Under the pieces are notes generated by a model. That model saw only the letters and a program-made list of their open reading frames with translations, did not search any database and was not told where the DNA came from. Positions 1 to 64,000 of a stretch of 64,000 bases of DNA are shown in pieces. The stretch comes from Xanthostigma xanthostigma (taxonomy: Eukaryota; Arthropoda; Insecta; Raphidioptera; Raphidiidae), in NCBI GenBank assembly GCA_963575645.1, contig OY754475.1:3782001-3846000 (forward strand), in the 5' to 3' direction. Both the position numbers and the translations under genes were made by a program. Position 1 is the first letter of the stretch, and each line of letters opens with the position of its first letter.

Positions 1-144
1 CCATCACAAATCAATGTTATACAACTGTCATTTGTTTTTAAATGTACATGTTCTTGATATTCACTGCCGATATACAAATGACGTCGATCCAAACGAAACT
101 GGAAGCTTTTTAAACCTTCTCGAAGTTGTACTTATACATATATA

Positions 145-432
145 GGTGAGAGCACTAGCCTCGCATTCGGGAGGTACCGGGTTCGAATTCCGGCGAGAGC
201 AGATGTGGCTGGGACTTTTTCACGCTGCCCCTCGCCGAGTAACTGTAATTCCTGTGCCGGCCATCTTGTCGAAGTTTTTCCTCAATAATTCCAGATAAAT
301 ATCGAGATGGCTCCTTATTCAAGGCCATGGCAGGTTACCTGCCGAACTCCTATGCTCAAAATTTGCCTACCTTATCCTAATGTCCTAAAGTTTCTTCATT
401 CGCCCATTGCTATTGATTAAGTGGAAGTTTAA
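145..432 (+). mobile_element. tRNA-derived SINE
   Basis: A tRNA-like head (about 145-205) has a good B box, GGTTCGAATTCC, at 180-191. A non-tRNA body of about 230 bases runs to the TAAGTGGAAGTTT end. The body reappears in inverse orientation at 50278-50475, sharing the CTCAATAATTCCAGATAAAT and CCTACCTTATCCTAAT blocks, which confirms a dispersed family. Confidence 0.65.
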
Positions 433-839
433 AAAAGTAGAAAATAACGGGAAGTGTGATGGATGGAAAAGAGTAATGGTGTGAATGGCGTCTGTTATGA
501 CATTAAAGCAAGAACCAGACGTTAAACGCATTATTATTGTTATTATAGGTAAATAAATATGTTTATTAGAAAAATCTAAAAAAAAAATAGGAGTCGTCGT
601 GAGTCTGGCACATTTAAGCGAAATTATAATAACTAAATTTCGCCACGTCAACTAACGACATTCTAGTGACTAAATATAGCCCAGTAACTAAAGTTCATCC
701 TGTAACTAATACAAAGTTAATTTAGGTATATATTTTTTTTAATCAAGTTTTCGGCATATTGTGACACCGTCATTGTTATCGTAATTTTCACAGCGTCCCG
801 TTTTGAGTAAAAACAAAAATAGTCGCGTGTGGTCCCTGA
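433..839. other. No gene seen
   Basis: AT-rich, with oligo-A/T runs; the only reading frame here is the 88-codon minus-strand frame at 385-651, which overlaps the SINE and has no recognisable family. Confidence 0.4.
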
Positions 840-1087
840 TTTATACTGCCCTAAAAAGGCAAAGGGCAGTAAGTGACATTTGTTGACAAAATGAGTTCAT
901 ACTGAAGCCAACGACAACAGTAAGTGCTGCAGCAATAATTTTATTGTCTTTAAAAAATGTTTCCCCCATGTTTTGGTTTCCATAATCTAAAATTCTGGAC
1001 GGTCAAGACATTTTTAGTAAATCTTGATTTACTCAAATTAATAAGTTGGTCACTTACTGCCTTTTGCCTTTTTACGACAGTATAAAC
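840..1087. mobile_element. Small foldback MITE
   Basis: Terminal inverted repeats of about 45 bases: the left arm (TTTATACTGCC, AAAAAGGCAAAGGGCAGTAA) at 840-885 is matched in reverse by 1040-1087 (TTACTGCCTTTTGCCTTTTT). The interior is AT-rich and non-coding. No target duplication could be fixed. Confidence 0.5.
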
Positions 1088-2048
1088 AGTTCAAGACATC
1101 CCGTATAATTCGTTGCCATGAAAACTCTGGCTCGTAAAGAAGTAAGTCGTACCTACTCGTTATTCAGAAGATTAAACATTTTAAATACGACTATAAATTG
1201 GATAAAGTATAGACGAAATATAACCAACTGTCATTTTTAATCGTTACAGGTTTGTCATTGTCAACGATTTTTGATCACGATTTTTTTTTCTAATGCGCAG
1301 ACGTAGAAACGCTGTCTGTTCATTTATTCTAATGTCGTAATAGTGGTTATGACCATATTTGCCAAATAGAACTGGGCTTAAGCTCAAGTGCATGTATTTT
1401 ACTAAAAAGTTGTATATATTTTTTTCATTTTTATTTTTTTAATTAAAATATAGTACTACAGCTGCTTGGCCTAAATAATATAGTCGCATTTTTTTAGTTT
1501 GTAACGAAGTTTATTTTAAGTAAGTGATTTTCGATTTATAATAATATTTCTGACAGCTGGTGTCATCGCTGTGTGCGGCCATATTGCATTTCGTTTGAAC
1601 TGCGTCCGTTTTGTGATGATTTGGTCTCTGTTCGCCTTAGGTCATTAAAAGGTAACTGGCTGGTTGCTTTTGGAAATCGCCCCTTAAAAATAATGAAAAC
1701 GTTTAAAATGGATTTAACTGAACTAAAATTTCAAATGATGATTATTTTGTACACGTTATAGAGCAGGCTTTTTATTGAATTAAGTTAACAATGCAAGACG
1801 TTTGTGCAATCAAGCGTATGATATTTAACTCTACGTTAAAAGGAGCCACGCGTATTTATTTATTGACAGTCAAAACAAAACAGAAACAAAAAAAAACACT
1901 AACAATACAACAAAAACATGAAGATCGTGTACCCGGGACGGTTTATCGGGTAATCTTTGACAGTATGATAAATCAATTAATCTATGAGTTATGTTATTTA
2001 GTATGTATATCTTACGTATAATAAGTTCACAAAATAATAGTCAAATAC
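1088..2048. other. No gene seen
   Basis: Frames of 62 and 76 codons at 1573-1761 and 1791-2021 have no recognisable domain and biased AT-driven composition (Lys/Gln-rich stretch from an A-run near 1870-1915). I read this as non-coding. Confidence 0.4.
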
Positions 2049-2290
2049 TAGTCTACATTATAAAGAGGTAAAGTTTGTAAGTTTCGTTGTGTGAGGTAAT
2101 CTCCGAAACTACTCATCCGATTTCAACCTATTTTAGAAAAGACCTTCAGGATAGACATAGGCTGTATATTATCGCGTTAAAATAAAAACGCTTTTCGTGA
2201 AGACCAATTTTCCAACGCGAGTCGACGAAAAAACGGTGGCACTCTACAAATTCGGGCGAAGCCGGACCGAGCCGCCAGATAAACTAATAC
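2049..2290 (-). mobile_element. LINE/SINE tail fragment, family T1
   Basis: Dispersed repeat read on the minus strand: head GGCTCGGTCCGGCTTCGCCC, then a GTGCCACC block, a CGAAAAGCG block, TTTTAACGCGATAATATA, and a 3' end near TTATAATG. Other T1 copies are at 3343-3568, 13136-13335, 18945-19125 and 38076-38326, with a head-only fragment at 25871-25907. The head plus a TATTAG-like 3' end is typical of RTE-type LINE-derived repeats in Lepidoptera. Confidence 0.6.
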
Positions 2291-2529
2291 CTTTATTTGT
2301 CGCAAATTTTATGCTCTACAATTTTTATTATAGATATTAACATCATTAGAGCTACAGGAACCGAGATAATTGCAAAAAACCGATTTTTGTGACCTTTGAC
2401 CTTGAATAACTTACGACTCAGACACGAGATTTTATGAGACTTTTGAGACAACTTTTAGAATCCCAAAATGTAGGTGTATACAAGTTTCCAGCTTATTATC
2501 TCTCATTTCGAGGTTGACCCCTTTTATTT

Positions 2530-2568
2530 GCTTAATTGACTGGACTGGTATAGTCCAGTCAATTAAGC
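2530..2568. repeat. Perfect 39-nt hairpin
   Basis: Two perfectly complementary 17-nt arms (GCTTAATTGACTGGACT and its reverse complement) around the loop GGTAT. It stands alone in AT-rich non-coding DNA and is not obviously the tip of a larger foldback. Confidence 0.8.
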
Positions 2569-3342
2569 CTATAAAATAGCTGCTAAACATGCATGTAAAG
2601 TGACTTATTTCGCACTAGTGCGTAAAATAAAACAAACTAATTAAAATTATATAAAGTTCATATAAAATTATACACGAATAACTATGTCGAACGATTTTTC
2701 AACAAATGATGAACGAACTGTATTTATATCGTAGCTAAGCATAAGTCAGTCAAGTTAAGAGATAATGGTAGAGGCTTTAGATAAACATTTGAGTTATGCA
2801 TAAACTTCACAAAAACTACGTCGACAATCAATTAAAATTAACTACCAAATAAAAATACCAATGTCATGTTGATATACCAACCCACTACTGGTTTCTTGTA
2901 GCGTAACATTTAAGTACAGCATGCTTACAATTGAAACTTACCTTCCTTTACCGCGCGTTGAAGTCTTTTGAAGAAATCCTAGCAGGAATCAAGTGAAATA
3001 TTGCTCTCATTTAACGAAACTTGAATGCAATAAAATAGCAGTCAAGTCGGCTGTATTCCAAATAAGCTAAGCGTTAAATTGTTTGACTTACATACCGAAT
3101 ATTTTAGTGTCGATGTTTTGTTATATTTTTAACCATCGATTAAGAAGAAACAGTTGTTTTTTAGCGCGTGTTTCTTAATTATTTATCGCACTGTGTTGTC
3201 ACAAGACGAGATAGGTATAATTGCGTATACTTGTTAACTTTGATTACGTCATCAGGAAGGAAATTTTTAAAGTACTAAAGGAGACAACGAAACGTGGCTT
3301 TGTATTATGTTTTACAAGTTCTATTTTTATTAATAAGTAGTT
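2569..3342. other. No gene seen
   Basis: AT-rich spacer between the two oppositely oriented T1 fragments. No frame over 60 codons and no repeat recognised. Confidence 0.4.
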
Positions 3343-3568
3343 ACTAGCGGCCCGGTCCGATTTCACCCGAATTTGTAGATTGCCTCCATTTTTTCGTCGA
3401 TTGCAAAATTGGTCTCCACGAAAAGCGCTTTTATTTTAACGCGATAATATATAGCCTGTGTCCATCCTGAAGGCCCGTTCTAAATATTGGTGAAAAAATT
3501 TTGAAATCGAATGAGTAGTTTCGGAGATTACCTCTTACAAACTTTACCTCTTTATAATATTAGTATCG
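3343..3568 (+). mobile_element. LINE/SINE tail fragment, family T1
   Basis: Starts ACTAGCGGCCCGGTCCGATT and ends TATAATATTAGTATCGAT. It is in inverted orientation to the copy at 2049-2290, from which it differs by scattered substitutions, so the two are independent insertions rather than a recent duplication. Confidence 0.65.
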
Positions 3569-4333
3569 ATTGATGTTATTACATTTAAACTTATTTATTT
3601 CGTTCTAAGCGTTTACTATTATTTATGATTATAGACGCTCAAAACTAAGGTAATTAGCGTTTAATTAACACATTTCATTGAATTGAAACGACATCACAAA
3701 ATGTCCATGAGCGGCTAGGTTTAAATTAATGTGTGTCAAGAATAAAAAATCCTTAAAAAAATTCTAACGAGATACGACCGAAGACATGTTGCACAAAAAA
3801 GCAACCAGCAATAATTATATAATACCAAAGATATTTTAGTACAATTTCGTCCGCGTGTGCGCTGTAATAATTTTTTTGTTTGTTGTTAAACTGCATGTTT
3901 GAAAATTAAAATATTTTTATAAGTGGCGAATTACCAAATACCCAAGTTTGCGTGTCATGTGATATACTACATTCAAATGTTGTTTTTTTTCTTTTCTTTT
4001 GCTCTTTTGTTTTGATGGATTACGTGCAGAGTGGTCTGTTACAATATAAAATGAACTACATCACAACAAAACAATTGAACCACGCACTCTAATATGGCGG
4101 ACACATTTGCATCAGTCATCTATTTTGAAACAATCAAGACACGAAACATTTGTGTTAAAAAAATGAAAAGGGTTTCTTGAATTCTCTTTTTGATTGACGT
4201 GAAATATTAAAGGTGCTTATTTAGTACTTTAATCTATATTTTGTCCTTCAAACGATTTAATATCCTCCAGTGTTATTCAAATTATTTTCTTTTTTCTTAA
4301 AATTAAAATATTTCGTTCGAATTGTAATTATAG
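3569..4333. other. No gene seen
   Basis: AT-rich, with a T-run at about 3980-4005. Nothing recognised on either strand. Confidence 0.4.
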
Positions 4334-5048
4334 GCGGAGAACTGGCTACGGGGAAAATGGGTGACTCGGTACAGAGCTGAAAATTTGCAGAATAATAGGA
4401 GATAGTACAAGTAAGTAGGGAAAAAATTGCCAGAGGGCTAGGCGGAAGATAAAGAGCCGCCAGAAGGCGCTAATGTTGCGAAAAATCAGTGCACTTCTGG
4501 CAATTTCTATACTTATTCTGTAATTCAAAACTAGATTATATATTATATATATTATACATTGTATAGTTATAAGGGCATACTGAAAATTCAAACATGATAT
4601 AATAATTACAATCGACAAATATTCAAAATTATTAATGACATTTTGATACAAATAAAATTAATCGTCATATATTTTCATTAATAAAATTACGTTGTTATAA
4701 CAACGTAATTTTATTAATTTATTTAATTTTATTTCTATCAAAATGTCGTTAATAATTTTGAATATTTGTCGAATGTAATTATTATATCATGTTTGAATTT
4801 TCAGTATGCCCTTATAACTATATAATGTATAATATATATAATATATAATCTAGTTTTGAATTACAGAATAAGTATAGAAATTGCCAGAAGTGCACTGATT
4901 TTTCGCAACATTAGCGCCTTCTGGCGACTCATTATCTTCCGCCTAGCCTTCTGGCAATTTTTCCCTACTTACTTGTACTATCTCCTATTATTCTGCAAAT
5001 TTTCAGCTCTGCACCGAGTCACCCATTTTCTCCGTAGCCAGCTCTTAG
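4334..5048. mobile_element. Giant inverted-repeat (foldback) element
   Basis: Two arms of about 350 bases that are almost perfect reverse complements: left arm 4334-4693, right arm 4694-5048, joined at the palindrome AATTACGTTGTTATAACAAC at about 4685-4710. Outer ends are GAACTGGCTACGG and CCGTAGCCAGCTC. A few arm differences (for example GTACAGAG versus GTGCAGAG mirrored) show it is not an assembly artefact of identical sequence. Frames at 4346-4651 and 4856-5068 are mirror images created by the two arms, not genes. Confidence 0.85.
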
Positions 5049-5967
5049 TACATTACATATATCCATAATTGAACAGTTTTATTATTTTTTTTCAATAATA
5101 GCAGGTTATAAATCAAGTGCGTCAAAGAGAAAATTTTTGAGGTTATAAAAACTGATAACTATTGAACAGTTGGTACATTGCAATTTTACACAAATGACGT
5201 CAGCGTGGTTAAGTGACGTAACATGTTGGTTAAATGGCACAGCAGTTTTAGTCGAGTTTAATAAAGTATTGCGTTGAAACAAATTCTCCAAATTTTTGAA
5301 TTTTGTACACATAGATAATGCTTTATCCAGTCTCGTTCTAATGAAGTGAAAATAGAACATTGAATTTTGTAATTTATGTCCCACATAAAATTGCTCAGAA
5401 GGTCAAATTTCGGAAATGTACAAACTAATGGAAATGTCGTTAGGAGGATACGATAAAAAAATTAATGTCGAAATCGCGAAAAACAACAACAACAATAAAT
5501 CAAGGTTTTTAAATATATTAGCACGAATATGATTCTTACAAATTATAAACGAACACTTGTAATTAAAATTTTTGCTAATTATTTTAGATTATTACCCATA
5601 ACAATATTTAACACGTGATGCGTAAATCTATTGTTTATAATAGACTATCAAAAACGCCTGCTTATGAAAATTCATGTACTCAATTATTTATTTGAAAGAC
5701 GATGATTTTTTTATAATTAAAAAACAATAATTAATCTATGTGTGAAAATTCAAAATTTTTAAAACTTTTATTCAAGGTCCGCAATTTCAAGGATAGTTTA
5801 AGTCAGATGTCAAATAATATATTTGTTCCAGTATTCCAGTCAAAAATAAGCCAGCTAGAAAACATAGCATCAAATACCAACATACATACATACAAACTTC
5901 AATGAAATACTGTTCAGTGTCTTTTTAAAAAATGTTTTGTAGTTTGTATTTTTTAATAATCCATATA
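5049..5967. other. No gene seen
   Basis: AT-rich. The 92-codon minus-strand frame at 5106-5384 has no recognisable family and no coding-like composition. Confidence 0.4.
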
Positions 5968-6200
5968 CCAATATTATAAACGCGAAAATAATAACTCTGT
6001 CCATCTGCCTGTTACCTTTTCACGCGTAAACTGCTGGACAGATTTCGATGAAATTCGGCAAGGAGATAGTCTGCATCCTGAGGAGGAACATAGGCTACCT
6101 TTTGTCTAAAAAAACCTGAAGAGGGTGAAATAGGGAACAAAAGTTTGTACGGGGAACCCATCAATTTTTCAGTTATGCAAATTTATGATTTAGACTTTTG
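5968..6200 (-). mobile_element. LINE tail-like repeat, family T2
   Basis: Begins on the plus strand with AATATTATAAACGCGAAAAT, followed by CTGTCCATCTGCC, CTGGACAGATTTCGATGAAA and GGAACATAGGCTACC. This order of blocks is common in insect RTE-type tails. Read on the minus strand it ends in the AATATTGG-type 3' end. Confidence 0.5.
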
Positions 6201-8921
6201 ATACGGTGTTGTCGCTGCCTTGTTTCGTCTCAATCACGGCTATAGTATCTAATAATTTTTTTTGCGAGAAAATTCTCCGTTCCTCATATAATAATAATAA
6301 TAAACTTACTTAAAATAAAGCTCCACTATTTTTGACGTAGGCAAGATTTTGTTACGACTTTCTTATAGGGTCTCGCTATAAGAGATAAGATGCTGCCAAA
6401 ATCTGGGAGATTTCAATGCTTAGTAAAGGAACGGACAGTACGATTCTTCTACTTGTCAGTCGAGTTTTTTTAAGTAATACGGGGCAGTAGAAATCTGAAA
6501 TATTTCAACGCTCAGTAAAGCGGTCTATTAAAAAATGTACTAAAAAACGTTAAAATAACAGTAAATAAATATGAGCAATACGAATTAGTGAAATGGCAGA
6601 AGTTTACATAATTTCTACAACCATTTTATGAAAACCGCAAGCCCCACTGCACACCTACCATACATGTATAGAAGTACAGTTGTTTCAAAAACAGAATTTC
6701 ACGGTTCCCTGAAGACGATAGTCGCTATATGAATGTGCGGTGCGTTCGAGAACGGCCATTTTGATATTCACGCTTCGTGACGTCACATTTCACGGCCGCC
6801 TGATTTGCTGTTGCAACATTTACTTGTGACTAATTTTATATTACTCTAGTTCCGTAAACCGTATCGCAGTTGCTTAGAAATTATTGAAAATTTAAAATGG
6901 TTTAGACAGGGCTCTGAGTGAGAAGAGATTCAATTTGTCTCTTTAATGAAGATAAAACAAACTTTTCCAAAAAACAGTAATTATTTACTGCATTAAAATA
7001 TAAATTATGGCTAAATATCAGGTTAAACTGGTAATAAGATTACATATTTAAATAATTATTTTCCACAATATTATGTATAATTTAGACTATTATATTGTTA
7101 TAATGTAATTTATTTTAATTTCTGAATAATTAATTTAACTATAATTTGAGTAATTGCCTTTTATAAGACATTCTACGCAGTTGATATAGGCGCATTATTT
7201 TAACGCTTGGTTTAATATGAAAATGATTGATTGTGTTTTAAATTGTGTAAACATTTATTTTAAAACTGCATTTTGGACAGAACTTTTTCAAAAAATTATA
7301 TTATATCGAGTTGCGGGACTTCCTATCGCTGTTGAACAAAATTATTATATTTAAAAAATCTTTTTTACGTCATCGCTATGAAAGAGTGTTTTTTGATAAT
7401 AATAATAATTTTAATTATAACCCTAAAAACCAACACTCAAATAACTATGTATATAAATTGTTTATATATATTTATATCAATTATTGTATTGTCGCGTGTT
7501 ATTGATACGTTTGCAAAATTTCAAATTATTCAGACGGATATATTATCTATTAATTAACTATATGAATCATTGCCTATCTACTCAATGTGCGGTGAGTGAA
7601 CGCAACAAAGCGTATCGAAAATATATCTGCGTCTCTTTCTTCGATGTAATTCTCTGATTTCTCCGATGATAGGATTGGTTGATGTACTTGCATTCAATCT
7701 GAATAAAGTATCTCTGTTTAAAAAACTTTGTCTTTTTCTATGACGTTAACATGGGCGTACCCAGCTTTTGACCCAGGAGGGGACAAATTAGAAATTTCTT
7801 AAGCCGGGTCCCCCGTGCTTGTTTTGCCCTCCTGAATACGCCAGTGCTTACGGCGTAAAAAAAGACAGAAGTATATGTTTGATTGCGATTTTATTCCTAT
7901 GCTCAGTATAGAGTAAAAGTATATGTTCAGACGTCTAAAAGTGGATGAAAATTAATTTGAAAGATTCTATTAGATAGATACAAACATACATACAGGTGAA
8001 GTTAATAAAAGAGTGTAAAAAGTGTCAGATCAAATGGGCTGAGTGGTAACCGAGCATTTATAAAATGTTTCAAAAACCGCACGTTTCAAATATTTGAACA
8101 GCAATTGAAAAAATATTAACGCAAGTCCAAGGAAATTAAAACAGCCTGTAAATAAACACGCGTATCAAATCCAATTGGCTGTCGTGCTTTTATCTTTTTT
8201 ATTTTAGAAATTAACTAAGTATGTAACAATAATTATATTTGAATTGTCCCGCCTTTAAACAAGAGCGTTGGCATTTGTTACACGATATGCAAATAAAAAG
8301 AAAACGTTGTTAAAATTAATTACTGAGCATTAATTATACATTTTAAGTACTTCTGTAATTAAAGGGCACGCGTAAAAAAATGTTTTCATTCATAAAAAGT
8401 TCGTCCTTAGAGGTAATTATTAAACCGCATGGACTTAAATCAAGATTTGCGAAAAACATATTTTGAAGACCTCGAATTCATTCATAAAATCACTTATCAA
8501 CGATTTTGTTCACGCAATGAATGGACTCTTCAGAAATACAATGCGTTTTCAAAGATTGAACGATTGATAAATGTTTATGCGTGCCAAAAATTGTATTCAA
8601 TTAATAAAAAAAAAACAGACGGCACTGAAAATTTGGACACGCCCTGTCATTCATAAAACAAAAAAAATGTCAAAGACACTATAGTATTTGGTCGAGTGTA
8701 AATTATTATTCATTCATAAACTTTTATTATTTTACAGCTGATAAACTGCGATTATGACTTTTTTCTTACGTCTTTTTTAAAGTAAATCAAGGACAAACGC
8801 TTCGATCCATTCATAAATTCATTGTTTTAGATACTTTGTTATCTTGATAATTCCAATAGAATGACCTTAATTTTATTTAAAAAAATTGGTTGTCTGTAGA
8901 GTCGGTTTACGGACGATAGTA
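6201..8921. other. No gene seen; repeat scraps
   Basis: A scrap at 7750-7850 begins GGGCGTACCCAGCTTTTGAC and ends ACGCCAGTG, probably a decayed MITE. In 8385-8830 the word ATTCATAAA occurs five times, suggesting an eroded repeat. The 75-codon frame at 8429-8656 spans two of those words and has no domain. An AATAAAG near 7701 is not attached to any visible gene. Confidence 0.4.
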
Positions 8922-9132
8922 TTACGTGATAACGTCATAAAGAAACATTGATGAACTCTCTGACGTCACGCGAGAAGAGAGAGAAATGCGTACAAGCCGA
9001 CGCTTGGGCCGATCGTGTCTCTCTATCGCTTATACCGCGCTCTCGCTTGCACGCTCAGGCTCAGGCGGAACGTGACACTTTTTCGTGCGTGCAGCCGGTG
9101 TTTCATCAATTTATAAGACGTTATCACGTCAA
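8922..9132. mobile_element. Small foldback MITE (ACGTGATAACGTC ends)
   Basis: Left arm TTACGTGATAACGTCATAAA ... CATTGATGA at 8922-8953; right arm TCATCAATTTATAAGACG ... TTATCACGT at 9103-9132. The interior is unusually GC-rich for this window and includes a CRE-like TGACGTCAC at 8961-8969. The 63-codon frame inside is an accident of this composition. Confidence 0.55.
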
Positions 9133-9683
9133 AAAATAATTTTAATAAAAATAATTTTAGCGAATTTCTAGAACTCCCCTCTGCATGGACTCAATCCCCA
9201 CGGCAACGTAACTTTTTATACAATCAGTTAACCTAATCAATTATTTTTTTTAATCAAGCATCTTTCTATTTTGCAAAAAATAAACAATTTTCTTTAGCTA
9301 AGTTCTAATTGTAGTTTTTACAGCTTAAACGACGAACGCATGGAACTTAGTCTATCCTCCATGCCGCATCAGCAATGGTTGCATTCGGAAGTACCAACAT
9401 TCCCCGGCTTTACGCAGGTTGTGCAACATGAAAAATAAACTGCAACTATACACTAACTATGCATCTATTCAGTATGAATTAACATAACAACCCTTGTCAA
9501 GGTATTATTGTTAACCTATTCAATATTGACAAATTGGTTTTGTATAATAATGCATAAAAAGCCGATCTCATTCGCATTATGTCTATAGTAGTAGGTATTT
9601 TAAATATAATATAATAGCGTCATACGAAGTCAAGTTTTACACACGAAATACAATACTGTGCAAAAGAATACGACAGCCTCACG
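9133..9683. other. No gene seen
   Basis: AT-rich DNA with a short GC-balanced patch at 9330-9430. Nothing recognised. Confidence 0.35.
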
Positions 9684-9687
9684 TTAA

Positions 9688-10116
9688 TTAAGAGTATTCG
9701 TCCCTGCAAATACCCCCTGCACCCTTCATCTCAAATCTTTTCCGCTCGCCTAAAAACGGTTCGCGCTCTCCCGACGCTATTTTTAAAGCTAGAGGGTTCT
9801 GGTAAACGCCAAATAAAAGACAAAGAATCAGACTACAGATCCTTCAGGCGACTTTTTTGAAAAACAGTTTCGCCTACGTGTGAAATATTACATAACTTAT
9901 TATTTTTTTTCAAAAGGTTGTAAGTTTCTTCAAGAGTTTTTTTTCAAAAAATTCGCCTGAAGGATCTGTATTCTGATTCTTTGTCTTTCATTTGGCGTTT
10001 ACCAGAACCCTCTAGCTTTAAAAATAGCGTCGGGAGAGCGCAAACCGTTTTTAGGCGAGGGGAAAAGATTTGAGATGAAGGGTGCAGGGGGTATTTGCAG
10101 GGACGAATACTCTTAA
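9688..10116. mobile_element. TTAA-flanked foldback element, family M1
   Basis: Inverted arms of about 170 bases: 9688-9860 (TTAAGAGTATTCGTCCC, TACCCCCTGCACCCTTCATC) and 9949-10116, in near-perfect reverse. Flanked by TTAA at 9684-9687 and 10117-10120, the target duplication of piggyBac-type transposons. No transposase. A diverged relative is at 26385-26741. Confidence 0.7.
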
Positions 10117-10125
10117 TTAATCTAA

Positions 10126-10310
10126 ATATCGCTTCACATGAGGTTATTTTTGCCGCTAGGTTTCATGATGGTTTTTATGTGTTCGCTTCACACGATGCGT
10201 GTATTGAAGCTGGCTTTGTAGAAGGGTTTTATGCGCGCGCAGTGACAGTTCGAATGTTAACAAAAGTGAACGTTTATTGTCTCTGAACAGAACACTATAT
10301 GACGCCACAT
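10126..10310 (+). repeat. Dispersed repeat R1, copy 1
   Basis: Shares with 51672-51840 the block GCGCGCAGTGACAGTTCGAA, GTTA(A/G)CAAAAGTGAACGTTT and ATTGTCTC(T/C)GAACA. Likely an eroded transposon. The 63-codon frame at 10095-10286 runs across the junction with M1 and is not a gene. Confidence 0.5.
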
Positions 10311-10540
10311 TGGCTAAGGGGAAAATTATTTTATTCCTTTCAGAGGCATTCTGATAACATTATCGCCGTCCATGCAGCTTCAAAAATATTTCATTCAAAT
10401 CGAATCACACGTTTTTAAGTTGCCTAACATTGTTTAATCGAGTCACCCAAATAAAAAAAAAATTCTGAACCAACTTCTTCACGAAATAAATAGTAGGTAT
10501 ATTACAACACAAGGGCCGAAAGATTGATATCATGACGTGG

Positions 10541-10879
10541 ATATCAAACTTTCGGTCAGTGTAGTGTATCCTATTTTTCTTCATACCTCGGTCGTAAGTA
10601 CGTTTATTAAGTACATTAATTAATTACTTATTAATTACATAAAAACACAGAAAAATGCCAACCGAACTGCTTTACGTAAAAACACGAACGACAGCTATTC
10701 TCGACTATTAGCTAAAAATAGGGTTGCAATGGAAACGACATCTAAACAACAGTTGATAGGCTATTTTTTCATTACTTTTGCCCGAACGTACGTGCTTCCC
10801 ACCAATGCGTAACTGTGAGACTTTCTGTCTTACAATTGATGCTGAAAGTATGTACTTTCGATCGAGGTATGAAGAAAAA
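10541..10879. mobile_element. MITE family M2, copy 1 (intact form)
   Basis: Left side ATATCAAACTTTCGG followed by TATTTTTCTTCATACCTCGG; right side CGATCGAGGTATGAAGAAAA. The left edge also forms a hairpin with 10516-10530 (CCGAAAGATTGATATC facing GATATCAAACTTTCGG). About 340 bp. This uninterrupted copy defines where the larger copies at 19558-20573 and 53000-53690 were broken by insertions. Confidence 0.7.
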
Positions 10880-11315
10880 ACATTTTCAGATCACCCGCTT
10901 TTACTCACTGTAGTGTAGTGTGTTGCGTAACAAACGTAACCCTTCCTTGTTTCATATAATAGGCCATGTGCATGGAGTGCTTGATCAGAGGCATATAATG
11001 CAACCCCCCGTTTCATAATTAAATATGAACATATAATAACAGAGCGCCATTGTCATTTTTATTAATTAGAATCAAACTGATAAGCCGGTGCAGTCAAAAA
11101 GATTTCAATTTCAGATACCGACGACTAAAAAATTGATATTTAATATGTTTATCATAAGTGGAAAATGGTTGTGAATTTTATAACAAATTGTTCACCCCTT
11201 CGAAACGTTACGCGTTTTTATATTTTTTGTTAAGTAATGTTTTTCAAATTTCAAAATTTTGTTCAAATTGCTGTACGTTTCCATTAATATAAAATGCGAC
11301 GAATAAATATTTGAA
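10880..11315. other. No gene seen
   Basis: Non-coding; includes a GTAGTGTAGTGTG stretch at 10909 that echoes the M2 left side and may be an M2 remnant. Confidence 0.35.
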
Positions 11316-11846
11316 ACTAGCGGTCCCGTCCGGTTTCACCCGGGTGTAAAAGAACGAATGGGGAAGGGAGTACACACATTCATCTTAGTTTACCGAGATG
11401 AATGTTGTGTCCAAATTTCATGATGATCGGAGTTACCGTTCAAAAGTTTTTTTCGATAAAAAGCAGTATTTATACTTTTTTTAACTAATATTTTTTTTTA
11501 ATTAATTAAATAAAATTTAATAAAATTTAAATGTATAAGCCTTAGAAGAAAGCAATGTAGAAAATAAAAAAAATAAAATAAAAATATATTCGCCCAACGT
11601 GGGGCTCGAACCCATGACCCTGATAATGACAGTTAGTGCATTTCACATGAATAAAAGCTTATTTTTGAGATACATTTTTCATTAATGCTCCGCTCCTAAT
11701 GGACGTAGCGTGATATTATATAGCCTATAGCCTTCCTCGATAAATGGGCTATCCAACAAATTTTTTTCAATTTGAACCAGTAGTTCCTGAGATTAGCGCG
11801 TTCAAACAAACAAACAAACTCCTCAGCTTTATATATTAGTATAGAT
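11316..11846 (+). mobile_element. Composite LINE tail (family T3) with antisense tRNA-Lys segment
   Basis: Starts ACTAGCGGTCCCGTCCGGTT, continues with AAAAGAACGAATGGGG and ACCGAGATGAATGTTGTGTC, and ends TTTATATATTAGTATAGAT. An antisense tRNA-Lys-like 3' half sits inside at 11591-11640. Two further T3 copies are at 40841-41165 (without the tRNA part) and 54228-54980 (with it). Confidence 0.65.
11591..11640 (-). pseudogene. tRNA-Lys-like fragment inside T3
   Basis: On the minus strand the sequence reads AGGGTCATGGGTTCGAGCCC then CACGTTGGGCG, the T arm and acceptor end of a tRNA-Lys; the anticodon half has decayed. It faces the opposite way to its LINE-tail host, as in the copy at 54507-54579. 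Confidence 0.6.
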
Positions 11847-12445
11847 GTCTAATGTGTGTCTATCTATGAGGCATCCTGTATACAAAATTTGTAATAAAAA
11901 CGCGACTGTCATTTGTTGAAACTAAAATAGTAGAACTAACCTAATAAACAAATTACAATTCGCATTTTGAATCAGGATTTGCCGAAGCATGAAGCATAAT
12001 ATAAATCAATAAACCCAGATGTCTGTTAGCAACCCTCTAAAATAAAACTACTTGCCGGAAACCATTTAACATCCTAATAAGAGATATATGCATTGCACAG
12101 CACACTTAACCTAATTATGTAAGTATATTAAAGCCTTCATAGTGACAGGTTTAAACGGTTTGTGGTTATACGCTATCCAATTTAACTTCAAAAAGTTACA
12201 AGTCATCGCTCCACTTTACCATAACTGAAAGACCACCAACTAATTTATTTATTATGTTTGAAGACGATTCTATCAATTTAATAATGCGTTATTATTTGAG
12301 AATTAGACTGCTTGGAAAGAAAAAAAGGTAATTTAATTGCTTCATCGTGGTTAATGGAAGTGTGAAATTCAAATTGATTCTATATTGATCCACTTCAAAT
12401 GAAAAGGTGTTTCATCATTGAGCGACGTAAGAACTTATGGAATAG
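11847..12445. other. No gene seen
   Basis: AT-rich unique-looking DNA between T3 and the next MITE. Confidence 0.35.
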
Positions 12446-12821
12446 CTTTTATTCAACACGCGTGAGTAATATATAATTTCGGGGCCCTGCTAAATTCGGG
12501 AGAAATAATAAATTATTTCATGTTGACGCGTAGAATGCTAACAATGAACTGTACGATAATGTATTACTGCATAATTTCCAATAGGAACGCGGTAGCGAGT
12601 CGAAACTGTACGGTAATGAATTATTACTGCATAGTTTCTGGACCAATATAGAAACGCGGTAGCGATATGTATATATGAAAACAGCATCGCAATTCAGCGA
12701 AAGTCAGGGCCATCTTGTGTGCATCGAGGGCCGTGGGTACGTCAATCAATGAAGTGATTTATTATTTTTCCCTCTTTTATCAGGGCCCCGATTACATATT
12801 ACTCGTGCTAGTTGAATAAAG
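12446..12821. mobile_element. MITE with GTGAGTAATAT / GGGGCCCTG inverted ends
   Basis: Inverted ends of about 40 bp: CTTTTATTCAAC, GTGAGTAATATATAATTTCG, GGGGCCCTG on the left (12446-12489), matched in reverse at 12781-12821. The interior holds an imperfect duplication of about 58 bp (12546-12602 and 12603-12666; GAACTGTACGATAATG, GAACGCGGTAGCGA). Confidence 0.6.
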
Positions 12822-12949
12822 TATTATGTGCGACCATTGATCGAAGGAGAATATTCCACTCGCGCTCATGGAATCATCTCCTTCTCTCACTAGTCGCACA
12901 ATATACTATTATTGTGTCGTTAAAAATGAACAACAGTATAGAAGATTCA

Positions 12950-13085
12950 GATCTTTGATTAACGTCTGATTAGAATTCATCAATAAATAAAATCCGGACC
13001 GAAACGTCAATGTATTAATTATTAATTATTTTTTTTTGTTAATATATTTGTCTGAAAAATTGGTCGATAATTTTATTTATTGAAA
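12950..13085. mobile_element. Foldback retroposon with hammerhead-like half core (family P, member D)
   Basis: The left arm (ATCTTTGATTAACGTCTGAT ... CAATAAATAAAAT) is the inverse of a family 3' end. It runs straight into CCGGACCGAAACGTCAATG and ends TTGGTCGATAATTTTATTTA. The GAAACGTC half of the core is kept but the CTGAAGA half is lost. Relatives: 41897-42068 and 50478-50835. Confidence 0.55.
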
Positions 13086-13135
13086 TATAAAGATTGTTGT
13101 TAACTTATTTTACGTTCAGTTATTCCGTTGTTAAT

Positions 13136-13335
13136 TAGCGGCTCGGTCCGGCTTCGCCCGAATTTGTAGAGTGCCACCGTTTTTACGTCGACATACGTTT
13201 TGCAAAATTGGTCTCCACGAAAAGCGCTTTTATTTTAAACGCGATAATATACATATAGCCTATGTCCGTCCTAAAGGTCCATTCTAAATATTGGTGAAAG
13301 ACATTTTGAAATCGGATGAGAAGTTTCGGACCTCC
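13136..13335 (+). mobile_element. LINE/SINE tail fragment, family T1
   Basis: Head TAGCGGCTCGGTCCGGCTTC followed by the GTGCCACC, CGAAAAGCG and CGCGATAATATA blocks. The 3' end is lost after CGGACCTCC. Two minus-strand frames over it (13183-13377, 13271-13531) are shadows of the repeat. Confidence 0.65.
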
Positions 13336-13876
13336 TCCATAAAAAATACACGAAATTTTTAACATTTCCGTTGACAAGCTTCCACTGTATTTTAACGCAA
13401 CTAAAAAAATGAATTAACATTGCCTGGAATAAGCAATAATTACATGAAAGAATAAAAATCCACATATAAAAAATTATCTCTAAACCAACAAATTTCGAAT
13501 ACGCGGCAGTAAATTTTTGATTGACCAGCAAAATAATAATTACGGATATTTTAAAAATGGGGGGGCAAACAAAACAATAGCGTTGTCATTTTTATTTACA
13601 GATTCAGCCGTTCAAATACAATACATAATATCAATTTAAATACATGCAGTTTGAGCATACAAAGGGGGGAGGGGGTGGTGGCAGTGGCAATACGACCGCA
13701 TCGGGGTTGACACCACTAGCGGCGTTCTTATCTATTGTGCATGTTTAAACAGCCATGACACCCCCTTCACTCAAACTCACCACTAACAGCTCACCAGTCA
13801 CTGATTCACCAAACAAAACTAACTATAGTTAGTACTAGTATTGGAAGAGGTCATAGAAAGTGGCTTTACACAAAAA
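13336..13876. other. No gene seen
   Basis: Contains a purine-rich patch (GGGGGGAGGGGGTGGTGGCA) at about 13664-13685 and otherwise unremarkable sequence. Confidence 0.35.
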
Positions 13877-14600
13877 AGTTAAGCCTCGTTTGCATCTGTC
13901 AAGTTACTTGAATCAAGTGAGTTAAAATTATTGTTGTTTTTTCCTGTTTAGATATCATTACCGTTACTCGTATGATAGTATTTGGAGTTAAGCCTCGTTT
14001 GCATCTGTCAAGTTACTTGAATCAAGTGAGTTAAAATTGTTGTTTTTTTCTGTTTAGATATCATTGCCTTTACTCATATGATAATATTTGTAGAATAAAA
14101 AGTTAAGCCTTGTTTGCATCGGTCAAGTTATTTGAATCAAGTGAGTTAAAATTGTTATTGTTTCTGTTTAGATATCATTGCCTTTCCTCGTATGATAGTA
14201 TTTATAGAATGAAAAGTTAAGCCTCGTTTGCATCAGTGTAGTTACTTGAATCAAGTGAGTTAAAATTGTTGTTTTTTTTTCTGTGTAGATATCGTTGCCT
14301 TTACTCGTATGACAATATTTATAGAATGAAAATTTGGCCTAGTGTACATTTGCCAAGCTACTTGAATGATTGAATCAAGTAACTTAACAGCTTTTAAGTT
14401 ACTTGATTCAAGTGATTCAAGATCGATACAGTTATTTTACTGTCTTCTTTCGTATTGTGTTTATGGAAAAAAATTCAACTTTGTTTACAGTTCTCAAGTT
14501 TACTTGAATCAATTAAAAGTTGTTTTTTTTTTTGTTTACATATATTATCAAGCAAATGTTAAGCTTCTTTCACAGTTGTAAAATTACTTGCTTCAAGTCG
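13877..14600 (+). repeat. 112-bp minisatellite, about 5 good and 2 decayed units
   Basis: Unit begins AAGTTAAGCCTCGTTTGCAT, then CAAGTTACTTGAATCAAGTG and AGTTAAAATTGTTG, then GTTTAGATATCATTGCC. Starts at about 13878, 13988, 14102, 14217 and 14333, with eroded units near 14470 and 14559. Each good unit holds the dyad ACTTGAATCAAGT. The last unit adds an inverted run of the same motif (14354-14410). Frames across it are not genes. Confidence 0.85.
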
Positions 14601-15272
14601 ATTTGGGTTGAGTTATTTAAAAGTCGTTTTTCTATTTACATATTGTCAAATCAAAAGCAGTACTTTCAAGTAAGTGCAAGAATATAAGATATGTAGCAAA
14701 GAATATGAGGACAAAACTGTAACTAGTTTGTCGCTTTTTGCTCCCACGAAGCCACGCCCTAACTTCTCCTCTGTACGATATAGCGCTCTGTCGGGCTTAC
14801 ACTAGGCAATATTTTCATCGTTATGCAAACTTTATTTATAATCTGCACACGCTATAGGTTAGTACGACCCTGTCCCTTTATTTATTTAGCATTGTCATTT
14901 ACTTCCGAATTGCAACAAAAAAAAATAAACGATCATTCAAGTTTGATATTCAAATGTAACTCTTTCTATTGTTTATTTATTATGCGAAACCGGACAATAA
15001 AAACATTGTTTTCCTTTTTAATTTTTGATTGACATATTTGTGTCTGATTCAATAATAATTTTAATATTTTATACTATATTATAATATAAAAATGCGCTGC
15101 AAATGTATTTGGAACTTTCAGTCGGCAAGCAAATATATTACCATTATTAGACATTAAAAATGGCTATAAAACAACTCACTTACGTTATTTTTGCATTAGC
15201 ATCATCAACAGTTGATTCATGTATCAATAACTAACATTAACAGCGTTCCAAGTGTATACGCTTTCACGGCTT
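14601..15272. other. No gene seen
   Basis: AT-rich with a GC-balanced patch at 14715-14800. Nothing recognised. Confidence 0.35.
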
Positions 15273-15570
15273 GGTTTCCGGGCTTGTAGGCCATTGATAT
15301 TTCTATCTGACGTATCGCCTACAACTGCGGTAGACATTATCAAAGACGATGTGGCAGCGGGAGAAGTGTCCTTCCAGGCAGCTCACAGGTAAGTGTGTCG
15401 ACGAGTGGTGTCCGAGCGTGAGTGTGTTTTCTACTCGGTCGTAGTAAGAAGCACGAACCACGACCGAGCAGAGAAGAAGGACACTTTGCCCGCTTCCACA
15501 TCGCGTTTGATAATGTCTACCGCAGTTGTAGACGAGACGTCAGACAGGAATACCTACAAGCCCGGAAACC
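15273..15570. pseudogene. Inverted pair of exon-like fragments (lipid-transfer-protein-like)
   Basis: Arms of about 97 bp face each other, starting GGTTTCCGGGCTTGTAG at both ends. The left arm reads on the plus strand as an exon: acceptor-like TTGTAG at 15286-15291, an open frame with FLSDVSPTTAVDIIKDDV, AAGEVSFQAAHR, then a consensus donor CAG/GTAAGT at about 15387-15395. The right arm on the minus strand encodes the related FLSDVSSTTAVDIIKRDV, EAGKVSFFSARSW, then stops. The pattern resembles a helix pair from the vitellogenin/apolipophorin N-terminal domain, but that assignment is tentative. Frames 15393-15575 and 15422-15616 are other-frame shadows. Most likely gene fragments captured in a foldback. 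Confidence 0.4.
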
Positions 15571-16380
15571 AATAAGATTAGGATTAACGGCGCTGTTAAT
15601 TTTCTATCTGATTTAACTTATGTGATGTTGAATTTGTTAGAAAGCGACAAATTCTTACATTGATCTTGCAGAATAAGCGTTTTAAATTATTGTCTAACGT
15701 CTGAATGTTTTAAATGGACGAGTAAATGAGTAAGTGATTGAGTTTAGGCTCGTTTATTTATTATTATGGAACAAATTTAACATAAATTAAACAAATATTA
15801 GCTTTATATTTCCTTCTGTATTGCAGCTGATATTTGCCTTTCCATGTTTAGAACGTAGCAGAATGAGACACTTTAGAGGTACAGGAATATTGTTTGACAT
15901 GTTTTGTTCAAATAATGCACACATCGAGGTATCAAAACCGCATTTATTTTTGTTTATTTCGATTCAATAGATTTGTTTAAGCGTAAAAACATTGAATTCA
16001 ACACACGATTTTTTTCTGTATCAAAACTCTTTTAGAACATAACTGATAGAGGAAAGCTGACCTAAGACTTCAGCTTAAAATATTATTATTTGTTTAGTAA
16101 CAAATAGTAGGAGCACGGAACACTATGTCGGGATTCAAACCCGAATCCTCCAGTCGAGTCACTTCAGAATTTTTGAAATCGGCAGGGCCGTATCCAAGCA
16201 GGGACAACAAAAGCACCTGTCCAGGACTCAGGCTGAAGGAGAACTCCAGAAAGATTGAAAAAATTCGCATTGTTTTAAGAAAAAAACTACGTTTTTCAAC
16301 TTTGTGGGAACCTGTCCAAAAATAGTTGCCCACTTTGCCCCTCGCAACTACTGTCTTAACTTTATTTAATTCATAAAATT
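15571..16380. other. No gene seen; possible tRNA-like scrap
   Basis: At 16120-16155 an inverse B-box-like GGGATTCAAACCC suggests a SINE head on the minus strand, but no A box is visible. Overlapping frames at 16094-16333 and 16125-16325 are antiparallel shadows. Confidence 0.35.
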
Positions 16381-16387
16381 TAGTGTA

Positions 16388-16500
16388 GGGTGGCCGAGTG
16401 ATGAGGTCTTGCCCACGGTCCTAAAGAAAGCTAATTACGGCCATGAAAATCAGGTTTGGATTCCGACAGCGATACAGATAGATAATTTTGTTCTTTAAGA
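16388..16500 (+). mobile_element. tRNA-derived SINE head
   Basis: A-box-like TGGCCGAGTGATG at 16391-16403 and B-box-like GGTTTGGATTCC at 16453-16464, spaced as in a type II (Ser/Leu-like) tRNA. The body after about 16475 is AT-rich and short. Confidence 0.4.
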
Positions 16501-16543
16501 ATACGTTTATAAATTTTAGAAACAATTTTATATTGATTTAAGT

Positions 16544-16746
16544 TATATGAATTTGACTCTATTCAATAAATATAGAGCAATTGTGATCCATGAAGGTTAA
16601 TAAAGAAATTTTTGAAAAAATCCGTGGCGCACGCTTTTGAAATACTGAAGATGGTACCGAAACGTTAATAATAAATGCAATTGTTTAAAGCCAGTATTCT
16701 TTTCTTTGATCCTTGTATACGTCACGGATTTTTCCAAAAATGTCTC
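16544..16746 (+). mobile_element. Foldback retroposon with hammerhead-like core (family P, member A)
   Basis: A 203-bp insertion flanked by the exact 13-bp duplication TATTGATTTAAGT (16531-16543 and 16747-16759). Near its left edge is the head TTGACTCTATTCAATAAATA, then GTGATCCAT. The arm TTTTTGAAAAAATCCGTGGC is mirrored by GTCACGGATTTTTCCAAAAA at the far end. The core CTGAAGA (16645-16651), T, GGTACC, GAAAC (16659-16663) lies between. Head and arm are shared with 63075-63366. Here the hairpin loop is deleted, so this copy would be inactive. Confidence 0.7.
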
Positions 16747-16759
16747 TATTGATTTAAGT

Positions 16760-17817
16760 ATAACATTAGAAAATCATTGATAGATTTTTTTAACTTCTAC
16801 AGCATCCGATTCGGTGTCAGACGAACGGACACTCCCAAAAATAAGTTACCATAAAATTGGGCAACTGATCCATACAGTCAGCTCACTCAAACCTTCAGGC
16901 AATATTTCTCATCTAAGGAGGTGGTTTTATGTCTTCTAGTTTTTTCTTTTCACTCTATAACATTTTTTTAACTTGCCTAACATAATATGCCGTCATTTCA
17001 TAAGATGTTTAACACGTCTTACACTACTAGCTTGTCAAAAAATTAAAAATAAATGTTAGCTCGTAAGAATTTGTCGAAAGAGGAAAAGTTGAAAACAGCG
17101 CATTGTTATTCAAATACAGCTGAATTTAAAATATAATAATGACGTTATTAGTTGGGTGCGTGACGGTAGCACCGTCTACCGTCCGCAATTTAGTGTCAAA
17201 TGAGCAACCAAACCAAACCTTTATTTTTCGAAATATAGTGTTTATTTTGTTGCACTGAAGAAAACATATTATTTGGAAAAAATGTAAAAAAAAATATATT
17301 ATCCGGCGTTTATTTCTACGAAGACTACTAGCACTGCTAGCGGACAATGGATCGGGATTGAACTGCCTTCTCATTATTGTTTTAAACCGCGTTGGAGCGT
17401 TTTACATTCTAATTGAAAACAAATTCACCAAACTGTTACTGAGCGAATAAGAATGAAATGGGAACGAGATAGACTTTTAAGAACCGCTGGTGTACAAACG
17501 AGTTCCACAGCCACATCAAACTGGGTCTGTATCATAACGTTTTATTTGAATCACGGCAGACTAAATTCTCTCTTCTCGACAGGCGCTCACAGCGAATTGT
17601 TGAATGGTAAAGAAGGTCTGTTATTTAATTTTAAAAGAACCAAAAAGCTACTGGCGATCCTATTATAACGCGAATTATAACTCCGTGACGGTACAAAAAC
17701 AATTTCATGGAATCGAATAAGGCAAAACGTTTCGTTATGTAAGATTTATTCGATTTATTTCAAAACTCGTATCTCTTTCTTAAATGTCGCGTTGCAGAAA
17801 GCATTGTCAAAAAAATA
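16760..17817. other. No gene seen
   Basis: Frames at 17126-17374 (minus) and 17453-17668 (plus) lack any recognised domain. Composition is ordinary intergenic DNA. Confidence 0.4.
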
Positions 17818-17997
17818 GATATGATAAAACTATACGAGATACAAGACTAAAATATTAAAACAATTTTTTACTAAAGATTTTTAAGGTCCCGAAGAAGACA
17901 AGAAATATTGCCGAAACGTTGACCAATAAATAATGTTTTAGTGAATAAAAATTGTTTTTATATTTTAGCTTTGTAGCCCGTATAGTTTTATCATATC
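17818..17997. mobile_element. Foldback retroposon with hammerhead-like core (family P, member B)
   Basis: Arms GATATGATAAAACTATACG ... (17818-17875) and ... CGTATAGTTTTATCATATC (17938-17997) enclose the core. Core: GGTC (17885-17888), CCGAAGA (17889-17895), A, GACAA / TTGCC hairpin (17897-17901 / 17908-17912, one mismatch), GAAAC (17913-17917), GTT, GACC (17921-17924). GGTC and GACC pair, as helix I of a hammerhead would. CCGAAGA departs from the consensus CTGANGA at one essential position. Confidence 0.6.
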
Positions 17998-17999
17998 AC

Positions 18000-18569
18000 A
18001 ATATTAAAGTGTCTTATTTTGTTAAAAAAATGGATAAGACAAATGGCCTTAGACTGTGATAGTAGTTTTTGAAGTAAAACTTCTTTAGCGACGTATGTCT
18101 GTATGAAATGTTCGATGTCGTTAAAGGGGAAATCTGTAACTTTAAAGGTGAAATGGTTGTACCTTGTTTTTTGCCACTCAGATCGGAGATAATAGAAACG
18201 AGTTCATAACTCTAAAGAAGTTTCACTTCCCTGTGTGGATAAAGTTCACACTTTTTATGCACGCAGAAACAGTCTAATTGGCAGGAAAACAATCAGACAA
18301 GTGTATTTAACTGTCAAATATTCATTTATTACATTGATGAGTTCTTTTACAGTATAGTTCGTAATTACTATAATACATTACAGAGTAGCTACTGTTTGCT
18401 ACAATTGTTAAGAACACCCATTGTTATAAACGCTATCAACATTAGAAAAATTTTAATTTTTCAAACAATGTCACCGTCGGGATACGAACCCCGAATTCAT
18501 TTATTACGTTCGTTAAAGAATAAAGTACAAATTGAATTTTCAAATTATTATTAAAAAATTGTTTTAATA
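18000..18569. other. No gene seen
   Basis: An inverse B-box-like GGGATACGAACCCC lies at 18479-18492; the remainder is AT-rich and featureless. Confidence 0.35.
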
Positions 18570-18690
18570 TAAATCGGTGTCACGTCTTGGTAATAACGCT
18601 GAGGAAGTCTAAAATATAGATGAAACGTCGATGATATGTATTTTAAAGAGACTACTCTTTATTTTCCCAGCGACAACTTTTCAAGAAAAA
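18570..18690 (+). mobile_element. Family P fragment with hammerhead-like core (member C)
   Basis: CTGAGGA (18599-18605), A, GTCTA / TAGAT hairpin (18607-18611 / 18617-18621), GAAAC (18622-18626), GTC. Followed by GAGACTACTCTTTATTTTCC, which resembles the head region of the family. Edges and target duplication are not clear. Confidence 0.45.
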
Positions 18691-18944
18691 ATTACGTACA
18701 TTCTTCTGAACTAAAACTAGTTTTTAATCATCCTGTGCGTTATATTATGGACATTAGAAGAACCAGGTTATAGCCGTGAAGTCAAGCCGAAGAAGGGATT
18801 ACTGTCAGCTGTGCAGAAAGAATACGTAAAAGTATAATATCTCGCCAATGCCCCCTTGGATTCGACATAAGAAAAGGTGAAGCTAAACCAAATCAAAGAT
18901 AGCCATGTCGCACATTATTGCTATTACCGATTCACAAATTAATA

Positions 18945-19125
18945 CAGAGGTAGAGTTTGTAAGTTTGGATGTAGGAGGTAATCTCCGAAACTACTCATCC
19001 GATTTTGATCAATATTTAGAATGGACCTTCAGGATGAACGCAGGCTATATATTATCGCGTTAAAATAAAAGCAACGAAAAAACGGCAACAATCTACAAAC
19101 TCAGGCAAAGCCGGACCAGGCTGCT
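18945..19125 (-). mobile_element. LINE/SINE tail fragment, family T1
   Basis: AGAGGTAGAGTTTGTAAGTT, then GGAGGTAATCTCCGAAACTA and the CGCGTTAAAATAAAAGC block; ends at the head AAAGCCGGACCAGGCTGC. A short internal deletion removes the CGAAAAGCG block. Confidence 0.6.
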
Positions 19126-19557
19126 TTAAAAAACACTAATTTCAACAGAAAAAATCGCGTTCACTAAGGTAAAATACTTCTAGGTCACTGGATCTGGCAC
19201 ATTCAAAAACCGAAAAATAAACAATTCGAAATGAAATGAAACAAATTTTAATTATCTTAAGAATCTACTAAATATCTCTCTTTTTTTAATTAAACGATAC
19301 GGCGATCACAAAAATATCTACGGTCCAGCCTCTGAGACTAGATAATATAACATAATATTGAAAATACCAGTTTATATATTTTAGTGTCGTCACGGCGTCT
19401 GCTGGACTGGAAGAAGAAAAAAAACGAAAAGAAGATCTGGACGGTTATTTCTAAATGCCACCCTATATGCTCATGTTCCTTATACCTACAGGGTATTTGA
19501 TTCTGATCGACCTATTGACTCGCAGACGTGTAAAATATCTTCATTTGAGATTATTTA
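19126..19557. other. No gene seen
   Basis: AT-rich spacer with an A-rich purine tract (GAAGAAGAAAAAAAACG) at about 19411. Confidence 0.3.
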
Positions 19558-20573
19558 GATATCAAACTTTCGACTAGTGTGGTGTATACTATTTTTCTTC
19601 ATACCTCGGTCGTAAATACGCTTCATAAATACATTAATTAAGGAGGTTGATCCGTTACAGTCCCAATCAAAAGTAAGTCGAATTCTAAATGGGAACTTTT
19701 ATAGTTTATAAGTCGATGATACCAATAAATTATTGTCATAAAGGCATAAATAAATATTTTTTTTTAATATTAATTAATTATTTCAGTACTTTATACTTAA
19801 TGGATTAACTTTTGTATTTTTTGTACAAAGTTAGGTTAAAAAAAAATAAATTTATGTAAATATCTGTATTTTACATATTTTTTGCAGTAAATAATTGAAA
19901 AAAGAAATTAGAAGTAATAAAAATTAATATTAAATCATTAAAAAGTTAAAAATTCAATTAAAATTGTTAAATCTGTCAAGAATAAAAGTCCATAATCGAA
20001 AAGTGCTAGAGTTTAATATTTTTTTTTATTGATTAAAAGTCTCCTAATTAAATTGGAAAAAATATTAAAATATGCGTAAGACATCGATGCTTTACATAGA
20101 TAGTTTTTGGAACTGCTGACATTATTTGGTTATTTGCAAAAAATTAAAATGAACAGTTTGTATGCTAGCTTGACATATTTTCCATAAGACTACATGTAAA
20201 AGTTTTTTTTAATTTTTAACTTTATAAATGATTTTGGATTTTTTACAGAAAATTATGTCATAAAAAAATCTATTAAAAAAACTTTATTTCAGATTTTTTT
20301 CATTATCTTCGTAAAACGGCTCAACCTCCTTAAATACATAAAAACACAGATAAATTCCAAGCAAGCAGCTTTGAGGTTATACGTAAAAACACGAACGACA
20401 GCTGTAATAGAATTGCTATGGAAACGACATCTAAACAACAGTTGATAGGTTGTTTTTTCTTTACTGCCGCCCGAACGAACGTACTTCCCGCATCAGTGCG
20501 TAAATGTGAGACTTTCTGCCCTATACAATTGATCCCGAAAGTATGTACTTTCGATCGAGGTATGAAGAAAAAT
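19558..20573. mobile_element. MITE family M2, copy 2 (interrupted)
   Basis: Same ends as the copy at 10541-10879: ATATCAAACTTTCG ... TTTTTCTTCATACCTCGG on the left, CGATCGAGGTATGAAGAAAA on the right. Split by the TTAA-flanked element at 19642-20329. Removing that insert restores the order ACATTAA ... TACATAAAAACACAG seen in the uninterrupted copy. Confidence 0.75.
19642..20329. mobile_element. piggyBac-like TTAA MITE nested in M2
   Basis: 688 bp with inverted ends GGAGGTTGATCCGTT (left) and AACGGCTCAACCTCC (right), one mismatch. Flanked on both sides by TTAA (19638-19641, 20330-20333). Interior is over 80 percent A+T with no reading frame. TTAA target choice indicates piggyBac-type (or Kolobok) mobilisation. 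Confidence 0.75.
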
Positions 20574-21495
20574 TAAACCTTCTTCAAAACGGGTGACCAA
20601 AAATTGTCTATTCGTCACCGTGAACTGTACGTATAAGGGTAGTCTTAAGTTGTGTGTGTCCATGAGACCTGGATTTACTCGGTTTTTATAAAGAGAATGC
20701 CTTCAGGCCAGCATGTGAATGTATGCTGTCTCATCTCACACACACATTCATGTTAGGACACCGTGGCCAACTAGATCACAAAACCAAATAAAAATCAGGG
20801 GAGATATGTGTTGTTGCGGCAACCGTCGCCGTCATTTCAAGAAGATATTGTTTAGGAGTCGGAATAAAAGAAACCAGTTACGTATAGAGACGATGTTCAT
20901 GAGTTTTATACACGTTTAAAAGATACAACTGGACACTGCGATGCGCTGTATAGACGGTAGTTTTTGATTTCGTATTGTAAACCAATTCCGATGACAAGAT
21001 ATTCAAATATAATTAAAATATCGGGCCATTTTAAGGGCGGTATTTTCTCAGAATAGCATCAAAATTTAACCCGTTAGTATAAAGATCAAATTTAAATTGT
21101 GCACTCCCCTCATTAAAACGAAAAGAACGATGTGTACGTTTCGTCACGATGTGTGCGAATTAACACACTCAAATCGCTACTTTTCTCCTTCCAGTATTTA
21201 TTATGATGTTATGACAACTATAGTACATGACGTGTAACAAAACAATGCAGAGAATAGTTTTATTAATTAATTAATTATAGTGATTGGGCAACTAATTACT
21301 GTTATTATTGTTTCTATTTCGTTTTATCCCAACACCGACTGAAGCCCAGATTTAATTCCGATCACTCAAAAGATAATTACCACTAATTGACTTGTAGCGA
21401 TTTTATTGTCCGTTCAATTAGATAGATATTACAGACTGTGGATGCTCGATAAGTTCTTCTCTTGCGAAGTCATCGTATAATAATAGAATATAATA
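20574..21495. other. No gene seen
   Basis: An imperfect inverted match around 20650-20750 (TGTGTGTGTCCATGAGA facing TCTCATCTCACACACAC) may be a decayed MITE. The 66-codon frame at 20719-20919 has no family. Confidence 0.35.
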
Positions 21496-22081
21496 CAGTG
21501 TAAACTCTTTATAACGTACCTCGTTATAACGAAAAATTCCCTATAACGTCGAAACTTTTACGATTTGGTTGGTTTACCTTAAAACCTATACATTAATACC
21601 CTCTTTATAACGCAACAGCCATTCTCTATTACGAAGAAATATGTTCATATTTAGGCGTCAGCAAATGTTTACAGATAAATAAAATTGGTCGACAATTTTA
21701 TTTACTTGAAGAGTTCTATTCAGACGTTAATCAAAGATTTAAATGTTTACAGACATAAAGAGGACCATTCTGAACCATCACCATCTATTCAACAAGCACT
21801 TGATGACGCCAAACTTATCGAAAAATTCCTATTATTTAATGAAGATTATTCCACCACATTGAAAAATTGGTTATTTTTCTTTCTTCCCTCCATATAACGA
21901 AAATTCTTTATAACGAAAAAAATGTTCGGTCCCTTAAAATTCGTTATGAAGAGATTATACAGTACATTGAAGATTATTGTTAATTTGGTTGTTTTTCTTT
22001 CTTCACTCCATATAACGGTAGCTCTCTATAACGATAAAAAATGCTCGGTCCCTTGAGTTTCGTTATAAAGAGTTTACACTG
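21496..22081. mobile_element. pogo/Tigger-type element, internally deleted
   Basis: Ends CAGTGTAAACTCTTTATAAC and ...TATAAAGAGTTTACACTG, with TA on both sides (21494-21495, 22082-22083), as for Tc1/mariner-pogo elements. The interior has repeated AACG(A)AAA blocks from tandem partial ends (about 21895-21965 and 22010-22081). It also keeps a piece of the transposase C-terminus: SIQQALDDAKLIEKFLLFNE, in frame at 21784-21843. A family P fragment is inserted at about 21672-21755. Confidence 0.75.
21672..21755 (+). mobile_element. Family P 3'-end fragment inside Tigger
   Basis: ATAAATAAAATTGGTCGACA, ATTTTATTTACTTGAAGAGT and CAGACGTTAATCAAAGATTT match the 3' end shared by the copies at 12950-13085 and 50478-50835. 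No hammerhead-like core is present. Confidence 0.55.
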
Positions 22082-22132
22082 TATAACAAAAACTCGGGTT
22101 GCAGTGCCAAATATTGTCGACAATAGATAAAC

Positions 22133-22249
22133 TCTCTGTGATCGGTAATGTTATCGTGACCGTTTTGCTCTGTAGCTCGAAAGCCGATACAAACAGTTTT
22201 GTTTAGCTACTGCGCAAGGCTGTGACGATAGCACTACCGTTCACAGAGG
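22133..22249. mobile_element. Small foldback MITE (CTCTGTGA ends)
   Basis: Left CTCTCTGTGATCGGTAATGT TATCGTGAC and right GTGACGATAGCACTACCGTT CACAGAG are inverted copies with three mismatches. About 117 bp, non-coding. Confidence 0.6.
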
Positions 22250-23052
22250 GGTTGGAATATAGTTAATGTGTATACAAAAACTAACAGAACTTATATATTG
22301 AAAGTGTACCAAAAATTATTTTAAAAACACAAAAACGAATAAACAAAACTTTATACAACGAAAATCCCTGTGTGGTATAAATGAAAGAGCGCCGTAGGTC
22401 CGTTAAAATCAACTTTTAATTAAGTATTTTAAAGTGTATTAATTAGGTATAAATTTGCAATATAGGTATTTTTTGACCATGAGCAAATATTATATGCACG
22501 TAATTATAACTGTGTTATGAATTTAAACAAAAATATTAATTAACGATTTTTAATTAATTACGTAAAAATTATGATATGTGCGCATCCTTCACGTAGATAG
22601 CTATTGTTCTGATTTTATTTTGTTTTCATTCTCAACCAATGAATAGCTTTATAAAACGCCATCGGTTTTATTCCATCATTAATTGTGAAACAAAAGAAGT
22701 GTCGTCATGAACATTTTAGAGAGGTTATAAAATATTGTTTGCAATTAAAAAATACATATATAATAAATTTACCATAATATTTCGTTGAAAAACATGTGTA
22801 TAGTAAAACACAGCTCTGAAAATGTTCCCCAAACTGAAAGGGGTTAGAGTTACATGGAAACTTCAGGAGATTAAAATAAGGACTAAACTTCCTGTAAACT
22901 TTATAGTTTGAAAAAAAAAGTTGTCCGCAAACAAAGCTAACACATGGCTACAGTTGACAAAGGATCACCTTCATTATATAAGCGCTTAGTTGTTGCACAT
23001 CTATAATCGACAATCTCTTAGTCTATATGTTATAGACTATATGTGATTAATC
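22250..23052. other. No gene seen
   Basis: AT-rich; no repeat recognised. Confidence 0.35.
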
Positions 23053-23615
23053 AGGGCATTATGTATAATGCCCGGGCAATATGAATAATGACAAGTCAAA
23101 TCGGGCCATATAATAAATAATCATTAAAACTTCATTATTTATCACAGTGCCCGGTCATTATGAATATTGCTATGTGATTGTTGGGCAATTTGATAATTTA
23201 GGTACATTCGGGCAAGACGTGGGGAGCAGGGACAAATATGTGATACGCACTAGCCAATCAGAGCACGCAACTCATCCCCTGCTCACAACAGAGCGTATTT
23301 TACAATATTTTTTCGTTTTAAGGTCCCCCCAACCCAAACAACATATTTTTAATTTAAGACTGCAATTATCTTAAAAAAAAACTAATATTTGTTTTATATT
23401 TTGAATTCGTACCTTTCTACCATAATTATTTTATAATAATAATGTATGTCAACATTAAAATAATTTAATAAAAATATATTTTAATTATTCTGCCCAATAG
23501 GTGAAGGGCATTATTCATAATGCCCGGTCAATTTAATTATATGAATAGTTTTTATCACACTGCCCTCTTATATTGGGCATTTTTTAAACTGCCCGGGCAT
23601 TATGAATAATGCCCT
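23053..23615. mobile_element. Unclassified element with GGGCATTATNNATAATGCCC ends
   Basis: 563 bp. Each end carries a self-complementary block: AGGGCATTATGTATAATGCC then CGGGCA on the left, TGCCCGGGCATTATGAATAA then TGCCCT on the right. Further copies of the palindrome lie inside (for example 23506-23526). Flanks ATTAATC and ATTTATC could be a 7-bp target duplication with one mismatch. The 75-codon frame at 23147-23374 has no recognisable domain. Confidence 0.6.
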
Positions 23616-24143
23616 ATTTATCAGTTGGTCCACAACATATAATTATTATCATTAGCAGGAAGGAATCATTTTCGGTCAATTTCGGGTTAATACTGCTAGT
23701 TGTAATGAAACAAGAAAACAGACCTCCCAACCAATTTGTAACACTCAAAGACTATAATAAAACAAAATCTTAACAGTAGCTGACAGCGTTTTGTCATCTA
23801 GTGTGTGTAAACAAAAGACCTACCATGATGATAATAAATATTTGTTATTACGAAACAACTGACTGTGCCATAAGAACAGTGACAGAATGGTCTCTGTAAG
23901 TCAACAAATGGACTGCAGCCATATTGACACAAACAATTGACAGTATATCTGTTCAACTAATTCCCAGAAACTATCTAATCGCCACTAATAATATTGACAA
24001 TGTACATAACAAACACACACTGCCAACATTAAAACACACAAACTCGTCCGCAAGTTGGTAAAATGTATCAATATAATTGCCATTCAAGCTCATCTGGTGC
24101 GGCTTCGAAGTTTCAATGTATGTGTGCTCCTTTAGAACCGATA
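23616..24143. other. No gene seen
   Basis: GC-balanced compared with its surroundings but with no reading frame or repeat that I recognise. Confidence 0.35.
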
Positions 24144-24151
24144 CTATCTAT

Positions 24152-24684
24152 TAGTGATGTGCCGGGTATCCGTATCCGTATCCGCGGATATCCGAGGGAG
24201 AAGAAAGATCCGTATCCGTATCCGTTAGTTTTTGGCGGATCTTTTACATTATTAATTTTCAATTCATAAATGAAATTTTATACCTATATATATATGTGCA
24301 GATTAGGTAATAATGAAAAACTGTTAAATTCCATTCAGATTATTTTTTATTTTTTTAAATCGTATTTGGCACCTTTATATTGCAAACATTTATCGTAGTG
24401 AGTACCATACCAATAGTATATAACTCAAAGGTACTAAAAAACTATCTTTATAATGAGATATTGCACATCGATCTTTGGAAAGAGACGATCTGTTATGAGA
24501 GTTAACTCTTAAAGAGGTCAATAACTTTTTCCCAATAACAGATAGTCTCTTTCCAAAGGTCGATGTGCAATATTTACCGCCGCGTAAGAAAGTTAAGATC
24601 CGTATCCGCGGATCTTGAAACCAAATATCCGTATTCAGATCCGTATCCGCGGATATACATTTTTAACGATCCGGCACATCACTA
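24152..24684 (+). mobile_element. hAT-type MITE (TAGTGATGTGCCGG ends), copy 1
   Basis: 533 bp. Inverted ends TAGTGATGTGCCGG / CCGGCACATCACTA with an exact 8-bp target duplication CTATCTAT (24144-24151, 24685-24692), the hAT signature. Subterminal zones are runs of ATCCGTATCC and ATCCGCGGAT. An internal hairpin of about 45-bp arms (GCACATCGATCTTTGGAAAG ... inverted, 24463-24580) sits in the middle. No transposase. Confidence 0.9.
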
Positions 24685-24754
24685 CTATCTATACAGATAA
24701 ATAAAATTGAAATGTCTTTTTGTAATTACAAAATACCAGCTTTTGAAAGTATAT

Positions 24755-25090
24755 AACAAAAAAACAATTTCTAAAGTCTGTCTGTCTGTCTATCTGTTTG
24801 TCTCGGCTAATCTCCTAAACGACTAGACCGATTTTGACGGGAGTTTCACTGCAGATAGCTAATGTTTAAGGAGTTGCTTAGGCTATTAAAAACTGTAGTT
24901 CGTCAAAATACATTCGCATTGAAAAAAAATTGATGTCAATAATTAGATTTCACATTGTTACAGTTACAATATAGTTTATTAAAAAAAAGTACATTCCAAC
25001 AATATCACTGTCGGGAAACTTCCACTCACCGCTTGCCCCTCTAACGACTTAATATCACGCGTGCTGAGTCGCGGGGAGCAGCTAGTATTC
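24755..25090 (-). mobile_element. LINE tail-like repeat, family T4
   Basis: Plus-strand order: CTGTCTGTCTGTCTATCTG, GGCTAATCTCCTAAACGACT, AGACCGATTTTGACGGGAGT, ending with GAGTCGCGGGGAGCAGCTAG. On the minus strand this is a LINE-type 3' region starting CTAGCTGCTCCCCGCGACTC. The minus-strand frame at 24979-25185 overlaps it and is not a gene. Confidence 0.55.
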
Positions 25091-26384
25091 AATGATTTTT
25101 GATGCGAGACATATAATGACGCGTTTGTTGGCAGTAAAACCATGCAATTGGCGCGACGCTGTTCACGCAACGTGTTACGATTCATTTGAGCTTGCTGTGT
25201 TTATGCTTTGGACAGCTGTGTTAGCGCTTGTTGTGTGTAGCCAACGTGATGTTTATTGTTACGTTTAGTTTAGTTATTAGAATTTCGCTAGATGACAGCG
25301 ACATTCAGATTGATGAAATTTAGTTACAGGGCTAAGTTTAGTTAATGTCAGGGCGAAATTTATATAAACATATTAATTTTATACTGTTGTTCTGTTTCGA
25401 AGCCCTTACGTGTTTGCGATTTCAGAACTGAATATGTTTTTTAGATTTTAAACTTTAGAGCTGCAAAACCTGCTGTTTTCAATATACGTAAATAAAAGAG
25501 AACAATAAAAAAATGAATAAACAAAACATTAAAAAAAATCAATGACATACAAAAATAATGTCACAGTAGCAAATTAGTTGTAAAACGAAACTATACCTAA
25601 AAGTTTAATACAATTGTCTGCAAATATGACAAGTGATTAATTTTGTCAAATGCAAAAAAAAAAATTGTCAAACTGCTTACATGTGTAACAACTACTTTCG
25701 ATTTAGTGACCATAGCTCATTTTTTTTAATCGTTGAAACAAAATGAATTTTAGGGTGTGTTCGTTAACAAGTGTCGATCGAAAAAAGTTGATTTATTTGC
25801 TTTGACTCGACGCACCACTATTCTATGTCCAAATAAAATCGGAATAGTTTAAAATTTCTATTATTACCAGCAGTCCGGTCCGGCTTCGTCCGGATTTGTA
25901 GATTGCCTATTAAAGATAGACATATTATTTCTTATATAGAAATAACAGCCATAATTGCCCGGCGTTGTTTTTTATTCATTAATTATCAATTAAAAATCGC
26001 GAACCGCAGTTGTCGGCTGGTCTTTACGCATAGGTATGTGCGTCCGAACTTTATAGCCCGCAATTATTGACGAACTGGCTTGGTTTATTTTGAATTCGCT
26101 TTGTTTACTATCAGAATATAAAAAACTTTTCAATTATTTAAAAAAATTTTGCGTTTTCATTTTTAATTTGCGACCAAAGCGGCCCATCTAACGTCGGAAG
26201 AGTGTAAATGGTGATCAATTGTTTTTTCTCTCTTTTTGCTACATATATTACTAGTTTTATGTCTTTGTCGGTTGTACTTAAAATCCATATAAGGCATGTT
26301 TTATTATCAGACACTATTTTATGTGTAGTGTTAATAGTGTATATAGTATTGTTGAATAAAATATTCATTCATTCATCCGTGCCA
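25091..26384. other. No gene; T1 head fragment at 25871-25907
   Basis: GCAGTCCGGTCCGGCTTCGT followed by CCGGATTTGTAGATTGCC is a 5' piece of T1, cut off after 37 bases. The overlapping frames at 26138-26450 are antiparallel shadows with no domain. Confidence 0.4.
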
Positions 26385-26741
26385 CCTATAAAATACCCCC
26401 TGCACTCTTCGTCTCAAATCCTTTCTCGTCGCTTAAAAATGATTACTTAACTGTCCTGACTCTATTTTTAAAGCGAGAGAGGTCGGGTAAACGAAAAATG
26501 AAGGACAAAAAGTCACACTGCAGGCGATTTTTTTGAGTTACGTGTGGAAGATTACTTATTATTTAATTGCAAGTTTTTTTAAGGATTTTTTTTCGCTTCA
26601 ACAATCTAGTATGATTCGTGGTTGTTCATTTGTTGTTTAACCGAAACTTTTATCTTTAAAAATAGCGTCAAAAGAGCTGCAACTATTTTTAAGCGAGGGG
26701 AAACGATTTATGATGAAGAGTGCAGGAGATATTTTGTAGGT
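26385..26741. mobile_element. Foldback element, family M1, diverged copy
   Basis: Left ACCTATAAAATACCCCCTGC, ACTCTTCGTCTCAAATC; right GATGAAGAGTGCAGGAG and ATATTTTGTAGGT. Order and spacing follow 9688-10116, including the TATTTTTAAAGC block, at lower identity. The flanking TTAA is not preserved. Confidence 0.55.
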
Positions 26742-26790
26742 ATCCAATGTCCTTGTCTGTAATAATATTGTTTATTGTTGTATATAAATT

Positions 26791-27082
26791 ACTTAGCTAT
26801 TCGGAATCCAAAGGAATGGTGAGACCTCTGGTGAGAAATGCGCCGAACTGTCCTAAGGGGGGTTTTTGACAGGTAAACTATGGAAGCATAAGGTAAACAT
26901 TGATTTAGAAAAGCATGACGGGAGGCTAACCTGGCCTCCATCATGCTTTTCTAAATCAATGTTAACCTCCATCATGCTTTTCTAAATCAATGTTTACCTG
27001 TCAAAAACCCGCCTTAGGACAGTTCGGCGCATTTTTCACCAGAGGTCTCGCCATTCCTTTGCGTTCCTAATGCTGAGCTAAG
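26791..27082. mobile_element. Foldback element with duplicated centre
   Basis: Arms of about 130 bp: left GGAATCCAAAGGAATGG ... TGCGCCGAACTGTCCTAAGG ... GATTTAGAAAAGCATGA; right is the inverse, to CCATTCCTTTGCGTTCC and AGCTAAGT. Near the centre the block CATCATGCTTTTCTAAATCA occurs twice in tandem on the right arm, so one arm has one extra unit. Confidence 0.7.
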
Positions 27083-30000
27083 TTTTTGATCCCAATGCGT
27101 TAATTTTGCACGGATATAGTTCTAAACCAAACCAATCAAGTGTGGATTGAATTAAATTGATATATGTTATTATTATTATTATTAGTTGAAATACTTGCGT
27201 ATCTGTTTGATCCAGTTTTCAATTAAATATTAAAAACATTATTTGATTAATGTGACTGACAAGTGTCTGCGTAGGTGTAAGGTAAATTAGTTTTAATGTT
27301 TAAACTTCCTGAATCAACTACCTAGCCAAATGAAAAATGTCGTTTTTTAACTTAGAAACTAAATCACTTAGTTTTTAAACATTGTTATTTCTGGAGACAT
27401 TATTTAGGCACGTGGAAAATGTTCTTTTTTTAATTGAGATTATAATATCAGCAGGTTTTAATTTTTATTGAAATTACTTCTCCAAATCAGATGATCAAAA
27501 ATGTGATTATCGATCCTTCTTTTCCTGAAATAAAATTTTTCCCAAGTTGTGTAAAAAAAATAATGAGTCATACGTGAAGTATTTTTAAAAACATTTTGTC
27601 AATTTAATTTTTTACTCTTTTCACACCGTACAACAAATATAGGTAATTATTATTATATAATCATAAATATATACACTTATATGTAATATAGAATTATATA
27701 ATTTCTAAATTCAATGTCCAAAATACACAATGTCTATTTTTACTTAAATATTACATACCATGTTTTTCTTTTCTTTTTTTCTAAATATTGTGTATAAAAA
27801 AAGAATTGTGCATAGAAAGTTTCTGAAATATTAAAATGGTTTGAATTTTTAATTAATTAATTGAGCAAATCAATGTTCATATTTTAAAAATAGAACGCAA
27901 GTTCATTTTTAGAGATTAAAATTTTTTGAGTGACTGCAGTAAAAGAAATATAGATCATTTTTTTTTGTGAAGCTTTCTATGCATAATTTCTCTTAAAAAG
28001 CCTGTATTGAACGATAAACAGTTTTATTCAATACTTTTTGGGCCATTGTGACTATGACTTTCTCGCGCTAATAAAACTTAGCTTTTTTTTATTAACCTGT
28101 TTGTGCACAAAAACATCAAACATAGTGTTAATAAAATTTTGAAAGTATATATTCCTACAAATCCAATTTCAAAACTTCGGGTGCGATTGAAAATTTACCC
28201 TATTAATATCAAAAAGTTATGAAAAGGCAGTGGGACTACATATATTTTTTTCGTACATGAAATTTTTGTCGTTCTTTCTTCAAACAAAATAAAGATATTT
28301 AAATTAATAATATAATAAATAAATCATCTTTGTACATTTCTTTGATTATAATAATAAATTTTCAAACTAGTAAGTACAAAATTTCGTCAAAATCAGTAGA
28401 ATACAGGCTTTTATAAATTGGAAACAAAATTTTACACAATATAAGGTATTAAAACCAAAGTACGTAAGAAAGCCTTCTAGTGTCAAAAACAAAAACCATA
28501 CATCACTAAATTATAATTATATATAAAAGAATTAACAAAATTTTACTGCACTTTTTAAGTAGGAATCTTTGCACTTTTAAATTTTAAAAATTTATTATAA
28601 ATATAATTTTCAAAAAACTTTGCACTGGCTGAAAATATTAATGTGTCATTTTTTTTTAAATAGTAGGTATATTTTATTTGTTAAAAAAGTCGATTTTTCG
28701 TTGCGACCATTTGTTGAAATATAAAAATGATTAAATAAAAACAAAACAAGATCAATTTAACCGTTATTTTTTATATAAAAAATCTTCGACAAACATGTAT
28801 ACAATACTTTCACACATTTTTCTAGTTTTTTACATTTAAAAAAACCGTCCTTTTTCGTATATATATTAAAAATTAAAATCACGATTTTTTAAGAGATAAG
28901 GTAATATACATATCATTGGGGGGACCTATTTTGTATTTTTGTTTGTTTTTTAATAATTATTTTTAATAATAAATTGTAATATTTACACATTGTTATTTAT
29001 TAGAAAACAAAAAAATATAATAATTATAATAATATTCTCTGTATTATTTTACAGGAAACAAAGAAAAATTGTGTGTTGTTTGTGTGTAGTTCTCACAAAA
29101 TTATTTAAAACCTATTTTTTATTTACAGATTATTCTTTTCTTTACAGTATTGTTTTTTATTAATATTTCACATTTGTAGTGTCAATTCGAGAAACGCGCA
29201 CTTTTTAGTACTATTTTTAACAAGATCTTGGGCCTCGGTATATGTTTTAACATGGTTTAAACTTATGCAGACATTAATTCTTTTTTGTTGAGGTAGAACA
29301 CATTTTTTTGCCTTAATAATGTTTTGACAAATCGTTCAGATATCTTAGACAAATTAATCAAAAATTACGTGCTACAAAAACCGATACTCGCTTTCTTTCA
29401 GCTTTTTAATTTCATCACTAAAATTGAAGAAGAAACATTCTTAACTATAAGTTGCTGTGAAAATACTGGCCTTTAACATGGCAAATACAATACTGGCCAA
29501 ATAACCTTACTGACAACCAGAGGGTCCATAATATCTTAAAACAGGCAAGGTGAATAGTTTTTACGTAAAGCACCACTTGCGAGGGATTCGAACTCAAGAC
29601 ATATTAATACAAATTATTTAAAAATAAAAATACAGCGGTTCTACTGTCAAACAAAAATTGTTATAAGATTTGCTCGCAGACTTTTTTATTACTGAAATAG
29701 CCTACGGAAACATCGAATATCACGGTTAAGTACTAAAACCTTTTTAATATCATTTGACGTTCATTTATTTAAACAATAAACGAACGGCGTAGCTAAGGGC
29801 ACAAAACAAAAGGGGAAACTAATTTTATGGCTGTGTGTGTTTTAAAAAGGCAATTAAGATCAATAAAAACGTCATATTCTGTATAATTTTGTGCATGCAA
29901 TGAAATAAAAGCATTTCAAAACCATTTTCCACGGTAAGAAGAGAATAGAGAGATCGCAAAAACATTAATCATAAGTGCTTTTAATTTATTATTTTAAAAC

Positions 30001-32421
30001 TACTTTTGATATGACAAAGGTTTGCTTTGTTTCACGGTTATTTCAAACCTATCATAGAGCGCCAAGGTAACGACTTTAATAAAAAGATATTTTTTATTTT
30101 GTGAAGGACAAAAAAGTCATTTTTGTCTCAGAATTCTATTTTACTTAAAAAAGAGATTCTTAAAATCACACAGTAAAGTAATGACAGATATACACTGGCG
30201 TACTAACGGGGGGGTCTTCTTCATAGCATATGCCATTTTGACTAAAAAAAACTATATAAATTGTCTAAAAATTACTGAAAAAATATGACAGTATTTGAGT
30301 CTCCGGGGACAGTTTTTTTAAAGAAGCCTTGGAATAAATCGTTGTCCCAGAATTCAGTTAGTGTTAGTTCACACCTGGAGATATATTTTTATATTTTTTA
30401 AATCAACGCGCTTACCATCAAAATTTTAGACTTTTTATTACAATTTGAGAAATATTTTACTTAAATTTATTCAAGCAAAAAAAAATTGACTGGAGTTGGT
30501 CTTAAAACCAAATCGGTATATAATCAATCCTGATTCGGGCATCAACAAAAAAATACGAAAACCCGAAAACATATACAAAACTAGCTCTTTAAATAAATTT
30601 ACGGTGCTATTTTCAATCATATTTCGACAAGTGTTGAATTTTTATCTAAAAGTAGCCTCGGACACATAAATTTTTGCAACACAACTTTGAACAAGTTCGA
30701 AAATTGTTTATTAAACGGGCCCATTCATAAAAAAAATTACAAAAACTTCAAACATCACAAAAAATACAAACTGTGGTCTTAGTACAATTCCGCTAGCTGA
30801 AAGATACTGAAAATGATTTTTCAGCGATTTTTAAATAGCCACATCAGCCCTACGCATCTATTACGTCAATTCAACACCCATTCCTGCAAACGGTCGACGC
30901 GCGCTTTCAACGCCCGCATAGAACACGAACCCGTCAACATCTCTCGTCTATGCGTATAACAATAATATTCTATATAGGTGTGGTTAAATATATCGTTGGA
31001 GTTGCGTTTATTTTTAGTTTCTTTCAAATTAATGTTTTTCCTATGCATGAAATGCTACAAAAACGTCATACGGGCACTATATAAAATGGCGTTGAAATAT
31101 TTTATGATTATATAACATCGCTTTGCACTTGTTTATTTTATACATCTTACTTTACTGTGATTTGTAGATAGACAATTCATTATGTCGTTGTTTAATAAAT
31201 TGAATTGCAAGAATTTTTATCGACATTTCAACGCCAATAAAATTTGACATTGGTACTAAATTTATTTTATACTGTTTTGGTGACTGGTCAGCACAAAATT
31301 AATGTAATAGCGAGCGTCTATATATATTTTACAAGCATACGAATTTGTCAACGTCTCTGAGACAAATTTTGTTCCTTCAGCTTAGGTTTCAAGAAACGGC
31401 GCTTCGAAAATAGAAATGTTTCAGGATTGAATATTAAAATTATTTTATTGCCTTTCTAGATGACATTGACGTAATTATCAATAAAATAATTATTTTGAAA
31501 TTTTAATGGATTGATGCAATAAACAAAACATGACGATAATATTTCAAAATTAATTTTTTTTAAAATAATCCATCTAATGAGGTGTCTGAGAAGAATGATT
31601 TAATAAAAGAGATGGAAGATTCGACCACAGAGCAATAATTTTGGTTGGTTGTAAAAATTCACAGCCTTAAATTCAGATATTGGCAAAAGATCGCGCCGGT
31701 GACACAGCTATAAAAAAACAAAGCGAGTAAATGATCTATTGAACGGACCTCGGGTTCAAATCCCGGCGGAATAACAAAAGCTTGAAAATATTTTTTTAAC
31801 CAAATAACACGATTATTTATATTTTCAATAAATGTGGTGATTGATTTTCCAGCTATTTGATTTTAAACACGTTTCACAGATATTTAATATTTTATTGGAT
31901 CAGACGTGTATATATATAACGCAGTTAAAAAATGGCGTAGTATATATATTTAAACACTAATGTAAAAAATTAATCATAGGGAAATCCCTCTGCGCCGTGT
32001 AGCAGTTGAAAATATAAATTCTTATCTAAATGACAAATGACATTTTTATTTTGTTAAGTGATTCATTTATAACTAGCCACCTTGCATTTGAATTTCTTGT
32101 TTCCGATGTGAAATATTTCCGAAAGAATTAAAGTATCAGTTTTTGTCCAGCATTTACAAAAATCAGTTTGAGCACAATAGATAAAAAAAAATTGAATTGA
32201 TTTAGCTACTACTTAAATATATACTATTAAGAAGAAATATTGTTGGTAACGCTCACCGATGTTCCGGTACACGTCGTAAGAAATCGTGTTGACGATCGTT
32301 GGAAACAACTGAACGATTCGTGAAAAACAATTGACTGTTGCGACAAATGAAAACGGATTTTCAGCGGCATTATATATCGTATACTGGTTGTGCTGAACGA
32401 ATTTCAGGCTTCATTTTCTAC
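27083..32421. other. Long AT-rich stretch, no gene seen
   Basis: Over 5 kb with dense A/T runs and no frame above 60 codons of any character (the 60-codon minus frame at 30866-31048 has no family). A weak inverted match, GTGCATAGAAAGTTTC at about 27808 facing GAAGCTTTCTATGCATA at about 27968, may be an old MITE. Isolated B-box-like words GGGATTCGAACTC (29583) and GGGTTCAAATCCC (31752) are not accompanied by A boxes. Confidence 0.45.
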
Positions 32422-32666
32422 TTTATTATTTATTTAGAAAATTAAAAAGAAACACAGACACCAAATTTTAGTCCACTTTATTTTAATTGGAACGCAAACA
32501 TTTCTTCATAGAAGTCTTGAAGTCTCTTCTTCCAGCGATAGTCCAAAATTCCCTTTAAATTAGCTCAAAAGTTCGTTTTTTTTTATTGTCTTGAAAATTA
32601 TGTTTGCTTTTTTAATGAAAGACATTTCATAAACATTCGTAAATTTTAGAATTTTCAAAATAAAAT

Positions 32667-33024
32667 TTTATTAGGAACAAATTATTCGATTCTTGATTTT
32701 CTTAAATACAGGACTCAAACTCGGCTAAATTAGGAACCACACCGCTTTCCAAACAAAACAAAAGATGGCCAAAATGGAAAATAAATTAATTCTTGTCTGT
32801 TCACATCCATTTCTTCGTGAAACCAACAATGTCTGTATATTATAAATTAGTCTGTTTAAACCACGTAATTTTAAAACTCTATACTCGATCATTAAAACAC
32901 AATCGGTTCATTAATTGATAAAGAACGGTTATCCGTGATCGTGTTGATGATGTGCCGCTATCAACGAATTCGTCGCAGTCAACGAATTTGTCGAATTAGC
33001 GGATGAGGCCCAAGATATTAATTG
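32667..33024 (-). other. Probable 3' UTR of the POU gene
   Basis: AT-rich non-coding sequence directly after the stop codon. The first AATAAA on the minus strand is at 32667-32672, about 350 bases past the stop; others are at 32582-32587 and 32422-32427, so the true transcript end could be further down. Extent inferred only from these hexamers. Confidence 0.3.
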
Positions 33025-34248
33025 CTAGTGCGCCGTCAATTGATGTCCCGCCATGGTCTGAGGACTCAGCATGGGTGGCGAGTGACTGTGACTTTGTCCA
33101 CCCATCGGACTACCGTGCATATCCGGATGATGATATCCTGGATGCATATGGGTCGGTGGTCCGGCGCCCATCCCGTCCATCATTTCACCGCCGAGCGTAT
33201 TCGGCGGCGTCATCCTCTTCTCTTTCTGTCTCCTGTTACAGAACCAGACCCTCACGACTTCCTTTTCCAATTGTAAACTATCGGCTAACGAAGTAATTTC
33301 CTGAGCGCTAGGTTTCGGCTGTTTATGGAAATGTTGTTCTAAAGCACCTTTGACACTAACTTCAATACTTGTACGTTTCTTTCTTTTTCTACCTTGTGCC
33401 GCTATTTTGTCTATTGACGTCGGCGATCCTGTCGTCGAATCGGCCTCCTCCAACCATTTTTGTAATAACGGTTTCAACTTACACATATTTTTGAAACTCA
33501 ACTGTAACGCTTCAAATCTACATATAGTCGTTTGTGAAAAAACATTACCATAAAGTGTTCCTAAAGCTAACCCTACATCGGCTTGCGTGAAACCTAATTT
33601 AATTCTTCTTTGTTTGAACTGTTTGGCGAACGCTTCAAGATCGTCGCTGGTCGGCGTATCTTCTTCGCCGCCGCTAATGTCCCGATCGCCAGGATGTTGT
33701 TGTTGGGCGGCGGCGTGATGCAGCGCGCCCGGCGAATGCATGTCCCGGAGCGCGTGATGCATCTGAGGCGCTCCGGTAGGCTGATGATGTCCGAGCATAC
33801 CGTTCATCGCCGCATGATAATGCTGGAGCGGACTCCCGGCACCACCGGGATTGTAATGTGCCGACGAGACGACGGGCGCGTGCCACTGTTGTTGTCTGTG
33901 ATGATGATGCATCGCCGATTCGGCTTGAGCCGCCGCCAAAGGCTTGACGTCCTGGTGATGGGCAGCGTGATGCATGCCCATCGACGCCGCCCAAGGATCG
34001 GCGGCGCTCGTCGTGCTCGCCTGCAGGCTAACCCAAGGATGCGAAACTGCAGGATGACCGCCGGGCGAAGGCGACGACGCCACCTGATGATGATGGTGGT
34101 GATGATGATGATGTTGGGCGGGTATGTACTTCATGTCGTTGGCATCGGCGGCCGATCTCGGGGATCCACCGCCCGCCGAATGGTACGCCCCGTGGCCGAT
34201 CATTCCGACATCGAGATCGCCGCCGCCGGCCGGCAGGTAGGCGGTCAT
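33025..34248 (-). CDS. vvl: Class III POU-homeodomain transcription factor (ventral veins lacking / drifter / POU-M1)
   Basis: An intact 407-residue reading frame in one exon, ending at TAG. Nuclear DNA-binding regulator; in insects this family controls tracheal, wing-vein, neural and (in silkworm) silk-gland gene expression. Residues 1-190 are a low-complexity activation region rich in His, Ala, Gly and Gln, with a nine-His run at 46-54 and the family motif SPRSAADA near 29-36. The POU-specific domain lies at about 195-269 ([20 protein letters not shown] start). A short linker follows, then the homeodomain at about 287-346, with basic RKRKKRTS and recognition helix [12 protein letters not shown]; Cys at homeodomain position 50 is typical of POU proteins. 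The tail ends in [12 protein letters not shown] and HQLTAH, as in fly vvl. The start is the first ATG after an in-frame stop at 34324-34326. GC content is far above the flanks. Intronless structure is normal for class III POU genes. Confidence 0.97.
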
Positions 34249-35110
34249 CAGGTTGTGCGGCGTCCGAACGCCCGGGTTCGGTGCGGCGCTAACGCAGTCC
34301 AGCTTGACGGTAATCCTGTGACCTCACAATGATAACGTATCCCCTTATCCTCGCTCTTGTCGTCACGTCCTCCTTATCCTTTATACATTGGTGTCAACAG
34401 TTTTTTTGGACTACATTGACGTTTATTTTTGAGTTGCATTTAAATCGAAGTACAGTTTCGAACCTCGTGACGTCTCAAAAACGTTTATTTTTGTCCCATA
34501 TAAACGCGATCGTCGTCTTCTTATTGATTATTTAATTAGATTGTAGTCTTTTATTCTCCTCTAAACGGTACTGTGCAGTGTACAACTTCGATTTAAAAAG
34601 ATAATAACATGGGCGTGTCCTAACTTCTTTTAGGTTATGTTTTATTCTTCAGTGTTGTACCGTCTTCTGTTTTGTTGACAGTTAATAAAAAAAAAACAAA
34701 ACAATCCAATGCAGGAAAATCACAGTCAATTATAAAATTGAAAATATAACTGTTCTAATAAATTAGTCGTCACTAAAATATCTATTGAACACAAATATTT
34801 ATGTACACAGAAAATAAATTTACACATATAAACACAAATTATAAAGTCACATCACTGAATTTACAAAACGAAATAATTAGAACAAAAAACGAATCGTATA
34901 AACAAATTAAATTTGCGGCGTGTCAGCGTATGTCAAATAGTTTTTTCCTTGTTTTTTTGGTTAGACTTACATTACACAGCATTCATATGTTATGCATATA
35001 ATATTATTCTAACCTCTCTTACAGTCATCTCAAAACTGACTAGATTTCACTCGATACCAGAAGACCAAAGACGTGCACACGCAGATAGAAACGGTGCGAA
35101 TGTGTGAGGG
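34249..35110 (-). other. Probable 5' UTR / leader of the POU gene
   Basis: No coding sequence continues upstream of the start codon: an in-frame stop sits at 34324-34326 and no ATG lies between it and the chosen start. The first 90 bases are GC-rich, then the sequence becomes AT-rich. I see no clear splice acceptor next to the start codon, in line with an unspliced gene. The transcription start is not identified. Confidence 0.3.
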
Positions 35111-35160
35111 AAACAAGTCATCCCCGCCACAAACGCCATTAACGACAGCTGAATGGTCTA

Positions 35161-35230
35161 AACTCGCGTGACGTCACACGATCGCATACATACGATTGTT
35201 GTAAACGCAACACGCCCACCGATTGGTGGG
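35161..35230 (-). promoter_or_regulatory. CRE and palindromic CCAAT cluster upstream of the POU gene
   Basis: A perfect CRE palindrome TGACGTCA lies at 35169-35176. A CCAAT box (minus strand) is embedded in the 16-bp near-palindrome CCCACCGATTGGTGGG at 35215-35230. Both sit in a locally GC-rich island about 0.9 kb upstream of the start codon, in otherwise AT-rich DNA. I see no convincing TATA box. Promoter or proximal-enhancer role is inferred from position and motif pairing. Confidence 0.35.
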
Positions 35231-36175
35231 GACAAATTAGGGAGGGGTTACTGTTGTCGGTGCTTTTGATGTGGAGGGGACCCTTTTTCAATACACTGCA
35301 CTGTGTCGACTGTCGATGTGTTAAATTTGTCTCCGCAGCCACAGTCCACACTCGCCTCGTAGCTTAGCAACGCTTTGGACTTGCGAGATTTTAGACGGCA
35401 GGGTCAACGGAAAATTTAAACTTCAAGCTCTCACCACACTTTGTGAAGCTCTTTTTTTGACTTTACAGATATGTACACTCGCCCGTTGAAAAAAAAAATA
35501 AAATACACGCGCCTTTATTTATTTTCAAAAATTAATTTTGGCACTCAAAATAATATTCTTCAACTGTTTCCACAATAACTTTAAAATTATCGAAGGCACT
35601 TACCAATATTTTATATTTAATTATGTTCGTAGACAAAACATTTACAACTGTGTGGAAAAATTTCTCGATGGAAAAAAGAAACTGTTTTTTTTTTCCTTTA
35701 ACAGACTGTTTAAAGCTGAAGTGCTGAGATATTTTACCAACTCAATACATTTATAATTATAATGACAGAACCTTTTGTTCTGCTTGGATCTTTATTTGTA
35801 ACTGGCACCTAAGTACCACTTGAAACTGTTTTGACGTAAATTATTAGTACCTATGACCTTCCTTTTGACAGGTCCAAATCTCAGTACATTAAAACTTTTC
35901 AGGCCTAATCTTTTAAAAACCGATCGAAACAGTACCTAGATATTTAAATTCATATTATGCCCAAATGTCAATATAATCTTTTTCATAAAAAAATAAATCG
36001 TAAATCTTAAACAATTTTCCTGCTAGGACACCGTAATACAGACTAATAATAATAATATTATGTGTTTGTAAATGTAACGTATGAATATAGTTGCAATTCG
36101 CAACCCTGCAAACGAGCCACAAAGGTCAAATATCAAATATAATTTTTTAATAATAAACATTTTTATTACCTACCA
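35231..36175. other. Upstream flank of the POU gene, no second gene seen
   Basis: Small frames at 35139-35351 and 35538-35756 show no domain. The GC-rich island fades by about 35400 into AT-rich DNA. Confidence 0.35.
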
Positions 36176-36177
36176 AA

Positions 36178-36640
36178 ATCAATTAAATCGTGTATATATA
36201 GATCAGGAATTAATTGTTACTTACTCTTTATTTATAATAATATCAATTCCTGCGCTCATACATATCCTTACTTTATCACCGAATTCCTGCTGGCACGAGA
36301 TACGGGTTTGCATTTTTGTTATAAAAAATTAATTAAATCGTGTATATATAGATCAGGAATTAATTGTTACTTACTCTTTATTTATAATAATATCAATTCC
36401 TGCGCTCATACATATCCTTACTTTATCACCAAGTTCCTGCTGGCACGAGATGCGGGTTTGCATTTTTATTATCCAAAATCAATTAAATCGTGTAAATGAG
36501 TCGAAATTCGGTATAAAAATAAGATTATATAAACCAGGAATCAATTGTTACTCTTTATTTATAAGAATATTAATTCCTGCGGTCTATACATAACCTTACT
36601 TTATCACCGAATTCCTGCTGGCACGGGATACGGGTTAGCA
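36178..36640 (+). repeat. 150-bp tandem array, 3 units
   Basis: Units start with AATTAAATCGTGTATATATA at 36181, 36331 and 36481. Each contains TCAATTCCTGCGCTCATACA, CCTTACTTTATCACC and TTCCTGCTGGCACGAGATAC. The first two are nearly identical; the third carries an insertion of about 30 bases after GTGTAAATGAG. The overlapping 83- and 63-codon frames are the same repeat read in two frames. Confidence 0.85.
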
Positions 36641-38075
36641 AATTGAATTAGATCGCTATAGTTAAAAAATAAACATTGCATGTTCATGGGTAAAAAATAA
36701 CAATATGTCGAGATTTGATGCGATATGATACTTCTCTCTACACTTGAATAATATTTCTAATTAGTCTAAGTTGGTACCTAACTTGGTTTACGGTTGGATC
36801 CACATCACGGTGGGTTGGTAGCTCGTGATCTGTTATTCGGTTGCAATAAGAAACAGACATAAAAATAATATGGAACTCTCTTTAATTGGTTATTATCATT
36901 AAACCTAGGTAACACGAACATCTAGTAAGAAACGGTACTTGAACATTACAATAATCGTGTTTAATTAGATTGAATATGTCAAAATATAAATAAAATAAAG
37001 CCCAATTTTTCATTTTACACGCTAAAAACGATAGTTTAAATTTATATCACCGTGAAATTTTTGTTTCGTGCTTAGAACGGTCCAAATAATATATTCGAGT
37101 TATATTTTGATAAGTTATTAAACAAACTGCTAAATTCTGATTTATTAGATCAGCGTTTCCTAACTTTTCTTTCGCAAAGTTTCAACGGAACAGCGTGGTT
37201 ATTTTTTAGGGTAGATTGCAAATATTTTTCAATGTGCCGCAGCACTTAAAATTGTAACACACTCAGCTTGCCGTAATGGATATTTTATTTTTTTATAGGA
37301 TTTTTAAAAAAATCTTCAAAGTTACTATTAATTTTATTCTATAATTCTTTTGGATCAAATTCTCTGCTTCAACGGAGAAATAAATACAATATTAGCTGTA
37401 TTTTCACTGTCAAGTTATAAATAAATGATTAGCTGTTTTAAATTTTGATTTTGTTTTATTGAAAACTAAAATGGAAGTAATATTAACCTTTTAAATATTG
37501 CAAAATTCAAAATAATAAAAATAAAAATTATATAAATAGTAAAGGACATAATATTGATAAGTTATAATGTACCTACATTATAAAAATTATAATGTTCCAA
37601 AATTGAACGTGGCTTATATTATTACTAATTTTCATAATTTTTCAGGAAACACTTGTTGACTTTCTGAAAGTTTTTACCATGTTGCGCCACCAAACCATTT
37701 GCTTTGTTTATTTATTTTTTTGTTAGGTATTAAATTTACAAGTCTATATAAAGTAATTACTTTTAATGAAATTATTTTTTTTATACCCAAATGAATTCAA
37801 GGGAATCCCGCATGTATACAAACATATTTTTTGGGAATAACACCGGCTGGGATTAACGACACGAACACTGTTTATAGTTAAAAAAATAAAGGAATTATAT
37901 ATATTTTTTTTAAACCTATGTGATAGTTGCAGAACAAAGCTAAGCTATTACGAAATTATTCAAAAATACCATATCACTTTTGAAATTTAATTCCTCAAGA
38001 AAATTGTTCTAAATGCATTTCTGACAGTTTAATTTGCCTATAATATTCCTAAAAAACATCCATAACTATAATATA
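36641..38075. other. No gene seen
   Basis: AT-rich, with no frame above 60 codons. Confidence 0.35.
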
Positions 38076-38326
38076 CTAGCTGCCCGGTCCGACTTCGCCC
38101 GAATTAGTAAATTGCCGTCGACTTACGTTCAAAATTCGTCTCCACGAAAAGCGTTTTTATTTTAACGCGATAATATATAGCCTATGTGCATCCTAAAGGT
38201 TCATTCTAAATATTGCGGTGAAAAAAGTTTTCAAATAGGTGCAGTGGTTCTGGAAATTACTCTCCGCATACACACAAACTCACGAAATTTGCACTCTCTT
38301 TGTATAATATTAGTACCTATAGATTA
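38076..38326 (+). mobile_element. LINE/SINE tail fragment, family T1
   Basis: Nearly full-length tail: CTAGCTGCCCGGTCCGACTT head through CGAAAAGCG and CGCGATAATATATAGCC to the TTTGTATAATATTAGTACC end. Confidence 0.65.
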
Positions 38327-40840
38327 ATTTTATTAACTAGAGTTTAAAATCCGATTATAATTTGAGCACCTGTTACTTCCACAAGAATAAATTTTACTTA
38401 ATTCTGCATTTAAGTTAATTTCTTTAAAATTGCATAGCTTATTGTTATAAATAACAAACAAAACCTTTCCCATTATTCAAATAATTTCAAATGATTTATT
38501 ACATTTCGAAAAATGATTATTCATAATATGTATACAAAAATACTTTCATTACATTTCAATAATTAATAGTAATTAAAAAATTAAAACAAATGCACGCCCT
38601 TGCACCGTATAACAATAAAAAAATTCAATACCAAAAAAATATAAAAAAAGTCTTATTATAGATCACTGGTTATTAGCGCAATAATTAAAATATTTGGAAA
38701 GTCCGCTGTTAAAAAAAAAACAACAGCAATGTTCGTAACGCCACATGTCAATAATAACTGTAATGATGATACCTCATTAATTATTTATAAATGAAGTAAA
38801 AATTAACAACCATATATTCACAGTTACTAATTTATTAATATTAATTCAAAAACGCTTACAACAAATTCCCATTACCGTAATTGTAAATCATAAATTAAAA
38901 AAATATATATAAAACAATATTCGACTATATATAGTGTTTACTAATTTGCTATTAATTTTTCTATTAATATTTCAAGTGACAATATTTCGATTATAATCAT
39001 CAAATAACGGTCAGATTAAAAAAGAAGGAACTTACGAACCGCATCGAGTAAATTCGGCATCGAGTCATGTCGACTTTACGTCGCGAATATATTCGATAAA
39101 ACTAGTTCATTTCAAGCGCGACCTTCTTTATTTTGCGCAAAGGGGCTTACCGACAAATCGCAATCAGTCGTACTTATTTCCTGTTTGCATATTCAATAGA
39201 AGGCAGTGTATTGCCTGCAAACAAGCACGAGTTTGTAATGCAATATTAACTTATACAATATCGTATTTAGTATGAGGCAGTATTGCCTGCAAACAAGCAA
39301 GGCTTTGTAATGCTAAGGAAAATATTTTAGAGAGAGAGAGAGTTAGTCACGTTAAGGAAGAAGGGGGTAGTGAGTAAAAATGTAAAGCAAATCAGGAATA
39401 CCGCAGAGAACATAAACTATATATACAATAAAGTTAATATATACAGGAGAGACTTGTTAATTTGAATATCTTGCTAAATCTCCCCGGACGAAACCGGGCC
39501 GAGAACTAGTAAATAGATTAAACTGCCCAGAAACGTTTCATGGAACAGGTATATGTCTAATTCGAGTAAATAACTGGAAAAAGAGAGAAAACCCACATCA
39601 AAATTACCGTGGGAACAGGTAGAGAAAGTTCTTTCGAAAAGGATATTTTTATTATCTTGTTATTTATGATCCCTAATAGACCTCACAAAATTTTGGAACA
39701 GCTGTATCATACTATTAAGGTCTTGTTTCAATTTCTTAAATGATTATCTTGGATTATTCTTTTCGCTAAGTGGCCCCTACCAATATAATAATAAAATTTT
39801 TAATTGCATAAGTACTATTTGACTGTTCGGTGTTCTTAATTTGGAATGCACAGTGGGTCATAGTCACATAACTGTCTCCACAGTGGACATAACTCATCGG
39901 TAAGCCTAAATGGAGCGAGATTGTTCCTCAATCCCAACTGAATCCTACCTGTAAGACATAATACATTCATATATCCAATTGCTATACTTATTTGGAATTT
40001 AAATTTAGTTAATGGATTATTTAAATATTGTATCAAAAGCTTTCATTATAAAATCATTCATGTACCAACTTTATAAATTAAACATTAACTAAAATATCAA
40101 TGTGGCCAATTAGACAAAATATACGTAGATATCAAGGCTTTTTAGTTGTCAAAAACTTGACAAAGCTTATTAGGTATATACCCGTATCAGTGAATTTAAC
40201 AAACTGTAAAAAAGTAAATTTTAATTTTCCAATTTTTTATTTATATAACACACTTTAGTGCATTAATACATTTATTTTTTTTAAATTCTGACTTTTAAAT
40301 CCGCATTAACAAAGATTACCGTCGAACAATCAATTAGTTAAAATTGAGAATTTTTTCAATCTTGTCAGAAAATACCGTTTTTTATAGTTTTATGTTTGGA
40401 GTCATTTTTTCCGTAAGAGAAAAATTAGCCGAAACTTTTCACAGAGATTCCGTGTACATATTCAGCCATAAATATGTTGTGCTGAGTTGGTAACAATGCG
40501 GTTTATTTTATAGTGTATATTTTATACGTTTGGTATCCCTGCCAACCGAACCAACCCCACTTCCTCCCGGCACAAATCCACACACCACCAGCGAGAGAGA
40601 TCCATTGTGTGATATATTGACTTTTTATATTCCATATTTTCATGTTTCACGTCCGTATAATGTAAGCTAGATATCTACGACCACAAAACAAAACCAAAAC
40701 GGCTCCCGTCGATTTTTTGGTATTTTTTTAAGTGAAATATCTTTAAGCGCGATGGATTGGATTGTATCCTTGCGATTGAACATGTAACAAAAAGCTGCAT
40801 CGTTGAGAATGAGACCGCGCTCGGAAAACATCGTTACAGA
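38327..40840. other. No gene; short repeats only
   Basis: A 70-bp direct duplication (AGGCAGTGTATTGCCTGCAA ACAAGCA at about 39202, again at about 39275) and an (AG)n run at 39330-39343. The frame at 39836-40036 has no family. Confidence 0.4.
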
Positions 40841-41165
40841 CCCGGTGCAAAAGAACGAATGGGGGGGAGGTACATGAGTACGCACATTTATCTTAGTTTA
40901 CCGAGATGAATGTTGTGTCCAAATTTCATGACGATCGGAGTTACAGTTCAAGAGTTTTTGTCCAAATTTTGAGTTACATTTTGTAACATTTCTCATTGAT
41001 GCTCCACTCCTATTGGTCGTAGCGTGATATTATATAGCCTATAGCCTTCCTCGATAAATGAACTATCCAAAAAAAGATTAATTTTCAATTCGAACCAGTA
41101 GTTCCTGAGATTATCGCGTTCAACCAAACAAACAAACTCTTCAGCTTTATATATTAGTAGGTATA
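40841..41165 (+). mobile_element. LINE tail, family T3 (short form)
   Basis: CCCGGTGCAAAAGAACGAAT, ACCGAGATGAATGTTGTGTC, GTAGCGTGATATTATATAGC, and a TTTATATATTAGTAGG end. Lacks the antisense tRNA-Lys segment that splits the other two T3 copies, so it represents either the pre-insertion or a deleted form. Confidence 0.6.
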
Positions 41166-41896
41166 GGTAAGTGTGAGTGCGTCGGCGCGACTAAAAATGT
41201 CATTTCTGTAGTGTGTAGTGTCAAATAACGGGTTCTGTTATTGATTTTCTCAAAACAACTTGTTTGAAGTGAGTATCTACTTTTGGGAAACCAGAATGCA
41301 AAGCAAAAGAATAAAATATTAATTTACGAAATTTTATTGTAATCAACTTTGTGATGTAATTTTTAAGTTCGTGAAAAAAACATTAAAGCTAAATGTGAAA
41401 ATACAAAAAATATATGAGCAAAAATTCGGTATACGTGATTTTAAGTTGAAGGCATCGATATATTCAAGTATATTCGCTATATATTATGCAATATACAGAG
41501 CGATCAAGTGATAAACAAATCCTATTGAACTTATTTAAAAAATTTCTCAAATATATTATTCAAATTATATCAAAATAATGACATTGTTAGCTTGGTGAAC
41601 CTTGTCAGTTATAACTTTAATATTGTCTTTGATATGCAAAACTCTATTGCAATGTTCAAAATACTTCAAAAATAAAGCTTAATTTACACCTACTAAGCTC
41701 AAGAAAAAATAGGTCGTATACAACAGTCTCGAATATTTTACGGAACTCTTGAAGAATAGTTAATCGGGGCTGCTTGCAAGTTGCATACGGAGAACGTGGC
41801 GTTTGTTGATGGCGACATCTAACATAACTTCGACACGGCTTTAATATTTCGATATGTGTTTGTTTATATAGTTTTGCGTGGGTAAATATTTTTTTC
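41166..41896. other. No gene seen
   Basis: AT-rich; an 80-codon minus-strand frame at 41656-41898 has no recognisable domain. Confidence 0.35.
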
Positions 41897-42068
41897 AATA
41901 AATAAAATTATCGACCAATTTTTCAGACAAATACATTAACAAAAAATATAAAAATTAATTAATAATTAGTTTCTAATAATAATCCGGACCGAAACGTTAA
42001 TGTATTAATTTTTATATTGTTTGTTAATGTATTATTTGTCTGAAAAATTGGTCGATAATTTTAATAAT
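41897..42068. mobile_element. Foldback retroposon, family P (core truncated)
   Basis: Left arm TTTTTTCAATAAATAAAATT, ATCGACCAATTTTTCAGACA (41897-41965) is the inverse of TGTCTGAAAAATTGGTCGAT, AATTTTAATAA (to 42068). Between them is CCGGACCGAAACGTTAATG, the GAAACGTT half of the hammerhead-like core without the CTGAAGA half. Confidence 0.65.
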
Positions 42069-43325
42069 CAAACGTTAATCAAACATTTAAATATTGTCTT
42101 CGTTCAAATAAAAACATTTCAATATATAAATAAATTCAGGTGTTTCACACCTGCCAGGCTTCCCACGACGGCTCACGTTTTTTTTTTCTTTAAATCACCA
42201 AACTATTGTATCTGTTTTTTTTTTTTGATCGCAGTGTACAAAACAAAACTACTGTTTAAGTTTTGTATTCGATACAACAGTGGAAGAAGAAACGTCACAA
42301 AGTTTTCTACGTGGAGGCAGTAAAAGAATTATATTGTTGTGACAGTTTTTATTTGGATCTTTAAAATGGACATAATATTGTTGAAAAATAGATATCAGAA
42401 CTTTGGTCATATTTCAAAAATCCTTATGTTTTATACTTGCAAGTAGGCGGTTTTATTACACAAACAATATTTTATTTTAAAAATAAGTTTCTTTTAAGCC
42501 ACCACAAAACAATATGCAATTATTATTAATACGTTGCGATCACCATCGAAAAAGATTGATAGCTAAAATATTCAGAAAAAAAATATTTTGAAGAAAATAT
42601 TATTTACTAGAATCTATCCGCTGCTCCACTCTCGTTAAAGTTTCTTCAGATACGAGTCTCGTAAATTCTTTAAAGTCATTTGTACCTAACAATAATTCAT
42701 ATTTTCAGTTTAACATTGCTTTTAAATAATGTTTTGAAAATCTAGTTGATACTTTTTTTATACCAGGATCTTGGAAGTGGGGGTTTTGTAATAGATGACC
42801 CAAATAAACAACAGATTAGCAGACTCTGCTATTCTCAAATCAGATCTCACTGTCGCTTATTTTATACAACACAATACAAAATTATCTCTGTATAGCTTTA
42901 AGGCTGGCTCAACACATTTTCATTTGAAACGACGCAGTGAAAGTCTGATCAACATCGGTTTCAAGGTTTTTGGGGTTAAACCGGAACCCGATTGTTCAGT
43001 GGGCGTATATTAAAACGCAAGTACATATCCGTTAAAAGACTGCAGCGTCTTCATAAACTCAAATTTCACTGCAGACAAAATGATATTATATTCGTTCACA
43101 TCGTCATAATAACCATATTGAGAGTAACGGTATAGTGTCTATGCTGGTATTTGAACCCAGTACTTGAAGAAGGGTTGACCGGTCAAGGTTTTACGTTGTT
43201 ATATATTGAAAATATAACACATCAATGCATATGGGCGAATAATGCCGAAGGTAGATCCACATACGAACCCTGCATGGGGTGACAAGAAGCAAGGTTATGT
43301 CATTTACAAAGGAAAGTTCAGTGCC
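42069..43325. other. No gene seen; one tRNA-like scrap
   Basis: TATTTGAACCCAGTACTTGA at 43149-43168 resembles an inverse B box. Frames at 42021-42323 and 42795-43013 have no recognised family. Confidence 0.35.
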
Positions 43326-43905
43326 GTGCGAATTATTCGCACTAAATAAGTATAATAATTATCCCTTTACAAAATTATTTTTTAAATATGATTGCATGTA
43401 TTCAATTCGTTTCTTATTTTGCACACTGCTTATAACGTTCTTCTTTTTGTTGTATTACAATATGAAGGTCAGATGACAGATCGAAGAAATATTTTACTAA
43501 AATTGTCATATAGAGGCGCAAGTAGCAAAAGCGTTGAGCTAAGGCGTCAGATAGCATCATGCAGCATTGCTGTGACGTTGTTCAGCGTTGCTCGCTGTTT
43601 CAAAATTAAAGCCGTCAGATGGCAGTATGCAGTATTGTGTCTGTTGTATTACATTATGAAGGTCAGATGACAGATCGAAGTGTTGACGTTGTTTCAAAAT
43701 TAAAACCGTCTGATGGCAGACGTTGTCCAGCGTTGCTGTATTTTAATTAATTTACAAAAACAAAAGCAATAATAAATTTTTTAGTTGTTGATGTCAGTAG
43801 AGCAAGCAATTATCTGTAAAATGCTATATAATTTATGTGGAGAAATTGTGTGTTTTTTTCTAAAAAGGGAGGCAAACATCTTTAGCCTTAGCGTATTAAT
43901 ATATA
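43326..43905 (+). repeat. Dispersed repeat R2, copy 1
   Basis: About 580 bp shared with 60549-61100 at high identity, from GTGCGAATTATTCGCAC to GGGAGGCAAACATCTT. It contains an internal direct repeat (ATTACAATATGAAGGTCAGA TGACAGATCGAAG at 43454, again at 43641). Both copies carry a 90-116-codon frame with similar translation (43392-43670; 60615-60965), but the frame crosses the internal repeat and matches no family that I know. It begins with a small palindrome, GTGCGAATTATTCGCAC. Confidence 0.7.
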
Positions 43906-44930
43906 TTATGATTTATTATAATACGTCAAATGTCAATATTTTTGAAGTTAATATTCGTTTGCATGGTACCATGGTAAACTTTTCACCATTTTTTATCTTC
44001 ACGAAGTCCGTAACCAGGAGACCCAGCTCGAGGGTAGCGGTGAACCGATATCTGTCGCATGAACTAATATGGCGTCAGCTACTGGCTATACCAGCTGCGG
44101 CGAAATATGAAGCCACCGCGTCATAGTGGCGTGAACGCATTGCGCCCGCCTTCTAGCTTGCTATTGGCTGTTTCGGAGATCCATGTGCGTCGAATGTTTA
44201 TCTTTATTCTACCGCTATGAATGGATATGTCGAATTTATTTCACACGCCACTGTCGGGCAAGTAGGCGCTCACTAGCATACTATTGATGACGTGCCTGGC
44301 TTCAACTCTCACCGCGGGCACACACGTTCATGACTTACATGTGTATAGCGTCTGTGAAGCTAAAAAACTTTTGTAACTATGGTGAAGACAGATGGAAAGA
44401 ACCCGAAGTTTTCCCAGGTAGTGATGACAGTGCCATCTCGCGTGCGCCAGAAAACGGTCCGTCTCGAAACACGGCAAGCATACAGGAAGCTAGCTCTCCT
44501 GCGGTTACAGACGTCGTTGTTATTACAGACTATATAATTACTAGCGTTCCCATATTATAGCAACGCCATTGCTTTTAAAAGCTTTAGTTCTCAGCTTGGC
44601 CACGACTGGAACATCGTGTCGCTAGACATCTTGACAACAAGTGTGAAATTAGCGTTAGAATAGTCAGAGTAGAATATACAAAAAATTACAAAAAATATCT
44701 CATTTGCGTTAGAAAGAAATGAACAGCAAAACTTCAAGTCAATAAAAATTACCTAAACAACCCCAAATAAAAATGTGGTCATGAGTCGTTCTGTTCTATT
44801 CATTTTGTCCGAATGTAGGTACACCTAACAGGTTTACATACTGTATGTTTGAAATCAATTCTACTAGAATTTTTTTCATGTTGAAAAAATACCGGCACGG
44901 TCGAGGCATTAAATGTATCAAAAAAATAAA
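43906..44930. other. No gene confirmed
   Basis: GC-balanced DNA at 44000-44560 carries frames at 43785-44126 and 44330-44560, neither with a recognisable domain. The word CACGCCACTGTC occurs at 44257 and again at 44940, hinting at an eroded repeat. Confidence 0.35.
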
Positions 44931-45071
44931 TTAATTTCGCACGCCACTGTCTACGCACGTACTGTATAAGTGAAGACACGACAATGTCATACGATCCAAA
45001 AGGTGTGTGTCTGTTGAAGAAAATAACTCGGGACGCAATACCGATCCTTGGGTAACGCCAACGTTCCACAG
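44931..45071 (-). pseudogene. Reverse-transcriptase fragment (non-LTR)
   Basis: Minus strand reads LWNVGVTQGSVLRPELFSS, which matches the GVxQGSVLGPLLF motif of non-LTR reverse transcriptases. It ends at a stop at 44931-44933; no other RT motif is in frame. The longer frame 44800-45090 reads the same DNA in another phase and is a shadow. Confidence 0.45.
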
Positions 45072-45075
45072 GTGA

Positions 45076-46370
45076 TTCTAAAATACACACGTTTTAATCA
45101 AAGCTATATAAAAAATATTTTTTTAATAAGAGATATTTACAAATATTTACACTCCAAACTATAAAATAATCACAGATAAACCGAAGGAAATACATCTCTT
45201 AAAAAGTTATTAGTAAAAAAATATTGTTTTTTTAAACATGCCTTTGCACTTATGCATGGTGTGAGATACGGAGCAATTATGGTGGAAGTACCGGGACAGA
45301 TCTCGATAACCAGGTTAAGAAAATTAGACCGTTATTAAAAAAAATATTGTATTGTCATTAGAACTACGTATATAGGTAAATTGCCAAGTCGATCAGACAT
45401 GTTAAACGTTTATTGTCGAGCGTCTATACTATAGAATATTATTCTATGTATTGATCAAAATTCAAATTAAAACACGGTGTTTTATTAAGATAAGGTTTCC
45501 AAGAAGAGCGTTACCCTAATATAATACGATGAATGGCGTAACAAAAAACGTGTGCACAGAAGTAAATTATTATAACATTCACAGTCATATCACGGCAAAT
45601 ATAATATTTCCTTGGAAACGCCGCCTTTGAATGTCCGGTTGCAGAAAATCTGATTTGATAACGACTTTAGATTGTGACTACTTAAATAAACATTGTATTG
45701 CAAAGAAAATTAACTGATCAAATGAAAATATATATTTTTTTTTGAACTGGGTAATACAATTTTCACTTAGATACAACATTTTTCTACGCGTATCAAAATT
45801 TAGCTTGGAGTATTTATTTCTGTGTGAGTACAACCTAATGTTCTACATGACAGGCAGTTTCACATCGACATTAAACTGCTCTTTTATTTACAAAAACTGT
45901 ATTTTCACGATCATAATCTAAGGCTATTGTCAAATCCGATTTTTTGACTGAATGCTTATATCTGCAATCTATAATAATATATTTAATTCTACGCTATCCT
46001 AAACACAATCACATCTTAATTGCGTTTTAATGTCGTTATTCGATGTAATCACAAGCCGATTCCAAATCGGCCGTCAATTAAAAATCGTCCTGTTGACGCG
46101 CGTGTGTATTGTACGCAATCCAGGATGAGACCGGAGTCCGGATTCTGACAGATAACACCGGGACAACAACAACGGTATACGGTCTATAGTGATGGCACCC
46201 TTGCTTTTCATTCAATACCATCATACACAGTGCGATTCCCCTCATCTCTGTTGTCTGTTTGGGTTCTATGTACTCGCATAGTGTGCACTGTATACTCTAT
46301 ATTGTATATTTCTATGTATAGAATGGGACACTACGCCGTTCTAAAGCCGCTCTCAAACGACGCACACTTT
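45076..46370. other. No gene seen
   Basis: AT-rich to 46000, then GC-balanced with a 103-codon frame at 46230-46541 that runs into the repeat below and has no domain. Confidence 0.35.
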
Positions 46371-46837
46371 TTTTTAACCGCCTTCAAAAAAGGAGGTTCT
46401 ATGTTCGACTGTATATATATATATTTTTTTTTAATGTATGATCACCGATTTCTACGTCAATTATGGACCGATTTAAAATTTTTTTTTATTCGAAAGAGTG
46501 CACTTCCGAGGTGGTCCCATCGGAACCAAGTCAGGATCTGATGGTGGAATCCGGAGAAATCGAGGGAAACTCTCAAATTTCAAAGGCACGCATACTTGGC
46601 CTACCCATTGCAATACTTTAACTAACACTAAAAAGAGAAAAATAAAATATTTTTAACAAAAAAATTGAACCGACTTCAAAATATGCACTAAAATTAAATC
46701 TATTCCGAGAACTAGAGACATTTAAGATTTAAATTGCTACTTTCGAATTCCGATGTGACACCGACTCCAAAAATAACAATAATTATTATTTTTTACTTTT
46801 TAGTCGGTTCAATTTTTTTGTTAAAAATATTTTATTG
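46371..46837. mobile_element. Dispersed repeat with CCGACTTCAAAA ends and inverted arms
   Basis: Begins CGCCTTCAAAAAAGGAGGTT CTATGTTCGACTGTAT, a block I recognise as a very common lepidopteran-type repeat. TAAAATATTTTTAACAAAAA AATTGAACCGACTT (46641-46676) is mirrored exactly by AGTCGGTTCAATTTTTTTGT (46802-46837), a 35-bp inverted repeat with a 125-bp spacer. Confidence 0.6.
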
Positions 46838-46860
46838 TGTATCCGACAACTAAAAAAATG

Positions 46861-46932
46861 CAAGCTGTATTTCATTCCACAGTTCAAGCTGTACTTCATT
46901 TCACAGCACAGGCTGTACTTCATTCCACAAAT
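46861..46932 (+). repeat. 24-bp tandem repeat, 3 units
   Basis: Units AAGCTGTATTTCATTCCACA GTTC, AAGCTGTACTTCATTTCACA GCAC, AGGCTGTACTTCATTCCACA. They explain the repeated QAVLH pattern in the overlapping 92-codon frame (46837-47115), which I do not accept as a gene. Confidence 0.85.
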
Positions 46933-49900
46933 AAAAACATGATTATCCGAAAATTAAAGCGTGTTTTGTTGCAGCGCAGAAACTCTTCTAAAAAAGACGG
47001 ACAAGCGCGAGTAGAGCTTGCGCGTTGGTTTCGCACCGCTCTAACAGTTTTAGTTTCAAATAAACGCGAAGGATGCCGCCATTTTCGCTTACTTTCAATG
47101 ATGCACGTATTATAAAAATGATTTATGTAGTTAAAGGCCGGTTTTTTATTGCGTTTTGGCAAAAGCTTCAATTTTTTACTAGATAATGAGGTTATATACA
47201 GCTTATCATTTGATATTAATTTCAACTCGATATCTTTAACCGTTGTTGAGAAAAGGGGTCCTGACGGATAGACAAACAGATAAGAGATCTGTCATTTCAT
47301 TCAAAATAAGACCTTACTAAAAAACGAATGTGTAATTTCGCTTTTACTTAAAAATCAAAGTTTAAAAATACTGTTTTTATTGATGAAATTCTCAGTAGGA
47401 ACTGATAACGTGAAAAAAATAACAGCGTTTTATTTTTCGGTAATATTTTTCACAGCTACATAATCCAGACCCGAACCAGAATTACAGATAAGCAACTTAA
47501 AGTAACAAAATAAAAACATAAATCTATTTATTTTTACTACACTGGTTTTATAACCGTATTTAATACCCTTAGTAATCCAACAAAAGGTATTCAAGACGCC
47601 CTTGTCCTAGGTACAATTTATCCTATTTTGTAGTTTCAGCAGTTCATAAAATTTAAAACAAGTCTCCTACCACAGTATATTACAAGACAAATATTTAAAA
47701 AAAAAGAAATCACTAAAAATTGTATGTAAACAGTAAACCTTACAAACAAATTAATAATATCACATAGCTTATTGCATTAAGTCATTTCTGAGATTGCCAA
47801 GAAGAAAATAACCCGCCATCTTGAAGCGCCCGCCATTTTGAATTCATAATGAACTTCACCTTACCAACGTATATAAAATTTAAGTTCTAGATTACTAAGA
47901 AGCGGCTGAAATATTGATAAGAAAATTTCTTTCGAAATACAACGCAGCAACGACTGAGATAGTAAGCATTGTAAAAATTCACTTCGGTGAAAAGTGTATT
48001 CGTTGAGCACCGGCTTTAGAGCTTCAATGAAAAGAGGAGAGGACATGTTGAATATACGTTGTAATGCATTGTATTAGATCACGTACTTCAAATATACAGT
48101 GTCTCGAAAAACTTGTCATCAGCTAAATTAAAAATCAGTCTCGTTTTCAAATTTGATTTTACTATCTTTAAAGATATAATTATTATGAAAATTAATAATG
48201 CATAGATGTAATATTCGATTTAATTGCTAATAATTGATTGGTTTTAGATTATAAACGTTCCATAGTTTAGGTTCTCCTAAGATAGTAGTACCGTAGTAAA
48301 GCGGTCGTAATATAACGGTGAATTACGTAACAAAAAATGTTTGCATAAGAATAAACAAATATGATTTAAAAAAAGTTGTTAAAAGACGTAAAGTTTCTTT
48401 TAATATAATGCGATTTTTTTTTCGATCTTTCTAGGGTCCCCTTTCCGTCTGGGTCCTGGTTACGGCCCTGCATTTGACATCATTTTGCCGTAAACTTTGA
48501 CCTTTAAATCATTTATGGAGCGTCGAACACTCTACTACTTTTTTAGCAATAAATTTCGCTAGAGAGTAGAGCGTGTTAATCATTCTCTCAATATCTTTTC
48601 AAACAAATACTCTAAATTAACATACATCCAACAAAATTACGAATTTATAATATTTATATTATTTTTCAGCTGCAAACCAATTTATCACATTTTTTAAATT
48701 ATTTGTATTAAAGTCAAACAATTCGGAATTTCAAATAGCGTAAATACTTAGCACGAAGAGAAAAATCTATCTTTATTCCAAGTTACCTCATTTTGTTCTA
48801 TTGAGAGAAAAAATTAAACAAAAAACGACACAAGAAAGTTTCTGAAAATGACCCAAAAAAAATGTTCTTTATTGTTTGGAGCAAGTGTTTGTTATTAAAA
48901 ATATTTCTTGATAATTTCCGCGAAAAAATTATGACAGCGATGTCATACAAAATGTTTTTGAAATTTGTAAATAGTATTTTGGCAACGCGAGCTGTTTCCC
49001 TGTAGACTATTTTTCTATTGTGTTTTGAAACATTCAGGTAAGAATATTCAAAAGTTGACAGTGATAAATTACCTGACAATAGTTTTCACGCCATGCCTGA
49101 CAAAAGACTTGCGAACCAAACGATATGTAAACAATCTAAACAGTGTTGTTTTTGTTAAATTGCGTGTCAAATTTTTATAAAAATCACACGGAAATTGATA
49201 TGTTTACGTTTTCAAAAATAAGCTTTACTTCAAGTAGTTTTTTTGAAATATTATCTTTAAGATTTTTCTTTAAACACACTTCTTACAAAAAATGTTTATT
49301 TATGATATATAATTCTCATTTACAGAAAAGATAATATTTATAAAACGTTACATTCTCAAACCAAGTAAACTGCACTTTATACGTAGTATTTTATGCACGA
49401 CTCAAAAGCTCAATATTTTAATCCAAGCTCATTCAAGAAACTATTCGCGGTTCAAATCTCAGCTGAAAGCTTTCGACGTACCGTCACCGCCATCTCGGTA
49501 ACAACGCACGAACTGCAGGCAGCTTAATCAATAAAAAAACAACAGACGAACGGCGCGCGTTTCATTTGTTTTAAAACAAATTCGAAACGAAATTTCGCGC
49601 CTATCATTAGACAGTGTTGTTTGTCGTTATAAAACAATATCGTAACGAAAAAATTGACAAGCAATTACGTAATTAAATGGATAATAAACTATTTTTACAT
49701 ATCAATGTTATAACAATATGAAAAGGACGTGTCTATAAACATTTGAATAACAATAACAGAAGACTAATCGAATATAAAAACACTTGACAGTCGAAACGTA
49801 AACATTTATCTATTGTGTGTTGTTATACACACACACACACAGCACGCTCCGATCACAATAAATTATATAGGTAAGTATATTCACTGACGCACCTAAATAT

Positions 49901-50277
49901 GAGCCACCCTTAGTTTATTTGTTAGTTTCATTAACATAATTTAAAATAATTTCGAGTTGATTTAAAGAGGAGAGTTGTAACAACAAATCCGTCGCCCCTG
50001 TGTTGTTAATGTGTTGTCCGTCTCTGTCTGTCTCGTTGTTTAAGGTGGATGCGACCTGCTCTGATACTTTTAAGTTTATCATATTTAAATTTAATGTTAA
50101 TTTTGTGGTTGTGGGCTTTAGTGCTTAGGTGTGAAATAATTTGGATATTTAAAGGATCAATAATCGTAAAACCATAAAATTTGAATAATCATTTTTTTTC
50201 GAGGACTCGCATTACATAAAAAGTTATTAAAAAAATAGAATCGATTTAAAAAAAGGATATTTTCTACATTTTTAAAC
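46933..50277. other. No gene; LINE-tail scrap and microsatellite
   Basis: AAAAGACGGACAAGCGCGAG (46992) and GGTCCTGACGGATAGACAAA (47257) look like pieces of another LINE 3' tail. A (CA)n run is at 49827-49842. Frames at 47861-48046, 48798-49079 and 49143-49334 have no recognised family. Confidence 0.4.
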
Positions 50278-50475
50278 TTCCACTTAATTAATAGGAGCGA
50301 ATGAAGGAATTTTAGGATATTAGGATAAGGTAGGCTACTTTTGAGCATTAGAGTTGGGCAAGTAATCATGGTTTGGAATAAGGAACCATCTCAAATTTAT
50401 CTGGAATTATTGAGGGAAACCTCAACAAGGTGGCTGGTACAAGAAATACCGTTTCTCGGCGAGAAGCAGCAGAAT
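50278..50475 (-). mobile_element. tRNA-derived SINE body (same family as 145-432)
   Basis: In reverse complement it carries CTCAATAATTCCAGATAAAT, GAGATGGTTCCTTATTC and CCTACCTTATCCTAATATCC, ending TTAAGTGGAAGTTT. The tRNA-like head is missing, cut at the junction with the family P element that follows. Confidence 0.65.
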
Positions 50476-50477
50476 TG

Positions 50478-50835
50478 ATCTAAAAAATATAAAAATAATT
50501 AATATTTAAAATCTAATTCGCTTTTTATAGAATATTTCAAAATTATTTATAAATATCAAAATAATGAAAAAATAATAACAAACAATTTTTTATTAAGTAG
50601 TCATTATTTTGATATTCATAAATAATTTTGAAATATTCTATAACAAGCGAATTAGATTTTAAATATTAACTATTTTTATATTTTTTAGATCAATTCTGAA
50701 GAAGGTCCAAATCCGGATTGAAACGTTAATGTATTAATTTTATATTTTTGGTTAATATATTGTCTGAAAAATTGGTCGATAATTTTATTTATTGAAGAGT
50801 TCTAATCAGACATTAATCAAAGATTTAAAATAATG
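50478..50835. mobile_element. Foldback retroposon with hammerhead-like core (family P)
   Basis: Arms GATCTAAAAAATATAAAAAT ... TATCAAAATAATGAAAAA (50478-50575) and the inverse (50597-50692). Immediately after comes the core: CTGAAGA (50696-50702), A, GGTCC / GGATT hairpin (50704-50708 / 50715-50719; two G-U pairs), GAAAC (50720-50724), GTT. Helix I candidates ATT / AAT flank it. Then the family 3' end ATTGGTCGATAATTTTATTT and CAGACATTAATCAAAGATTT. Confidence 0.7.
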
Positions 50836-51389
50836 TTTTCATAGTTTTTTCTTTATACCTATACATTAAATAATGTAATTTGACAAACTTGTTGTTAAAA
50901 GCATTTCAGTAAATTTTACATAAAGCTGTGTCGCGTCGGTTTAGTACAAAATGGTTTTCAATTTGATGACGCTTATATTAGTAATAATATGATGATTTGG
51001 TAATGTACAGGCACACTATTATTTATTACAGTAATATGATCTTTGATCAAAGTCATGCTGTCTATTTGTGAATACATTTATAATCAAGTGTTGAAATAAA
51101 CATTAGTTTAGGGTGACTAACTGATCACAATGTCATAGGTATACATAGCGTTCCATTTACATTCGAAGCTAATAGTTGCTTATGATGATGATGATGTATA
51201 AAGTATGATAAATCTTGCTGCGCCTTTATGACTAAAAAGAGCTGCAGGTTATAAAATCTTTCAAAAATTTTAAAAATCCTCTTTTCTAAAGTTCATCCCT
51301 CTCATATTGCGTTGCGCATGTGATCTCGATCAGTCAAAATTTCTCTTCACTTCAGGTCAATATCAAAAAACTAGATCAAAACTCCATTT

Positions 51390-51660
51390 AACGTCAGTAG
51401 ATATAACGACAAACTCCTTAAAACGTTGAAATTACATAACTCTATGTTGGTTTATATATAGTCTAAATAACGACACACCCACTCTAAATAACGACAACAA
51501 TACGTCATTATTAAGCAATAAACAGTACTTGTTTGTTATTTTGTTGCTTTGTTGTCGGCATCATGCGTGCCGAAGATTCTAAGAAATTCGTTCTTCTGTG
51601 TGTTGGGACGAAAAACGTCAGACAAAGATAACAGATTATACGCAATAATTGTTATAATTT
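51390..51660 (+). mobile_element. Decayed pogo/Tigger remnant
   Basis: TAGATATAACGACAAACTCC, CTAAATAACGACACACC and CTCTAAATAACGACAACAA recall Tigger end repeats. GAAAAACGTCAGACAAAGAT AACAG at 51610 aligns with the transposase C-terminal codons seen at 56665-56690. Confidence 0.45.
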
Positions 51661-51671
51661 GTAATCGAAAG

Positions 51672-51840
51672 ACTGCTTGCACACGAGGCTGGTTTTGCTG
51701 CTAGATTTGGCTGCTAGGTCTCGAGCGCGTGTTTTGAAGATAGGTTTGGTGCGCGCGCAGTGACAGTTCGAATGTTAGCAAAAGTGAACGTTTATTGTCT
51801 CCGAACAAAACGCACACTATAATATGATGCCATGTTTGTT
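51672..51840 (+). repeat. Dispersed repeat R1, copy 2
   Basis: GCTTGCACACGAGGCTGGTT, GCGCGCAGTGACAGTTCGAA and AGCAAAAGTGAACGTTTATT as at 10126-10310; the middle differs by several indels. It directly follows the Tigger remnant. Confidence 0.5.
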
Positions 51841-52999
51841 GTGATTGGTACTTGCTCAAAACAAGCAGTCAAACAAGCACACAAAAAAAAGATTCAAGCA
51901 TTATATTGATCAAGAAAAAACAACGCGAAGACGTTTCTCAGTGGTCAAAGTATATACGCCGTAAGTTTAAAACAGAATATGTTTAATTTATTGAAGTGGG
52001 AAAGATCGTCTCAAATTTGAAATTTAGATTTATCCCATATAAAGTTACATTTGTACTGTACATAAGTTGAAGCGCTAAAGTCTGTTAACAGAAACAGACA
52101 GAATAATAAAATTGCAATTGTCTGTTCGGCCGTCGCCATTTTAAAATGGTGTTACAAGGTCAACAGGGGATACTTCCTAACACCAGCTAGGAATTGGAGA
52201 AAGGTTAATTAAATTATGAATTGCATCCATGTTTATGATGTTTGAATTATTAACATTTTCAAACACGGTTGATAACAAACTAAAACATACACTGTAACAC
52301 TAGTCACTACCGCCATAAGCCGTGTGTCGTGTATCACAGCACGGAGCAAAAAGCCTGTACTGATGAGCCAGCGATGTATCAATTTCATTAATTAATTTGC
52401 ATTGATAAAATGTATTGGCTTGTGTAGGCTTGTGCTGTTCTAGTGTGCAACATCTTGCAGGTTTGTGATGTGCTGGTCGTGCAGGTTTATGCTCGACAAG
52501 TGTGCGCGATCTTTACATGTCATCTTTCCAGCCCAACAATAGCTAGAACCGCGTATAGGAGCGACGCCGACGCTTCTCTACGTAACTCGTCTACTGTGTA
52601 GTTGCTGGGATGCCAATTGACCGCACATTAGAAGCGAACCATGCGGTTCCTCTCTAAAGTGCCTACGGTTGTGGTTACGGGTTGTGTATGTTAGCTACAG
52701 TTTAAGTTTAGGGATCATTACATAACTATTACATGATGTTACGTAACTGTGGTTACATATCATTATAATATCCCTTTGTACGTCTTAACTAACTTCAACT
52801 AGACTGTAGGTAATGCTTTCCCGTTTCCGCAACTAATTTAGGTATACTCGCGTTGTCGAATTCTCCACAAAGTTTACTTTATTGGTCTTAAGTTCTCTCT
52901 CAAATCAATATATTTTAATAGATGCATAAATTTAACACCTGTTTTTGATATAACGCCACAAGAGCAGTTATTGTTCTTGCATCATGACGCGCAGTGCAA
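51841..52999. other. No gene seen
   Basis: A GC-balanced, unique-looking tract at 52300-52700 has no long frame on either strand. The 65-codon minus frame at 52915-53112 crosses into M2. Confidence 0.35.
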
Positions 53000-53690
53000 G
53001 ATATCAAACTTTCGGCCAGTGTAGTGTATACTATTTTTCTCTTCATACCTCGGTCGTAAGTACGGTTACTAAATACATTAATTACATAAAAACGCAGATA
53101 AAGTCCAAGCAAGCAGCTTTCCGTCGCTGGTCGCGACTATTAGCTAAAATGTAATAGGATTGCTATGGAAACGACATCTAAACAACAGTTGATAAGTTGT
53201 TTTTTTTTTCTTTACTGTCGCCCGAACGTACGTACTTCTCGCACCAGTGCGTGTAATCCCACCAATGCGTAAATGTTATAGACTCTCTGCCTTACAATTG
53301 GTTTCCGAAAGTATGTACTTTCGATTAGAGCTGTAAAAGTAACGAGAAATTGTGTGCCCGTATGTATTCGTTACTTATAGAACCAGTACCCGTTACTTTC
53401 GTATCGTTACGTTACTCGTTACTTTTCACACGACATACAATCGTGTACTAACAGGCAACAGCATCAAGGTACCATCGCATCGAGGCGCGTCGCATACGTG
53501 ATACGGTATGACTTCGTTCGTATAACATATAACCGCATATCGTGTCGAACTGACGTGGATGCGAAAGATGAGAGTAATGAAATGAATTTGTAAGTAACGA
53601 TTCGTTACTTCGAACGATGTACCCGTTACTCAGTAACGAATACATACGGTTTGTTACAACTCTACTTTCGATCGAGGTATGAAGAAAAAT
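53000..53690. mobile_element. MITE family M2, copy 3 (interrupted)
   Basis: GATATCAAACTTTCGGCCAG, TTCTCTTCATACCTCGG on the left and CGATCGAGGTATGAAGAAAA on the right. The hAT element at 53326-53664 splits its right end between GTACTTTCGAT and its target duplicate. Confidence 0.75.
53326..53664. mobile_element. hAT-type MITE nested in M2 (TAGAGCTGTAA ends)
   Basis: 339 bp. Ends TAGAGCTGTAAAAGTAACGA and ...GTTACAACTCTA, with an exact 8-bp duplication CTTTCGAT (53318-53325, 53665-53672). Subterminal zones are runs of CGTTACT. The 65-codon minus frame at 53448-53645 lies inside and is not a gene. Confidence 0.85.
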
Positions 53691-54227
53691 GTTTATCAGG
53701 GAACAATAACATTAGCAAATTTTAAACTATGTCCTATAGCAAACAGCACTCAAATTCAATAAATACGAGAATAAACCAGGATGTTTTTTCTTGCAGAATA
53801 CGTTTTTTTTTACTGATGCAATTTACCAAAAACTACGTCCGGTATTAATCTGTATTATTAATAAAACTTTTTAATAAATACTTATCAAAGTTTCTTAAAA
53901 AAAAAATTAAAGACCACACAGAATTCTTGGACAAGGTGCAACATTAAATTATTAGCCTCTTAATTTGCTACGACACGAATGACGGAATTATTTAGTTGCT
54001 AACTACACCGTCAGTGGAATGCGGCGCTACTATCGGGTAACCGCACTGAAATTGGGGTACTGCTGGCAAAGTTGGCGCGTTTCCGAGTACGGTTTTAAGG
54101 GTTGACCTTTATGTTAAATTATTTAGTATGTAACTTTCAAATTTATACCAATTTTAAATATTCGGAAACCAAAACACGTTAATATCATATATTTTCAATA
54201 TCATATATCAGAAAATGTTCTATCTAT
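53691..54227. other. No gene seen
   Basis: AT-rich, nothing recognised. Confidence 0.35.
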
Positions 54228-54980
54228 TACTAATATATAAGGCAGAAGAGTTTGTTTGTTTGCTTGTTTGTTTGTTTGAACGCGCTAATCTCAGGAACTA
54301 CTGGTTCGAATTGAAAAAAAAAATTTTTGTTAGATAGCCCATTTATCGAGGAAGGCTATAGGCTATATAATATCACGCTACGACTAATAGGAGCGGAAAA
54401 TCAATGAAAAATGTTGCAGAATGTCAGTCAAAATTTTTCACAATATACTTATATTCAGGTGAAATGCCCTGACTGAATATCCCAATATTAGCGGCACACG
54501 ACAGATGCTCGGTTAGATCAGTCGGTAGAGCGCTCGACTCTTAATCTCAGGGTCGTGATTCGAGCCCCATCTTGAACGAATACGTTTTTAATGTTTTTTT
54601 TTTTAATTTTCTAAGGCTATCATTTAAATTTATTTTAGATTTATTTACGACAAATTAAAATTAAATAAATCTAAATAATAGCTCATTTGAAAACTATTAC
54701 AGTATACCTACCTATATATATAAAAATAATTTTCCTACAGTGTTTTCAATTAAATATTTATTATATTTTATTAATTAAACAGTAATTATTGATTTAAAAG
54801 AAATAATTATTACTTAAAAAAAATATTTTCATCAAAAATGGAGGTTTGAGTTTAAAATAAGTAATAAAGCAGGGAACTGCCGAAAACTACAAAAAATTTG
54901 GACCCAACATTCATCTCGGTAAACTAAGATGAATGTGCTTACTCATGTCCCTCCCTTCCCTATCGTTCTTTTGCACCCAG
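54228..54980 (-). mobile_element. LINE tail, family T3, with antisense tRNA-Lys segment
   Basis: Plus strand begins with the 3' end TACTAATATATAAGGCAGAA GAGTTTGTTTG and finishes with the 5' block CCGTCTGGGTGCAAAAGAAC (in reverse). Orientation is opposite to the copy at 11316-11846. The interior holds a tRNA-Lys-like segment at the equivalent place. Confidence 0.65.
54507..54579 (+). pseudogene. tRNA-Lys(CTT)-like pseudogene inside T3
   Basis: 73 nt with A box TCAGTCGGTAGAGC, anticodon loop CTCTTAA (anticodon CTT) and T-loop TTCGAGCC. Acceptor, anticodon and T stems each hold mismatches (for example GTGAT against CCATC), so it is not a working tRNA. Its orientation is opposite to the host LINE tail. 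Confidence 0.7.
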
Positions 54981-55585
54981 ACGGTTAGTTTTTATATAAA
55001 AAAACACGCTGAATTCAATGAGCCAATTACAATTTCTGTGGGTATCTTCTTTAGTCTTGCATATCAAAAGATTTATTTTTGTGAAACCAAAGTCTGCCTT
55101 TTACGAACTATTTGTCCTTTATTCAGAGTATAAATTGATTGAATTCATGTTTTAATTAGCAGATTAAGTAACAACTGTCATAAAAAAATGGTCGAAACGT
55201 TTCATGGTCTCCAGTTTTAAGTTCAACAGAAATATTAAGAGCATACAATCGAATCATAAACAGTGGTTGAATATTCCCACAGTAGGCTATGAACCATATT
55301 TTATTATTCATAAGCAATATTATCGATTGATATTTCAGACAATCTGATAGAGTAACTAACTATAGGTACTGTATTAGTAACCAGTAACTGTGGGGGCATC
55401 ATTGCCTTCACGATACTAACATACGATGTTTCGTACACGACTTGTCATGATCAATTGTAATAAATACTGCTTTTATACACTGCTTGACTTATAAAATGTA
55501 TACTGTTAATTTTAGGACGCTCTTACTATACCGTTGTGGTTGTACGCGATTCAATCACGTCGTCAAGTCATTTCAATATCTCTAC
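54981..55585. other. No gene seen
   Basis: The 66-codon frame at 54933-55133 starts in the T3 repeat and has no family. Confidence 0.35.
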
Positions 55586-56411
55586 GGGTCGTATTAATAA
55601 AGAACCAATAACTAATTTAACAGGTAGATTGTACTAATAAACCAACTAATAGACAGATTTGGTATTCACAAAGGACATATAGTGCTATTGGATGTTTAAA
55701 TCGTCCAGTAATTTAATAGCAAGAAGACCCACCTATTAAACTATTTATTAGACGATTTAACAAGGACAGAAATATATTCTATTTCATTTTTTTTGGGTTT
55801 TTGACAATCAGTTCAATATGGCTGCTGTGTTATTAATCACATGTAAATTTGGTTATTAGGTATTATTCCAGAAAGTTACAAATTACGGATAATGTTTTTT
55901 TAGGATCAAATATTGTTTTGAACTAATTTTTCAGACGATCTTTATTAAAATCATGAACAAGTTAAGTTTCTGACAAGGAAAGAAATATATTCTATTCCAT
56001 TTCTTTTCGGTTTTTGACAATTAATCCAATATGGCTGCGTTATTGATCACATCATAGAGGAATCTCTACCCTCCATAGATCACATGTTAATTTGGTTAGT
56101 ACGAAAGATTATCTGAAAATTAGTCATAAATCTTATTTATTATATAATATAATCAGATGGTAACAAAAATTTGATTATTGTTTTGTTTTCATCAGCGTGA
56201 AAAAGATAAGATATTTTGGGATATTTCATTCAACTGATATCCACTGAACAACTTACAATTTATAATTAGGACACAAATCTTAATAAGTCAATAGTTATAT
56301 AATATTTGACAGTTCTGCTTCATGAATACCAACTTTCCTTATTGGTTCAATAACAGTTAACGATTCAATATAACTATTGAGAGATTTAATAAGTCTTTAT
56401 GAATACGGCCC
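55586..56411. mobile_element. Harbinger-like MITE (GGGCCGTATTCATAAAGA ends)
   Basis: 826 bp. Ends GGGTCGTATTAATAAAGA and TCTTTATGAATACGGCCC, with TAC on each side (55583-55585, 56412-56414), a 3-bp duplication as in PIF/Harbinger. The interior holds two direct copies of a block of about 100 bp (AGAAATATATTCTATT ... CAATATGGCTGC ... AATTTGGTTA) at 55766 and 55981, and a second inverted pair near the right end (TTAATAAGTCAATAGTTATA, 56278). Confidence 0.65.
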
Positions 56412-56528
56412 TACGTCTGGTGTTCAAATCGGAAACAATTGGCATTCTGTGTGAGGTCTACAAAGACACTATGTCTACAGTGGACACATTTAATATTTAT
56501 GTTCCCGGGCCGGAATAGTTGAGCCAAT

Positions 56529-56822
56529 CCGTCACCAACTATTCAACAAGCACTTGATGCCGCCAAACTTATCGAAAAATTCCTATTGTTTAATGAAGAT
56601 GATTCCACCACATTCCAAGACATGCATAAGATACTTAATAAATACAAAACAAATATTGGCATAGTAAAAAACGTCAGCCAAAGTTAACAGACTATATGTG
56701 TTTTGAATACATTAATTACGTGAAATTTGGTTATTTTTCTTTCTTCCCTCCATATAACGAAAACTCTTTATAACGAAAAAAAAGCTCGGTCCCTTGAGAT
56801 TCGTTGTAAAGAGGTTACACTG
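56529..56822 (+). mobile_element. pogo/Tigger 3' end with transposase C-terminus
   Basis: Open frame 56529-56687 encodes PSPTIQQALDAAKLIEKF, LLFNEDDSTTFQDMHKIL, then NKYKTNIGIVKNVSQS and a stop, the acidic C-terminal tail of a pogo-type transposase. Downstream comes the terminal repeat CATATAACGAAAACTCTTTA ... GAGGTTACACTG with TA after it. 5' truncated, so no DDD catalytic domain. More intact than the related copy at 21496-22081. Confidence 0.7.
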
Positions 56823-56824
56823 TA

Positions 56825-57257
56825 TTTTTAAAATTGAGAGTGTTTCCAAATTCCAATGATCACAAATATACGTCTATATAATTTCTATCTCCACAAACAA
56901 AAACATATAATTCTCTAGATTCTTGTACATTTCAGACATAATAAAAGAAGTCAATACTATACCTTGTTTTTGTTTTGTTTTCACCAATTTGGCAAATTAT
57001 AAGTAATAGATATGCATGAGAAACTTAAAATTTAAATATTTTGTTGATCCAATAAAAATAAGACAAGAATCAGAACCTTATTTTGCTCTATAAAACGGTG
57101 TCCAAGTAAACAGTGCTACAGTGCAGTTCGTCCGGACTCGACATCTATAATTCAGCCTTATACAGCCAGAGGCGTACTCTGCTTGGATCATAATTACTAA
57201 TGTGTGTCCGTCGTGATGCATGCATAGGGCATCGACAAAGAAATTCAAAGAACACCG
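56825..57257. other. No gene seen
   Basis: The minus frame at 57078-57266 ends in the hairpin that follows and has no family. Confidence 0.35.
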
Positions 57258-57297
57258 GCTCTTCATCTAAAAACAGTTACTTCTTTAGATGAAGAGC
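57258..57297. repeat. Hairpin with 14-nt perfect arms
   Basis: GCTCTTCATCTAAA and TTTAGATGAAGAGC around a 12-nt loop; with small mismatches the pairing extends about 10 bases outward (AAAGAACACC / GGGTTTTCTTT). Confidence 0.7.
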
Positions 57298-57506
57298 GGG
57301 GTTTTCTTTTGGAAACTTCGAAGAACTAAAGAAAATTAATTAAACGCAGTCTCGAATTTAGAGACAACAAAACAACCAAAAGTTAATTAAAAAATTTAAA
57401 CCTATAAATTAATTAAATAAAGGTAAATCTAGGGAACAGAAAAACAGAAAATGTAAAATATATATTCTCGTTGGTTGAAGCAAGGAAGACCAAAAGAAGT
57501 TTTGTG

Positions 57507-57842
57507 ATCAGGGAATCAGAAAAAACAGAATTAAATCTAAGATGTAGGATAATGAAAATTTGTGAAGAAATAAAATAAGGCCATTCCTAGCTTGTGCTAG
57601 GAGGTACCTCTGTTTGACCCTGCGCAGAACACCAATTTTAAATGTTAACGCGCCGCCAATGTTCCCAGTGGATTTCGATGGAATGTTGTTATCAGGGAAT
57701 CAGAAAAAAAAACAGAGTTAAATATAAGATGTAGGATAATGAAAATTTGTGAAGAAATAAAATAAGGCCAGTGTTAGGAGGTACCACTGCAGAACACCAA
57801 TTTTAAATGCCACCGCTCCCAGTTAATTTCGATGGAATGTCT
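57507..57842 (+). repeat. Tandem duplication of about 184 bp
   Basis: Unit 1 (57507-57690) and unit 2 (57691-57842) share ATCAGGGAATCAGAAAAAA, GATGTAGGATAATGAAAATT, AATAAAATAAGGCCA and TTTCGATGGAATGT. Unit 2 has lost about 30 bases around the GTTTGACCCTGC part. Confidence 0.85.
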
Positions 57843-58224
57843 ATTTAAATTTGAATTTCACGGGAGCGTGCCGCGGAGTCAGGCTATAGCTTTTATTAAA
57901 ATCGAAACCATTTTATTTTGATAGTTTCGTCGACATTAAGCCGTTTGATAATATCAAGTGTATCCGTAGGTATCATGAAACATATCTCATGAATATTTTA
58001 ATCTGTGGTAGAAAAGAGCTGGCATGTGATAGCGAGGGGGCCGCACGGCTACCGACCCGCACTATTCTGAGGCCCTCGAGCCAGGACCGAACTAGACCCG
58101 AGACTGGACACTGGCTGAGGGATGAGCGGGAGGATTGAATTATTCACGGTGCAAATACACGAGGTGCGTTCAAGAAACTATAACTATTCAAAACCACAAA
58201 TCGTACGCGTAATAAAAAAAAAAC
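57843..58224. other. No gene seen; GC-rich patch
   Basis: 58020-58140 is unusually GC-rich for the window (GGGGGCCGCACGGCTACCGA) but has no reading frame; origin unknown. Confidence 0.35.
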
Positions 58225-58345
58225 AAGCTGTATATTAACACTTCTTCATCTTGAAGAAGGCACAGTTAATGTCGAAACGTCGACCAATTTAGCATACTGT
58301 AACTGTTTTTGCATCCTCGCTCTCCGAAACTAAATAAATAAAGAT
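58225..58345 (+). mobile_element. Family P fragment with hammerhead-like core (member E)
   Basis: TTGAAGA (58251-58257), A, GGCAC ... AATGTC hairpin remnant, GAAAC (58274-58278), GTC, GACC; then CTCTCCGAAACTAAATAAAT resembling the family head. The first core base is T instead of C, and helix II is weak. Confidence 0.45.
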
Positions 58346-58856
58346 AAGTATATATATAATTTCCTTGCACATTTATCATAAACTAAAATCGTGGCTTCTT
58401 TTTCTATTTTGATTTTTCGGGATATTTTTGATTTTCTATTGGTTGTAAAAGCTACGACGCACTTTAATCCTGCCCTGACTAGGAGCCACGAAACGTATCG
58501 GTGTGAATCGTGCTTAATCAAAGTAAGAATGAGATTAGAGAATATTAGTGTGTACAATAGATCTCCATTCCCATTAATTTTACGCTGTGCAGTCTAACTA
58601 CCTAACTACGATAATAAGTTAACTCGTTAATAATAATTTATTTAAATAGTTCATCTAAAAATTGTTCTTTATTTTTAATAAACTTATTTAAAAAATGTTT
58701 ATTTTAGGGAATAACAATGTTTAAAGTACACTAGCTCACGTGTTTCCACTCAAACTCCTCTTTCGAAGTGCTCCGTCAAGCTCTAAGAGTAGGGATTCCA
58801 AATCATCCGAGGAAGAGTTAAACATTGACGCATACTCCCGGTTCCTCGGTTCGCAA
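58346..58856. other. No gene seen
   Basis: Overlapping antiparallel frames at 58330-58557 and 58391-58597 have no domain. Confidence 0.35.
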
Positions 58857-58987
58857 TAAGATATTTTTAAAGTGAAACTTTTATTCTATCGCCCCCAATT
58901 TTTCTGGCCGTCTGTTGCATGTCGCATTACAGGCGGCCAGAAAAATTCGGGGCGATAGAATAAAAGTTCCACTTTAAAAATATCTTA
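58857..58987. mobile_element. 131-bp near-perfect palindrome (foldback)
   Basis: Arms TAAGATATTTTTAAAGTGAA ... TCTATCGCCCCCAATTTTTC TGGCCG and their inverse, with only three or four differences over about 54 bases, around a loop of about 20 nt. No flanking duplication was found. Confidence 0.8.
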
Positions 58988-59512
58988 GTAGGGGTAAAGT
59001 GAAAGGCGTTCGGAGTAGGCGCTCGGTAGAGCAGCCAAGGCCAATATGGCGGCGCCCATTGTTAGCATCAGCTGACCGTGTAGTATGTATAACATGTCAT
59101 GCGGGCAAGTGCTGTACAGTGTTTACATGTTTTTATTCGTGTATTCATGTAAATATTGTTGTTTATAATTAATCGTGATGGATAAATGTCTACAATCCAA
59201 CGCCTACAATCCAATAAAAGTTTCACTTGCGTCGTGGTTTCTTAAAACCGCACAACTGTTTTTTTTGACCGCACTTAGTATAGACAAGTTAGAATTATTT
59301 GATTATAGGTTTTCTGCACTAAAGTCTCGATGAGTTTAGGGCGATATCTTAAACGTTTTTTGATATAACAGATGCGGGAATATTTTTATTTTAATTTTTT
59401 TTTCACCTACACGCCGGAGTTATTGGAATTTTTGGGCGGATCTTTTTGTGTTTTTATTATAGCGTCGCTTTCTTTTGATAGATACACGTAAGTCGTAACT
59501 AGTACAGCCAAT
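58988..59512. other. No gene seen
   Basis: Ordinary non-coding sequence leading into the LINE fragment. Confidence 0.3.
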
Positions 59513-59656
59513 CATTTACTGTTCGAATGCCAGGCCCTAGCCTACAGGAGAACAAACATCTTTGGATACATTGATGAGAGCGAATTAATTCCTCAGGGCA
59601 ATCTAGTCACCAATCTTCTGGAGTTCATGAGGAGATCTAAACTATTGGAGGGCTAG
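59513..59656 (+). pseudogene. Non-LTR retrotransposon 3' coding end (RNase H-like C-terminus)
   Basis: Frame of 47 residues plus stop: HLLFECQALAYRRTNIFGYI, then DESELIPQGNLVTNLLEFMR, then RSKLLEG. The H-L-L-x-E-C-x-A-L-A-x-x-R signature and the LLEFMRRSKLL end are typical of RNase H C-termini of R1/I/LOA-type LINE polyproteins. 5' truncated. Confidence 0.65.
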
Positions 59657-60548
59657 ATCTAGGACAAGGGGGAGCACAAAAATTCCTTTAGAATGACGTA
59701 CATAACGGGCTAACATAATCCCTAATTTATTCATTCAACTAGTACCTACAGCATTTTTATTACAATGTAATAATATTCAATTTTAGAGCTTGTAGATTGT
59801 CGAGCAGTCTAGAATTTATAATTTTGTACATTTTGCTTCAATATGTCAGCACCACCGGCTGGATGGATTTTAAACGCGATGGTTACAGGTTAGGTTTTGT
59901 TTTTAAAAAGTCAAAATGGCGGTATAAAGACGGAATTGTGTACCATATTGAGCGGCACATCAAAATCAAGATGATGACGTTTACATATTGTTAGAAAACG
60001 GCTCGAAATTCCGCTAACATAAAATATTTAAGTAATTTAAAAATTTTTTTAGTGGCGGTGGTTTGCCTGAAACGATGCAAAAGTGTTTTTTTTAATAGTT
60101 ATATCTACTTAAAAGAGTAAGTACCACGTTAAAGAGCAAAGGTCACGTCAGATATCATCAGGTTAATAAATTTCTCTTTTGATTTCAACGCCGCCGAGGA
60201 ATCACGACTTTTCGGTCTTTAAAATGTGGGCGTTCTAATCATTAAATCAATTAATTCATCTTAAATCGGTTCCTAAAAAGGCTTTGATATTACACAAATT
60301 ATTATATCTGACTGCATTTTTTACATCACATTAAAAACATTTATTCCAAACATGTATTATTCCATATTTGCAAGGTTAGTACCTAATTAAAAGAACTGCA
60401 GAAGATACCTATACCAAACAGATAAAAGACACTTTGTATAAAAGTATTTTAATTAAAGATATTTTAGTACATAAGACATTTTAAACCGACAAACACTCCT
60501 AAAGTAACGTTAATTAAATTATGAATTTAATCGTAACTAGAGTGACCT
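59657..60548. other. No gene seen
   Basis: The 65-codon frame at 59797-59994 has no recognised family. The first part may be LINE 3' UTR. Confidence 0.35.
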
Positions 60549-61100
60549 GTGCGAATTATTCGCACCAAATAAGTATTATAATTATCACTTTACAAAATTA
60601 TTTTATAAATATGATTGCAGGTATTCAATTTGTTTCTAATTTTGCACACTGCTTATAACGTACTTTTTTTTGTTGTATTACAATATGAAGCTCAGATGAC
60701 AAATCGAAGAAATATTTTACTAAAATTGTCATATAGAGGCGCAAGTAGCAAAAGCGTTGAGCTAAGCCGTCAGATAGCATCACGCAGCATTGCTGTGACG
60801 TTGTTCAGCGTTGCTCGCTGTTTCAAAATTAAAGCGTCTGTTTTATTACAATATGAAGATCAGATGACAGATCGAAGTGTTGACGTTGTTTCAAAAAGCC
60901 GTCAGACGGCAGACGTTGTTCAGCGTTGCTGTATTTTAATTAATGTACAAAAACAAAAGCAATAATAAATTTCTTAGTTGTCGATGTCAGTAGAGCAAGC
61001 AATTATCCGTAAAATGATATATAATTTATGTGGAGAAATTGTGTGGTTTTTTCTAAAAAGGGAGGCAAACATCTTAACCTTAACGTATTAATATAATATA
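60549..61100 (+). repeat. Dispersed repeat R2, copy 2
   Basis: Same order as 43326-43905, with a deletion of about 30 bases near 60838 (AAAGCGTCTGTTTTATTACA) and the internal repeat at 60674 and 60841. The two copies lie in the same orientation 17 kb apart. Confidence 0.7.
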
Positions 61101-62119
61101 TGATGATTATTATTAGCCATTGTAATGTTTAAGTTACTTATACCCCTGTATTAAATACATTTATTTATTTATTTATTATTTGTTAAACATATATACCTAT
61201 CAATAATTTTGTATGAATTTAAATATAATATCAATCTTGCATTTCACAAAAAAATGAAAATGAAATTGGTTCTATTAAAATGATTAAATCAATAGATTAT
61301 ATTGAACTTGAAAATGTATTTTTGCAATTCCAAATATAAAAATAAATAATGAATGATGCTAAATTTACAAATAAAATATATTTCCCCGAGTCAATAGTCA
61401 TATAAATAAATCTGTACGTCAATCGAGCCAAAAAAATAACGCCGCATGTGTAAATAAAAAAAACAAATCAATGCATTTTTCGATTGACAAAAAAAGTATA
61501 TTGACTTGAGAATAAATTAAAACTGATACATATATTTAAAAAACATCAAAATATCCATCAAAATAATGTCGGTTCCTTCAATTTTAAGGGTAAACGACAA
61601 AACACTCGATTCTCATTTTTTATACGATTATTATCTTTCGATTTCAATTCAACTTGAAATCATTCCGATTTGCACCCGAGCAAAGCCAAACTGGGCAGTA
61701 CACCCTGCGCATGCGTGTAGAGTACGTCCTTTCAACTGTCGGTTGAAGTCGGAGAAGGGGTACCGTTTCACTTGTCGTCTGATCCAGGCCAATTTTTCCT
61801 ACCGCGCCTAAAAAATTGCATCCCACCGTCATACAATCGGAAATTTTTTCAAAAACGAAAACCAAAAATTCATACTCGAACATTCCAACACAAAAAAAAA
61901 TGTTTTTTGTAATAATTCGTATTTTTATTGCAATTTTTCGTCATACCGAAGCATCTTAAAATGATAATTTAAAATCTAGGAGACAAAGCAAACTCGGCAG
62001 ACATTTTATTTGACACTGTCATTTGTTATAATCAGTGTGCTGATCTGTCACTGTCGGCGCTAGCGTCAACATATTCGTCAACCGACATAAACTGCGTATA
62101 TAAAACAGTACATGTGATC
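61101..62119. other. No gene seen
   Basis: AT-rich, then a GC-balanced patch at 61670-61830 where antiparallel frames 61566-61811 and 61644-61883 overlap. Neither shows a domain. Confidence 0.35.
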
Positions 62120-62127
62120 GTGCCAAC

Positions 62128-62656
62128 TAGTGATGTGCCGGATCGTTAAAAATGTATATCCGCGGATACGGATCTGAATACGGATTTTTGGTTTCAAGAT
62201 CCGCGGATACGAATACGGATCTTAACTTTCTTAGAGTACGCGGCGGTAAATATTGCACATCGACCTTTGGAAAGAGACTATCTGTTATGGGAAAAAGTTA
62301 TTGACCTCTTTAAGAGTTAACTCTCATAACAGATTGTCTCTTTCCAAAGATCGATGTGCAATATCTCATTATAAAGATAGTTGATTTAGTACCTTTGAGT
62401 TATGTACTATTAGTATGCTGTATGGTATACTCACTACGACAAATGTTTGCAATATAAAGGTGCCAAATACGATTTAAAAAAATAAAAAATAATCTGAATG
62501 GAATTTAACAGGTTTTCATTATTACCTAATCACCTATATATATTAAATTTCATCTATGAATTGACAATTAATAAGGGTAAAAGATCCGCCAAAAACTAAC
62601 GAATCTTTCTTCTCTCTATCGGATATCCGCGGATACGGATATCCGGCACATCACTA
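62128..62656 (-). mobile_element. hAT-type MITE (TAGTGATGTGCCGG ends), copy 2
   Basis: 529 bp, in opposite orientation to 24152-24684 and alike along its whole length, including the internal hairpin. Exact 8-bp duplication GTGCCAAC (62120-62127, 62657-62664). The two copies differ by scattered substitutions, so neither is very recent. Confidence 0.9.
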
Positions 62657-63074
62657 GTGCCAACATACAGAATGTGCATTTTAAACCAAGGCCTATAGGC
62701 CGCTGATACCGTGACTACGTTTTGAGAGCATCCATAGACATGGCAAACACATTTAACGTTTCGAAAAATGTCTATTTATTATACGACTCCTTTCGATTAC
62801 ACAGAAGAAAAGACAGACTGAAGATTATATCTATGATTTTTATAGGGCCTACCAAGGGACCCACTTCAAGCTTGAATGGTAACGATAACATATAAAAAGG
62901 CCTCATACCAAAAATCTGCCCCGGGATTTTTTGAGAGACATTGAAGATTTCATTCGTGATTTCCAGAGTCGTAACTCCAATGTGTCAACCTACAATAAGG
63001 GGCCCAATTCATGCATATAAAAGGGCCTCGTATCAAAGATCTGCCCCGGGATCTTGAGAGACATTGACTATTTT

Positions 63075-63366
63075 GATGAGTATTTGGAAAGAATTCCGTG
63101 GCATAAGGATCGAAAATGAAGCAATACTGAGATTTTTTTAAACTTGCATTTAATACTAACGTTTCGATACGTTTTGTATCATCTTCAGAGTGTTCTGTAA
63201 TTGATGATGATACAAAACGTATCGAAACGTTAGTATTAAATGCAAGTTTAAAAAAATCTCAGTATTGCTTCATTTTCGATCCTTATGCCACGGAATTCTT
63301 TCCAAATACTCATCATTAACTTCAATGGATCACAGTTTACTCTATTTATTGAATAGAGTCAATTTT
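63075..63366 (-). mobile_element. Foldback retroposon with hammerhead-like core (family P, member F)
   Basis: A 292-bp insertion into a tandem unit, flanked by the exact 13-bp duplication CATTGACTATTTT (63062-63074, 63367-63379). The neighbouring unit shows the empty site. Arms of about 115 bp (GATGAGTATTTGG, AAAGAATTCCGTGGCATAAG ... and inverse) enclose a short centre. Read on the minus strand, the element starts with the head TTGACTCTATTCAATAAATA and GTGATCCAT shared with 16544-16746. Confidence 0.75.
63152..63194 (-). ncRNA. Hammerhead-ribozyme-like motif (best copy)
   Basis: Minus strand, 5' to 3': helix I strand AACACT (63194-63189); CTGAAGA (63188-63182), matching CUGANGA; T; helix II GATAC, loop AAAAC, GTATC (63180-63166, five perfect pairs); GAAAC (63165-63161) then GTT; helix I strand AGTATT (63157-63152). 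AACACT and AGTATT pair at five of six positions. GAAACGTT holds the palindrome ACGT, so helix III would be two pairs with no loop and could form only between two molecules. Core bases agree with the hammerhead consensus except for one extra base before helix II. Activity is untested. Confidence 0.4.
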
Positions 63367-63563
63367 CATTGACTATTTTATTCGTGAATTCCAGGATCGT
63401 AACTATACGCTAGAGAAATCTACAAAAGGGCCCACTTCACCCACGAGTAGTAAGAATGACATTAAAGGGCCTCATGTCAAAGATCTGTCCTGTAGCCTCA
63501 CTCATTGTAAGTACGACGCAATTCTTTTTTTCAATTTTCGACAGAATAAAAATAATTATAATT

Positions 63564-63742
63564 TTGTGATACTATTTAAGATCCTTGATGATGTAAATAA
63601 TTTAACAAAAATCAGAGGAATAGGATCAGGAAATCAGTCAAAACTTCATGCTTACTCGCGACGCTTAATTAAAGCCGAAACGTCGCTAGTAAGCATGAAG
63701 TTTTGACTGATTTCCTGATCCTATTCCTGATTTTTATAAAAA
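63564..63742. mobile_element. Foldback retroposon (family P, member G)
   Basis: Arms AAAAATCAGAGGAATAGGAT CAGGAAATCAGTC ... CATGCTTAC (63606-63655) and inverse (63688-63736) enclose GCGACG, CTTAATTA, AAGCC, GAAAC, GTCGC. This is a GAAACGTC core with the CTGANGA part eroded. A 16-bp direct repeat AAAAATAATTATAATT flanks it (63548-63563, 63743-63758); it is AT-rich, so the duplication is less certain than for members A and F. Confidence 0.55.
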
Positions 63743-63758
63743 AAAAATAATTATAATT

Positions 63759-64000
63759 GTGAGTTGTGACTCTCTATCTGTCTGCCAATTCATACCAGGG
63801 ACAGATCCCGAGGGTGGCTGAGGGAGCTTCCGCCCCCTTTAGGTATTGTTTTTTTTTTTTTTAATTCATAGAAATAACTCAAGATTACAAGAACAACATT
63901 GTCGAGCCTGAGGAATTCTAAAGAACGACAAGTGACAATTTTATCAAGATAGAAAATTTGACGGTCGATTCTGAGACTTCCAACGCGATATTTACAGAAT
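63759..64000. other. No gene seen
   Basis: Short end segment with a T-run at 63849-63863. Nothing recognised. Confidence 0.3.

What the first reader, a model, noticed from the sequence alone, without database searches (positions are those of the whole stretch)
63152..63194. Hammerhead-ribozyme-like core with palindromic helix III in a foldback retroposon
On the minus strand CTGAAGA, a 5-bp hairpin and GAAACGTT are arranged as a hammerhead core, with a helix I candidate of 5 of 6 pairs. The helix III strand is the self-complementary ACGU, so only a dimer could be active. Hammerhead motifs with very short helix III are known from Penelope-like retroelements and some short interspersed repeats. 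Assignment to such a family here is my inference.
Basis: partly seen in the sequence, partly recalled or inferred. Interest (0 to 1): 0.8.

Follow-up and report, generated by a model that had tools for sequence, protein, structure and literature searches.

The report
Hammerhead motif in foldback Penelope retroposon
A short sequence shaped like a self-cutting RNA sits in a young, high-copy mobile element of the Penelope retrotransposon type, and the mirror-image layout of its copies suggests that such elements insert by copying their RNA from both strands of the cut target DNA.

Summary
The motif is real. The minus strand of 63194-63152 reads helix I, CTGAAGA, one U, a 5-bp hairpin, GAAACGUU, helix I. 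Rfam reports no hammerhead, but a covariance model of eight other families of this genome, with no window row, finds it at E 2.6e-6; helices I and II covary across 12 families. The host is a short non-autonomous Penelope-like element, "F1" (1504 core matches with at most one mismatch, control 0). The window copy is a foldback insertion, 63075-63369, with a 13-bp target duplication. One arm stops at internal site 1; the other runs about 53 nt further, to site 2. Of 35 foldbacks scored on part of contig 1, 32 have one arm of each kind. These ends resemble the two reverse-transcription start sites of an anole Penelope enzyme that cuts and extends both strands in vitro (PMC11167929). Best reading: two cDNAs primed on opposite target strands, one from each site, then joined. 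In 70 of 75 arms the copy runs past the predicted cleavage point, so templates were mostly uncut. Ribozyme activity is untested; dimer energies do not favour it. PLE hammerheads are a known kind.

The parts
63062..63074 (.). left target-site duplication CATTGACTATTTT
63075..63202 (-). untailed arm of the F1 insertion: ends at site 1 (63075) and reaches into the 3' end of the intron (63195-63202)
63152..63194 (-). hammerhead-type core: helix I 63194-63189 / 63157-63152, CTGAAGA 63188-63182, extra U 63181, helix II 63180-63176 / 63170-63166, GAAACGTT 63165-63158; predicted cleavage after 63158
63203..63205 (.). 3-nt filler GAT at the arm junction; junction found once in the genome
63206..63369 (+). 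tailed arm of F1: partial core (no CTGAA), body, site 1 after 63315, tail to site 2
63316..63369 (+). tail between site 1 and site 2; its last 1-3 bases overlap the duplication
63367..63379 (.). right target-site duplication CATTGACTATTTT

Best explanation
The site is one insertion of a short non-autonomous Penelope-like element (F1, about 390 nt, with an optional 75-nt intron). Its RNA carries a minimal PLE-type hammerhead core just upstream of two adjacent reverse-transcription start sites. A PLE reverse transcriptase / GIY-YIG endonuclease supplied in trans cut both target strands some 12 bp apart and primed one cDNA from each 3' end, one at site 2 (tailed arm) and one at site 1 (untailed arm). 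Both stopped mostly in or near the core region and were joined end to end, often with 2 nt of microhomology. This gives a head-to-head inverted repeat with a target duplication. Shown by sequence: the element, the covarying core, duplications, arm asymmetry, varied junctions, spliced and intron-bearing copies, copies running past the cleavage point. Inferred: initiation on both strands in vivo, the enzyme in trans, joining by host repair, any ribozyme activity.
For: Core: covariation 40 double-change cells against 15.8 shuffled, 0 of 500; window-free model E 2.6e-6. Insertion: duplication in 33 of 34 two-armed copies, 1.4% for mismatched flanks. Asymmetry: 32 of 35 pairs mixed, and by eye 6 of 6, 2 of 2 and 1 of 1 readable pairs of F2, F3 and F4. 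PLE: RVT_1 and GIY-YIG in L042; 122 related RT places, of whose neighbours within 10 kb 20 are head-to-head, 9 tandem, 0 tail-to-tail. Sense spliced template: 20 of 41 loci spliced, 6 with the intron end. Precedent: a PLE protein cuts and extends both strands and starts at two adjacent internal sites (PMC11167929, parts 1-3 of 4 read).
Against: The anole paper saw no difference in start site between strands, so the one-site-per-strand rule is not predicted by it. 3 of 35 pairs are not mixed (1 tailed/tailed with a third end nearby, 2 untailed/untailed that I could not read). In the 20 loci read from C1, 2 have an arm ending elsewhere, 1 has a partial tail and 1 is a simple untailed insert. One junction with 31 copies shows that not every foldback arose anew. 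No F1-specific autonomous partner was identified. Set A (L009-L028) was chosen with a query that includes part of the tail.
Confidence: 0.72

Rival explanations
1. Self-priming: one cDNA, or an antisense RNA copy, folds back at a palindrome and copies itself, making the inverted arm, as proposed in 2013 for rotifer Penelope elements.
For: Palindromic sequence at and near the junctions, e.g. L059 and L068; PMC3846280 (passages seen).
Against: A fold-back copy of the tailed cDNA cannot reach further than the cDNA itself, yet the untailed arm is the longer in 20 of 29 copies (8 shorter, 1 equal); a copy of the untailed cDNA could not carry the tail. Spliced copies (20 of 41) point to a sense template.
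Confidence: 0.12
2. The foldback is itself the mobile unit: RNA of an existing foldback is copied and inserted whole.
For: One junction has 31 matches with up to 1 mismatch; L060 and L069 share that junction and a variant found in one arm only.
Against: The window junction is unique; another has 7 matches; most junctions of the copies read differ. Hence it may hold for a minority.
Confidence: 0.13
3. The core is a relic without catalytic function in F1; the families keep it for another reason, such as the start codon, protein binding or palindromes used in joining.
For: Weak F1 dimer: -4.1 against -10.8 kcal/mol for two monomers and -19.9 for the best cofold; in none of the five families modelled is the hammerhead dimer below two monomers (which does not model core contacts). 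Copies run past the cleavage point in 70 of 75 arms. The anole hammerhead was dispensable for insertion in vitro (PMC11167929).
Against: The CTGANGA and GAAACGT core is kept together with covarying helices I and II across families.
Confidence: 0.35
4. It is a retrozyme: RNAs cut at both ends by the hammerhead, circularised, then reverse-transcribed.
For: Short non-autonomous element with a type I core; such elements are described in PMC7229834 and PMC7761336 (passages seen).
Against: Templates were not cut at the core in 70 of 75 arms; copies have an intron and start sites downstream of the cleavage point; no tandem F1 copies among the 100 ends listed, one same-strand neighbour apart.
Confidence: 0.04
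5. A foldback DNA transposon or MITE with terminal inverted repeats.
For: Inverted repeat with a target duplication.
Against: Outer ends differ by the tail in 32 of 35 pairs; 5'-truncated simple copies L031 and L032; precise intron loss.
Confidence: 0.01

Closest known systems
PAc / Poseidon PLE of Anolis carolinensis, hammerhead and two RT start sites (PMC11167929, parts 1-3 of 4 read)
   Same: CUGANGA, one extra U that makes the AUG, helix II, GAAACGU; two adjacent start sites downstream of the core with a tail between; both target strands cut and extended
   Different: PAc is autonomous, with H17 = C; F1 has H17 = U, no long frame from the AUG (a stop after eight codons), an intron, and a tail of about 53 nt; strand-specific use of the sites was not seen for PAc
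Penelope elements of Adineta vaga (PMC3846280, passages seen)
   Same: inverted pLTR next to the element, target duplication, tail on one of the inverted pLTRs, palindromes at inverted junctions, introns
   Different: few copies there, and self-priming on an antisense template was preferred; hammerhead is not mentioned in that text (0 occurrences)
Small PLE hammerhead variants that cleave as dimers (Lunse et al. 2017) and PLE hammerheads (Cervera and de la Pena 2014): titles seen in reference lists only, texts not seen
   Same: minimal type I core lacking a proper helix III, by the reviews PMC6155905 and PMC7761336 (passages seen)
   Different: could not compare sequences
Metazoan non-LTR retrozymes (PMC7229834, passages seen)
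   Same: short non-autonomous elements with a type I hammerhead
   Different: tandem repeats with canonical hammerheads spreading through circular RNA; F1 is dispersed, mostly foldback, and copied past the cleavage point

Membership tests
Hammerhead ribozyme, minimal PLE type | CUGANGA and GAAA core with helices I and II | tested here: met
Hammerhead ribozyme, minimal PLE type | Rfam hammerhead model match at the curated score | tested here: not met
   a short or absent helix III may explain it (inference)
Hammerhead ribozyme, minimal PLE type | stable helix III, or dimer through ACGU | tested here: inconclusive
   ACGU is palindromic; dimer energy not favourable
Hammerhead ribozyme, minimal PLE type | self-cleavage | not testable with these tools
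   needs a bench assay
Penelope-like element | RT plus GIY-YIG protein | tested here: not met
   F1 has no such frame (copies of about 390 nt); sister family F3 has both domains in L042. F1 is therefore filed as a non-autonomous relative
Penelope-like element | inverted pLTR-like arms, optional tail, target duplication | tested here: met
Penelope-like element | sequence kinship of F1 to a named autonomous PLE in this genome | not tested
Retrozyme | tandem units bounded by hammerheads, circular RNA intermediate | tested here: not met
   dispersed copies; arms run past the cleavage point; circular RNA itself not testable here
Foldback DNA transposon | equal terminal inverted repeats | tested here: not met
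   32 of 35 pairs have unequal ends

The most novel reading that the evidence does not exclude
Penelope elements insert by paired target-primed reverse transcription: a two-enzyme complex cuts both strands and makes two first-strand cDNAs, each target strand using a different one of the two adjacent RNA start sites, and the two antisense cDNAs are then joined. The 'tail' would mark which strand used which site, and the inverted pLTR of PLEs would be a normal product of integration.
Probability: 0.5. Interest if true: 0.78.

Novelty: new member of a known kind. Interest (0 to 1): 0.55.

Why it matters
How Penelope elements integrate is still open: the in vitro paper reports both-strand extension and two start sites and leaves the later steps to be validated. 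A young family with hundreds of copies, clear ends and clear duplications gives a footprint of those steps: one start site per strand, variants shared by the two arms, microhomology at the joint, and templates not cut at the element's own ribozyme core. It also bears on what the PLE hammerhead is for, since cleavage would separate the start sites from the body of the RNA.

Tried and rejected
Rfam alone gave no hammerhead, so a model was built from the genome's own families. R1 contains the window row and two other window rows and cannot test them; R2 was built from 8 of the 12 rows, leaving out the window rows F1, F10, F11 and also F6, whose family has a window copy. R3, sequence only, gives the window core 17.0 bits against 36.2 with structure; the two model types are not strictly comparable. 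Rows F7 and F12 fit the structure poorly and were kept. A first tail count with an exact 30-mer gave 27 of 35 mixed pairs, 7 untailed/untailed, 1 tailed/tailed; reading L073 showed a tail with one mismatch, and a second tail probe raised it to 32, 2 and 1. That probe was run with up to 3 mismatches, but the 100 places listed are all exact. The further 11 untailed ends with an opposite tailed partner were looked for by that partner and so cannot show an equal pair; I keep them apart. The 17 foldbacks of set A, all mixed, come from a query that includes part of the tail and are not in the 35. For microhomology, 24 of 34 two-armed copies passed the script; 5 with long unmatched spans were dropped and repeated junctions merged, leaving 16. 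For arm lengths, 5 of 34 with an end inside the intron were left out. Of the 10 variants shared between arms, 3 come from the L054/L060/L069 junction group, so unit multiplication or subfamilies can explain part. The species is unknown; 'arthropod' rests on a POU-homeodomain gene whose likeness to insect vvl / POU-M1 is recalled.

Full report
What is there. The anole PLE RNA printed in PMC11167929 reads CUGAGGA-U-GCC...GGC-GAAACGUC and its frame starts at the same place (parts 1-3 of 4 read).

Is it a hammerhead structure? Rfam reports none. The pattern CTGANGA-N10-14-GAAACGTT has 264 matches in the 623-Mb genome against 4 for the reversed pattern. Twelve families found in the DNA I held were aligned without use of structure. 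Helices I and II then show 74.6% of cells paired against 45.4% shuffled, 40 cells with changes on both sides against 15.8 (0 of 500 shuffles as high), covariation 0.682 against 0.216, and at most 13 such cells when partners are slid; two weaker measures, pairs with a double change and further pair types, are reached by 38 and 88 of 500 shuffles. A model of eight families with no window row finds the window core at E 2.6e-6, five other cores (17881, 16637, 58243, 18591, 50688) at E 0.001 or better, and the partial core of the other arm at 0.0044; E-values are rough. So the structure is kept across families; whether F1 still cuts is open. In none of five families modelled is the hammerhead dimer lower in energy than two monomers or the best cofold: F1 -4.1 against -10.8 and -19.9, F5 -15.9 against -18.8 and -21.0, F8 -17.7 against -18.4 and -20.4, F9 -11.3 against -18.4 and -28.6, F2 -7.3 against -8.2 and -13.3 kcal/mol (core contacts are not modelled).

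The element. A search with the right arm gave 63 matches from 40 scored of 952 candidates, 60 of them at 97-100% identity. A 23-nt core probe has 1504 matches with at most one mismatch, control 0. The simple copy L029 spans 389 nt of element between duplications. A 75-nt GTAAGT...TTACAG intron is present in some copies and precisely absent in others: of 41 loci, 20 show the spliced junction, 6 the intron end, 15 neither, 0 both. The window's left arm ends inside the intron, so its template was unspliced.

The foldback. The window insertion is flanked by CATTGACTATTTT. Of 34 two-armed copies, 33 have a duplication (L055 has none); flanks paired with the wrong partner reach the same score in 1.4%. 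One arm ends at ...TACTCATCA (site 1), the other runs about 53 nt further to ...CAATCTTCAT (site 2). For a count not tied to the tail I took the first 100 of 1094 site-1 places, all on contig 1, and two tail probes (482 and 1463 matches, 100 listed each): 35 pairs, 32 mixed, 1 tailed/tailed with a third end 225 bp on, 2 untailed/untailed that I could not read; of 30 unpaired ends, 11 untailed ones have an opposite tailed partner, 7 untailed and 12 tailed ones have none seen. No convergent neighbours within 2 kb. Of the 20 C1 loci read (20 of the 71 clusters that I counted in the list), 16 are mixed, 1 has a partial tail (L055), 2 have an arm ending elsewhere (L064, L068), 1 is a simple untailed insert (L072). 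Simple tailed copies also occur: L029, L030, L031, L032. Families F2, F3 and F4 show mixed ends in 6 of 6, 2 of 2 and 1 of 1 pairs that I could read by eye; L036, L048 and L051 were not classifiable, the other loci show one arm.

How it was made. PMC11167929 reports that a purified anole PLE protein cuts and extends both target strands, that reverse transcription starts at two adjacent internal sites, and that the sequence between them is the genomic tail; it saw no difference in start site between strands. PMC3846280 (passages) describes the inverted pLTR, the tail on one of the inverted pLTRs, and prefers self-priming on an antisense template. The copies here fit two separate initiations better. 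Both outer ends abut the duplication. The untailed arm reaches further in 20 of 29 copies (8 less far, 1 equal), further than a fold-back copy of the tailed cDNA could. Spliced copies call for a sense template. The two arms of a copy share variants beyond permutation (10 shared, 0 of 2000). Nine of 16 distinct junctions overlap by 2 nt or more (P 2e-4). Some foldbacks multiply as units: one junction has 31 matches and L060 and L069 share a variant in one arm only; another has 7; the window's is unique. Among relatives of the L042 reverse transcriptase, 122 places include 20 head-to-head, 9 tandem and 0 tail-to-tail neighbours within 10 kb (122 of 647 candidates scored).

What the ribozyme did not do to these templates. 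Cleavage after 63158 would leave the start sites on a short 3' piece. Of 75 arms measured, 70 begin upstream of that point, one of them by only 2 nt, and 5 downstream. Loci were chosen for carrying the core, so the fraction is inflated; still, those templates were uncut there. 63 of the 75 inner ends lie at reference positions 181-251, in and just upstream of the core, which may reflect RNA structure, palindromes used in joining, or both (inference).

What is not shown: cleavage, expression, which enzyme moves F1, the species. My paper searches (listings, with passages of the papers named) showed no statement of the one-site-per-strand rule; the library lacks most subscription papers, and not every listed paper was opened.

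Noticed in passing
window 16637-16674, 17881-17928, 18591-18637, 50688-50735, 58243-58289 (+): Five further hammerhead-type cores of other families, e.g. GGTC...GACC helix I at 17881; found by models R1 and R2.
   Followed up: partly
window 63616-63728: A second near-perfect palindrome (51-nt arms, 96%) with GCCGAAACGTCGC near its centre but no CTGANGA; weak model match only (E 1.3). Possibly another PLE foldback with its core lost.
   Followed up: no
window 62250-62364: Inverted repeat with 43-nt arms, 93% complementary, 29 nt between.
   Followed up: no
window 62889-63490: Three diverged copies of an AGGGCCTCGTATCAAAGATCTGCCC-type repeat at 62892, 63017 and 63461; the F1 insertion lies between the second and third.
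   Followed up: no
window 33025-34248 (-): POU-homeodomain gene (Pou 1.5e-38, Homeodomain 5.9e-20).
   Followed up: partly
L064 about 1353 and L068 about 1368: Two copies have an arm whose outer end lies at the same internal place...CATTTTCGATC: perhaps a rare third start site.
   Followed up: no
G000 C7:24097847-24111164: Five PLE reverse-transcriptase copies in tandem at an exact 3097-bp spacing, each with an 823-aa open frame.
   Followed up: no
L004 286-358: A tRNA-like match just above the gathering score (29.9 against 29 bits), about 1.1 kb from an F4-type core.
   Followed up: no
L042 2702-4217 (-): F3 copy with RT and GIY-YIG in overlapping separate frames between inverted core-bearing ends 5.4 kb apart.
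   Followed up: partly
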